IMG/VR virus record: IMGVR_UViG_3300012936_006652
Coordinates: 1-49,016 of that record
Direction: 5' to 3' (one strand)
Length of the DNA: 49,016 bases
Origin: a virus
In this document: positions 1 through 49,016 of the stretch, piece by piece
How positions within the stretch are numbered: position 1 is the first letter of the stretch
How the letters are laid out: the number at the start of each line of letters is the position of its first letter
Notes under the pieces: model-generated
What the model was told of the DNA's origin: nothing
Databases searched by the model: none
What the model saw: the letters and a program-made list of their open reading frames with translations, nothing else
Position numbers and translations under genes: made by a program

Positions 1-1
1 A

Positions 2-706
2 ATTATTCATGATGCTTGTGAGCATTATTTAAAAACAAAAGAACTCAAAATTGAAGAAACTAAGCAAAAAATAAAAGAAGCTTGGGATGAACATGGTTTT
101 GATGCAGAAGACTTTATTCAATTACAGTCAAATAGAGCACAACTTCAAGGCTGGAAATACAAGCATAATAAACTAAAAGACTGGTTAGATTGGTCAGAAG
201 CAAGTATAAGATCAATTCCAGAGTTTCTTGACAATACATTTCCAAACTGGGAGTTTGTATCTGCTGAAGCTGAGTTATATGAAGGTATTGAAAATATCGA
301 AACTAAGTTTAAAGGCTTTATTGATTGTATTATTAGAGTGCGACAAAAAAATGGGTCTTATAAATATTGGATTATTGACTGGAAAACTTCTAGCGGAAGA
401 GGATGGTCTTTAGAAAAACAGAGAGACTTTTTAGTTCATGCACAAGTTGTGCTTTATAAACACTTTTGGGGAACTAAAAATCAAATTGAAATGAATAAGA
501 TTATGTGTGGATTTATCTTACTTAAAAAAGTTAAAACTGTAGGTAAATCATGTCAGTTAATCAAAGTATCAAGTGGGCCTAAAACTTTAGATAAGTCTCA
601 AAAGTTAATTAGAAGCATGATTAAAACTGTTAAAAAAGGCATGCATTTAAAAAATAGAGACTCTTGTAAGTTTTGCGAATTTAAAGACACAGAATATTGT
701 AATTGA
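2..706 (+). CDS. PD-(D/E)XK nuclease, Cas4/RecB-like with Fe-S cysteines (5' partial)
   Basis: The reading frame is open from base 2, so the N-terminus lies outside the window; 234 codons remain. The nuclease core is visible: GFID at residues 105-108, IIDWKT at 124-129 (D126 and K128 are the likely metal and catalytic pair), and HAQVVLY at 146-152, matching the Q-x3-Y motif of RecB-family nucleases. Near the C-terminus three cysteines (C222, C225, C233) are spaced C-x2-C-x7-C, and a fourth (C6) lies at the visible N-terminal end, the arrangement that holds a 4Fe-4S cluster in Cas4/AddB-type enzymes. By family it would be a metal-dependent DNA exonuclease or endonuclease acting in phage recombination or DNA processing. 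No CRISPR genes or arrays are near, so a Cas4 role in spacer acquisition is not supported. The stop lies 6 bases before the glycosyltransferase start. The family call is firm; the biological role is inferred. Confidence 0.85.
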   Translation: MIHDACEHYLKTKELKIEETKQKIKEAWDEHGFDAEDFIQLQSNRAQLQGWKYKHNKLKDWLDWSEASIRSIPEFLDNTFPNWEFVSAEAELYEGIENIETKFKGFIDCIIRVRQKNGSYKYWIIDWKTSSGRGWSLEKQRDFLVHAQVVLYKHFWGTKNQIEMNKIMCGFILLKKVKTVGKSCQLIKVSSGPKTLDKSQKLIRSMIKTVKKGMHLKNRDSCKFCEFKDTEYCN

Positions 707-712
707 GGTAAA

Positions 713-1927
713 ATGAAAAAAATAAAATTATTAATGATATCAGATCATGCATTGACACACAGTGGTGTAGCAACTCAAAGTAGACACTTAATTGAAGGAC
801 TAATAAATACAGGAAAATATTCAATCACTCAGTTAGGAGCAGGAATATTTTTTGAAAAAACAAAAGAAAAAAATGTAAATAAAGACTTTAAAATTATTCC
901 TTGTAATGGTTATGGAAACAAAAGAATTTTAAAAAGTATTATCGAAACAGAAGAGCCTGATGCTATTGTTTTATTTACAGATATTAGAAGATTTAAATAT
1001 ATTTTTGAAATGTCGGAAGAAATTAGAAAAAAATGTCCTATTTTTTACTGGCATGTTTGGGATAATAGACCAACTCCTTTATTTAACAAGGAAATATATG
1101 AAAGTTTAGATCATATTGCTTGCATATCAAAGCTAACTTACGATATGTGTAGAGAAATGAAATTAAAGAATATTTCTTATGTTCCACATACTTTGCCAAA
1201 AGGAGTATTTTACAAATTATCTAATGAAACAATTAAAAACTGTAAAGAAAAAACTTTAGGTCTACATAGAAAAGATCATTTTGTTGGTCTTTGGCTCAAT
1301 AGAAACATAAAAAGAAAAAGACCTGCTGATGTCTTAAAATCTTGGCAAATGTTTTTGTTTAAGCTAGAAGAAAAATTTAAGCATAAAAATGCAACTTTAA
1401 TTATGCATACAAATCCTTTTGACGTTGAAGGCGTGAATTTAGTAGAAGTAGCAAAACATTTAAATATTCAGGAGAATGTGTGCTTTTCTGATAGAATTTC
1501 TTCTTATGAACAAATTAATGCATTACACAACATTTCAGATTTTTGTTTAAATATGTCATATGCAGAAGGATTTGGTTTATCAACTTTAGAGTCTATGCAA
1601 GTAGGAAATCCTATTATTGCAACTTCTACAGGAGGACTTACTAATCAAATAATAAATCAAAATAATTTAAAACACAACGGTATTCTTTTAAGACCTACTA
1701 TTAGAAGACTCACCGGAAATCAAGAAACTCCTTATATCTATGAAGATTTTGTTAAAAACGAAGACGTTTCAACAGCAATACTTGAGCTATATGAAAAAAG
1801 CCCAGAAGACAAAAGAAATCTTCAAAAACAGTGTTCTGAATATGTTGAAAATAACTTCTGTTTTAATGAAATGATAAACAAATGGAATAATATTATTCAA
1901 GAAAACATTAAAAACAAGAACAAATAG
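713..1927 (+). CDS. GT4-family (GT-B fold) glycosyltransferase
   Basis: A 404-residue protein with the GT4 glycosyltransferase plan. The N-terminal Rossmann half starts with a beta-strand followed by HSGVATQSRHL (residues 16-26), the acceptor-side glycine loop. The C-terminal half has GLWLNRNIKRKRP (192-204) and the donor-site signature AEGFGLSTLE (284-293), with E285 and E293 forming the E-x7-E motif that contacts the nucleotide sugar. It is expected to transfer a sugar from a nucleotide-sugar donor. The acceptor cannot be read from sequence; phage DNA bases, virion proteins and host surface glycans are all possible. No sugar-nucleotide synthesis genes are adjacent. A GAGG ribosome binding site overlaps the preceding stop, which suggests translational coupling with the nuclease gene. 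Length is normal for the family and the protein looks intact. Confidence 0.9.
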   Translation: MKKIKLLMISDHALTHSGVATQSRHLIEGLINTGKYSITQLGAGIFFEKTKEKNVNKDFKIIPCNGYGNKRILKSIIETEEPDAIVLFTDIRRFKYIFEMSEEIRKKCPIFYWHVWDNRPTPLFNKEIYESLDHIACISKLTYDMCREMKLKNISYVPHTLPKGVFYKLSNETIKNCKEKTLGLHRKDHFVGLWLNRNIKRKRPADVLKSWQMFLFKLEEKFKHKNATLIMHTNPFDVEGVNLVEVAKHLNIQENVCFSDRISSYEQINALHNISDFCLNMSYAEGFGLSTLESMQVGNPIIATSTGGLTNQIINQNNLKHNGILLRPTIRRLTGNQETPYIYEDFVKNEDVSTAILELYEKSPEDKRNLQKQCSEYVENNFCFNEMINKWNNIIQENIKNKNK

Positions 1928-1988
1928 ATAAACAATTTGATTATACGATCAATAATAATTAAAAGTTTGTTTTAGACAGGTGTACATT

Positions 1989-2303
1989 ATGGTTATAGCA
2001 ATAGTTTTATTGACTGTATTACTAGTTTTGACTTCTTATTTTTGTATTAAGTTTGCATTAATAATATTAAATATCCAAGAAACTCTAGAAGAGTCATTAG
2101 ATATAATTGATGTAAAGTATAGTAAATTAAGTAAAATTCTTGAAATTCCTATATTTTATAATAGTCCAGAAGTAAAATCTGCTATAAAAGAAATAGAAGA
2201 CACTAGAGACGCATTATTATATATTGCGAATCAATTAACGAGTAGTAGTTCTTTAGAAGAAGAAATAGAAGAGGAAAATCTTGAGCAAGACGAAAACAGT
2301 TAA
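1989..2303 (+). CDS. Small membrane-anchored protein of unknown function
   Basis: A protein of 104 residues from ATG 1989. An in-frame GTG at 1980 is possible, but the AGACAGG at 1974-1980 sits 8 bases before ATG 1989, so the ATG is preferred. Residues 1-27 are strongly hydrophobic and form one transmembrane segment. Next comes a charged helical part, a short motif FYNSPEVKSAIKEIED, and a very acidic tail (SLEEEIEEENLEQDENS). I do not recognise the family with certainty; proteins with this FYxSPEVK-like segment recur in phages but I know of no function. The gene overlaps the start of the sigma factor gene by 23 bases, so the two are probably translated together. It could be a virion-associated or inner-membrane protein. 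It does not look like a holin: it has a single TM segment and no lysis gene is nearby. Confidence 0.7.
   Translation: MVIAIVLLTVLLVLTSYFCIKFALIILNIQETLEESLDIIDVKYSKLSKILEIPIFYNSPEVKSAIKEIEDTRDALLYIANQLTSSSSLEEEIEEENLEQDENS
2270..2283 (+). promoter_or_regulatory. Shine-Dalgarno and TTG start of the gp55-like gene
   Basis: AGAGGA at 2270-2275 lies 5-6 bases before TTG at 2281-2283, inside the end of the preceding gene. No ATG or GTG exists in this frame near the 5' end; the first internal Met codons are in the middle of the protein, beyond the conserved sigma region. TTG is therefore the best-supported start. Confidence 0.7.
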
Positions 2304-3021
2304 AAAAAAAAGAAGTAGAAAAAAAGGAAAATCTTACTATTTTGACTTAAACGTTCAAAACAAAATAATTGAGTATCAAAATTCAGAATGTAGTAAAGAG
2401 AAAAATAATTTATATGAGTTTCATATATTTCCTGCATTTGATGATTTGGTGCAAAGTTTAGTCTCTGTGTATGGTTTTAAGTCAACAAACGAAGATATTA
2501 ATCATTTAAAGTCAGATTGTATTACTTTTTTATTTGAAACTATACACAAATGGAATCCTTCTAAAGGCACAAAAGCTTTTTCGTATTTCAACGTAGTCGC
2601 AAAAAACTGGCTTACAATACAAAGTAGAAGACTTCTTAAAAATCAAAGAAGAAGTGCGTACATAGATGATCCTGATGGTTTGAGTTCTCAAGAAAAATCA
2701 GAGCTTTTCGATAGAGAATATATAGATTCAGATAAAATGATGAGTCAAAAAGCTGAATCTTTTGGTAAAATACTTGAAATGATAGACTATGTCGAAGATC
2801 AACTAAAAGATGAACAAGATATAAAATGTTGCTTAGCTATTAAAAAAGTGTTTAATAGTATTGAAGAACTAGAATTTTTTAATAAAAGAGCTGTTTTTGT
2901 GTATCTAAGAGAAATTTCAGGCTTAAATAGTTCAGAATTAAGTTCATCTTTGTCAAATATTAGAAAAATTTATAGAAAAGTAGTTGGACCTAATAATATG
3001 TTTGATTTCTATGACAATTAA
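2281..3021 (+). CDS. 55: Late-transcription sigma factor, T4 gp55-like
   Basis: A 246-residue protein starting at TTG. Residues 90-117 (KWNPSKGTKAFSYF, then VVAKNWLTIQSRR) match sigma-70 region 2, the core-polymerase-binding and -10-melting region, in the form seen in T4 gp55 relatives. The N-terminus is very basic (KTVKKKRSRKKGK). The C-terminus ends in the hydrophobic-acidic tail NMFDFYDN, compatible with the sliding-clamp-binding tails of T4 late transcription proteins; that part is inference. The protein would replace the host sigma factor on RNA polymerase and direct late gene transcription. It is somewhat longer than T4 gp55 (about 185 residues). The gene overlaps the upstream membrane-protein gene by 23 bases and is followed 9 bases later by the small terminase gene. 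A run of ten A residues near the start could allow slippage. Confidence 0.85.
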   Translation: MSKTKTVKKKRSRKKGKSYYFDLNVQNKIIEYQNSECSKEKNNLYEFHIFPAFDDLVQSLVSVYGFKSTNEDINHLKSDCITFLFETIHKWNPSKGTKAFSYFNVVAKNWLTIQSRRLLKNQRRSAYIDDPDGLSSQEKSELFDREYIDSDKMMSQKAESFGKILEMIDYVEDQLKDEQDIKCCLAIKKVFNSIEELEFFNKRAVFVYLREISGLNSSELSSSLSNIRKIYRKVVGPNNMFDFYDN

Positions 3022-3030
3022 AGGATTTTT

Positions 3031-3405
3031 ATGAAAAACGATATTGAAAAAGTTTTAGAAAAAAATGAAAAAAACGAAGTAAAAGAAGAAAGAATTAAAA
3101 ATTTTGCTGACATTCTTGATAACATTGATTCCCTTGAAGATAAAAAAAAGATGCTATGGAAAGAAATATATGAAAATGCATTAGAAGATCGAGAAAAAGC
3201 AAAAATGCTTTTTAATGATGCATATATTTCAATGACAGGTGGCGTTAATGAGCATATGAATATTGGTGCTATTATGTCAAAATATCTTGAAAGAATGACA
3301 AGATCAAATGATCAAATTCTCAAATTAGCAGAGCTAATTGCAAAAGAAGAAGAAAAGTCTGAAACTATTAGTGAAGACGATATATTTGGAAAGATTAATG
3401 GCTAA
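3031..3405 (+). CDS. 16: Small terminase subunit, T4 gp16-like
   Basis: A 124-residue, mostly helical and highly charged protein. Residues 50-105 resemble the central coiled-coil oligomerisation region of T4 gp16. In particular MTRSNDQILKL (89-99) corresponds to MTTTNREILKL as I remember it from T4, and both proteins end with a short acidic-hydrophobic tail (here EDDIFGKING). The small terminase forms a ring that recognises or regulates cutting of concatemeric DNA and stimulates the large subunit ATPase. In T4 gene 16 abuts gene 17; here the large subunit gene is about 38 kb downstream, while this gene follows the late sigma factor by 9 bases with an AAGGA ribosome binding site at 3021-3025. 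It is shorter than T4 gp16 (164 residues), mainly at the ends. The call rests on motif and topology, without an alignment score. Confidence 0.7.
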   Translation: MKNDIEKVLEKNEKNEVKEERIKNFADILDNIDSLEDKKKMLWKEIYENALEDREKAKMLFNDAYISMTGGVNEHMNIGAIMSKYLERMTRSNDQILKLAELIAKEEEKSETISEDDIFGKING

Positions 3406-3407
3406 AC

Positions 3408-5267
3408 ATGTTTAAAACAGGAATAGTACTACATTATATAAGCGAATACTCTATTTTAGAAAAAGATAAAGCATTTATTCTACTTAGCGAAGAAATATCA
3501 AAAAACAAAGAAATTCAACCTACATTAAAAACAAATACATTAGATAGTTTTTGTAATAATTTACCTATAGGGACGATTATATGTAAAAATCTTACAGCTT
3601 CAGAAGATATTATAGTAGTATGTTTTCCTGTTTTTTCTTCACATTTATCTCTTCCAGTAAAACCAGGAGAAAAAATATGGTATTTTGAAGACACAGAAAA
3701 TACTTTTAAAGACGAAGAAATAGAGTCAAATTCAATTTTAGGAGTTAAAAATTTTTGGATTAGTCGAAAAATAGGCTCAAAAATATCAGAAGATTTAAAT
3801 TTTACTCATATTCAAAGAGATTCACTTTTAAGTGATATTGATTTAAATAAAATAGAAAATATTGCTTTAGAAATGTACCCTGGTGACGATGTTGAATCTA
3901 AAAAATCAAGAAAAAAATTCATAAAAGAACAAAGTAATTTAGTTCTAATTCCTGACATTAAGAATAAAAAAATATATAGTGAAAGATACAAGAATATTCT
4001 TCCTGATATCTCTAGCATTTATAATGATGAAAAATTATTAAATTTATCAAATACAGCTGTTCCTAGATGGTACTCAAAACCTTATGAATTTACGCTACAA
4101 GGGTCAAATAATAATATATTAAACTTAACAAAAAATAACAACACTAAAATTTCTAATAGAGGTGCTGTCGACTTAATTGCAGGACGACATTTATTAAACG
4201 AATATTTTGACAAAAGTGAAGAAGATTTTTTAAGCATTGATTTAAATCAAAAAACAATAAAAAATTTATCAAAAACTGAATCAGAAAAATACATTCAGAA
4301 TATTTCTAAAGACGGAATTTTAAAATTAGATATTACAAATCCAGTATTGAAAATAAAAAACACAGAAGGAATTGAAGAAGTATTAAAGAATCAAGAATAT
4401 TATTTAAAACAAAAACTTTCTGATGATAATATTCAATCTTTAGAAGGTTTTCGTGATTTCTTAACTGATGCTTCACGTATTTATTTGAGTGAGTTTGAGG
4501 AAATTGATAATAAAAATAACATATATTATGACACAAACTTTTTCACAAATCAAAGAGTCTTAAATCATGAAAATCAAGTTATCTTAGAAACCGTATTAGA
4601 AAAAGATTATTTGAACAACAATGAAATAAATATTAAAAATATAGAAACAAAAAATTTTAATATAACGTCAGGAATATTACCTACAATACTTCTTAAATCA
4701 AATAATATTAGGCTCGTTGCAAGAAAAGCATATGAAAACTCTTTTGAGGACAAAAAACTAGAAGAAGGATCAATTCGACTTGTTAAGGAAAGTAATGATT
4801 ACTTAACATATTCACACTTGGCAATGGAGTCTAATGGTGACGTTGCAATTGATGCAAACACTTTATATTTAGGAAACTTTCAAAAAGAGCTTGTAAAACA
4901 AAATAAACAAAATGAAGATACTAGTATTGAAGATTTAGTTGAAATGCATGGTAAAGGAAGTACTGTCCTTATAGGATATGATCCTGTTATCTCTGAACCT
5001 TTAGTTTTAGGCGAAACACTTAAAAATATGATTGCAGAGCTTATAGACTTAAATTTGCTTTTAGCTGAAGAAGTAAAAATACTGGCAGAAAATCTTGAAA
5101 TGCATCAACACTTAGGAATTCCTTTTACAGGTGTTTCACAAGGTCCAGTTAATCCATTACCCTATAATGGTTATCACTCTATAGCATACCCAGACTTAAA
5201 ATCAAAACTTGAAAATATAAAAAATAACCTAAATCATATTCTTTCTAGAATAGCAAAAACCTCTTAA
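3408..5267 (+). CDS. Baseplate hub/spike-type protein with N-terminal OB-like domain
   Basis: A 619-residue protein. The N-terminal part (about 50-135) has the pattern of phage OB-fold tail-tip proteins: IGTIICKNL, VVCFPVFSSHLSLPVKPGE (71-88), a turn, then FWISRKIG and NFTH. This resembles the head of gp5/gpV-like spike proteins and comparable proteins of marine myoviruses. The middle is Asn/Lys/Ile-rich with no motif I can name. The C-terminal part holds the ordered segment VEMHGKGSTVLIGYDP, a helical region, and HQHLGIPFTG near residues 575-584, reminiscent of the HxH tails of such proteins. No lysozyme motif is visible, unlike T4 gp5. It starts 2 bases after the small terminase stop and precedes gp25 and gp6, which fits a baseplate hub role. 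The hub assignment is inference. Confidence 0.6.
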   Translation: MFKTGIVLHYISEYSILEKDKAFILLSEEISKNKEIQPTLKTNTLDSFCNNLPIGTIICKNLTASEDIIVVCFPVFSSHLSLPVKPGEKIWYFEDTENTFKDEEIESNSILGVKNFWISRKIGSKISEDLNFTHIQRDSLLSDIDLNKIENIALEMYPGDDVESKKSRKKFIKEQSNLVLIPDIKNKKIYSERYKNILPDISSIYNDEKLLNLSNTAVPRWYSKPYEFTLQGSNNNILNLTKNNNTKISNRGAVDLIAGRHLLNEYFDKSEEDFLSIDLNQKTIKNLSKTESEKYIQNISKDGILKLDITNPVLKIKNTEGIEEVLKNQEYYLKQKLSDDNIQSLEGFRDFLTDASRIYLSEFEEIDNKNNIYYDTNFFTNQRVLNHENQVILETVLEKDYLNNNEINIKNIETKNFNITSGILPTILLKSNNIRLVARKAYENSFEDKKLEEGSIRLVKESNDYLTYSHLAMESNGDVAIDANTLYLGNFQKELVKQNKQNEDTSIEDLVEMHGKGSTVLIGYDPVISEPLVLGETLKNMIAELIDLNLLLAEEVKILAENLEMHQHLGIPFTGVSQGPVNPLPYNGYHSIAYPDLKSKLENIKNNLNHILSRIAKTS

Positions 5268-5308
5268 TACATAATTAATATTAAACAAAACAAAGGTTGA
5301 TAATAAAA

Positions 5309-5899
5309 ATGTCTGAACTTGGTCAATCAATAAGGCAAATTAGAGAAAGAGGAGAATATAGCTTAAGAAATAGGGAGATTGTACCTACACCTTTAGGAAT
5401 AAAAACTCCTTTGGAAAAAGGTTCTTCTAGAAATGGTGAAAGTATATTTAAAATGCATTACAGCATTGTTGATCAAGTAGTTGATAATTTAAAAAATTTA
5501 TTAATGACACAAAAAGGTGAAAGACTAGGCTTTGAAGACTTTGGAACGCGTTTAAAGCAAATTTATTCAAATACAGATTTAAATGAAGAAGAAATTGTTG
5601 AAAAAGCATCAGCTGACATTAGTGATACTGTTAAAAAATATATGCCTAGTATAAGATTAAAAGATTTTTATTCAGAAAAAATAGTAGAAGATACAAATAT
5701 TAATGCACAAAATATAAATGGTAGAAAATTAATGGATGCAATGGCTTCTGATGTTTTATTTGACGAACCTAGAATTAGTGAAATAAACAAAGATAATCAA
5801 AATTTAGATAGCATATATAAAATTATTATAAGTTTTACTATACCTGCTTTGAGTAACGAAGAAAAATCTTTAGAAATATTTGTAAATAGTGGTAAATAA
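5309..5899 (+). CDS. 25: Baseplate wedge protein, gp25/TssE-like
   Basis: A 196-residue protein from ATG 5309; the in-frame TTG at 5297 directly abuts the AAAGG and is less likely. The core FKMHYSIVDQVVDNLKNLL, then TQKGERLGFEDFGTRLKQI (about residues 47-85), is the hallmark of the gp25/TssE family of contractile-tail and type VI baseplates, including the G-E-R-x-G-F-x-D-F-G-T-R-L segment. The position that carries EPR in T4 gp25 reads MPS here (YMPSIRL); a separate EPR triplet (DEPRIS) lies further along in an insertion that makes the protein longer than T4 gp25 (132 residues). In the virion it would nucleate sheath polymerisation and bind the gp6 dimer in the wedge. It lies directly upstream of gp6, the usual neighbour. 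Confidence 0.93.
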   Translation: MSELGQSIRQIRERGEYSLRNREIVPTPLGIKTPLEKGSSRNGESIFKMHYSIVDQVVDNLKNLLMTQKGERLGFEDFGTRLKQIYSNTDLNEEEIVEKASADISDTVKKYMPSIRLKDFYSEKIVEDTNINAQNINGRKLMDAMASDVLFDEPRISEINKDNQNLDSIYKIIISFTIPALSNEEKSLEIFVNSGK

Positions 5900-5909
5900 A
5901 GGATAAAAG

Positions 5910-7772
5910 ATGCCAATAAATCAAAAACAGCTTGAAAATCAAAGAAAAAAGCAATTTATTAATCAAACATTTAGTGATTTTAGACAAGAATTACTACAAT
6001 ATGCAAATACTTTCTATAGAGAAAATATCGTTGATTTTTCAGAAGTTTCTTTAGGCGGAATGCTTCTTGATTTTGCAGCAATTGTAGGTGATTCTTTAGT
6101 TTATTATGCCGAACAACAATTTAATGAACTAAGTTATGAAACTGCTACAGATCCTGATAATATTGTAAAGCATCTAAGAAGAGCAAATATAAAAAATTCT
6201 AAGGCTTCACCTTCTTCAGTAGAAGTTTCTTTTTCGATTGAAGTAGAAAAAGAACCAAGTTCAAAAGAATATGATCCTCATCCAATCTTAGAATTGTTAC
6301 CTATAATCAAAAAAGGTACAAAATTGCAAAGTAAAAATGGTATTAATTTTTCATTACAAGAAGATGTAGATTTTAGGTCAGGGTATATGCAAGAAATAGG
6401 TGAAGAAAATGCAGACGGAAGTATATTTTCTTTATTTTTGACAAAAAAAGGAATATGTGTTTCTGGGCAAATCTCTGAAGAAGTATTTACTTTTGATAAT
6501 ACAGAAAGTGACTATTTTTTATCTGTTACACTTGGACAAGAAAACGTAACAGATATTATAAGCATTATAGATGATCAAAACAACGAATACTTTGAAGTTG
6601 ACTATTTGTCACAAACTACTGTTTATAAAAAAGTAGAAGACTCTAACGATAATTATATGACAATTTTGCCAGCACCATATAGATTCGTTAAAGAAGAAGT
6701 ATTTGATTTAGGAAAAACAATTCTTAGATTTGGAAATGGAAATGGTAAGTCTGTAAAAGATAATGTCTTTTATAACCCAGAAGATTTATTACTTCCATTA
6801 AAAGGAAAAGATGTTATAAATAGAGTTGATCTAGACCCAGGAATATTATTACAAAACAATACACTTGGTGTTTCTCCAGCTGGTTCAACATTGACAGTTT
6901 TATATAAACATGGCGGAGGAATATCTCATAATGTACCTACAAGAAGTATTAATAAAATAGTAGAAACTCCAATAATTGTATTTCCAAACTCTACAGAAAA
7001 TACTTTAGAGACAGATATTACTCAAGTTACTAATTCACTTAGCATAATTAATGAAGAAGGTTCAATAGGTGGTACCCAGCCTTTATCTTTAAACGAATTA
7101 AAAGAAAAAATACCTTCCACATTAAGAGCACAATCTAGAATTATAACTAGTGAAGATTTATTATCAAGAATATTAACTATGCCTTCTGACTTTGGAAGAA
7201 TAAATAAAATTGCTGCTCTTGATGGATTATTTAATTCTTCTGCAAAAGATCTTTTCATTACCTGTAAAGATTCAAGTGGATTTTATACAAATGCTTCAGA
7301 TGCAATAAAAACTAATCTTTCAAACTATATAAATGAGTATAGACTAATAGGTGATAGCTTTAATATCTTAGATGTTCCAGTTTATAACTTTGGACTTTCA
7401 TTTAAAGTAAAATTAAATGCTAGTAAAGATATAGAAACAACTTTAACTGATATTAAATCTAGAATTATAGAAAATATGAGATTTGATTTATTTCAAGTTG
7501 GAACGCCTATAAATGTTAGCAGAATAGAAAAAATAATTCTGGATACTGAAGGTGTAAGTTTTCTAATTACACCAAAAATATCTTTAGTCGTATCAAAAAG
7601 CTCAGAAGATGCATTTTTTGATACGGAAACGATTGAAGAAAAATCATACAATGACAATGTATTTAATCCACAGATTTTATTTAATAAAGTAGATGGAATG
7701 ATATATCCACCTCGAGGAGGTATTTTTGAAATAAGATATACTTCTAAAGACATTACAATTTTTGCAAACTAA
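5910..7772 (+). CDS. 6: Baseplate wedge protein, gp6 / baseplate J family
   Basis: A 620-residue protein with the baseplate J plan. An N-terminal helical part, EVSLGGMLLDFAAIVGDSLVYY, is followed by QQFNELSYETATDPDNIVKHLRR, the usual region in which the wedge proteins pair. A beta-rich middle has a repeated LRFGNGNGKSV-type strand-turn. The C-terminal domain (from about residue 390) contains TLRAQSRIITSEDLLSRILTMP and ends with GVSFLITPKIS and GGIFEIRYTSKDI. Length is close to T4 gp6 (660). The protein would form the inner ring of the baseplate and transmit the contraction signal. It follows gp25 by 10 bases with an AAGGA ribosome binding site and precedes the DNRLRE-like protein by 13 bases. 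The family call is firm. Confidence 0.92.
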   Translation: MPINQKQLENQRKKQFINQTFSDFRQELLQYANTFYRENIVDFSEVSLGGMLLDFAAIVGDSLVYYAEQQFNELSYETATDPDNIVKHLRRANIKNSKASPSSVEVSFSIEVEKEPSSKEYDPHPILELLPIIKKGTKLQSKNGINFSLQEDVDFRSGYMQEIGEENADGSIFSLFLTKKGICVSGQISEEVFTFDNTESDYFLSVTLGQENVTDIISIIDDQNNEYFEVDYLSQTTVYKKVEDSNDNYMTILPAPYRFVKEEVFDLGKTILRFGNGNGKSVKDNVFYNPEDLLLPLKGKDVINRVDLDPGILLQNNTLGVSPAGSTLTVLYKHGGGISHNVPTRSINKIVETPIIVFPNSTENTLETDITQVTNSLSIINEEGSIGGTQPLSLNELKEKIPSTLRAQSRIITSEDLLSRILTMPSDFGRINKIAALDGLFNSSAKDLFITCKDSSGFYTNASDAIKTNLSNYINEYRLIGDSFNILDVPVYNFGLSFKVKLNASKDIETTLTDIKSRIIENMRFDLFQVGTPINVSRIEKIILDTEGVSFLITPKISLVVSKSSEDAFFDTETIEEKSYNDNVFNPQILFNKVDGMIYPPRGGIFEIRYTSKDITIFAN

Positions 7773-7785
7773 ATAAGGAAAACTT

Positions 7786-9639
7786 ATGATTATTATACTT
7801 GAGCCTCAAAAAGATACATATGTTACAAATCTTAAGACACTTAAAAATGACGGTGCAAAAGCTAATGTTGGTCACGCAGCGACAATAGATTTTTTTAAAC
7901 TTCATAATGAAAATAAATATTCACATTCATGGGCAGCTTTTGATTGTCAAAATATAGATATAAATGATGAATTTACTTTAAATTATTTAGATGGTACTAG
8001 TTTAACTTTTATATTTAATGATAGCAATACGAAAGATGGAAGTATAGACGGACAAAATAAAATCATTGTTGGTATTAGTAATTTTCTAGGAGATGAAAGC
8101 AAAGCTAGCAGATTTAGAGAATCTTTGAACAGTATCAATTCAAACAATAATCATGATTTAAAAATTGATATAGTAGCATACAATAATTCAAGCAATCAAA
8201 TTTTATTAAAACAGAATCAACCTGGTGAATCTGGTGATATAGGTTTTACACTACCTGATAATATTACACATGTTGGAAACTTAGATAAATTTGCTAGAAT
8301 TGATTATAGCGCAGCATTAATTAAATTTAATCTTGAAAATTTTAAGTCAAAATTTGAAATAAATGATTTAATCGGGGACGGTGCTTTTAATAACTTAAAA
8401 GCAAACTTAATTTTAAAAGATGTGACAACTGGAATATCAAAGCCTAAGAATTTTACTTTAGAAGCTTTTGCTCTTCAAAAAGACTTTAACGAAGGTTTAG
8501 GAAAAGATACAGTTCATTTTTCTGATACTTCAATCGCAAACTTTCAAAGTTTTGATGACACAGAAAGTTGGGAGATAGAAAGTTTTATTTCAAGCTCTGA
8601 AGCTGTTGAAATAACTAATTCTAACTTTGAAGTTATAAAAGGAGATGAAGACTTAGTCTTTGAAATCACAAGTTATATAAAAGATAAAATTATTAATCTT
8701 GATAACAAAGGAATCTTAATTAAGTTTCCAAATGCAGAGTTATACGATAAAAAGTCTTATTTTGCTAAAAGAGTAGGCAGTCGTCACTTATTAAACAAAA
8801 GACTTGTACCTGAACTTAGAATATACATCGATGATTCTTCTTATCATATACCTGTTAGCTCTTTTAATAAACAAAGATTTTTAAATAATTCTGAAATTTT
8901 TTATTTGTTTAATAGAGCTAGTGGAACCTTAATAGATTTTGTTAATCCTGATCCTTTGATATATGATAATATAAAATTTAAAATTACAAGTAAAGATAGT
9001 ACTACAGATCTTGTTACACCAGTAATTGCAGATGATAACAATATAGAAAACTTTAAAGGAAATAGTTTAACAGGCATTTATAAAGCTACTGTAACTGTTG
9101 ATAAATTTGACAGTAATGTCAACAGTTTACTAAAAAATAATAAACTTGAAGCAAACTATGTGTGGTATTGGTCAGACAACGCTGAAGAAAATGCAGCTGA
9201 CGATAAAATTATTTTAACACAAAGAGTTGACTTTTTACTTAGTGAAAGCTTAGACAGCTTTAATTTTGAAAACTTAATATCAGTATTAAAAATTGATGAA
9301 AACTTTATTAGCGGTGATGATTGTATATCATCCATGAAAGTATACTTTGTTGACACAACAAAAGAATTTGATGCTGTAAAAACACCTTATGAGTTACCAA
9401 GTGAAAATCTAGGAGATGCATATTATCAAGTATATGATGTTGATAATGATAAAATTTTAATTGATTATCACGAAAATGCTACAAAAATGTTTTATGATGG
9501 TGAAAAATATATTTTTGATTTTTATGCGCCCAAAAAGTTTAAAGACGCTAGAATAAACTTTAAATTTAAATATAAAGATACAATAACACAAGTAGATAAG
9601 TTTATCTACAATAAAAACTGGTCAATTAGGGTGATATAA
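7786..9639 (+). CDS. Virion protein with DNRLRE-like beta-sandwich domain
   Basis: A 617-residue protein. Its N-terminal half looks like a DNRLRE/CBM-type beta-sandwich: PQKDTYVTN (residues 7-15), NVGHAATIDFFKL (27-39), then IDYSAALIKFNLENF near 173-187, followed by strand motifs ANLILKD and FTLEAFALQKDFNEG and the late aromatic pattern ESWEIES. DNRLRE domains occur in secreted and surface proteins, often carbohydrate-binding. The C-terminal half contains Ig-like patterns such as LTGIYKATVTVDKFDSN and a terminal FKYKDTITQVDKF. It lies between gp6 and the large LamG protein, so a peripheral baseplate or fibre-attachment protein is likely (inference). It ends exactly at the next start codon with no gap. 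The domain assignment is by eye and moderate. Confidence 0.6.
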   Translation: MIIILEPQKDTYVTNLKTLKNDGAKANVGHAATIDFFKLHNENKYSHSWAAFDCQNIDINDEFTLNYLDGTSLTFIFNDSNTKDGSIDGQNKIIVGISNFLGDESKASRFRESLNSINSNNNHDLKIDIVAYNNSSNQILLKQNQPGESGDIGFTLPDNITHVGNLDKFARIDYSAALIKFNLENFKSKFEINDLIGDGAFNNLKANLILKDVTTGISKPKNFTLEAFALQKDFNEGLGKDTVHFSDTSIANFQSFDDTESWEIESFISSSEAVEITNSNFEVIKGDEDLVFEITSYIKDKIINLDNKGILIKFPNAELYDKKSYFAKRVGSRHLLNKRLVPELRIYIDDSSYHIPVSSFNKQRFLNNSEIFYLFNRASGTLIDFVNPDPLIYDNIKFKITSKDSTTDLVTPVIADDNNIENFKGNSLTGIYKATVTVDKFDSNVNSLLKNNKLEANYVWYWSDNAEENAADDKIILTQRVDFLLSESLDSFNFENLISVLKIDENFISGDDCISSMKVYFVDTTKEFDAVKTPYELPSENLGDAYYQVYDVDNDKILIDYHENATKMFYDGEKYIFDFYAPKKFKDARINFKFKYKDTITQVDKFIYNKNWSIRVI

Positions 9640-12600
9640 ATGATCTCTTCAAATAATAATAGCTTATTTTTACCTTCAAACAATAGTTTTAACTACACAG
9701 AAATTAGTGAAGAAGAAATTGAAAATTTTGCTAAAAGTTTAAACATAATAGACCCTTCTCAGCTAACGTCTGAAGAATTGTCTAATATTTACAAAAGAAT
9801 AGATAACTATCAAGGCTTGTTTACGACTCAACAAGTAGAAAGTGTAGATTACAATAAATTTAATCAACATGTTTTTTTTGATTCTGCAGTTAGTAAAGTT
9901 TCTTATTCTTTTGACAGAATTCAAAATTTTCCATACGATCTTGACGAATTAGAAAATATAAAATTTAACAATAAAACTGATGGTTACACAAACTTTATTG
10001 CAAAAAAAGTATATCCTCAAAGTCTAGGATACGTAAAATTTTTAGGTAATGAAATGGTAGTTGTTTATGATGAACAAGGAAAAATAATAAGCAACGAGTC
10101 TGAAAATACACAAAGAAAAATAGGAATCTTAAATCCAGAAAATAGAAGATTTTCTTTTGATTTTTGGTTAAATCCTCATTCAAACAACTTTGTAAACAAT
10201 CAAATTGTATTTAATAAGATAAACATCGAAAATGTTAACAATGAAAATGTAATTGATAATGGTTATTTGTGTTTTATACAAGAAAACAATAATGACGCGT
10301 CAACTTGTTATATTTGTTTTGCTATTTACATTGATAAAGTATGGAAAGAAAGCAAAACATTAATTAAAAAAGATACATTTCAGCATATTAACATAAGCAT
10401 AGGTTCTAAAAAAGGAGAAAAATCTATTGATTTTGTAATAGATGGAAATTTTATTGATGAAGCTAATGTTTTAAATCAAAATAGTTTACAAAATAAAAGC
10501 TTTAATGAGAGTTTTAAAAATAAAGATATTCCTTTTGTAATAGGTAGTACTTTTATAATAACAGATTTAGGTGTTTTAAATACAATAAGACATAATGGTG
10601 AAGTTTTTAATAATTTACGTGCTGATATTGATGAATTTAGAGCATTTCATAAAATAAGAAGTTATAAAACAATTAAAAAAGAAATGCACAAAAATATTTT
10701 TTCTCAAAAAGATTTAAAGCTTTATTTAAGATTTAATGAACCTTCAGGTAATTATAATAATAGTTTTTTATGTATTGATTATTCAGGAAATAAGTTGCAC
10801 GGAATATTATATAACGTAAGTAATAATATAGAATTACTACAAGATACAACAAATAATAAAATCAATATTAATACACCTTTAAATTTAGAAAAATTAGAAG
10901 AATCACCAGTATTAAATTCTTCTTATCCTGAAATAAAATCTACAAGAGATAGACTAATATCTATCGCTAAAGATTTTGATAATAATAATCCTAATCTAAT
11001 TTTTAATTTAATGCCTAAACACTATTTCTTAGAATCTTCTGATTTTCAAAGCCTACCTGTATATAGTAATACTTCTTCTTATGAAGAAATAGAAGAATTA
11101 TCAGTAAATGAAAACGGAGAAGTAGTTTCAAGAAGTAGTCTAAAAGCAATAATTCCAGCTAATAATGAGCTAGTAAATATTGTTTTAATATGGGCTAGAT
11201 TTTTTGATCAATTAAAAGTCTATATTTCTTCTATAACAAATTTATTAAATGTAGACTATGACTCAATTAACAATAATAGAGTAATAGGAATGCAGATACC
11301 TTTATTGTGCAAAATGTATGGTATTAAATTTAGTGAAATTTTTTCATCTATTACAAAAAATAAATTAAATAGTGAAAATTTATTATACGAAGATGTAATA
11401 TCAGATTTAAGCATAAGAAAAATACAAAATGCACTTTGGCAAAGATTTTTAATAAATACACAAGACTTTTTAAGATCAAAAGGAACAATTAGAAGCATAG
11501 AGTCTACATTTAATAGTTTTGGAATTGATTATACAAAGTTAGTTGAAATAAAAGAGCAATCTTCAAATAATACTATTGACTTTAAAAATAACTATAAGTT
11601 TGAAAACATTAAAAAGTTTTTTGCTGACTTTGGAAACAATCAAAATATTAGTAGTAGTCCTATTTTTAATGATGTTCAAGTAGATAGTTTTTCTGAAAAT
11701 AAACTTTTTCTTGAAATTCCTAATATAAAAACCAAGACAAACAGTCAAAAAAATAACTTAGATAGTATTTCCAATTTTATAGGTACAAACTGGTCTTTTG
11801 AAATATTTTTTGATTTTAACGAAGTTATTAATAATATTAAGTTTTTAAATCTTCAAAAAGAAAATCAAATAATTGAAAATAATATTAAATTTAATAATAA
11901 GCAATATTTGTTTAGATTTGATGATAATCAAAACATAAATATTGTCAGCGTAAAATATCAAAGAAAAAACAACTATCATAGTAAATTAGGTACTTTACTA
12001 ATTGAAATAAGAACTGTCGATGGTGTGTCTAAATACAATAATACTTTATTGATAGATGATGTAGATATTTTTTCTCAAAACTACTATTTTTGTTTAAAAC
12101 AAAGTAAACAAGGAAGTATTATCACACATACTGCTATCTTAAAAGAGATAGGGGATCAAGTTAAAATAAAAAAATATCATGTAGTAAAAAAATCTATTGA
12201 TATTGAACAAACTTTAGAAAGTGATATTTTTTCAAATGCAAAAAATCTATCTTTAAGAATAGGTGATTATAACTATACTAATGTACTTAATACAATTGAA
12301 GATAATGGCTTGTTTCAAGGCAGAATTTATAAACTTAGACTTTGGAAAAAAGACTTAAATGAGACAGAGTATTTATCGCATAGCAAAAATATAGATAATA
12401 TTGGTACTGAAGATTTAAGCCCATACAATACTCTTGTATTTGATTTTGAAATTAAAAATATAGAAAACGAATATGATCAAAACTCTCAAACATATTTATG
12501 GAATATTGAAGACAACTCTAGAAATAGAGACTCAGATGGTAATGCTGTAAATGAATGTAATTTAAAAACTAAAAATCAAAATATGTTTTCAGTTATAAAT

Positions 12601-13215
12601 TTTAAAAATTTAATTATTAAAAGTCAAAATTCTAAGTTTGATGAATCAAATACTCAAAACAAAGTAAATATTATAAGCTATGAAGATCCTGCTAACAAAG
12701 AAGTTACACAAAACTTTAATAAATATCCATCTTATAGTATACCTTATGATTTTAATTATGAAAATATTAACAGAGTTTCAATTGACATGTCAATAGTAAA
12801 AATAATTAATGATGATATATCAAATATTATTTCAAATATGAATGATTTTGTTTCAAAAGTCTCAAATTATAATGCTAAATATGAATATCAATATAAAGAT
12901 TTAGAGGCAATAAGAAAAAGCTACTTTGATAAATTTAAAGAAGATAATATTATAAATTACTTTTCCTTAATTAATGTATTTAAATATTTTGACAATATAA
13001 TGTCTTCAGTTTTATATGATATTGTACCAAGCAGAGTCAAATTTGAAGGTTTTAACTTTGTTTATGAATCTCACATCCTAGAAAGACACAAATATCAAAA
13101 CAAAAATAAAGATAGTATAAATACAATAGTAGGCGAAAATGATGTAAATTTTTCTAGAAACAATATTAACGCTAGAAGAAGCTTACAATATAATAAAAAT
13201 AGAAGACAAATTTAA
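9640..13215 (+). CDS. Large baseplate protein with two LamG-like domains (gp7-like position)
   Basis: An 1191-residue protein. Residues about 168-390 form a concanavalin/LamG-like domain: RRFSFDFWLNP, FQHINISIG, IDFVIDG, then DIDEFRAFHKIRSY and LKLYLRFNEPSG. The central helical part (about 458-640) contains NLMPKHYFLE, IWARFFDQLKVYIS, and ALWQRFLINTQDFLRSKGT with RSIESTFNSFGI; the SKGT-x-R-x-I-E pattern is typical of tail/baseplate proteins around gp7/P2 gpI-like components. A second LamG-like domain spans about 717-910 (NWSFEIFFDF, RIYKLRLWKKDLNETEYL). It would link the baseplate to fibres or bind glycans. The length is near T4 gp7 (1032), and its place after gp6 agrees. The exact gp7 equivalence is inference. 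A helical C-terminus ends in an Arg-rich tail (RRSLQYNKNRRQI). Confidence 0.65.
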   Translation: MISSNNNSLFLPSNNSFNYTEISEEEIENFAKSLNIIDPSQLTSEELSNIYKRIDNYQGLFTTQQVESVDYNKFNQHVFFDSAVSKVSYSFDRIQNFPYDLDELENIKFNNKTDGYTNFIAKKVYPQSLGYVKFLGNEMVVVYDEQGKIISNESENTQRKIGILNPENRRFSFDFWLNPHSNNFVNNQIVFNKINIENVNNENVIDNGYLCFIQENNNDASTCYICFAIYIDKVWKESKTLIKKDTFQHINISIGSKKGEKSIDFVIDGNFIDEANVLNQNSLQNKSFNESFKNKDIPFVIGSTFIITDLGVLNTIRHNGEVFNNLRADIDEFRAFHKIRSYKTIKKEMHKNIFSQKDLKLYLRFNEPSGNYNNSFLCIDYSGNKLHGILYNVSNNIELLQDTTNNKININTPLNLEKLEESPVLNSSYPEIKSTRDRLISIAKDFDNNNPNLIFNLMPKHYFLESSDFQSLPVYSNTSSYEEIEELSVNENGEVVSRSSLKAIIPANNELVNIVLIWARFFDQLKVYISSITNLLNVDYDSINNNRVIGMQIPLLCKMYGIKFSEIFSSITKNKLNSENLLYEDVISDLSIRKIQNALWQRFLINTQDFLRSKGTIRSIESTFNSFGIDYTKLVEIKEQSSNNTIDFKNNYKFENIKKFFADFGNNQNISSSPIFNDVQVDSFSENKLFLEIPNIKTKTNSQKNNLDSISNFIGTNWSFEIFFDFNEVINNIKFLNLQKENQIIENNIKFNNKQYLFRFDDNQNINIVSVKYQRKNNYHSKLGTLLIEIRTVDGVSKYNNTLLIDDVDIFSQNYYFCLKQSKQGSIITHTAILKEIGDQVKIKKYHVVKKSIDIEQTLESDIFSNAKNLSLRIGDYNYTNVLNTIEDNGLFQGRIYKLRLWKKDLNETEYLSHSKNIDNIGTEDLSPYNTLVFDFEIKNIENEYDQNSQTYLWNIEDNSRNRDSDGNAVNECNLKTKNQNMFSVINFKNLIIKSQNSKFDESNTQNKVNIISYEDPANKEVTQNFNKYPSYSIPYDFNYENINRVSIDMSIVKIINDDISNIISNMNDFVSKVSNYNAKYEYQYKDLEAIRKSYFDKFKEDNIINYFSLINVFKYFDNIMSSVLYDIVPSRVKFEGFNFVYESHILERHKYQNKNKDSINTIVGENDVNFSRNNINARRSLQYNKNRRQI

Positions 13216-13229
13216 TCAAAGAGTAAAGT

Positions 13230-14234
13230 ATGGCTTATTTTATAGACAAAAATGTAACATTTTTTGAAAGTAACTATGAATACATAAACATAGAAAAAAA
13301 TTTTTTAACTTTAAAAGAAAAAAATAATATTGTCAATAAAGTAAGTTATATTGATGAAAATGGAACACACAACGGAACAATTTTTATAGGTTTAAACTCT
13401 ACTTTTACAAAAAACAATACTTTAAATAGTGATTTTTACAAAAAAGATGATATTATAGATCAAGAAATATCGTCTTTTAATGATAGTCAGGAGTACAATG
13501 GAAATAGAATTACTGTTTCTAATAACCCAAATATCTATCAAGCTTCTTATGGTCAAGATAATCCTGATCCTATATTTGAGGCAATTGCAAATGAGCCTTT
13601 TGATGACTTAGATAACATAGAAAATATAAACGAGTTTTTTCTAATGCCTCAAGAAATAAAATACCCGAGGTACTTTAATGCTTATTCACTTTCTAGGCTT
13701 AATTCAAATATTTGCGTTTTTGGTATTCTAGAAAGTATTGATGGAACAATGACAACAGAAAAAAGTCTTAAAGGAATAAAAGTTGAATATTTGAAAAACG
13801 GGAGTGACTCAAGAGGAAGATCATTGATAATAAGCGATAAAATTAGTTTAAGTGACTTAAAAGTAGATAGTAGTGGTAAGACAGTAAATGCTATAGAAGA
13901 ATATTCAGATGAAGAGTATACTGATCTTGTAACGGGCGGTGATATTTTATTGCAAAGATCTTTTAGATATACAAATAGAGTTATTAATGGTCAAGTTTAT
14001 ACAGTTTTTGATACTTCAGAAAATGCTTCAAGCTCTATTCCACAATTAACAAACAAAATAATATTTTATACTGAAGATAATAGTAATGTTGCTCCATTTG
14101 ATGACACAAGAATACTAGGACTTAATAACACAAACTATGCTGAAGATGATATATATTTTTCTGCAGGACAAGATAACAACAATGCAAATGGTGGTCTACC
14201 AGATTCTATTGCTTTCTCAGGAGAAGGAAACTAA
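13230..14234 (+). CDS. Putative virion structural protein, unknown
   Basis: A 334-residue protein I cannot assign. The N-terminal 130 residues are polar and Asn/Asp-rich. The middle (about 145-260) looks more ordered and beta-rich: MPQEIKYPRYFNAYSLSRL, NICVFGILESIDG and ILLQRSFRYTNRVINGQVY. The C-terminus is low-complexity and acidic (DDIYFSAGQDNNNANGG). The residue count equals T4 gp8, but I see no sequence similarity and consider that a coincidence. It lies 14 bases after the LamG baseplate gene and its stop overlaps the start of the 2160-codon gene by one base, so it is translated with the tail/fibre genes. A minor baseplate or fibre-associated role is the reasonable guess; no function is shown by the sequence. 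Confidence 0.6.
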   Translation: MAYFIDKNVTFFESNYEYINIEKNFLTLKEKNNIVNKVSYIDENGTHNGTIFIGLNSTFTKNNTLNSDFYKKDDIIDQEISSFNDSQEYNGNRITVSNNPNIYQASYGQDNPDPIFEAIANEPFDDLDNIENINEFFLMPQEIKYPRYFNAYSLSRLNSNICVFGILESIDGTMTTEKSLKGIKVEYLKNGSDSRGRSLIISDKISLSDLKVDSSGKTVNAIEEYSDEEYTDLVTGGDILLQRSFRYTNRVINGQVYTVFDTSENASSSIPQLTNKIIFYTEDNSNVAPFDDTRILGLNNTNYAEDDIYFSAGQDNNNANGGLPDSIAFSGEGN

Positions 14235-17200
14235 TGCCTAAAATATTAAATAAAAAAAGTAATTTAATAAAAGGAAATATTACAGATATTGTGCCTGTAT
14301 CTAATTTAAGATCTTTAAGAATTACTTTTAGTTTTTCAGTAGAAAAAGAACATGATTTAATTTATAAAAAAAGTGCTTCTCTAATACAAGCTTTTAATAA
14401 TATATTAAATGCAAACAAAAGCATAAGTCTTAATACACTTATTTTTAAACATGTACATACATTTAATGCAATAAACTATACAGAGACAATATACACAAGA
14501 GTTTCTAAATCACAATTTACAAAAGATTTTAACGAAGGTTTTTTGCTAAATACTAACGGTATTTTTATAATAGAAAATAGATCTAATTTAAATAATTTTG
14601 TTTTAAATCAAATCAACAATATTACAGTTACTGGTCTGTTGAGCACAAAATATACACAACAAGAATTTGATTTAAAATTTCAAAATTTTACATTTGATGC
14701 ACAAGGAAATGCAGAAAACTTTTTATATTTTGAAAAACTAGGTGCACCTAAATCAGTAAATTCAGGAACACTAACAAAATCTATTAAAAACATATTAAAA
14801 GAAAATAGTTCTGAAATTGGTACGTTGCCAAGTTCTATTATAACAGATGGTAAAAAGTTACAAAATTACAATGATTCTTTTAAAGAATATAATCTTTTTG
14901 AGTTTAAAGAAAATCAAACAAATTCAGCGCAAGGAATAGGTTTACCAGTTAGAAAAACATATAGTAATAGTGAATCTAGAGAAGATCAATTATATATTAC
15001 TTCAGATCAAAATCTATTAGACAAAAATAATTTCAATAGAAGTGAATATTATTTTGATGATCAATTTTATGTTTATGGAAATAGTAAAGTAATTCACTCT
15101 CCTAACAGTTTAGGACCTGTTGAAAATTTATTGTTTTCAAATAAAAATATAGATAAAAAAGATTTAGATAGTGTAATAAAACAAAAAAGATTTAATGAAG
15201 AATTTACTCCTTATGACGAAAGTTTGTATACTTTAAGTAGTAACTCAAATGATCCTTTAAAAATAGAAAATAATTCTTTCTATAACAAAACTATCAACAG
15301 AACTAATAAAAAAAATTATGCTCTCAGTAATGAAAAGCAAATTAAAATAATCTTAAAAGTAAATAAAGATAATACAAATAATGGTGTTGATCTTCATCTT
15401 TTAAATACAAAATTTGCGCATAATAACGAAGACCCTTCAGCAGATATTGATGGCTTTTCTGACTCAATAACTAATACAACATATATGAATTTCTTAAATG
15501 ATACATCTTTTAGTATTAGTTCACATTTCATGCCTACAGCGTACTGGGACTTTGCAAATAATGAATGGAACTATTTAGAAGGCATAAAACTTAATAATTC
15601 AAACTATAATTCTTGGAAACATATTCTAGGATATAGAAACGACTTGTTTCAAAACTCTTCTTTATACAGAACTGATATTTTGAAAAGTTTTAGCAAGCAA
15701 TCAGAAACTATAGATGCTTTACAGGAAAATATAGACTTACGCAATATTATGCATTTTGCTAAACCTTTACTTACTACACCAGGTATGCGTAATGATGGCA
15801 GTTTTTTAGAAAATAATCATGGTGATATTTACAATAAAAATCCAATAGGACAAATAACAGATACATATGGATTTCCCTGGAAGGCAACGTGGCAATCTCA
15901 ATCAGACCATCAACTAGATATGTCAAATTATATTTCCAAAGATTTTCTTTTAGAAAAAATTATAATCAAAGGAAAATATACTTCTAAAGGAGAAATGCCA
16001 GTTAAAAAAGGTAACTATTACAGCAAATATTTAGATGATCAAGGTTTAGAGTTTTCAAACTTTAATGATCCTTATACGATGAAAGATGATCATAATGGTG
16101 TAGTTTCAAATAATATAACTTTTTTTATTTTAAATGAAAGAAAAAATGAAAACTTTTTTGAAAATAATATAAATGTATCACCAATTCAAAGTTACAGTTT
16201 TTTTAATTTTGAAAATCAAAATAATTTATCATTACAAACAGTTGACGGAATAAAATATACAAACCAGTTAAATGATAGACTTTATAAAAGAGAAGGGGAG
16301 TTTTCCTCTTATTTCGGTTTTAATCACGACGTTGCTAATAAGCATACAATAAGTGTTGACAGTTTTGAACTTCAAGTAGACAAATTATATAACATAGACG
16401 ATTTTAACAAAAAAAATATATCTAATGATTTTAAATATTACGATTATATTGGTGGTCAAATTGGATCATTTAATTACTCTAATTTTGTAAAAATAAAAAA
16501 CAGTAACCAAAGTTCTGTTGGATCATTAGAGACAATTAGAAAATATAGTCCAGAAAATTGGAATGAAAATAATTTTAATGTAAATTTGACAAATCAACCT
16601 TTTGCAGAAGTAGAAAGACTTTTTCTTTTTGAAAAAACAACTCTATTATATAATGATCCAGATGTTTTAATCGACTCTTCTCTAGATAAACTCGATACAA
16701 GTAGAAGCAGAGATCTTGTAACTTATTCTAATTTACTGTTAGTTAGCAAAGAAAACAATGTATCTTTAGATGAAAAAGTTTTTACTAATATTGACAAAAA
16801 AATAACATTACAAAGTAGTCAAGACAATATTTTAAATCTAAATGTTTCTACACCACAAAGCTTTGTTATAACAAGCTTTTGTAAAAATCAAAATATTTCT
16901 GACTATACAGATGAATCTGAATATAAAATAAAAAGTAACTTGTCATTAGCCGATCCAAGTGATGAAGGAAATAATTATTATCATGCATCTTATAACTTAG
17001 AAGGCAAGTTTTTAGGAGAACCAAACGGCTTAGGTATATCGTCTGATCGTATTATTGATAGAGAAGTTTTTGCTTTAGATAAAAAATACGATTCTTACAA
17101 GACAAAAAGTGGAAAGTATATACAAAGCAATAATGAAAGTTTATCAATTGTTAAATCAAACTATATTCTAAAACCAGAAGATAGACTTGTTTTTGGCGTA

Positions 17201-20200
17201 AGCTCTAATAGTAACGGTCAAGTAATGCCAACAGTATTTCAGCTTCATGACGAGCTTGAAATAACTCTAGTAGGAAGAGACTTTTTAGATAACACACAAT
17301 ATAAAAACAACTATTCAAAGTCTATTAGAAAGCCAGTCATTGGAGATAATTATATTGACAAATCAGGGCACAGTGTTAGTCAAACAAAAAACTCATATTT
17401 TGACAATGTTTGGGAAAATATAAGAAATAAAAGTAATAACATTGAAAAGAAAATTCTGTTAGGAAATAATTCTTCAAAAGAATTTGGAACATACTCTGGT
17501 GTGATTACATTAAAAGAAGAAAACAATAAAAATTTTATAAAAGATACTGTAAATCCTTCTTTAGGTTTTATTTATAAAAATTGTTATCAAAAAAATGAAG
17601 TTAAACTATATGATTTTAGTAATATTAGAAATAGTAATATTTTTACTTTAAATGATTTGAGTTATGACTATAATGATGTAATTAGTATAGTTAGTAGCTT
17701 AATAAATGACAATAGTTTAAAAATAGGAATTTCTTCTACAAATAAAATAGTTCTAACAGAAAACTTTACATCAACTGAACTTCAAGGGTATGATCAAAAT
17801 AATGCTTTCATAAATAGTTTGATTAGCGACTGGCATAATACACATCACTTAAATAGATTTAAAAATTTATTACAACAAGACGAAAATATTGTAATAGATG
17901 ATTATACAAGAAATTATTTTGAAGAAGACGTTCAAGTTTATATAGATAAAGATAGTTTTACTTGTAACAGTATACCTCTGCAAAATTTAAATTTGCTTCA
18001 AAGTTTATATTCTTTTAATAACGAGTATAGCAATATAATTTCAACCTATAGTGATCAAAATCAAATCAATGTTAACGATAGTAATTTTAAACTTTTCATG
18101 GATTATGAGCAAAGATACAAACAAAGTTTAAAAAACTTTGTTTTACCAAAGGTAACATTTAACAAATATCAACATGGCATTCAAATAAAAAATTATGAAA
18201 ATTTTTATTCTAAAGATAGAGACTTAATAAATAATTTTATTTTAAGTAATAAAAATACTAGTTTTTATCAAAATAGCAATCCTGTAGAAAATGTAGATTT
18301 TGTAGTAATTCAAAATCCTTCACAGAATAGTAACATAGAAGGTTGTAGTTTACAATACTTGTCACTAGACGATCCTAGTAAAACAAATTTAAGAGAATAT
18401 TGTAGTGACATTATTTTTGATTCTGATAAAAATAATATAAATGAAAATTCTCAATGGCATCTTGTTATTCAAATGCAAAAAGATAAATTTAAGTATTTAA
18501 TTTCAAATTTAAATGAAGAAACAAAAAAGAAATATTTATCTAGTTTTAGTTTTTCAAATAGAAACACGTTTCCGGAACTTCATTTATTTTTAAACCCAAT
18601 AAACGTATTAAATAACAATAATTTAAATTTTGAAAAAGTACACAAATGTGCTAGAATACATGTTAAAGATAGTAATATAACAATACCTGTTACACAAATT
18701 GTAAAAGGAGAAACTTATAGAATAAATTCTGGTCCAAATAGTTCTATAACAACTCAAGATTCTGGGTATAATTTCATATCAGAATTTGGTGCGTCAAGCA
18801 ACATTGTAGGAGAAGAATTTACTGCAAATAGAGATGGTGTAGAAGGCGTCGATACAGATATACCAACAGTAAATAAATTAGAAGACTTATACCTGTTACT
18901 AGTTCCGCTTTATTTCTGGGAAACATTAGAAATAAATGATCAATATTTACAATCGAAAAGCTTTTATAGCAATATTAGACAAAGTTTATCTGATATTCAT
19001 GATACTTATCCTTCTTGGTATGCAGCATTAAATAACGGTGAAACTGTAAAAGACTATGATTTGTACAGGTGCTTTTTAAATGATGATGATTATCCTTCAT
19101 ATGAATTAGGAGGAAAACATTTCCCTCCAGATCTTGTTAAAGTTGTCGACTTATTTAAAGTACCTTATACTATACAAGAGTTTAAAGATGCTACTTTTAC
19201 AAGAGATGATAATGTAGTCCTTAATTTTAACTTTGAAAGAAACTTATTAATAAATGAAAATTATGATCTAGAAGTTTCTTTAGCTAATTTTTCTAACAAT
19301 AACAGTCTAAATGAAAAACTTGTTATAGATAAAAAATCAAACGATATTGAAAAGCTAAGAAATAATTTTGAGATTGTAAATAAAAATACAGACTTTTTTA
19401 TACACGAAAAATACTTTGAAAATAATAGGGTTTTACTTGATAATAGACTGGACAGAATATTTAGCCCAGATATTTCTGACTATCAATTAAATGAAAAAGT
19501 TTATCGATCGAAAATTTATAAAAAGTCAGGAAGTAGCTTCATAGAGACTCAATATTACTTAATATATAAGATAAATGAAGCTTATATTAGATCATATACA
19601 AACTCACAGTTATCTTTTTTAAATGATGACAATAATGATAGTGTTAACAATGATGCGCCTGCAAATAGTTATTACATAATTGATTTAATATGCTTTGATT
19701 CGAACAACAGCACTTTAAGAAAAGATTATATTAATTTTGAAAATAAGATGTTTAATATAACAAGAAATGATACAATTAGAATATATGAAAATAGTTTAAA
19801 AGACAATTATTCCTTAAATCAAAATCAAAATAACCAAAGTCAAAAATTTAATAATGTCCCTTATTTTGATATAGATTTATCAATGAAAACTATAGATTTG
19901 TTTTTAAACAAAGAAGTAAATTCAGGTGAATTCATACCAGGTTTTAAATATAAAATAAGTGTAGCTTTAAATACTGACTTTGTATCAGAGCATAGTGCAG
20001 ATGATAATAATGTAGACACAGAATTTATCGCACAAACTGAAGGTACTGGTAACGGTAAGGCCATCTGTTTAGAGAGTTATACGTCAAATATTATAGACTT
20101 TACTTATTTCAAAATACAAAAAAATAATACATTCTCACTTAGAGAAAACGCAACTAACAAGATAATACCTTTAGACTTAAGCGAAAATTCTACGCTAACA

Positions 20201-20716
20201 TCAGAAAATTTTGAAAGTCTTTATGATAACAGTATAGTTAATGCAGATTCTTTTCTATATAACACTAGATCTTTTGGTACTCCTATTTTTGAAATTAAAG
20301 ATAACTTAAGTTACTTTAATTCAGCAGAAAATCTAGAAAATAATCTAAAGAATTTTATGTATGGATTTAGCAAAAGAAAAGATCGATATCCAGTTGATAA
20401 ATTAGATGGATTTAAATATGGTGTTGAAAACGGAAGCAAAAAGTCTTTAAATTATTTCTATAGTAACAAAAGTTATGGCAATTTTTCTGATAAAGTGATG
20501 GGCTCTACGAATACTACTTTTGTTAAAAAAGGAAATGCTGGTGAAAATATAATATCGAGACCTGTAGAGAGAAGATTTGTTAATCAAAACTACAGGTTTA
20601 TTAGTGAAGATTCTGCTTTATATACTTATAATAAAGATATTTATTGTAGAAGTACTTATCCTTATATTGAAGATGAAACGAATGAACTTTCTCAATACTA
20701 TGTAAATGTTTCATAA
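14234..20716 (+). CDS. Giant virion structural protein (2160 aa), unknown
   Basis: The longest gene here, in one frame without interruption. The protein is Asn/Ser/Lys/Phe-rich and appears beta-rich, with no signal peptide, membrane segment or coiled coil. More ordered islands stand out: TYGFPWKATW, then LDMSNYISKDFLLEKIIIKG (about residues 543-580), FFILNERK near 630, YILKPEDRLVFG near 977-988 followed by LEITLVGRDFL, and LLVPLYFWETLEI near 1553-1566. From memory, similar islands recur in very large structural proteins of marine tailed phages, but I cannot name a function. Its place between baseplate and fibre genes argues for a tail fibre, tail-tip or baseplate-periphery protein. Its start overlaps the previous stop (TAATG), behind a good AGGAGAAGGA ribosome binding site. 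It is confidently a gene; the role is inferred. Confidence 0.7.
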   Translation: MPKILNKKSNLIKGNITDIVPVSNLRSLRITFSFSVEKEHDLIYKKSASLIQAFNNILNANKSISLNTLIFKHVHTFNAINYTETIYTRVSKSQFTKDFNEGFLLNTNGIFIIENRSNLNNFVLNQINNITVTGLLSTKYTQQEFDLKFQNFTFDAQGNAENFLYFEKLGAPKSVNSGTLTKSIKNILKENSSEIGTLPSSIITDGKKLQNYNDSFKEYNLFEFKENQTNSAQGIGLPVRKTYSNSESREDQLYITSDQNLLDKNNFNRSEYYFDDQFYVYGNSKVIHSPNSLGPVENLLFSNKNIDKKDLDSVIKQKRFNEEFTPYDESLYTLSSNSNDPLKIENNSFYNKTINRTNKKNYALSNEKQIKIILKVNKDNTNNGVDLHLLNTKFAHNNEDPSADIDGFSDSITNTTYMNFLNDTSFSISSHFMPTAYWDFANNEWNYLEGIKLNNSNYNSWKHILGYRNDLFQNSSLYRTDILKSFSKQSETIDALQENIDLRNIMHFAKPLLTTPGMRNDGSFLENNHGDIYNKNPIGQITDTYGFPWKATWQSQSDHQLDMSNYISKDFLLEKIIIKGKYTSKGEMPVKKGNYYSKYLDDQGLEFSNFNDPYTMKDDHNGVVSNNITFFILNERKNENFFENNINVSPIQSYSFFNFENQNNLSLQTVDGIKYTNQLNDRLYKREGEFSSYFGFNHDVANKHTISVDSFELQVDKLYNIDDFNKKNISNDFKYYDYIGGQIGSFNYSNFVKIKNSNQSSVGSLETIRKYSPENWNENNFNVNLTNQPFAEVERLFLFEKTTLLYNDPDVLIDSSLDKLDTSRSRDLVTYSNLLLVSKENNVSLDEKVFTNIDKKITLQSSQDNILNLNVSTPQSFVITSFCKNQNISDYTDESEYKIKSNLSLADPSDEGNNYYHASYNLEGKFLGEPNGLGISSDRIIDREVFALDKKYDSYKTKSGKYIQSNNESLSIVKSNYILKPEDRLVFGVSSNSNGQVMPTVFQLHDELEITLVGRDFLDNTQYKNNYSKSIRKPVIGDNYIDKSGHSVSQTKNSYFDNVWENIRNKSNNIEKKILLGNNSSKEFGTYSGVITLKEENNKNFIKDTVNPSLGFIYKNCYQKNEVKLYDFSNIRNSNIFTLNDLSYDYNDVISIVSSLINDNSLKIGISSTNKIVLTENFTSTELQGYDQNNAFINSLISDWHNTHHLNRFKNLLQQDENIVIDDYTRNYFEEDVQVYIDKDSFTCNSIPLQNLNLLQSLYSFNNEYSNIISTYSDQNQINVNDSNFKLFMDYEQRYKQSLKNFVLPKVTFNKYQHGIQIKNYENFYSKDRDLINNFILSNKNTSFYQNSNPVENVDFVVIQNPSQNSNIEGCSLQYLSLDDPSKTNLREYCSDIIFDSDKNNINENSQWHLVIQMQKDKFKYLISNLNEETKKKYLSSFSFSNRNTFPELHLFLNPINVLNNNNLNFEKVHKCARIHVKDSNITIPVTQIVKGETYRINSGPNSSITTQDSGYNFISEFGASSNIVGEEFTANRDGVEGVDTDIPTVNKLEDLYLLLVPLYFWETLEINDQYLQSKSFYSNIRQSLSDIHDTYPSWYAALNNGETVKDYDLYRCFLNDDDYPSYELGGKHFPPDLVKVVDLFKVPYTIQEFKDATFTRDDNVVLNFNFERNLLINENYDLEVSLANFSNNNSLNEKLVIDKKSNDIEKLRNNFEIVNKNTDFFIHEKYFENNRVLLDNRLDRIFSPDISDYQLNEKVYRSKIYKKSGSSFIETQYYLIYKINEAYIRSYTNSQLSFLNDDNNDSVNNDAPANSYYIIDLICFDSNNSTLRKDYINFENKMFNITRNDTIRIYENSLKDNYSLNQNQNNQSQKFNNVPYFDIDLSMKTIDLFLNKEVNSGEFIPGFKYKISVALNTDFVSEHSADDNNVDTEFIAQTEGTGNGKAICLESYTSNIIDFTYFKIQKNNTFSLRENATNKIIPLDLSENSTLTSENFESLYDNSIVNADSFLYNTRSFGTPIFEIKDNLSYFNSAENLENNLKNFMYGFSKRKDRYPVDKLDGFKYGVENGSKKSLNYFYSNKSYGNFSDKVMGSTNTTFVKKGNAGENIISRPVERRFVNQNYRFISEDSALYTYNKDIYCRSTYPYIEDETNELSQYYVNVS

Positions 20717-20730
20717 AAGAAAGAACTAAT

Positions 20731-21816
20731 ATGTCTGGAATTTTAGATAAAAAAAGCAGAATTATAGATTTTGCAATAACTGAAAATGGTCGTTTTCAAT
20801 TAGAAAATGGTGACATAAGATATAAATTTGCTACTATTAGTGATAAGTCTATAATTTATACAAAAGATCATGAATTATCAAAAAGTAAAAAATCAGATGT
20901 TTCAAAGTCAGAGTTTGATTATATACCTTTAGAAATATCTACTAAATTAAACGATGAAATTAATCCAGAATTTGATATAAGAGAGTACTTTTTATATGAT
21001 AACAACAAACTTAAAGATTTTAATTTTCAAGAAAACTCTGATTTTTTAAATCAAGTAGATAAATTTTTAACTAATTCAACATTAGGAAATAATTTAAAAA
21101 ACTTAAAATGCTTAACAACAAAAACTAGTTTAAATAGTAATAAAAGCTTAATCTTTAAAGACTCAGGCTTTTTAAATAATGATATAGACTTTAGTAATTC
21201 AAAAATAAACAAATATTTAACAGTAAAAAAAGAAATTATAAGCGAAAAAGAGCTTCCAGTTATTGCATTAGATAAAAGATTTTCTCATAAAACAAACTTT
21301 ATGTTTTTACCTCCAAAAAATGGTGAAGGAGAAAATCTCTATAAAGACAGCCAATACTCGAATATTAAAAATTTAGACAAAGATAATTCAGTTGGATTTT
21401 TATTTAGCAGTTATAATAAAAAAATAAAAAGTAAAAATATTTCAAATAGAAGCAAGCAAATTCTAGAGTTAATCAAAGATTTGCAAAAAGATAAAGAAGT
21501 ACATAAAAAAGTGTATGAGATTGAAGAATCTTCTGACATTTCAACGTTTATTTTTGAGCTTTTTGAAGTAGATAGTAATCTAAAAAAATTAAAAAAACTT
21601 CATTTTATAAAAGTTGGCGATTTTTATGATAAAAGTAATTACACAACTAAAAAAGTATATTTAATTGGTAAGATTTTTAATACAAGAGATAGTTCTAAAG
21701 ATTTAGATACAATTTTTACTTTTAATAACGGTAACATAAACTTGCAAAGCAAAAGTGTTTTTGCATTATCAGCATATTTTTCTTTTGTAAACTTATTTAC
21801 TTTAATAATAGAATAA
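20731..21816 (+). CDS. Virion protein with IIDxAxTExGR N-terminal module
   Basis: A 361-residue protein. Its first 45 residues contain SRIIDFAITENGRFQLENGD, then FATISDKSIIYTKD. The same pattern (IID-x-A-x-T-E-x-G-R-x-x-L with a following FA-x3-D) opens the protein encoded at 30934, so the two share an N-terminal module. The rest is Lys/Asn-rich with no recognisable motif except a beta-like stretch near 200-215 (NFMFLPPKNGEGENLY). The C-terminus is hydrophobic (FALSAYFSFVNLFTLIIE), possibly a buried strand-helix more than a membrane segment, as no charge boundary is present. It sits between two giant unknown genes, 14 and 9 bases away, and is presumably a tail or fibre component. The shared module is seen in sequence; its function is unknown. 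Confidence 0.6.
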   Translation: MSGILDKKSRIIDFAITENGRFQLENGDIRYKFATISDKSIIYTKDHELSKSKKSDVSKSEFDYIPLEISTKLNDEINPEFDIREYFLYDNNKLKDFNFQENSDFLNQVDKFLTNSTLGNNLKNLKCLTTKTSLNSNKSLIFKDSGFLNNDIDFSNSKINKYLTVKKEIISEKELPVIALDKRFSHKTNFMFLPPKNGEGENLYKDSQYSNIKNLDKDNSVGFLFSSYNKKIKSKNISNRSKQILELIKDLQKDKEVHKKVYEIEESSDISTFIFELFEVDSNLKKLKKLHFIKVGDFYDKSNYTTKKVYLIGKIFNTRDSSKDLDTIFTFNNGNINLQSKSVFALSAYFSFVNLFTLIIE

Positions 21817-21825
21817 GGGTAAAAA

Positions 21826-24822
21826 ATGTCATTAACTAATTCAGTAGTAAAAAATACAATAAAAAATATCTATAAGAATAAAATATTTAGCTTGACACCA
21901 GAAGGGCCTAAATCAGATCAGTTTTTATTTGTAATTCCTTTTTCTATTTCAAAAAGTCAGCATGATAATATAAGTCAGATACAGATTGTTTGTCAAAATA
22001 AAAATGCATTTAATAATAAATTTAAAAACTCTTTGTTTGATAAAACAAAAAATCTAAAAAAATATATTTCTAGTAGTTTTTCTGATAGGATTTTAGAAAA
22101 CGAATCAAGAAAAAGTATCTTTTTAGATTATAATACTTCAAATAGAAATAATGACTTATTTACAGAAAATTTTGTTTTTAAAAAAGAAGATTTCAATTCT
22201 AACTTAAACAGTCTTTTTACAAAAAATGATGAATTAAACAATGAAACTTATTTGCTTAGTTTAGGTAAAGCTTTTTCAAAAAGTATTTTTTCAAATAAAA
22301 TAAATGCAATAAGAATTGTACTTTTAGATAAAAATAATTCAATAATTGACAACTCTGATTTTTTGTTTGTTGATTTTGAATTTATTAAGAAAAAAAGAGC
22401 TGTTATTAATAAAAAGATTTTTTATCAAGAAATAACAAGAAATTTTGCAAATAATTCTACAATTCATTTTAGAAACGAAGCTTTTTTTGTAAAGCCTGGG
22501 AGTATCTTAGACACAAATAACTTTAGTAGACTAGATATTAACGTTAGTTATATGTCTGGAGATAATGTTTATACAATATCAAAATCAATAACTAATTTAG
22601 ACATTTTTGAATATAAATTTAATAATTCAAATTTAAAAGCTTTTTTAAGCAATATTTCTTACGACTTTTTAACTAATAAAAATAAATTTGATTTTGAAAT
22701 ACAGTATGAGATTTTTTACAAAGATAATGATAATTTTAATAAAAACAATAGCTTGTTTTTGTCAAAAAGTCTAAGTTTTTTAAAAACTGATGGCCTATTG
22801 TTGAACATTTTTAACTTTACAAAAAATCTCATTATAGGAAAAATAAAAAGAGAACTTGCATTTAACTTAAGCTCTGAAATCATTAATGGTAAAATCCAGT
22901 CAATTTTAAAAATTAACAGTCTAGACAACAAAGAAATATTAAATTTTGTAAAAATTAATAAAATTTTTAAAAACAATAAACTTATAAACTTTTATTATAA
23001 AAATCAAAACTTTTCTTTAGAAAATAAAGTTAATTATATAGGAAAGTCTATTACGCAACTATTTGGTCAACAAAATCAATTAAACTTTTGGATAAATAAG
23101 ACTTCTAGAAAGACTTTTTTTAAAATTGACTTTGAAATTAATGAAGTTAATTTTACAATAAACTTTAAAGATAAAGAAGTTATCTCAAAAGAAACATATG
23201 AAAGTTTAATTAACCAAGCAAATATACTATTTAAAAAAAATATGCAATCAAGTAACATTAAGCTAAATGTAGACTTAGATGAACAAAATAGGAGTATTTT
23301 TTCTTACGATAACTTTTCATTAATTAATGTTGAAGAGTTTAACGACATTGCTTTGAATTTTGGTTATATAGATTCAAACTCTCAAGGAGATATTCAGGCT
23401 TTTTTGGAAAACTGTATTGTTAAAATTGAAAATTCAACAAAATTAAACATTACAGAAAGTGAAGTATATAAAACAAACTATTTCTTTTTAAAATCTTTAT
23501 TTGAAACAAGTAGTATAAATCAAGATCTTATTAATATTAGAAGAAACTTTATTGTTGATTATATTCAAACAAATGACTACTTTCATCTCACAAATACAAG
23601 AAAAAACATAAACAATTCAAAAATATTAGATTTCTTTCTTGAAAAAAATAATAGCAATTCTTATAAAAAACTTTTAAATATAAGTAATCTTAAGATTGAA
23701 AATGAGTTAATATTTAAAATTCTCCCAGTACCTTTTATAATAGCTACTAACAAAGGAAAAGGTTTTGATAGCTTAAATAATCCTATTAACGAAAGCTTTA
23801 ATAATCAAATATCAGAGGACGAAAGAAATATACTTTCTCTTGAGCTTATAAACTATTTTTATAGTGGAAATAGTAATTTAAATTGGGATAAATTTAATAA
23901 ATTTTTAACTACTTTTTTTGATGCTAATTTGTCTTCAAACTCTGTAAATTATTCTGAACTGTTTAATGAGTTGTATTCTTTAAACGTTGAAGAAAATTCA
24001 ATATATAAAGTGAAAGAAAAATACGATACAGATACTATATTAGAATATATTAATATTGATAGACAAATAACAGAGTTACATGTTTTGACAAATAGCTTCG
24101 AAGAAAACATATATAGCAAATATTTTAATTTTGATAATGAGAATAACGAGTTTTTCTTTAAAGAATTTCCTTTAACAACAAAGTTTGAGGAAATAACATA
24201 TAACAGTAATTTACAGAAAAGTTTTTTTAAAAATTTAGTTATTTTAAATGATATAAACAAAGAATTCAAAATTGATATTTCTTTTCTACAAGGGCTTTAC
24301 TTAGACTCTAGAATATCTGAAATATCACCAAAAATAAGAATGAGTCTTTTCTTTTTAATGACTAACAAAGAAAGACAAATAAACGTACAAACAGAAAACA
24401 CAGAATATTCAGTTGAAAATATTGCAGGTGATCAATATATAACTTACAATAAGGACTATTTTACTAATGAAAATAGATCAAGTAATTTTTCTGATTTTAA
24501 TAGTTGCGTTGATAGTGCAATTATAAGTGTTAATATAGATGACTTTGAAGTTATTATTGATGCTGATAGTTTATCGCTTGATTTAAATAATTTACAAATT
24601 AGTCAGTATAATGCTTTCTTTGAATTCTGTAGATCTGCAAATGTGGATATTTTAGATAGAATTCTATTAAGAACAAGTATAAGTTTTTCAATACTAGACG
24701 ATCAAAATAACGAAGACTTTATAACAGCAGTTTTCAATAATAATATAAGTAGTATAAACTTAAATGATCAAGTCACATCCATAAATAACATTGAAAAATT
24801 GTCTTCTATAATAGTTACTTAA
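21826..24822 (+). CDS. Large virion structural protein (998 aa), unknown
   Basis: A 998-residue protein, rich in Asn, Lys, Phe, Ile and Ser. The N-terminus (about 20-55) contains SLTPEGPKSDQFLFVIPFSI followed by a strand-like part. Other moderately ordered parts are RRNFIVDYIQTNDYFHLTNT near 575 and ILPVPFIIATNKGKGFD near 630. I see no catalytic motif, signal peptide or coiled coil. It starts 9 bases after the preceding stop behind AAGGG and ends 15 bases before the next giant gene, consistent with one late operon. It is most likely a tail-fibre or baseplate-periphery component by position only. It is confidently coding: there is an uninterrupted frame of 3 kb, normal spacing and codon use like its neighbours. 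Confidence 0.6.
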   Translation: MSLTNSVVKNTIKNIYKNKIFSLTPEGPKSDQFLFVIPFSISKSQHDNISQIQIVCQNKNAFNNKFKNSLFDKTKNLKKYISSSFSDRILENESRKSIFLDYNTSNRNNDLFTENFVFKKEDFNSNLNSLFTKNDELNNETYLLSLGKAFSKSIFSNKINAIRIVLLDKNNSIIDNSDFLFVDFEFIKKKRAVINKKIFYQEITRNFANNSTIHFRNEAFFVKPGSILDTNNFSRLDINVSYMSGDNVYTISKSITNLDIFEYKFNNSNLKAFLSNISYDFLTNKNKFDFEIQYEIFYKDNDNFNKNNSLFLSKSLSFLKTDGLLLNIFNFTKNLIIGKIKRELAFNLSSEIINGKIQSILKINSLDNKEILNFVKINKIFKNNKLINFYYKNQNFSLENKVNYIGKSITQLFGQQNQLNFWINKTSRKTFFKIDFEINEVNFTINFKDKEVISKETYESLINQANILFKKNMQSSNIKLNVDLDEQNRSIFSYDNFSLINVEEFNDIALNFGYIDSNSQGDIQAFLENCIVKIENSTKLNITESEVYKTNYFFLKSLFETSSINQDLINIRRNFIVDYIQTNDYFHLTNTRKNINNSKILDFFLEKNNSNSYKKLLNISNLKIENELIFKILPVPFIIATNKGKGFDSLNNPINESFNNQISEDERNILSLELINYFYSGNSNLNWDKFNKFLTTFFDANLSSNSVNYSELFNELYSLNVEENSIYKVKEKYDTDTILEYINIDRQITELHVLTNSFEENIYSKYFNFDNENNEFFFKEFPLTTKFEEITYNSNLQKSFFKNLVILNDINKEFKIDISFLQGLYLDSRISEISPKIRMSLFFLMTNKERQINVQTENTEYSVENIAGDQYITYNKDYFTNENRSSNFSDFNSCVDSAIISVNIDDFEVIIDADSLSLDLNNLQISQYNAFFEFCRSANVDILDRILLRTSISFSILDDQNNEDFITAVFNNNISSINLNDQVTSINNIEKLSSIIVT

Positions 24823-24837
24823 AAAGGTTAATATTTA

Positions 24838-27800
24838 ATGTCTAGCAATTTTACAATAAAAGAAACAGATAAAATAAGCATTGATAATTTTTTGTCTGGA
24901 GTATATAAGAATAAAGATACAAAAAATAATTTAGACTTTTTGTTCGCTATAGAAAATAATAGTACTTTTTCAATCGATAATAAGACAATTCAAGATTTAT
25001 TTGACTATAAAAAAGAAATAATAGAAAATAAATTTAATAACATTGAAAACAAAACTAACATGATTTTTAATATTAATGATAATGACGTTTTCTTTCATGA
25101 TAAGTTTATTAAAAGATTTGATGATATTAACAATATTGTTACAAAAATTAAAACAGCAATAACAGAAAAAACATCTAACATTAAATTAAATAGTTTTGAA
25201 AAACATTTAAAAGATGCATATGTTAATAATTCACCTAGCGTTTATTTTGGAAAAGTTTGTGACTATTTTAAAGAAAATCTTTTGCAACAAAGCAATAGAA
25301 AAGAAATATTTCAAGAATCTTTTTTCTTAAGAGAAATCAATAGATCTAGCTTTAGTGTAAATATTGATGAAAACTACTTGCAACAAAATTTAATTGTACT
25401 AAATCAAGATAATTCTTTAGAGTTTTTAAAGCCTATAAAAACAACTTCAAATGATATTGTAATTCAAAGCTTTATTAATTTATCTAGAAGCTTATATACA
25501 CTATCAACAAATTGCTTTAATAATAATTATAATAGCAGTAATTTTCAATATATTGATTATGATCAAGTTTCTCTTAAAAACTTAATATCTGAAGTTGATA
25601 ATTTCAATATCTTTGATTACATTAATGAAAGCAATAAAAAGTTAAATTATAACATTATACTAAAAGAAAACAAACTAAAAAGTTATAAGTCTCAAATTGT
25701 TATTGAAGATAATTTTACTAATAATTCTTATATTTTAGACGAAAACATTACAAAATATCATTATTTACCTAATGAATATAAAAATTATATAAATTCGCTA
25801 ATTTTAAATAACTATATTATAAGAATTGATGATATAGAAATTTTAAAAGACAATATTCCTTCAATACTTGACGTACAATATAGCTTAGAAACTAATCAAT
25901 TAAATAAAGCTTTTTATGACAATATTTTTAATATTAATATTAGAAACTTAAATCAAAACAACTTGTTAGATATTAAAAACTTTATTGTCAATAATGATGA
26001 AGGATTATCAGCCTTGACATCAAGTAATGAAAAATTAAAGTTTAATATTAATAATATAAATAAAGAAAGACTTTATATAAACAAAAAACCTCTTATTGAC
26101 ATGAGAATAGAATCTTCTGGTCTTAATATTACAAATAGAGAATTTTCTATAAATAAAGACTTCTCTATTGACAATGAAATAAAGTTAAATGAGTTAGAAT
26201 ATAAATTTAAAATAGATGACTTTATTAAAAGCTTAAAAAGAGATTATCTGGTTGAATATGATTCTGACATTGATTTGTTTAATGAAATAATAAGTAATAT
26301 AAAAAAATCAGATTTGTCAAATATTTTTGTATCTTATTGCAAAGATAACGAAGATAGCTTGTCTATTATTGATGAAGAAAGTCAAATTTTTAATTTAATG
26401 TTTACTCAAGATGAAGAAGATGAAGATATTATCTATAGTCACTCTGATCTTATAACAAACCATAAAATAAATAAGGTTTTATTCTTAGGCCTAGATAAAC
26501 TAAACAATTCAGTAAATGAAGTAAATCAAGATAGAGAAGACTTTGTAGATAACTTTAAACAAATATTATCTTATTATTACCCAAAAAATGAAATATTTTC
26601 ATCTTCTACTTTTTTTCATAGCATTTTAGATTCAATATGTAAAGAAGCTGAAATTTCTAATTTTCAAGACTATGAAGAATATAGTTTATCACAGGCAATT
26701 TATTTAAATTACTTTAATGAAAAAAGCAGTAAAAAAGAAATAAAAGATATTGTAGCAAAAAGATTTTTAAAATCTGCAATATATGATGATACAATATTCT
26801 CTGGGAGTATTGAAAATTCTAAAATGTCTGATTTTGAATATGACATAGATTCTATTTTTATTGATGATTTCGATAATACATCACAAAGTAATATGTCAGA
26901 TTATCTAAATCAAATACTTGATTCTTCTCAAAACTTAAAAAAAATAAAAAACGATATTTTTTCTTCTAAAAATATTGACAATCTAAACAAATATAAAGAA
27001 CTATTCAGAATAAGTGATATTAGTTTAGATAATGTATTTTTCCTGGAAGATAATCCAGTTGCACTAACTGGTATTATGTGCTGTACTCATATTCCTTTCC
27101 ATTCTTTTATTTATAACTTTATAGTAACAAATGATATGAGTAGTTCTCTAGATATTTCTTTAGAAAGAGAAATAAAAAACAAAATAGATGAAAATATAGT
27201 TTTTGGTGACTTTAACGAAGAAACAGGTGAAAGAGAAATAATAGAGACTAAATATACTATAAATAAAAGTAGTATTGATGTAACAAATACAAAAAAGATA
27301 AAAGTAAAATTTACTCCAAAATTAAATAGAGAAGTTTTAGATAGAGAAAGTATTTCTGAAAATAGAGTTTATTCATATTCAATAATTGAAGACTATTTCA
27401 CAGAATCTTGTGATAAAAAAGATATGTCGTTCAACTTTATTATAAATATTGTCAAAAAAATAACAAGACTTTTAGATAAAAACTATGAAAGTAATTTTTT
27501 TAATTCTGAAAGTGAAGTAGATGACTATATTTCAAGTAAAAGTAATGTTTTAGAAAAAATCATAGAGTTTTTGGAAATATATAGTAAAATTTATATCTTA
27601 TATTTTAATAGAATACAAAGATTAAATACAATTAAAATTTTTAATTGGTTGCCTGATAGAATTACAAAAAGTGTTCTAGATGATAATTTTCCTAAGAGAG
27701 GAAAATCAGCAAAGCATAAAAATATATTTAAAAGCTTCAAGTATCTATTAAATTCTAATGTTGAAGATATTGACATTACAACTAAAGATCAAAACATTAG

Positions 27801-29265
27801 TGTAATAACTGATATAAAAAGACTTGTTAATAACTTCAAACAAGATAGTAAATCTTTTCTAAATAGCGACTTCCAAATTAGTACAACAGAAAATGAATGG
27901 AATTCTAAAAAAATAGATATTTTTAACAATATACTTTCAAGCTTATACAAATCAGACTATTTTCAAGCAATAAATTTTGACATCGTAAATGGTTATATAG
28001 AACATCAAAATTATATTTTAAATCTTGATACAAATGACATTACAAGTAGTAGGTCTTTTACAGACTTAAAAGTGTACTTAAGTGAAGAAAAAGCAAATGA
28101 AATAGAAAATAACTTTTACAATATTTTTTATGTTAATAGTTTAAGTAAGTCATTATTTAAAGATTCATATTTGAACTTCAAGTATGAAAATTATATTAAA
28201 GAAAATACATCACAAAACATTACAAACTTTTATAAAAAAAGTGACTTATTTTCTATAAAGAAGCAAAAAGAAATTTTATCTTTAAATGAATTAAATTTAA
28301 GTATTGATGAAAACAATCTATCTAAGGAAGCTTTTGGTAATAGTAAAAAAGAATTTATAAACTCTAATTTTTATAATATAGGAATAAAAAAAGACTATTT
28401 AGACTTTTCTAGCAGTGAATCAATTATTAAAATTACAGTAAAATTAATTGATAATTTTAATTTAAATCATTATTATATTCCAAAAGTATATCTATTTTCA
28501 CCTTTATTTACAAGTGTAAACACAATATTTTCAGAAGATTACAATATATCAAATGATAAAATAATTGGATTTTTTAATCTAGATAAAAATATTGATCAAA
28601 GATTAGAGTTTTTAAATTATAACAATTTATTGCAAGATCAAAACAAATTAATTAATATCATTGCAAACAAACTTAACTTAAGCTTGTTAAACGCAAAAGA
28701 AATATTCAAGTATTTAGTATATTGTCACGTTTGTTCTAATTACTCTAAATCTTTTACAAGAAATATATATGACATTAAGTCAGCAGAAAAAAACAATATG
28801 TCTTTAATAGAAAAAGAAACATATTCAAAAATAACTGAAATTAGTGATGTAGAATTTTTTAATATTTTTGATTGTAAAAAGGAAGATATTAAAAAAGAAA
28901 TAAAAGAATTTGATAATGGAATAGCTTTACCAAGTGTACATAAGTCTTATGAATACAATACTTATTTCTTTAAAACTTTAGGATACATTGATAATATTGG
29001 CAAACTAAAAAATATTAATCAAGTATTAGAAGAAAATTATTATGATACTTATATGATCCCAATTAATTTTGATAGTTATTACTACATAGATATAATGAAC
29101 AATTCAAATGATTCTAATTTTATAAATTATGAAACTAATGACTTTCAAAAAATAATTAATCTAATATGTGGTGTTGATAAAGATTTTATAAGCAGTAATA
29201 ATTTAAGAAAAACTCTTAATATAAAAAACAACTTTAGTGTTGTTTTAGAAACTGAGATTATATAA
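24838..29265 (+). CDS. Large virion structural protein (1475 aa), unknown
   Basis: A 1475-residue protein, dominated by Asn, Asp, Lys, Ile and Ser with many helical stretches. Most of it has no recognisable motif. One island around residues 735-765 is different: VFFLEDNPVALTGIMCCTHI, then PFHSFIYNFIV. It contains paired Cys, two His and several aromatics in an otherwise Cys-poor protein and could be a conserved core. A basic helical part near 925-970 (IYILYFNRIQRLNTIKIFNW) precedes another low-complexity part. There is no enzyme signature. The stop overlaps the next start by one base (TAATG), so translation is coupled to the FN3 protein. By position it belongs with the tail/fibre proteins; the function is unknown. 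Confidence 0.6.
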   Translation: MSSNFTIKETDKISIDNFLSGVYKNKDTKNNLDFLFAIENNSTFSIDNKTIQDLFDYKKEIIENKFNNIENKTNMIFNINDNDVFFHDKFIKRFDDINNIVTKIKTAITEKTSNIKLNSFEKHLKDAYVNNSPSVYFGKVCDYFKENLLQQSNRKEIFQESFFLREINRSSFSVNIDENYLQQNLIVLNQDNSLEFLKPIKTTSNDIVIQSFINLSRSLYTLSTNCFNNNYNSSNFQYIDYDQVSLKNLISEVDNFNIFDYINESNKKLNYNIILKENKLKSYKSQIVIEDNFTNNSYILDENITKYHYLPNEYKNYINSLILNNYIIRIDDIEILKDNIPSILDVQYSLETNQLNKAFYDNIFNINIRNLNQNNLLDIKNFIVNNDEGLSALTSSNEKLKFNINNINKERLYINKKPLIDMRIESSGLNITNREFSINKDFSIDNEIKLNELEYKFKIDDFIKSLKRDYLVEYDSDIDLFNEIISNIKKSDLSNIFVSYCKDNEDSLSIIDEESQIFNLMFTQDEEDEDIIYSHSDLITNHKINKVLFLGLDKLNNSVNEVNQDREDFVDNFKQILSYYYPKNEIFSSSTFFHSILDSICKEAEISNFQDYEEYSLSQAIYLNYFNEKSSKKEIKDIVAKRFLKSAIYDDTIFSGSIENSKMSDFEYDIDSIFIDDFDNTSQSNMSDYLNQILDSSQNLKKIKNDIFSSKNIDNLNKYKELFRISDISLDNVFFLEDNPVALTGIMCCTHIPFHSFIYNFIVTNDMSSSLDISLEREIKNKIDENIVFGDFNEETGEREIIETKYTINKSSIDVTNTKKIKVKFTPKLNREVLDRESISENRVYSYSIIEDYFTESCDKKDMSFNFIINIVKKITRLLDKNYESNFFNSESEVDDYISSKSNVLEKIIEFLEIYSKIYILYFNRIQRLNTIKIFNWLPDRITKSVLDDNFPKRGKSAKHKNIFKSFKYLLNSNVEDIDITTKDQNISVITDIKRLVNNFKQDSKSFLNSDFQISTTENEWNSKKIDIFNNILSSLYKSDYFQAINFDIVNGYIEHQNYILNLDTNDITSSRSFTDLKVYLSEEKANEIENNFYNIFYVNSLSKSLFKDSYLNFKYENYIKENTSQNITNFYKKSDLFSIKKQKEILSLNELNLSIDENNLSKEAFGNSKKEFINSNFYNIGIKKDYLDFSSSESIIKITVKLIDNFNLNHYYIPKVYLFSPLFTSVNTIFSEDYNISNDKIIGFFNLDKNIDQRLEFLNYNNLLQDQNKLINIIANKLNLSLLNAKEIFKYLVYCHVCSNYSKSFTRNIYDIKSAEKNNMSLIEKETYSKITEISDVEFFNIFDCKKEDIKKEIKEFDNGIALPSVHKSYEYNTYFFKTLGYIDNIGKLKNINQVLEENYYDTYMIPINFDSYYYIDIMNNSNDSNFINYETNDFQKIINLICGVDKDFISSNNLRKTLNIKNNFSVVLETEII

Positions 29266-30866
29266 TGGTTATTTATGATTTATTAAATACAGTTGACTTT
29301 GACTTAAATATTAAAGAAAAGTTTGTTTATAATTTTTACAATAACGATGAAACAACAGTTGACGATAACAATATTTCTAATAAACAAAATGATTCTCATA
29401 GACATATAGAACTAAACATTAGAAATATATCTTCTTATGATAGAAGAATATCACAGTATTTTGCCAATATTGATATTACTGAGTTAGAGCAAATTTCAGG
29501 TAAAAAACTAGAAGACAAAGATTTATCGTTTTTTAATAAACTAAACAAAAAAGAAAATTATTTAATAAATTTACAATTAGATAGAAAAGATTTTGAAATT
29601 GACAATATTAATGATTTTTACAATGTAAGTTTAACTTCAAATAGAAATGCAATAGATTTTGTTTCAAGAAATTTTAAAGTAAAAATTAACAAAAGTATTA
29701 AAGATAATTTTTTAATGTCAAATTCTTATCAAAAATTTCTAACAGAAGAAAATATTGACAGTATAGAAAAAATAAATAAGTTAGATAAAAACACTAATTT
29801 AGATCAAACAAATAAAATAAAGTTAAACGAAGACTTTAACGTATACAAAAAAACATCTATATACAATTCTCAAAACGAATTTTATTATTTAAATGTAGGA
29901 TATTTAATAGAAAAATTTGAAAAATCTAAAAATGATTTTATTTTAAAAGACACAAGATTTTTTATAAACAAAAAGCTTAATGAAATTAAAAATCATACTA
30001 GAGAAGAAGAAATAAAAATAACTGACAATTTGAACATATATGATAATTCAGTTAGATATGGAAAAACGTATTTTTATATAGTCTATCCAGTTTTTTTGTT
30101 TACACAACCTTGCAAAAACGACTATCATTTTCTAAATACTTATTTACTTTGTGATTACCCATATAAGACAAATGAAGTTCTTTGTAAAGAATTTAAAAGA
30201 CCTGAAGCACCTTCTTACATAAAATTTCATTATAATGAAAAAGAAAAAAATCTAAAAATAAAATGGGCAAAGCCTATTGAAAAACAAGGTGATATTAAAG
30301 GTTATCAAATATTCAAGAGAGAAAGCTTATCTAGTTCTTATGAACTCTTAAGTCAAATATCTTTTCATAATGAATATGATGCTTATGAAAAAAATAATAA
30401 CATAAGTATGACACAAACAATAAAAACAAAAAAGCATATAAGCGAATACATAGATAACACTTTTAATCCAGGCAAGATTCAAATATATACAATATGCTCA
30501 GTAGACGCACATGGTTATACATCAAATTATGGAAGTCAAATTGCTGTGACATATGATTATCAAAATAAAAAATGTATTTTAGATCAAATTAGTAAGTCAG
30601 GTGCACCATTACACATGCCTAATCTAATGTTACCTAGAAAAACTAAATTTTTTAATAATGATGATTATATAGTCAGCAATACACCTTATGAGAAAAATGT
30701 AAATAAGTTTACACTATATATAACGCCAGAGTCACATAGCATCATAAAAAATAATGCTTCAGTAACTAAATTGCTAAGAGATAATTATAAGTTAAGCATA
30801 TATAAATTAGAAAATGGTGAAAATGTTGTTAAAGACATTAATATAAAAAATTTTAACAGAGAGTAA
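29265..30866 (+). CDS. Virion protein with fibronectin type III-like domain
   Basis: A 533-residue protein. Residues about 312-430 read as an FN3 domain: RPEAPSYIKFHYNEKEKNLK, the core Trp in KIKWAKP (331-337), then IKGYQIFKRE (344-353) with the conserved Y and strand C', and IQIYTICSVDAHGYTSNYG (405-423), the usual F/G-strand end. The segment at 263-278 (VRYGKTYFYIVYPVFL) resembles the end of a second, more divergent FN3. FN3 domains are common in phage tail and baseplate proteins as spacers or weak carbohydrate binders. The N-terminal 250 residues are unassigned. It is the last gene before a 67-base gap with a candidate late promoter, so it probably closes the giant-gene transcription unit. 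The domain is clear; the role is inferred. Confidence 0.7.
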   Translation: MVIYDLLNTVDFDLNIKEKFVYNFYNNDETTVDDNNISNKQNDSHRHIELNIRNISSYDRRISQYFANIDITELEQISGKKLEDKDLSFFNKLNKKENYLINLQLDRKDFEIDNINDFYNVSLTSNRNAIDFVSRNFKVKINKSIKDNFLMSNSYQKFLTEENIDSIEKINKLDKNTNLDQTNKIKLNEDFNVYKKTSIYNSQNEFYYLNVGYLIEKFEKSKNDFILKDTRFFINKKLNEIKNHTREEEIKITDNLNIYDNSVRYGKTYFYIVYPVFLFTQPCKNDYHFLNTYLLCDYPYKTNEVLCKEFKRPEAPSYIKFHYNEKEKNLKIKWAKPIEKQGDIKGYQIFKRESLSSSYELLSQISFHNEYDAYEKNNNISMTQTIKTKKHISEYIDNTFNPGKIQIYTICSVDAHGYTSNYGSQIAVTYDYQNKKCILDQISKSGAPLHMPNLMLPRKTKFFNNDDYIVSNTPYEKNVNKFTLYITPESHSIIKNNASVTKLLRDNYKLSIYKLENGENVVKDINIKNFNRE

Positions 30867-30901
30867 TTTTATTAAAATTTAACCTTTAGTTAGAATAAGT
30901 T

Positions 30902-30910
30902 ATATTTACT
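30902..30910 (+). promoter_or_regulatory. Candidate late promoter element (ATATTTACT)
   Basis: ATATTTACT at 30902-30910 lies 23 bases before the ATG at 30934, in one of the few real intergenic gaps (67 bases). It differs by one base from ATATTTATT found at 41080, 47514 and 47849. With a gp55-like sigma factor encoded in the window, a single -10-like late promoter element without a -35 box is plausible. AAAGAAAGG follows as the ribosome binding site region. The evidence is recurrence and position only. Confidence 0.35.
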
Positions 30911-30933
30911 AAAAAGAAAGGTATTACTTTAGA

Positions 30934-31692
30934 ATGGGTTTTTTAAATCACGCTACAAATAATATAATTATCGATGCAGTTTTAACTGAAAGAGGTAGAG
31001 AATTATTGTCAAGAAATGATGGTTCTTTTAATGTTGCAGCTTTTGCATTCGGTGATGATGAAGTTGATTACTCTATTATTAAAAAATATGGTTTGACAAT
31101 TGGAAAAGAAAAAATTGAGAAAAATACTCCAGTTTTTGAAGCAAATCCAAATGAAAATATTTCTATAAAGCATCCTTTAATTTCTTTTCCAAATCCTTTG
31201 ACAAGAATACTAGAAATACCAACTCTAGTTAGAGATGATGATGCTAATAACAGCACGATTCAAATGTTTGATACAAGATCCTTAGAGAATAGCAGTGCTG
31301 ATATTGTTCAAACTGTTGTTGTTAAAAATTCTATAAATTCTACAGGAATATCTATATTAGATGATAACATTACAGATAGTAGATTTCTTGTTAAAATGCA
31401 TGGATCTTTATTAAAAATGCAAAATGGTACATTTATTGATACAGACTTAAATAATGTTGACACATATGAAATATCAACTGATATTGCTTCGAATCCTGCA
31501 TGGGATAATCAAATTAGTGCTAGTATTTCTTTTTATTCAATAGGCGTAGTTTCATCTTCTTCTTTTGAAGAGTTTTCAACTATTTCAGATGTTAATAAAA
31601 TTAACACTTCTATTCAAGTTATCGGTGAGTCTTCTGGAGCAAATATTGTAATACCTGTTACAATAACAAAAAGAACTACAAATGTCGCTTAA
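30934..31692 (+). CDS. Virion protein with DAxLTExGRELL N-terminal module
   Basis: A 252-residue protein. The N-terminus IIDAVLTERGRELLSRNDGS, followed by FAFGDDEVDYSIIKKYG, is a pattern I recall from structural proteins of several tailed phages and is shared with the protein at 20731. The remaining part is beta-rich, with VRDDDANNSTIQMFDTRSLE and a C-terminal Ig-like run (IQVIGESSGANIVIPVTITK). The composition is less Asn/Lys-rich than the giant genes upstream, which suggests a well-expressed, compactly folded virion protein. A candidate late promoter lies directly upstream, and the next gene follows after 19 bases, so 30934-36156 may be a separately transcribed unit. Likely a tail or fibre component; function not shown. 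Confidence 0.65.
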   Translation: MGFLNHATNNIIIDAVLTERGRELLSRNDGSFNVAAFAFGDDEVDYSIIKKYGLTIGKEKIEKNTPVFEANPNENISIKHPLISFPNPLTRILEIPTLVRDDDANNSTIQMFDTRSLENSSADIVQTVVVKNSINSTGISILDDNITDSRFLVKMHGSLLKMQNGTFIDTDLNNVDTYEISTDIASNPAWDNQISASISFYSIGVVSSSSFEEFSTISDVNKINTSIQVIGESSGANIVIPVTITKRTTNVA

Positions 31693-31711
31693 AAATTAAG
31701 GAATATTTATT

Positions 31712-33319
31712 ATGGCAGTAAAATTAACAGGATCTTTTATAACAATTGATCAGAGTAATATTAATACATCTAAAACATCAGTTCAACAACTTGTAGATAT
31801 TGTTCAAACAGATATAGCAAGTACAGATTCTACTACAAGAAAATCATACGAAGTTTTTACTAGTGGTGGAATAGATCAAAACCCAATTACAAGCTCTTTA
31901 TATCAAACAGTATTTGATCAAGAGTTTACTCTAGGAACTGCAAATCCTTTATTTGATATTACTATTGGTTCATATTTGGAAAGAGCTGCTAATGGTGATT
32001 TAACTCTTAATGGTTTAACACCTACAGAAGATGCTGGAGGTAAGTTAACTGGATTTAACAGTTCAACACCAATGATGAGAGAAAAATCAAATATATATAG
32101 ACAATTTGCTCAAAATTTACTAGGTGATGCAAACTCAGCTTTTTTTACGTCACATGATGCATTATTTACGCAAACAGAAGACGATGGAGTAGTAGCTGCT
32201 TCTGGTACTTTGGCAAAGAAAATTAAAGGTGCTGTTTTTATTTGCTTTAGAAGATTATTTACGAGAGACAATATATTCAAAGGATCTTTTGGAATTAGAA
32301 TTCATAAGAGTGCATCAAAGCTTTACTCAGAGTTTTTAAATCAAGATGATGTTAGCATTAGAACCACAGGTACACAAGTAACAAACTTAATTCAGCAAGC
32401 AGATATTAATGAAGCTGACGGTAATGATTCGATTGTAATTTCTGATACAATTGCAGCAACAAATACTAGCGTGAGTCCTGTATATGGTGAAGTTTCTACA
32501 CTAAGTGATAGTAGTGGAAATCATGTAGGTGTTATTTTTTATGATAGCGGAATTATAGTTTTAGATGTAGAAAGAACTTTTGATAGTACACAGTTTATTC
32601 GAGGAGAGATTAACTCTACTAGAACAGAAGCTGCTAATCCATCAACTATTGATACTGCAGGTCCTTTTGCTATATACGGTTATCTTGACGGAGAAGCTAT
32701 TGGAGATGCTGGCTGGTATTATCCAGTTTTTGCTACAGATAATTCAGAAGGCTCAAGATTAAGTTATAGTAATTTTAATTTTGTCGACAGTAGTGGAAAC
32801 GAATCTGTTGTTGCAAATATTTTTTATGCAGCTAATAGCGTTACAGTTGCAGGTGCAAGACCTAGTAGTGGTTTATATCCTGCTTGGAGTGGAGATAATA
32901 ACAACACTTACTATGCAAACTTTGAAGCAGACGATGGTGAAACTTTACATAATGGTAATTTGTATCCAAGCTTATGGACTAGCGGCACAATTGATGAAGT
33001 TTTAGACCACTTATGTGTTACAAGATTTGGAAGAGATACATTATCTGCGATGTCATTTAGAAACGAAACAGTAATAAATTCTTCTCTTGTTTTTTGTAGA
33101 GCAGCACCAACACAACTAAATTATTCAACTAATCCTACTTATACTGATGCAGATGGTAAAATTGTAGCAGTTACTCAACAAGGTGAACCTTTCTGCTTTG
33201 TGACTACAGTAGGACTTTATGATGCTGAAGGTGATTTATTAGCTGTTGCAAAGACTAGTAGACCTATTGAGAAGAACCCAGAAACTGACTTGTCAATTAG
33301 AATTAGACTAGACTACTAG
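31712..33319 (+). CDS. Probable tail/fibre virion protein with shared IFY...AKxxRP C-terminal module
   Basis: A 535-residue protein rich in Ala, Thr, Ser, Gly and Asp, unlike the Asn/Lys-rich neighbours. It carries NHVGVIFYDSGIIVLD (about 270-285) and the C-terminal VTTVGLYDAEGDLLAVAK, then TSRPIEKNPETDLSIRIRLD. The same two elements, in the same order, end the protein at 33328 (VGHIFYKEGIVSLN and ITDINLHDENLNIVAKAK). Between them this protein has an extra beta-rich insert of about 200 residues (YGYLDGEAIGDAGWYYPVF, SGLYPAWSGDNNNTYYANF). There is no sheath or tube signature, so I do not call it the tail sheath. The ribosome binding site AAGGA is at 31698-31702. Composition suggests an abundant or surface-exposed virion protein; a fibre or attachment role is inferred. 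Confidence 0.65.
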   Translation: MAVKLTGSFITIDQSNINTSKTSVQQLVDIVQTDIASTDSTTRKSYEVFTSGGIDQNPITSSLYQTVFDQEFTLGTANPLFDITIGSYLERAANGDLTLNGLTPTEDAGGKLTGFNSSTPMMREKSNIYRQFAQNLLGDANSAFFTSHDALFTQTEDDGVVAASGTLAKKIKGAVFICFRRLFTRDNIFKGSFGIRIHKSASKLYSEFLNQDDVSIRTTGTQVTNLIQQADINEADGNDSIVISDTIAATNTSVSPVYGEVSTLSDSSGNHVGVIFYDSGIIVLDVERTFDSTQFIRGEINSTRTEAANPSTIDTAGPFAIYGYLDGEAIGDAGWYYPVFATDNSEGSRLSYSNFNFVDSSGNESVVANIFYAANSVTVAGARPSSGLYPAWSGDNNNTYYANFEADDGETLHNGNLYPSLWTSGTIDEVLDHLCVTRFGRDTLSAMSFRNETVINSSLVFCRAAPTQLNYSTNPTYTDADGKIVAVTQQGEPFCFVTTVGLYDAEGDLLAVAKTSRPIEKNPETDLSIRIRLDY

Positions 33320-33327
33320 GATAAAAA

Positions 33328-36156
33328 ATGACTCTAATACCTTTAAATTATAAAAATTTTGTAAAAAACAAAATAAAAAATACTATAAAGGTAAATTATA
33401 TAAATACAGATAATTTAACTTGGGAGTATGATCAAAATATTAACTCTAAAAGTTTACTTAATTCTGATTATTTTTCAGATATTACTGATGAAGAATGTAA
33501 CTTAGACAGTCAAGATGCAAATCTAGAAAATAAAAAAAGTAATATAAAATCTTTTTTATCTTTTATTCAAGACGATCAATTACAAATTAGTGATTATTTT
33601 CAAAAAAAAGATCAAATAATTCATAGTAATAGTCTAACAAATGATAATTTAAAAAGCTTTAATTTTAGAAATAGATATAAAATAGAAAGAATTAATCAAA
33701 AATTCTTACCGCAAAGCTTTGAGTTACAAAAGAAGAATTATGTTAAAAATAATCTTTATAAAGATTATAGAGAAAACTATTCTTTAGATTATTATAATGA
33801 ACTTAATTTTGGTTTTTGCAACTGGAATACAATAAATTTCTTTTCTCAAAAGTTTGAAAATAACTTACATCACAGTAATTGTATTATTTGGCCTAACCCA
33901 AAAAACGATAATAATAAAAACAATTATAATTTTATCAATAACAGCTTCAACTTTAGTTGTTATTTAAATCTTAGAAAAAATTATAGTAATTATGAAAACC
34001 CAGAATGCTTAATTCACATACCAGATAGACTTTCAATTTATATTATTAAATCATATGATACTGAAACTCATAGAATAGGTATTATTTTAGGTCAAAATTC
34101 AAGAAAAAAGCTTACATCTTTTGAAGCTTTAAACTTTCAAAGTACAAGCAGACAAACAATTAAATCAGAAGGTGTACACGTTACTTCTGATTTAAACATT
34201 ATTAATAATACATGGTATAACTTAAGTTTTAATCATTATTTAAACAGCGATAATTCTGTTAATATTGAAATATATGTTGATGGTCAAATCTTAGATAGTG
34301 TTTTACTAGATCAAACAAAGGAATTTGGATTTACTGATAGCTATATATGTTTAGGTAATAAACCTGAATATCAAGATTCTGTAAACTATAATCACATATT
34401 TCATCAATTCTTTAGTAGGTCTTTTGATAAAGATATATCTTTGGGTAGTAATAATATCTTTGTAAAAGATTTAAATATTGATGTAAATGATGTAAGTTAT
34501 TTAGGAAATGTTACATTTGAAAACAATAACAATTTAAGTGCAGAGTCTTTTCATGGCGAAATTCATGATATTAGATTTTATTCTGAAGTATTAACAGAAG
34601 AGAAAATACTATTTAATAAAGAGAACAGCATTTCATCTTTACAAGAAGAAATCAATAATCATTCTTTATCTTTTTATGTTCCTGTATTTTATATACCTTC
34701 TTATTCAAAAAGAAAAGGACCAATAAATGGATCTGGTGACAAATTAAACTTAAGATATGCTTGTATTTACAATCCTTTTTTAGCAAACGCTTGTGGTGGA
34801 TTAGAAGTATCAGTAGAAAATTACTTAATTGATTTTGTAAATCAGTCAAAACCAAATGTGGTTATTGGAGGAAAACAATCATCTTTTGTATGGGAAGACT
34901 TTACTGCCAATTCAATATCAAGCTTAACAAGCAGTACATCAGATATATCTGATATTAAAACAGGTGAAACACTACAAAGTATTTATAATAAAAATTTAGT
35001 TAATGATCCTACCAATAATTTAAATAACAATCTTTCTTATAGAAATTTATTTATTTTACCTAATGATAATGGAATACAAAAAGTATTTTTTAGTTTGATT
35101 AACGAATTTGTAAACAATTATCAAGAAAAGTATGATGCAAATAAAATTAATTTAGAAAAAAACTATAATATTAGTATTGAAGACATATCTCTTTCAAGTA
35201 ACTACAATAATTCTTGGAGCTTTGATGATACCAAGTCTAATAATATGCCTAATATTATTGATAACAATCTAGATAGTTTTACTATTTCTAAAAATAACAT
35301 TAACAGCGAATTTAACTTAACAAATGATGTTTTATTTAACTTAAGTAATATTATATTTCATGATGATAGAATTACAGATATTACAAATATTAAAAATTCT
35401 ATAGATAATAGTTTTAAAAATAAATACTTAAGGTGTAAAGAAATATATCCTTTAATAGAAAGCAATCCAGTATTAAGAAACTATAAACAAGAAACTGAAG
35501 AGTTGTATTTAAGTTCTGATAATGTTTATCACACAGAAAAATTAGAATATTCAGATGATGTAATAAGTTATTTAAAATTACCAATACCATACTCAGTTAT
35601 TAATAAAGATTATGATAGCTTATTTATAAGTATTTTTGATGTTTCTAGTAAATTGTACAATAAAAAAATTAATAAAAATTCTTTTTCTATTACTGATACT
35701 AATATTTATACAACAAATAATAATGTTACACTAAGCTTTTATGAAAATAAAAAAGGTTTAGTTTACAGAAAAGATTGTTTATCAAAGGTTGCTGATTGGA
35801 ACTACGTAGGACATATTTTTTATAAAGAAGGTATAGTTTCTTTAAATAGACCTGAACTAATATATTTTGGTCAAGAAAACTTTACTTGTAGTTTTGAAAC
35901 TGATTTTTCTATGTTTGTTCATGAAATTAATATTCCAGTAGACAAAGGATATTTTGATAGTTCTTTAAACAATACATACAATGCAGACTTAAGACAAGAT
36001 GAAAGTGCATTTAACTCTGAAGAAAAATTTGTTTATATTACAGATATAAACTTGCATGATGAAAATCTAAATATTGTTGCGAAAGCTAAACTAGCTAGAC
36101 CTGCGCCTAAAAAGAAATCAGATGCAATACTCTTTAGACTTAAAATGGACTATTAA
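33328..36156 (+). CDS. Large virion protein with LamG-like domain and shared C-terminal module
   Basis: A 942-residue protein. Residues about 205-430 form a LamG/concanavalin-like domain: FNFSCYLNLRKNY, LSIYIIKSYD, NTWYNLSFNHYLN, VNIEIYVDGQILDSVLLDQ, SYICLGNKPEY and FHGEIHDIRFYSEVLTEEKI. This is the order of strands and the closing I-x-D-x-R-x-Y-S-x-x-L-T motif usual for the fold. The C-terminal 120 residues match the end of the protein at 31712. LamG domains bind glycans or proteins, so this is a candidate adhesin or fibre protein acting at the cell surface. The last codon overlaps the start of the RuvC-like gene by one base (TAATG), coupling a structural gene to a recombination gene, which is unusual. 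Confidence 0.7.
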   Translation: MTLIPLNYKNFVKNKIKNTIKVNYINTDNLTWEYDQNINSKSLLNSDYFSDITDEECNLDSQDANLENKKSNIKSFLSFIQDDQLQISDYFQKKDQIIHSNSLTNDNLKSFNFRNRYKIERINQKFLPQSFELQKKNYVKNNLYKDYRENYSLDYYNELNFGFCNWNTINFFSQKFENNLHHSNCIIWPNPKNDNNKNNYNFINNSFNFSCYLNLRKNYSNYENPECLIHIPDRLSIYIIKSYDTETHRIGIILGQNSRKKLTSFEALNFQSTSRQTIKSEGVHVTSDLNIINNTWYNLSFNHYLNSDNSVNIEIYVDGQILDSVLLDQTKEFGFTDSYICLGNKPEYQDSVNYNHIFHQFFSRSFDKDISLGSNNIFVKDLNIDVNDVSYLGNVTFENNNNLSAESFHGEIHDIRFYSEVLTEEKILFNKENSISSLQEEINNHSLSFYVPVFYIPSYSKRKGPINGSGDKLNLRYACIYNPFLANACGGLEVSVENYLIDFVNQSKPNVVIGGKQSSFVWEDFTANSISSLTSSTSDISDIKTGETLQSIYNKNLVNDPTNNLNNNLSYRNLFILPNDNGIQKVFFSLINEFVNNYQEKYDANKINLEKNYNISIEDISLSSNYNNSWSFDDTKSNNMPNIIDNNLDSFTISKNNINSEFNLTNDVLFNLSNIIFHDDRITDITNIKNSIDNSFKNKYLRCKEIYPLIESNPVLRNYKQETEELYLSSDNVYHTEKLEYSDDVISYLKLPIPYSVINKDYDSLFISIFDVSSKLYNKKINKNSFSITDTNIYTTNNNVTLSFYENKKGLVYRKDCLSKVADWNYVGHIFYKEGIVSLNRPELIYFGQENFTCSFETDFSMFVHEINIPVDKGYFDSSLNNTYNADLRQDESAFNSEEKFVYITDINLHDENLNIVAKAKLARPAPKKKSDAILFRLKMDY

Positions 36157-36731
36157 TGGATAAAATAAAATATATAGTAGGTTTAGATATTTCTACTTCA
36201 ATTATAGGAATGTCTTTATTTAAAAACAATAATTTAGTTAAGTTAATGCATGTTGATTTAACAAAGACGAAGTGCATGTTTGACAAAGCAAATAAATTCG
36301 AAGAAGAGTTTAATCAGAAAATACTTACAGATATTGAAGGTAATTCTTTAAAAATTAGTGAAATTTATATTGAAGATACCTTGCAAAGCTTTAGTAGAGG
36401 TTTATCTTCAGCAAGAACATTAATGCAACTTTCAAGATTTAATGGTATAGTATCAAATATATCTTTCAGAATGACTAAAATAAAGCCAGTTTTTATTAAT
36501 GTTAACACAGCAAGGAAAACATTAGGAATTAAAATAGATAAAAACTCTAATAAAGATAAAAAAGAACAAATAATGGAATGGGTTGACTCTGATTTAGGAG
36601 GATATAATTGGCCTACAAAAATTATTTCACGAGGGCCTAATAAAGGACATGTAAAATATGAAAAATTTTGTTATGATATAGCAGACGCATATGTAATTTG
36701 TAAAGCTGGTATCATAATAAAAAATGAATAA
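36156..36731 (+). CDS. RuvC-like Holliday junction resolvase
   Basis: A 191-residue protein with the RNase H-like RuvC plan: GLDISTSIIGMSLF at 9-22 (D11 on the first strand), IYIEDTLQSFSRG at 70-82 (E73 on strand 4), INVNTARKTLGIK at 114-126, and FCYDIADAYVICKAG at 171-185 (D174 and D177). The four acidic residues would bind two metal ions and cut four-way junctions symmetrically, clearing branched DNA before packaging. T4 uses an unrelated enzyme, endonuclease VII (gp49), for this step. The gene is joined to the upstream fibre gene by a one-base overlap and overlaps the primase gene by 8 bases. Length is slightly above bacterial RuvC. The family call is firm; the in vivo substrate is inferred. 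Confidence 0.85.
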   Translation: MDKIKYIVGLDISTSIIGMSLFKNNNLVKLMHVDLTKTKCMFDKANKFEEEFNQKILTDIEGNSLKISEIYIEDTLQSFSRGLSSARTLMQLSRFNGIVSNISFRMTKIKPVFINVNTARKTLGIKIDKNSNKDKKEQIMEWVDSDLGGYNWPTKIISRGPNKGHVKYEKFCYDIADAYVICKAGIIIKNE

Positions 36732-37692
36732 ATTAAATAAAAGATTAGATTTTTTCGATAGTTTTTTAAAAAATTATCATTTATCAAAGGACGGTGTAAA
36801 TTTAAACGTTTGGTGTCCTTTTTGTAATAATCCAAATAAACATAAACTTAAACTAGTAATTCACTTAGAAAAATGCTTTTGGCATTGCTGGGTTTGTGAT
36901 AAAAAAGGTTCTAACGTTTCTTATCTCATCAATAAAATAAACAAAAACGTTACTATTCCAAATGGTTTATTTTATAAAAGAAATAACACTAACAGTTTTG
37001 ACTTGTTTGGTGAAGAAGAAGTAATTGAAGAGCTAGATCCTGTTTTTTTACCTGAAAATTTTCAATTTTTTATAGATAACTTTAATCCTGCTTCTCCTGA
37101 TGCAAGAGAAGTTTTTAAATATGCATTAAATCGAGGAACAAATAAGCATAAACTTTGTATGTTAAGAATGGGATTTTCAACTTCCAATGATTTTAGAAGA
37201 TTTTTAATTATGCCTTCATATGACGAAAAAGGTGAATTAAATTATTTTGTCTCTAGAAATATTGATGTTGATACAAGTTGTGGATATAAATATAAAAATG
37301 CAACAATACCAAAAAAACACATTATTTTTAATGAAATTAATATTGATTGGAGTATTCCTTTAACAATTGTTGAAGGTCCTTTGGACTTATTAAAAACAAA
37401 TGATAATGCAACTTGTTTATTAGGATCATCACTTACAGAAGATATGTTGCTTTTTAAAAAAATAGTTAAAAATAAAACAGATATAAAATTAGCGCTAGAT
37501 AGTGATGCATATTCTAAGGCAATTAAAATTGCAAAAACACTTTCAGCATATGACGTAAAAGTAGATATTCTAGATACTAGAGGACCTGATGATATTGGTG
37601 ATATGTCTAGAGATCATTTTAATAAAATATACAGTGAATCTAAAGAATATACAGAAGAAGACTCGCTGCTATCAAAAATAAGAATGTTATAG
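36724..37692 (+). CDS. DNA primase, DnaG-type (zinc finger plus Toprim)
   Basis: A 322-residue primase. The N-terminal zinc-binding part has CPFC (C31, C34) and CFWHCWVC (C51, C55, C58), matching the CHC2-type finger that reads the template; C55 and C58 are the likely second pair. A middle part follows, then the Toprim fold: TIVEGPLDLL at 214-223 with E217 and D221, and KLALDSDAY at 255-263 with D259 and D261 as metal ligands, then DTRGPDDIGDMSRD near 284-297. It would make RNA primers for the lagging strand, working with a replicative helicase that is not encoded in this window. Length is similar to T4 gp61 (342). It lies between the resolvase and the Mre11-Rad50 fusion, forming a DNA-metabolism cassette. 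Confidence 0.9.
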   Translation: MNKLNKRLDFFDSFLKNYHLSKDGVNLNVWCPFCNNPNKHKLKLVIHLEKCFWHCWVCDKKGSNVSYLINKINKNVTIPNGLFYKRNNTNSFDLFGEEEVIEELDPVFLPENFQFFIDNFNPASPDAREVFKYALNRGTNKHKLCMLRMGFSTSNDFRRFLIMPSYDEKGELNYFVSRNIDVDTSCGYKYKNATIPKKHIIFNEINIDWSIPLTIVEGPLDLLKTNDNATCLLGSSLTEDMLLFKKIVKNKTDIKLALDSDAYSKAIKIAKTLSAYDVKVDILDTRGPDDIGDMSRDHFNKIYSESKEYTEEDSLLSKIRML

Positions 37693-37701
37693 GAAAATTA
37701 A

Positions 37702-40700
37702 ATGTTTAAATGCGCACATATAAGCGATGTACACTTTAGAAGTTTAAAAAGACATGATGAGTACAGACAAGTTTTTACGAATTTATTTTTAAAATTAAAA
37801 GAAATAGAATTAGACTGTATTTTTATTGGTGGAGATATTGTACACTCTAAAACACAAGGTATTACACCTGAAATTATTGATGTTTTAACATGGTGGTTTA
37901 ATAGTCTTGCAGACATTGCACCAACACACGTTATTTTAGGTAATCATGACGGTTTGATTTTGAACGAAGACAGACAAGATGCAATATCTCCTATTTTAAC
38001 AGCAATAAACAATCCTAATATATATCTCTATAAAAAAAGCGGTGTATATCCTACTGGTGTAAATGGATATAATTGGTGTGTCTTTAGTTGTTTTGATGAA
38101 AAAGGTTGGGAAGATGTTTACCCAATAGAAGACGAAGTAAACATTGCTTGTTTTCACGGTGCAGTATTAGGATCTACAACTGATGTTGGATGGGAATTAG
38201 AAGGAGAAGTAGGTTTATCATTTTTTAAAGACTATGATTTTGGCTTTTTAGGTGACATTCATAAAACACAATATCTTGATGAAGAAAAAAGAGTTTGTTA
38301 CCCGGGTAGTACTATTCAACAAAACTACGGTGAAGATATTAAAAAAGGTTTTGTTTATTGGGAAATTAATAGTAAAAATGATTTTAAATCTACATTTATT
38401 CAAGTTCAAAATCCACATCCTTATTTAACAATTGACTGGAAAGGTTCTGTAGAAGAAACAATTGATTTTGCTAGACCAGTTAAAAAAGGTGTTAGATTTA
38501 GAATTAGATCAGAGTATGGTTTGTCGCAAGCTGAAATTAAAATTTTGCATTATTATTTAAAAAATGATAAAGAAGCACATGAAATTGTGTATCAAGTTTT
38601 AAACAGTACTAAAGATAAAATAAAGGAAAGTAATACTATTCAACAAAATTCTCAAATTGACATTAGAGATAAGTCTACAAGAATTAAAATATTAAACGAT
38701 TGCTTCGAAGGTTTAGATGAAAAAACTATTGAAGGTTTAGACAATTTATTTGCTGTAAATTTAGATAAAATTCCAAACACACTTTCAGATACAATTGGTA
38801 AAAAATGGTCTATTAATACACTAAATTTTGACAATACTTTTTCCTATGGTAAAAATAATTTTATTAATTTTGATAAATTAAGCGGTGTGGTAGGTATTTT
38901 TGGAAATAATCGTGCAGGTAAATCATCAATTCCCGGCACTTTAATGTACACATTATTTAATGCTACTGATAGAGGAAGTCTAAAAAATCATGATGTAGTT
39001 AATATTAGAAAAGGCTTTTGTAAGTCTGAAGCAATGATAACAATAGGTACAGAGCAGTATTTAGTCTCTCGAGAATCAATTAAAAAGACTAATAGTAAAA
39101 ACATTACTTCTGCGACAACAAAACTTAATTTAACGTCGCTAAATAACAACACAGATGAAAGTGAAGAACAAAGAAGAGAAACAGAAAAAATACTTAGAAA
39201 TTTAATAGGAACATCTGAAGACTTTCTTTATACATCATTTGCATCTCAAGGTGAAATGAATACTTTTATTAAAGAAAAAACTAGTGCAAGAAAAAATGTA
39301 TTATCTAAATTTCTAAACTTAGACATATATGACATGTTAAGTAAAGAATCAAAAGACGACTATATTGTTCTCAGAAATAAAGTTAAAAATTTAAAAGAAA
39401 AAAGTTGGGATGATTTAATAATATCTAATAATAATGAAATAATGGAAATTAAAAAAGATATTAAAAATTTAGAAGAAGAAAGTGAATGCTTAAGAAAAAA
39501 TGAAATTAATTTAAATGTTCAGTTAGATAGAGTAATTAAAAACACTAAAAAACATCCTTCTGGTCACACTAAATCATCTGCAGAAAATGAACTAATTTAT
39601 TTAATTTCAAAATCAGAAAAGCTACATAAAGAAAAAATAGATCTAGAAAATAAACTAAAAAGTAACAAAGAAGCACTAGAAAAATTTAAATTATTTAAAG
39701 AAAAATATCCAATTGAAAACTTAAATAATGATAAAGAAAAATTAGATTCTTTAAATAAAAAACTACAAAAATTAAAAAGTCATAAAAAATTAATAAATGT
39801 TTCTGCAAGAAATGCTAATGATCAACTAAAAATATTAGATCAAGTTCCATGCGGGGACGAATATCCAACATGTAAGTTTATTAAAAACGCACATAGTTCA
39901 AAAAGTGAAATTCAAGAAATTAACAAACAACTAAAAGAAGTAGAAGCTTCTATTTTTGAATATAAAAACTTAATTGAAAATTTAATTAACGAAGGTATTG
40001 AACAAAAAATAAAAAAATACAATGCTATTTTAGCAAAAGAATATCGATATCAAGTAGATCAAAAATCTTTAACTTCCAAAATAGAAGCTTCAGATGTAAA
40101 AATTAATGCTTCTTCACAAGAAATACTCAAGATTAAAGATTTAATTTTAGAGTTAGAAAACTTTAATAGTGAAGATTTAATCATAAAAGAAAAATCCTTA
40201 AAAACAGAATTAAAAGAAAACAATATAAGATTAAGTAATAATAAACATGAGCTATTTAAAAATCAAAAACTAATATTTTCCTTAGAAGAAGAAATACTAA
40301 ATTTAGAAAAAGAAAAAGAAGAATATTCCAAATTAAATGAAGAATATAAAATTTACGATTTATTTTCTTTAGCTGTGTCTAAAAAAGGTATTCCAACAAT
40401 GCTTATTAATTCATGTTTACCTTTAATTAATAAAGAAATTTCTGATATTTTAAGTGGAGTTACTAATTTTAAAATTGAAATTGCTGAAGATGAAAAAGGT
40501 AATAACTTAAACGTATTTATTGACTATGGTGATTCAAAAAGAGTTATTGAATGTGCTAGTGGAATGGAAAAAATGATGGCTTCTATTGCTATAAGAGTAG
40601 CTTTAATTAATATTTCATCCTTACCTAAGTCTGATGTATTTATTATTGATGAAGGTTTTGGTGCATTAGATTCTTCAAACATAGAAGCTTGTGGAAGATT

Positions 40701-40830
40701 ATTAAGTAGTTTAAAAAAATATTTTAAGTCTATAATAATAATATCTCACATAGACGGCATCAAAGATATTGTTGATAAAAATATTGAAATAAGTATTAAA
40801 GGTAAAGACTCGTATGTTCGATTTGAATGA
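37702..40830 (+). CDS. Fused Mre11-Rad50 (SbcD-SbcC; T4 gp47-gp46-like) recombination nuclease
   Basis: One 1042-residue frame holds both subunits. Residues 1-~330 are the Mre11/SbcD phosphoesterase: DVH (9-11), GGD (43-45), GNHD (80-83), FHG (151-153) and GDIH (184-187) supply the metal ligands, and a capping part follows. From about 366 the Rad50/SbcC ATPase begins: Walker A GNNRAGKSS (401-409), Q-loop Q516, long charged coiled coils (~555-705 and ~735-885), zinc-hook cysteines C717 and C724, signature CASGMEKMMA (951-960), Walker B VFIIDEG (979-985) and D-loop GALDSS (987-992). It should process DNA ends and hairpins using ATP. T4 encodes gp47 and gp46 separately, and their summed length (about 900) fits a full fusion. 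The junction region (330-370) is in frame without a stop. It follows the primase by 9 bases and overlaps the zinc-ribbon gene by 17. Confidence 0.93.
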   Translation: MFKCAHISDVHFRSLKRHDEYRQVFTNLFLKLKEIELDCIFIGGDIVHSKTQGITPEIIDVLTWWFNSLADIAPTHVILGNHDGLILNEDRQDAISPILTAINNPNIYLYKKSGVYPTGVNGYNWCVFSCFDEKGWEDVYPIEDEVNIACFHGAVLGSTTDVGWELEGEVGLSFFKDYDFGFLGDIHKTQYLDEEKRVCYPGSTIQQNYGEDIKKGFVYWEINSKNDFKSTFIQVQNPHPYLTIDWKGSVEETIDFARPVKKGVRFRIRSEYGLSQAEIKILHYYLKNDKEAHEIVYQVLNSTKDKIKESNTIQQNSQIDIRDKSTRIKILNDCFEGLDEKTIEGLDNLFAVNLDKIPNTLSDTIGKKWSINTLNFDNTFSYGKNNFINFDKLSGVVGIFGNNRAGKSSIPGTLMYTLFNATDRGSLKNHDVVNIRKGFCKSEAMITIGTEQYLVSRESIKKTNSKNITSATTKLNLTSLNNNTDESEEQRRETEKILRNLIGTSEDFLYTSFASQGEMNTFIKEKTSARKNVLSKFLNLDIYDMLSKESKDDYIVLRNKVKNLKEKSWDDLIISNNNEIMEIKKDIKNLEEESECLRKNEINLNVQLDRVIKNTKKHPSGHTKSSAENELIYLISKSEKLHKEKIDLENKLKSNKEALEKFKLFKEKYPIENLNNDKEKLDSLNKKLQKLKSHKKLINVSARNANDQLKILDQVPCGDEYPTCKFIKNAHSSKSEIQEINKQLKEVEASIFEYKNLIENLINEGIEQKIKKYNAILAKEYRYQVDQKSLTSKIEASDVKINASSQEILKIKDLILELENFNSEDLIIKEKSLKTELKENNIRLSNNKHELFKNQKLIFSLEEEILNLEKEKEEYSKLNEEYKIYDLFSLAVSKKGIPTMLINSCLPLINKEISDILSGVTNFKIEIAEDEKGNNLNVFIDYGDSKRVIECASGMEKMMASIAIRVALINISSLPKSDVFIIDEGFGALDSSNIEACGRLLSSLKKYFKSIIIISHIDGIKDIVDKNIEISIKGKDSYVRFE

Positions 40831-41080
40831 AGGATGGCAAAAAATTGATAATGAAACTGAAGAAAAAATACAAGGTATTGCAAGATATGTCAGACCTATT
40901 GTTTTTGATTTTTGTCCTATTAGTTGTGGTTCTTGCGGTCAAGCGATTGCAACTGTTGAAGATGTTCAAATGATGAAAAAAGAAAAAGTTTGTGAACAAT
41001 GTTATGACATGTTTTACTTTACAAATAAAGATAAATGGAAACAAGGTTGGCGTCCTAAATTAAAAACTGTAGATAATTAA
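40814..41080 (+). CDS. Small zinc-ribbon protein
   Basis: An 88-residue protein with a four-cysteine zinc ribbon: C38-x2-C41 (SCGSCG) and C60-x2-C63 (VCEQCY), plus an extra C34. The knuckles are separated by 18 residues that include a helix (TVEDVQMMKKE). The C-terminus is basic and aromatic (KWKQGWRPKLK), as in nucleic-acid-binding ribbons. The start codon lies inside the last codons of the Mre11-Rad50 gene (17-base overlap), so the products are made together and may act together; this is inference. I cannot give a more specific function. Candidates are a transcription accessory factor or a DNA-binding partner of the recombination machinery. A candidate promoter element begins at the stop codon. 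Confidence 0.75.
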   Translation: MFDLNEGWQKIDNETEEKIQGIARYVRPIVFDFCPISCGSCGQAIATVEDVQMMKKEKVCEQCYDMFYFTNKDKWKQGWRPKLKTVDN

Positions 41081-41088
41081 TATTTATT
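41080..41088 (+). promoter_or_regulatory. Candidate late promoter element (ATATTTATT)
   Basis: ATATTTATT at 41080-41088 begins at the last base of the zinc-ribbon stop codon and lies 21 bases before ATG 41110. It opens the packaging/head gene block, where a late promoter would be expected. The same nine bases occur before 47562 and 47883, and a one-base variant before 30934. The high AT content means chance matches are possible. Confidence 0.38.
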
Positions 41089-41109
41089 TCTATACAAAAG
41101 GTTAAAAAT

Positions 41110-41481
41110 ATGGAATACGATTTAATAACAAAGCTTGGAAATTGCATTGACAATGTCTATAACAATTACGCAGAATCTAGTAGTAGAAGAACTGTTGCTA
41201 AAATTCAAGATGAACACCTTGTAATTGAATATAGAACTATTTTAAGAGTAGCTAAAGATCATGAACTTGAAATGCAAATGGATTTAGTAAGATCTGAGTC
41301 AAAACAAATGATCGAGTCTAGACTTAGAACTATCAAAGATACTTTTAAAGATGGTGCTGGTAGAACTTTAAAAGCTAAAAAAGTTATGGATTATGATAAT
41401 ATAGAAACATTAACTGTAAGTCCATACAGTCCAATTAGAACTCTAAAATACACATTTTCAGTAGGTTACGAGGTCTCCTAA
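41110..41481 (+). CDS. Conserved-looking small protein of unknown function, upstream of TerL
   Basis: A 123-residue protein that I do not recognise. It looks well folded: a helical N-terminus (LITKLGNCIDNVYNNYAESS), then beta strands (EHLVIEYRTILRVA), a long helix rich in Glu/Arg (ELEMQMDLVRSESKQMIESR), and a C-terminal strand region (IETLTVSPYSPIRTLKYTFS). Met, Glu and Arg content is higher than in the giant virion genes. It follows a candidate late promoter by 21 bases and ends 2 bases before the large terminase gene, so it is the first gene of the packaging unit. A head, packaging or head-tail connector role is possible from position only. T4 has no such gene directly before gene 17 except gene 16, which in this genome appears to be elsewhere; I see no gp16-like signature here. 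Confidence 0.65.
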   Translation: MEYDLITKLGNCIDNVYNNYAESSSRRTVAKIQDEHLVIEYRTILRVAKDHELEMQMDLVRSESKQMIESRLRTIKDTFKDGAGRTLKAKKVMDYDNIETLTVSPYSPIRTLKYTFSVGYEVS

Positions 41482-41483
41482 TA

Positions 41484-43109
41484 ATGGCACAGCGATTATC
41501 TAGAAATGGTCAAATAAATGAAATCATAAAGTGTGGTAAAGACCCAGTTTACTTTATGAACAAGTATCTAAAGATACAACATCCTATGAAAGGACTAATT
41601 CCTTTCAAGACTTTTCCATTTCAAGATGATTGTGTTAAAGAATTTAATGATAATAGATTTAATATTATTTTAAAGTCTAGACAGCTAGGTTTATCAACAC
41701 TAGTTGCAGCATATTCAGTTTGGCAAGCAATATTCTATAAAGAAAAAAATATTCTTATTATTGCTACTAAACTTGCAGTTGCACAAAACTTTATACGTAA
41801 AGTTAAAACTTATATTAAGTCTATGCCAAAATGGTTATTAGTACCAACAATTACTGCAAATAACAAACAACAAGTAGAATTTTCTAATGGGTCTCAAATT
41901 AAAGCAGTTCCAACTTCTGAGGATGCTGGCCGTTCTGAAGCACTTTCTTTGCTCATTGTAGACGAAGCTGCATTTGTTAGAAATTTTGATGAATTATGGA
42001 TGGGTTTATATCCAACATTATCAACAGGTGGGCGTGCTATTTTATTATCTACTCCTAACGGTGTAGGTGGACAATATCATGAAATATATACTAAAGCTGA
42101 AAGAAAAGAAAACAAGTTTAACCCAATAAAGCTTATGTGGGATGTTCATCCTGAAAGAGATGATGACTGGTTTAATAAAGAAACCAAAAATATGTCACAA
42201 AAACAAGTAGCACAAGAGCTATTATGTGACTTTGCATCTTCAGGAGATACATTTTTAACTAATGAAGTTTTAGAAAAAATAAGACTCACTACAAAATCGC
42301 CAATAGAAAAAAGTGGACCTGAGTATAATGTTTGGTATTGGGAATACCCTTTAGAAGGTGTAAACTATGTATGTTCAGCTGATATTGCAAGAGGTGATAG
42401 TGGTGATTATTCTGCATTTCATATTATTAATACTAAAGATAATTCAATTGCAGTAGAATATAAAGGTAAGATACCTCCAGATCATTTTGCATCTTTGCTA
42501 TATGATATAGCTAGAAGATTTAACAATGCTGTTATATGTCCAGAAAATAATGCATACGGCTATTCAGTATTGACAAAACTAAAAGATTTAGCTTATAAAA
42601 ACATCTATTTTAACTCTGAAAAAGAGAAATATAAATTTTTATATGGTGATGGTACAAACATAGGAAAAGCTGGTTTTACTACAAGTAAAGAAAGTAAAGA
42701 AAAAATTCTTGCTAACTTTGAAGAGTCTTTGAGAAATAGTAGACTTAAAACATATTCTCAAAGACTTTACACAGAATTAAAAACTTTTGTTTGGAATGGT
42801 AAAAAAGTAGGTGCGATGAAAGGATATAATGATGATCTTATTATGTCACTTGCTATTGGATGTTGGATTACAGATAGTAATTCTAGTTCTTATAACGTCG
42901 AACAAATAAAACAAGCTGACTCTTTATTAAAAGGAATGGAAGTTAACAATACTCAGGCAAAAGATACAATAATGTCACCCTTTTATACAAATAGACATAA
43001 TGTTGTTAATCCTTTTATTCCTGTTTATATGCCTGACAACAAATTTTCAGGAAAAGAAATTACAAAAAAGAATCCTCTAGGTGATTTATCCTGGCTTATA
43101 GGAAAATAA
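41484..43109 (+). CDS. 17: Terminase large subunit, T4 gp17-like
   Basis: A 541-residue packaging motor protein. The ATPase domain has the Q-like motif FPFQDD (44-49), a P-loop KSRQLGLST (64-72), Walker B LLIVDEAAF (156-164) and the coupling motif LLSTPNG (187-193). The usual Walker A lysine is replaced by Leu, with K64 at the front of the loop, as in lambda gpA-type motors. The RNase H-like nuclease domain shows SADIARGD (298-305; D300), ICPENNAYG (351-359; E354) and GYNDDLIMSLAI (447-458; D450/D451). It pumps DNA through the portal and cuts concatemers. Length is a little below T4 gp17 (610). It is followed 4 bases later by the portal gene. The family call is firm. Confidence 0.95.
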   Translation: MAQRLSRNGQINEIIKCGKDPVYFMNKYLKIQHPMKGLIPFKTFPFQDDCVKEFNDNRFNIILKSRQLGLSTLVAAYSVWQAIFYKEKNILIIATKLAVAQNFIRKVKTYIKSMPKWLLVPTITANNKQQVEFSNGSQIKAVPTSEDAGRSEALSLLIVDEAAFVRNFDELWMGLYPTLSTGGRAILLSTPNGVGGQYHEIYTKAERKENKFNPIKLMWDVHPERDDDWFNKETKNMSQKQVAQELLCDFASSGDTFLTNEVLEKIRLTTKSPIEKSGPEYNVWYWEYPLEGVNYVCSADIARGDSGDYSAFHIINTKDNSIAVEYKGKIPPDHFASLLYDIARRFNNAVICPENNAYGYSVLTKLKDLAYKNIYFNSEKEKYKFLYGDGTNIGKAGFTTSKESKEKILANFEESLRNSRLKTYSQRLYTELKTFVWNGKKVGAMKGYNDDLIMSLAIGCWITDSNSSSYNVEQIKQADSLLKGMEVNNTQAKDTIMSPFYTNRHNVVNPFIPVYMPDNKFSGKEITKKNPLGDLSWLIGK

Positions 43110-43113
43110 ATAA

Positions 43114-45132
43114 ATGGCACAAGAAAATAATTCAAACTTATTTAAAAAGTTAACAGACCTTTTTAGATCTGGTCCTGTTGTAAGAAGAAAAGTAAAGAAA
43201 TTTAAAGGCAATAGCACTTCTAAGTCTTCTTTAGAAATTTTTAAAAAAGCACATAGTGATGTTTATAATAGTACATTATCTGCTTATGGCTCTTACGATA
43301 GAATGGCAAGATATTCAGACTTCTCAGAAATGGAAGCTACACCTGAAATTAACTCAGCACTAGACATATACTCTGAAGAATGTGTTTCACCAGATGTCGA
43401 AGGTCAAGTTTTACATATTTACTCTGACAATAGAATGATTAAAAAAATATTAGAAGAATTATTTTATGATGTTCTTAATATAGACTTTAATCTTGTAATG
43501 TGGGTTAGAAATCTTTGTAAGTATGGAGACTTTTTTCTGTTTAATGATATTCATCCTGAATATGGTGTAATTAATTGTTTTCCAATTCCTATTGCTGAAA
43601 TTGAACGTGAAGAAGGATTTGATCCAGATGATCCTGCAGCTGCAAGATTTAGATGGGTTACACAAGGTAATCGTGTTTTAGAAAACTGGCAAGTATCTCA
43701 TTTTAGGTTGTTAGGAAATGATGCATTTTTACCATACGGATCTTCTGTTTTAGAAGGTGCTCGACGTATTTGGCGTCAATTAATATTAATTGAAGACGCA
43801 ATGTTAGTATATCGTGTAATTCGATCTCCAGAAAGACGTGTTTTTTATATTGATGTTGGTAATATTCCTCCAGAAAATGTTGCAGACTATCTTGAGCAAG
43901 CACAAACATCTTTAAAAAGAAATGCTGTTGTAGATAAAAATACAGGACAAGTAGACTTAAGATATAATCCACTTTCAGTAGATGAAGACTATTTCTTACC
44001 AGTACGTGGTGGAGACACTGGTACTCGTATTGATACGCTAGCTGGCGGTTCAAATACAACAGCAATTGAAGATGTAGAATATATTCAAAAGAAACTTTTT
44101 GCTGCACTTAAAATTCCTAAAGCATATCTTGGTTATGATGAGGACATTGGTGCTAAAGCAACTTTAGCTCAAGAAGATATTAGATTTAGTCGTACAATTC
44201 AAAGAATTCAAAAAACTATTATTTCTGAACTAAATAAAATTGCGATGATTCATCTTTATACACATGGTTATAACGAAGAAGATTTAATGCAATTTGATCT
44301 AAAGCTAAGTAATCCTTCTTCAATTGCACAACAACAAAAATTAGAACTAATTAGAACTAAATTTGAAATTTCAGGATCAGCTCCTGAAGGGTTGTTAGAT
44401 AGAGAATGGATTCGAAAAAATATTTTAGATCTTAATGACGATGAAATTGCACGAATTGAAAAAGGAAAAGAGAGAGATAAGCTTAGAGATATGGAGCTTG
44501 AAGGTGTGCAACTTCCTAATGACAATCCATTTAGTTTTGGTGACGAAAGTGAGCAAACCGGAGACACAGGTGACGGAAATATGGGTGATATAGGCGGAGA
44601 TACGGGTGGAGACACAGGTGGTGGAGGAGATGAAGGAGGAGGTTTAGAAGGTTTGTTTGCTGGAGAAATGAAAAGTGGAAAATTAATGTCAGAAAAAGAA
44701 TTATCTAAATATGATGATTTAATTGAAGAAATAGACGAGATTGATGAAGTTGATGAAGAAAAAATAAAAGAAATAGGACATTCAGGTGCAAATGTTTCTA
44801 ATAAATCAAAAAAAAGAAAGCCTTATAAGAGAACATCTTCTGAAATTACAGGTGGAGTAGAAAAAATGGGTGCACAAGGAACAGGACTTCATGACACAGC
44901 AGATATGGGCGCTTTAACAGCCGGAAAACCAATAACAGCTTCAGACTTAATGGATGGTATTATGCCACAAAGTCCTATTGTAGACAATTTTATTACTAAG
45001 AAACTAGACTATAGAATGTCTAAGTCTCTTGATAACATGTCTAAACAGCTAAATATTGGTAGTGCTAAACCTAAAATGTTAAACGAGAATGACATACTTA
45101 TAGATGATGATATTTTTAAAGATGAGGAATAA
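43114..45132 (+). CDS. 20: Portal protein, T4 gp20-like, with long acidic/Gly-rich C-terminal extension
   Basis: A 672-residue portal protein. Recognisable gp20-type segments include YDRMARYSDFSEMEATPEI and NSALDIYSEE near 60-90, RVIRSPERRVFYIDVGNI near 231-248, QVDLRYNPLSVDEDYFLPVR near 280-300, and KIPKAYLGYDED with AKATLAQEDIRFSRTIQRIQ near 330-370, which form the wing and stem. It would make the dodecameric ring at the head vertex through which DNA passes and which starts prohead assembly. T4 gp20 has 524 residues; here about 150 extra C-terminal residues follow, beginning with a Gly/Asp repeat (TGDGNMGDIGGDTGG, nt ~44560-44650), then an Asp/Glu/Ile-rich stretch, a basic patch (KKRKPYKRT), and an acidic end. 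The gene begins 4 bases after TerL and ends 2 bases before the next gene. Confidence 0.95.
   Translation: MAQENNSNLFKKLTDLFRSGPVVRRKVKKFKGNSTSKSSLEIFKKAHSDVYNSTLSAYGSYDRMARYSDFSEMEATPEINSALDIYSEECVSPDVEGQVLHIYSDNRMIKKILEELFYDVLNIDFNLVMWVRNLCKYGDFFLFNDIHPEYGVINCFPIPIAEIEREEGFDPDDPAAARFRWVTQGNRVLENWQVSHFRLLGNDAFLPYGSSVLEGARRIWRQLILIEDAMLVYRVIRSPERRVFYIDVGNIPPENVADYLEQAQTSLKRNAVVDKNTGQVDLRYNPLSVDEDYFLPVRGGDTGTRIDTLAGGSNTTAIEDVEYIQKKLFAALKIPKAYLGYDEDIGAKATLAQEDIRFSRTIQRIQKTIISELNKIAMIHLYTHGYNEEDLMQFDLKLSNPSSIAQQQKLELIRTKFEISGSAPEGLLDREWIRKNILDLNDDEIARIEKGKERDKLRDMELEGVQLPNDNPFSFGDESEQTGDTGDGNMGDIGGDTGGDTGGGGDEGGGLEGLFAGEMKSGKLMSEKELSKYDDLIEEIDEIDEVDEEKIKEIGHSGANVSNKSKKRKPYKRTSSEITGGVEKMGAQGTGLHDTADMGALTAGKPITASDLMDGIMPQSPIVDNFITKKLDYRMSKSLDNMSKQLNIGSAKPKMLNENDILIDDDIFKDEE
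44560..44650 (+). repeat. Gly/Asp low-complexity repeat in portal C-terminal extension
   Basis: Imperfect tandem units built on GGWGAYACRGGT-type codons encode GDTG and GGDTGG repeats. The segment lies at about residues 482-512 of the portal, just after the conserved portal fold, and probably forms a flexible linker to the C-terminal extension. Confidence 0.6.
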
Positions 45133-45134
45133 AA

Positions 45135-45974
45135 ATGGCAAAAGTGCACAATAAAAAAAGAAATATTGGCATTATCTATGAACAAATAATTAAGTTTGTT
45201 TGTAAAAAAATCATGGAAAATGACGAAGTCACTTCTGAAAAAGCCATCAAAATCATTAAAGAACATTTTGCTGATGGTACACAATTAAGTAAAGAGTATA
45301 AGCTTTTCAAAGCTTTAGTAGAAACAAAAAATGTCTCTTCACCTCTTGCTAATTCTATTATTTTTGAAGCAAAAAAAGCTTGTAATAATATGTTTGATGG
45401 TAAAAAATTAGAAAGAGAAAAGAGTAAATTAATCAAAAGTCTCAATTATTCTTTTGGTAAAGGCGTAATTTTTAAAGAAAATGTAAAAAATTATAGAATT
45501 TATGCAACTATTCAAACTTTATTAAATGAATGGCGAGATCCAAAAAATGCAAGCTTTGATTTAACAACTAAATATGAAATTAAATTACATGAAAGCTTAA
45601 CTGAAAAGGCTGAAGTTTTAACAGAAGTAAAAAATATTCCAAAAGTTGATAGTTTAACTTATAACTTAATGAACAATATTTTTGAAAGTAAATATAGTAA
45701 TATTTTAAATGAAAGCCAAAACAATTTACTAAAGTGTTATGCTAAAAACGACGAGAATACTTTAATTGAAAGCTTTATTGCTCTAAAAGAAGAAACTATG
45801 AGCTATTTGAATAACTATATAAATAACTGTGACAATAAAATTCTTTTAGAAAAATACAAAACAGTAAAACAAAATATTTTAGACGTCTCTACTGAAAATA
45901 CCTCTAGAGATAATTTGCAAAGATATTTAACTATTGCAAAACTTAAAGAAGAATTATTAGGAGGCGAACGATGA
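45135..45974 (+). CDS. Unknown head-assembly candidate between portal and protease
   Basis: A 279-residue, helix-rich and Lys/Glu-rich protein. The N-terminus KKRNIGIIYEQIIKFVCKKI and the segment KIIKEHFADGTQLSKEYKLF form two amphipathic helical stretches; the rest continues helical (KYEIKLHESLTEKAEVL, SRDNLQRYLTIAKLKEELLG). There is no enzyme motif. In T4 the genes between portal (20) and protease (21) encode prohead core proteins gp67 and gp68, so a core or scaffold-associated role is suggested by position, but I see no sequence match to either. Similar IGIIYE-type proteins occur, from memory, in marine T4-like phages without known function. The stop overlaps the protease start by 4 bases (ATGA), which indicates tight coupling with the protease. 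Confidence 0.65.
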   Translation: MAKVHNKKRNIGIIYEQIIKFVCKKIMENDEVTSEKAIKIIKEHFADGTQLSKEYKLFKALVETKNVSSPLANSIIFEAKKACNNMFDGKKLEREKSKLIKSLNYSFGKGVIFKENVKNYRIYATIQTLLNEWRDPKNASFDLTTKYEIKLHESLTEKAEVLTEVKNIPKVDSLTYNLMNNIFESKYSNILNESQNNLLKCYAKNDENTLIESFIALKEETMSYLNNYINNCDNKILLEKYKTVKQNILDVSTENTSRDNLQRYLTIAKLKEELLGGER

Positions 45975-46573
45975 ATGCTCCAAGATTAATTACAGAGTGG
46001 ACAAACTTTGAGTACGATCCAAGCTTAATAAAAGAGCAAAAAGCTATGGGTAAACCAATGATGATGAAAGGTATTTTGCAAAAGGCAGAAACTTTAAATC
46101 AAAATGGTCGTGTTTATCCAAAAATTATTCTCGAAAGAGAAATTAGAAATTATCAAAAGTTTATTAAAGAAAACCGTGCGCTAGGTGAATTAGATCATCC
46201 AGACTCTTCTGTTGTTGAATTAAAAAATTCTTCACATATTATTAGAGAAGCACACATGGAAGGGAATATCGTTTACGGTACAGTTGAAATTCTTAACACA
46301 CCTAGCGGAAAGATCTTGCAATCTTTAGTTGAAAGTGGAGTAACTTTAGGTATTTCTTCTCGCGGTGTGGGTAGTACAAAGTCTGAAGGTAATATGCAAA
46401 TTGTACAAGACGATTTTCAACTTATTTGTTGGGATTTTGTAAGTGAACCTTCAACCCCAGGTGCTTTTATGATGAAAGAAGGAAAAGAAGTAAGTCCTCA
46501 ATTTATAAACCAAGTTTTTAACAAATCAGACAAAATAGATAGAATATTTAATGACATATTGGAGTGGAAATAA
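45971..46573 (+). CDS. 21: Prohead core protease, T4 gp21-like (peptidase S80)
   Basis: A 200-residue maturation protease. Visible motifs are MMMKGILQKAETLNQNGRVY, the substrate-proximal start of the family, GELDHPDSS (72-80) with catalytic His76, then GTVEILNTPSGKILQSLVES, and LGISSRGVGS (126-135) with the nucleophilic serine at 129 or 130. The strand WDFVSEPSTPGAFM ends the fold. It would digest the scaffold and trim capsid proteins during head maturation, and cleave itself. Length is close to T4 gp21 (212). The start has a strong AGGAGG ribosome binding site at the end of the upstream gene and overlaps its stop by 4 bases. The following gene starts with no gap. The family call is firm. Confidence 0.92.
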   Translation: MNAPRLITEWTNFEYDPSLIKEQKAMGKPMMMKGILQKAETLNQNGRVYPKIILEREIRNYQKFIKENRALGELDHPDSSVVELKNSSHIIREAHMEGNIVYGTVEILNTPSGKILQSLVESGVTLGISSRGVGSTKSEGNMQIVQDDFQLICWDFVSEPSTPGAFMMKEGKEVSPQFINQVFNKSDKIDRIFNDILEWK

Positions 46574-47011
46574 ATGGCAATCTCACATATCCCAAGATCA
46601 GTAGGGCATAACTTTGCTCCAGAATACCAAATAAGTGCTGTACCTTTTTTTATTGATGCTGACGGTGGAACAGTAATTAGAGCTAATGCACAAGGAAAAG
46701 TTGTTGATGCTAATGAAACGCAAATAGAAGAAGTTAAACTTCCTAAAATATCACAATGGCTGCAGTTTAATAATGCAAGTGGTGATGCAGTAACAGTATA
46801 TTTTAGTAGAAAAGAAGCTGTAGGTGGCACAAAAAAAGGTATAATTGTTGCTGATGGTATTACTACAAGACCTTTGAGAATTAGATGTTCTAGTTTATAT
46901 TTTGTAAATAATGTCGCTGCAAATTTTCATATCGTTGCCGGACTAACTTCAATTGACAGTAAAGAGTTTGAAAACGTTGTAGAAGCTTTTCTTGGTGATG
47001 ATATTACATAA
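46574..47011 (+). CDS. Small beta-rich probable virion protein, unknown
   Basis: A 145-residue protein beginning MAISHIPRSVGHNFAPEYQI. It is beta-rich with strands VPFFIDADGGTVIRANAQG, KISQWLQFNNASG, AVTVYFSRKEAVGG and LRIRCSSLYFVNNVAANFHI. It has no cysteine cluster, membrane segment or enzyme motif. The ordered composition (Ala, Val, Gly rich) and place directly after the prohead protease suggest a head protein, for example a decoration, vertex or neck component, but this is inference from position. In T4 the scaffold gene 22 would stand here; this protein is not helical and cannot be a gp22 equivalent. It starts at the base after the protease stop and is followed by a 14-base gap. Confidence 0.65.
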   Translation: MAISHIPRSVGHNFAPEYQISAVPFFIDADGGTVIRANAQGKVVDANETQIEEVKLPKISQWLQFNNASGDAVTVYFSRKEAVGGTKKGIIVADGITTRPLRIRCSSLYFVNNVAANFHIVAGLTSIDSKEFENVVEAFLGDDIT

Positions 47012-47025
47012 AAAGGTAAAAATTA

Positions 47026-47475
47026 ATGGCAAAAGTAAGTAAAGAATTATTAAAAGAAATTGTAAAAGAGTGTCTTGTTGAGATTCTTGCAGAAGGAATA
47101 TCAGGCGGAAATGTTGCATCTTTAAATGAAAGCATTAAAACTCATGTACCACAAAAAAGACCACAAAGAAATTTACAATCTCGTTTAATGAAGAATATTC
47201 TTCCTCCAAAAGAAAAAGTAAAAAATGAAAGTTTTGAAAGAAACTTAAATAAAACTATTTCACAGACAACAAATGATCCTGTTATGGCATCCATTTTAGC
47301 AGATACAGCTAAGTCTACTTTACAAGAACAAAACAACGCTGATTCTGCAAATAGATTTGCTGCTCGGCCAACAGATAGTGCTTCTCAAGTTGTAGCAAAT
47401 ACAGATCCAACAGAATTATTTGCAGAATCAGCTTCTAATTGGGCGCAGTTAGCTTTTTCTGATAACAACAAGTAA
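47026..47475 (+). CDS. Small helical protein, candidate prohead core/scaffold component
   Basis: A 149-residue protein. An N-terminal amphipathic helix (SKELLKEIVKECLVEILAEG) is followed by a basic, disordered-looking part (HVPQKRPQRNLQSRLMKNI), then a helical stretch DPVMASILADTAKSTLQEQ and an Ala/Ser/Asn-rich tail with DSASQVVANTDPTELFAESA. Alternating helix and disorder with small residues is typical of cleavable core proteins, and the gene lies just after the protease, so a scaffold or core role is reasonable. I see no clear similarity to T4 gp22 and cannot confirm it. It ends before an 86-base gap that holds a candidate late promoter. Confidence 0.6.
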   Translation: MAKVSKELLKEIVKECLVEILAEGISGGNVASLNESIKTHVPQKRPQRNLQSRLMKNILPPKEKVKNESFERNLNKTISQTTNDPVMASILADTAKSTLQEQNNADSANRFAARPTDSASQVVANTDPTELFAESASNWAQLAFSDNNK

Positions 47476-47513
47476 TTTATCATAGGCTTAATAAAAATTT
47501 AACTGACAACCAT

Positions 47514-47522
47514 ATATTTATT
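47514..47522 (+). promoter_or_regulatory. Candidate late promoter element (ATATTTATT)
   Basis: ATATTTATT at 47514-47522 lies in the largest gap of the window (47476-47561), 39 bases before ATG 47562, leaving room for a short leader and the CGGAG ribosome binding site at 47548-47552. The following bases ATTA also match the copy at 47849. Apart from this element I see nothing in the gap; there is no convincing terminator hairpin. Confidence 0.42.
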
Positions 47523-47561
47523 ATTAGACACACAATAATTTAATATACGGAGTTAACAATT

Positions 47562-47843
47562 ATGTCTAGAAGAAATAGAAAACTTACAACTGCTACCCTA
47601 AGAAGAATCATTGCTGAAGAGCGTGCTAGATTAAACGAGACTTTAGAAATGGGACTCAGCCACCCGTCAGAAGCACCTAAAAGAACACGTGAAGTTGGCG
47701 CTGATAAATATGCAGACTCTTTGGAGCAATGTTGCAATTGGTATCAAATGTGTAAACTAAAAGAAGCAAAATTGCAAAAAGAGCTTAGACTTGTTAAAGA
47801 AGCAAAAAAGAGACTTAAAAGAAGAATTCTTAAAAATATCTAA
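47562..47843 (+). CDS. Small basic helical protein, possible prohead core protein
   Basis: A 93-residue, very basic protein. The N-terminus RRNRKLTTATLRRIIAEERA is an amphipathic basic helix; a middle part (ADKYADSLEQCCNWYQMCKL) contains three cysteines and aromatics; the C-terminus is a long Lys/Arg helix (KELRLVKEAKKRLKRRILKN). The LxxxxLRRIIxEE pattern is a short helix type I recall from small phage head genes, without a known function. The high charge could serve DNA or scaffold binding inside the prohead, like the small core proteins of T4, but no homology to gp67 or gp68 is visible. It stands alone between two candidate late promoters, which suggests strong separate expression. Start ATG with CGGAG 9 bases upstream. 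Confidence 0.65.
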   Translation: MSRRNRKLTTATLRRIIAEERARLNETLEMGLSHPSEAPKRTREVGADKYADSLEQCCNWYQMCKLKEAKLQKELRLVKEAKKRLKRRILKNI

Positions 47844-47848
47844 TTTGC

Positions 47849-47857
47849 ATATTTATT
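47849..47857 (+). promoter_or_regulatory. Candidate late promoter element (ATATTTATT)
   Basis: ATATTTATT at 47849-47857 sits in the 39-base gap before ATG 47883, 25 bases upstream of it. The extended match to the copy at 47514 is ATATTTATTATTA. TAGGAG at 47870-47875 is the ribosome binding site. Confidence 0.42.
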
Positions 47858-47882
47858 ATTATAACTAATAGGAGTTTAAAAA

Positions 47883-48545
47883 ATGTCAAGAAATGAATTT
47901 AATTCTAGAAATGGTACTCTTTCTATAAATCAACAGACTAAAATTCAAAGAGAAAAAATAAGTAGTAGATTTAATGGTAAAGGCGTTGCTTCAAATAATG
48001 CAAATTTACTTTTTTCTAGAAGTCCTATTGGTTATAATGATGTATTACCATCTAGAGTAGGTGGAGGTTTGTATCAAGATGGAGTATCAAATGTTTACGA
48101 AGCATATGCAGTTGCTATTGATAGTCCTGACGGTATAAATGGTTTTGGCTTTAAGAATTCTAATTTTGCTTATATGAACTATAATCACCCAGACACAATA
48201 GATGATAATCCTTTATTTTCTTCAGGCAGTTTAAGACTATCAGATGGTAATAAAAATAGAACAGAAGATCCATTCAACGGGTTTCCTAACCCAATTGTTC
48301 CTGAAGATGCGATTAACAATCCGTCTGTTATAAGTGACGCTGAAAATGACTTTAATGATTATAATTTACCTACTGGTGATGGTGCATCTTACGGACACGA
48401 AACTGCTGAATATAGAAAAAGAATTGAAATAAGATCGACAAATTTAGGAATTCACGCTTCTTCTACTGATAAAGTATCTAATGGTACAGAATCAGATACA
48501 CTTGGAGCTTATTTTACTAAAATATATGTGGCATCTGAAGAATAG
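47883..48545 (+). CDS. Probable head/virion protein, unknown
   Basis: A 220-residue protein, rich in Asn, Ser, Gly and Asp. The N-terminal 35 residues are polar and basic (NQQTKIQREKISSRFNGKG); an ordered part follows: LLFSRSPIGYNDVLPSRVGG, then YEAYAVAIDSPDGINGFGFK and FAYMNYNHPD. The C-terminal part has YRKRIEIRSTNLGIHAS and ends ..YFTKIYVASEE. No motif allows assignment. Its position, four genes after the protease and preceded by a candidate late promoter with TAGGAG ribosome binding site, fits a virion protein of the head region. It does not resemble a major capsid protein, which would be much longer. The next gene starts 10 bases after the stop. Confidence 0.6.
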   Translation: MSRNEFNSRNGTLSINQQTKIQREKISSRFNGKGVASNNANLLFSRSPIGYNDVLPSRVGGGLYQDGVSNVYEAYAVAIDSPDGINGFGFKNSNFAYMNYNHPDTIDDNPLFSSGSLRLSDGNKNRTEDPFNGFPNPIVPEDAINNPSVISDAENDFNDYNLPTGDGASYGHETAEYRKRIEIRSTNLGIHASSTDKVSNGTESDTLGAYFTKIYVASEE

Positions 48546-48555
48546 GAATTAAAAA

Positions 48556-49016
48556 ATGGTTAATCAATCTCTTAAAATTGACAAACAAAACGATTCTCAA
48601 AAAAATGGTTTTGTAGGATTTGATGAAAATGAAATTTATGGTTTAGCAAATTCTGGAGCATATTCTGCAGAAAGAAACGGTGCTAGATCAAAAAGACTTT
48701 TTAGTGATGCATATACAGGCTTAAGTCAAAAATCAATTGCTAATAAAATTCACTCTGGTAAAAATGAATTACAAGTACCATTGGATGACAAACAATTTTC
48801 AGTGCAAGAATTGTTAACTGACAATGAGATTGATGCTAGAACCTTAGCAAATGCAGAAAAAAGTCTTAAAGATGAAACGCTAGACATAATACGAAGTGGT
48901 ACAGGTGAAGGTTTAGAAGCTGGTTTATTAGATTCTTTTAATCCAGACTTTACCGCAAATTCAGTTTCTTTTACTTACACATCAACATTAAGTGAATCTG
49001 ACAATGAAGATGGCGT
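48556..49016 (+). CDS. Unknown virion-region protein (3' partial)
   Basis: An open frame from ATG 48556 to the window end (153 complete codons, no stop), preceded by a TAGGAATT ribosome binding site region. The visible part begins MVNQSLKIDKQNDSQKNGFV and is polar, with NEIYGLANSGAYSAERNGAR, a helical stretch (TDNEIDARTLANAEKSLKDE) and a Ser/Thr-rich part (TANSVSFTYTSTLSESDNED). The codon use and spacing are those of its neighbours, so it is a real gene. It continues beyond the window. It could be the start of a larger head protein, but the visible part has no scaffold or major capsid signature that I recognise. Confidence 0.6.
   Translation, partial: MVNQSLKIDKQNDSQKNGFVGFDENEIYGLANSGAYSAERNGARSKRLFSDAYTGLSQKSIANKIHSGKNELQVPLDDKQFSVQELLTDNEIDARTLANAEKSLKDETLDIIRSGTGEGLEAGLLDSFNPDFTANSVSFTYTSTLSESDNEDG

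Follow-up and report, generated by a model that had tools for sequence, protein, structure and literature searches.

A single-chain Mre11–Rad50 fusion gene in a T4-like aquatic phage and its re-split relatives

Described two-gene systems and fusions

Phage SbcC and SbcD proteins such as T4 gp46/gp47, T5-like D13/D12 and Listeria phage A511 gp046/gp045 are encoded by two genes and have a CXXC hook (CPTC in T4 gp46 and in Vibrio and Listeria phage SbcC proteins), and the T4 pair is used in recombination-dependent replication and DNA-end processing. Fusions of Mre11 and Rad50 were described in 2011 by Yoshida, Claverie and Ogata in Mimivirus (R555), five bacteria (some plasmid-borne), six eukaryotes and Bacillus phage 0305phi8-36 (PMC3175470). 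The same study showed that aquatic viral metagenomes are rich in R555-like genes, whose scaffolds also carry phage primases, and recorded a His in GDxxH and an Asp for His206 in R555; its authors argued that the order and junction of the fusion are compatible with the separate complex.

We analysed a virus record of 49 kb (the window, meaning the whole stretch of DNA) that carries T4-type head genes and encodes a 1042-aa fusion of this published kind, aquatic phages included. A sequence-only reading of the window had allowed that related phages may already have such a fusion, which the 2011 study bears out (PMC3175470); its statement that the two proteins are separate chains in T4, bacteria, archaea and eukaryotes is not general, given the published fusions. 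The window protein has both domains in frame, a cap and helix–loop–helix (HLH) with a short junction, and the GDxxH/Asp combination. It thus shares domain order, HLH and short junction with Mimivirus R555 and the aquatic R555-like fusions, and shares with R555 both GDxxH and the Asp at the GDIH position. Aquatic R555-like scaffolds adjoin phage primases, and the window fusion likewise follows a primase. R555, from a eukaryotic virus, is 1351 aa long, whereas the window protein is shorter and has a shorter coiled coil.

The best full-length fold matches, covering nearly the whole length, were to Mimivirus relatives (Tupanvirus, Harvfovirus and Yasminevirus) and to Tenacibaculum phages PTm1/pT24; fold matches in the PDB were to Mre11–Rad50/SbcCD. 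The PTm1/pT24 ‘DNA repair exonuclease’ (1310–1318 aa) matches the model nearly full length, but is longer and only 16% identical. The fusion of Bacillus phage 0305phi8-36 is also a phage fusion, but is reported to be without the cap/HLH region and one P-loop segment (PMC3175470). Whole E. coli SbcD and SbcC align across the window protein, although SbcCD has two chains and a longer coiled coil.

The fusion gene and its neighbourhood

The fusion gene occupies 37702–40830 (+) as one 1042-codon open reading frame (ORF), running from ATG to stop without an internal stop, with AGGA 7 nt upstream of the ATG. Pfam matches over the curated cut-offs were obtained for Metallophos at residues 3–178 (2.4e-8) and AAA_23 at residues 376–594 (1.3e-8), and the C-terminus matches SbcC/Rad50 models. 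With an N-terminal Mre11-like and a C-terminal Rad50-like domain in one frame, the locus departs from the T4-type two-gene arrangement; judged by its sequence, it consists of a full SbcD/Mre11-like nuclease followed directly by a full SbcC/Rad50-like ATPase. That Mre11 and Rad50 form a single polypeptide here, the central claim of the sequence-only reading, is confirmed by the frame, the Pfam domains, the motifs and the relatives.

Domain and PHROG matches place a RuvC-like Holliday junction resolvase upstream (36156–36731, +; phrog_827/159), followed by a DnaG-type primase with a CHC2 zinc ribbon (36724–37692, +) ending 9 nt before the fusion start. Downstream, an 88-aa ORF with CxxC pairs (40814–41080, +) overlaps the end of the fusion gene; neither Pfam nor PHROG models matched it at 1e-3, and it is present in 82 of the loci collected. 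It precedes genes for a T4-type terminase large subunit (TerL; 41484–43109, +) and a T4-type portal protein (gp20; 43114–45132, +), both identified by domain and PHROG matches. The order RuvC-like resolvase, DnaG-type primase, fusion, terminase, portal is kept in most relatives with enough flanking DNA. Elsewhere in the window, a glycosyltransferase gene (713–1927) lies upstream of a baseplate wedge gene.

Active sites, apex and junction

The calcineurin-like phosphoesterase (Mre11/SbcD) core spans residues 1–235 (37702–38406, +), as delimited by the Metallophos match, the structural model and invariant columns. Its motifs are D9/H11, GGD (43–45), GNHD (80–83), FHG (151–153) and GDIH (184–187), with D9, H11, D45, N81, H82, H152 and D185/H187 as the named core residues. 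Across 49 aligned relatives, key residues of both halves are invariant or nearly so. The Mre11 metal-ligand set is incomplete at one point: the fourth metal motif reads GDIH rather than the usual GHxH, replacing the first metal-binding His with an Asp (D185, the position of His206 in P. furiosus Mre11) that is invariant in the 49 rows, while the remaining ligands are all present and invariant. The protein also has GDIVH (GDxxH in place of GDxxD), with H48 invariant in the same rows.

The Rad50 ATPase N-lobe covers residues 368–560 (38803–39381, +), with Walker A (GNNRAGKSS) at 401–409 and the Q-loop residue Q516, and is supported by AAA_23 and the alignment with E. coli SbcC. Helices in the model define an antiparallel coiled coil with arms at 541–714 and 728–892 (39322–40377, +). 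The C-lobe (40378–40827, +), which has SbcC/Rad50 C-terminal matches and invariant columns, carries the signature ASGMEK (952–957), Walker B (D983/E984), the D-loop (L989-D990) and the H-switch H1016, completing the Rad50 motifs apart from the hook. At the turn between the coil arms, the model places an interhelix loop of residues 715–727 (39844–39882, +) with conserved columns (VPCGDxxPxCKFI) in which a C717-X6-C724 replaces the CXXC zinc hook; we treat it as a putative, non-canonical hook. C724 is invariant and C717 nearly so in the 49 aligned relatives. The C-X6-C is kept in the family, whereas the spacing is that of CXXC in the relatives from the Microcystis phage and LR756508.

The motifs listed in the sequence-only reading therefore all lie at the expected places, but GDIH is not the usual motif and the zinc hook is not a CXXC. 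Given D185 in place of a His and the C-X6-C hook, neither nuclease activity nor zinc bridging can be taken for granted; both features could make the chemistry of the fusion differ.

Between the two halves lie an Mre11 capping domain (residues 241–299; 38422–38598, +), a flexible cap-to-HLH linker (302–321; 38605–38664, +) with high entropy, and an Mre11 HLH (helices 324–334, 340–355 and 359–364; 38671–38793, +) that aligns with the C-terminal end of E. coli SbcD and is expected to dock on the Rad50 coiled-coil base. An AlphaFold2 model built from the 49-sequence alignment, which omits a row taken from a database record (mean pLDDT 84; pTM 0.47, so that relative domain placement is uncertain) gave the order core 1–235, cap 241–299 with its strands and helices, disorder at 302–317 (pLDDT <50), three helices at 324–364 and a first ATPase strand at 368. 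In profile alignments, E. coli SbcD residues 211–400 (of 407) correspond to profile positions 173–363, covering the cap and HLH, and SbcC begins, from its residue 3, at profile position 371, leaving a gap of only about 7 residues between the SbcD end and the SbcC start. By this alignment the fusion is whole SbcD plus whole SbcC, and its flexible stretch is no new linker but the one that Mre11 ordinarily has between cap and HLH.

In known Mre11–Rad50 complexes, the HLH helices after the linker dock on Rad50. Yoshida, Claverie and Ogata likewise discussed this docking (PMC3175470). The suggestion that the fusion constrains movement of the nuclease found no support, as the join follows the Rad50-docked HLH and the flexible linker at 302–321 is retained; by our inference, fusion at this point should restrict the nuclease no more than docking already does. 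That the fusion fixes a 1:1 ratio, also proposed earlier, follows from the single chain, and changes little because the separate complex is already M2R2.

Among closest relatives, dN/dS at residues 300–370 was 0.10–0.21, similar to the coiled coil, compared with 0.02–0.06 in the core domains. These dN/dS values indicate that the junction is under purifying selection. In the 49 aligned relatives, E294 and W369, on either side of the junction, lie 71–82 residues apart.

Relatives, re-split forms and proposed function

A scan of viral contigs found 41 loci related to the fusion, and a profile scan at least 584 confirmed relatives. One open frame was present in 103 of the 104 collected loci that cover both protein ends (26–88% identity; the total includes the locus of the window itself, and a few contigs enter it twice), giving full-length homologues of the same domain order. 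By sequence, the closest named isolate is Microcystis phage Mel-JY01 (29% over full length by BLASTP), whose protein is annotated only as ‘AAA domain’. In eight longer relatives (74–324 kb), the only AAA_23 match was the fusion, although in two of the eight the search missed even the fusion; one (G005) has two extra small metallophosphatase-like frames. This suggests that the fusion is these phages' only SbcC, with the reservation that the window is a 49 kb fragment and a second, separate SbcC or SbcD may lie elsewhere in its phage.

Among cellular genomes (84,980 species), a first scan found no relative and the profile scan five, two of them full length. All five are in metagenome-assembled genomes and are possibly binned phage contigs, and we rejected a cellular origin. 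A plasmid source was also rejected, the only plasmid arrangement being a separate adjacent sbcD/sbcC pair, 9 nt apart, in Monoglobus. PADLOC assigned LmuB to the Rad50 half only, which is explained by shared SbcC/Rad50 ancestry, and we rejected a defence system.

In some relatives a break within the nuclease part, after GDIHKxQ, interrupts the gene; the window gene is intact. De-duplicated sequences comprised 132 intact and 8 split by one criterion, with loci L229 and L200 (the latter cut at its upstream end) split as well. At this same place, L144, L158, L182, L193, L226, L229, L239, L145 and L200 are divided into two ORFs, the first ending in a tail (for example VELVIDEGDLDKYPGATVLG) and the second starting MSKKIRIR...PWIGYPGS; in several split relatives the two overlap as ATGA. 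In a FastTree tree of the C-terminal part, split forms fell in four places: a clade of five (L144, L158, L182, L193 and L226), L044, L200 and L229. Between the pieces of L044 (LR756508.1, 3001–7163) is a 305-aa ORF matching HNH endonuclease (phrog_1271) and TnsA-like models, and a 298-aa ORF before the second piece of L200 matches homing-endonuclease families. No Rfam match to a group I intron at gathering score was found at the break in LR756508 and others, and a search for a split version in Flavobacterium phage immuto, confined to the region near the terminase, found nothing. Locus L129 (1414–4593) carries 44 extra residues in frame after GDIH; they look like an ORF1 tail plus an ORF2 start, and the gene is possibly a re-joined one.

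Re-splitting of the fusion gene, newly noted here, is seen in four related lineages at least, two of which have homing-endonuclease-like genes at the break. Splits of this sort are known from mobE/nrdA and mobA/gene 60, which the re-split fusion genes resemble (PMC2988022). A broader reading is that aquatic T4-like phages have a single-chain Mre11–Rad50 family with its own C-X6-C apex, in which repeated re-splitting by homing endonucleases in the Mre11 active-site region produces a second ‘gene-in-pieces’ form, comprising an N-terminal nuclease piece and a cap–HLH–Rad50 piece, often ATGA-coupled; we give this generalization about an even chance of being right.

In Listeria phage A511, sbcD and sbcC are adjacent and separate, and in Listeria phage LMTA-57 (3417–6446) the A511-type pair is one 1009-aa CDS running through the intergenic stretch, which could be real or a sequencing error. 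These arrangements and the Monoglobus pair are possible precursors of the fusion. Adjacent pairs and the LMTA-57 annotation also lend some colour to the view that two separate genes of the window look joined because the stop or frameshift between them was lost to a sequencing or assembly error, but the same uninterrupted frame recurs in many separate contigs, and we give that view practically no credence. Relatives sharing the frame across the junction exclude chance as well as error, and answer the concern, raised in the sequence-only reading, of a stop or frameshift at residues 330–370.

A different proposal is that one polypeptide is made and then cut, or is internally re-initiated, leaving a working enzyme of two subunits. 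The two-ORF forms in at least four lineages do indicate that two-chain forms are tolerated. Their breaks, however, fall inside the nuclease (after residue ~190) and not between the halves. In the window gene, ATG is absent from the stretch between codons 2 and 414, and near the junction there are just a few GTG/TTG codons, whose Shine–Dalgarno matches are weak and which lack a good ribosome-binding site; no plausible alternative start for a separate Rad50 chain, as contemplated earlier, is thus present. We consider this proposal very unlikely. It is also unlikely, if somewhat less so, that the nuclease half is altered or dead (GDIH for GHIH) and the protein mainly an ATP-driven DNA end tether. 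The invariant D185 in place of the first His of GHxH would fit such a tether, and the same Asp change is recorded in Mimivirus R555 (PMC3175470), but the other metal ligands are all invariant, the core is under strong purifying selection (dN/dS 0.03–0.05), and GDLH in a T5-like phage D12 subunit shows that the Asp variant is not confined to the fusion family.

The fusion is very probably a single-chain SbcCD/Mre11–Rad50 nuclease of a T4-like aquatic phage, which would act in end processing as an M2R2 dimer and would have arisen by joining of sbcD and sbcC. The chain probably forms a dimer with the usual M2R2 layout, in which two Rad50 heads would close on ATP with two nuclease domains below. 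The HLH would tether each nuclease domain to its own coiled-coil base, and the coils would project to the cysteine-containing apex. By analogy with T4 gp46/gp47, the enzyme most likely serves recombination-dependent replication by opening and resecting DNA ends, and would work there with the adjacent primase and RuvC resolvase. The fusion most likely arose when sbcD and sbcC, lying next to each other, lost the short stretch between them.

Within its published class the observation is ordinary, with modest interest left in the C-X6-C apex and in the recurrent breakage of the gene; the repeated re-splitting shows where in Mre11 an interrupted chain is tolerated. As subunit ratio and pairing are fixed, the 1042-aa single-chain protein is a handy construct for structural and single-molecule work. 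The broad family and its conserved neighbourhood turn the scattered observation of 2011 into a normal trait of a large group of aquatic phages.
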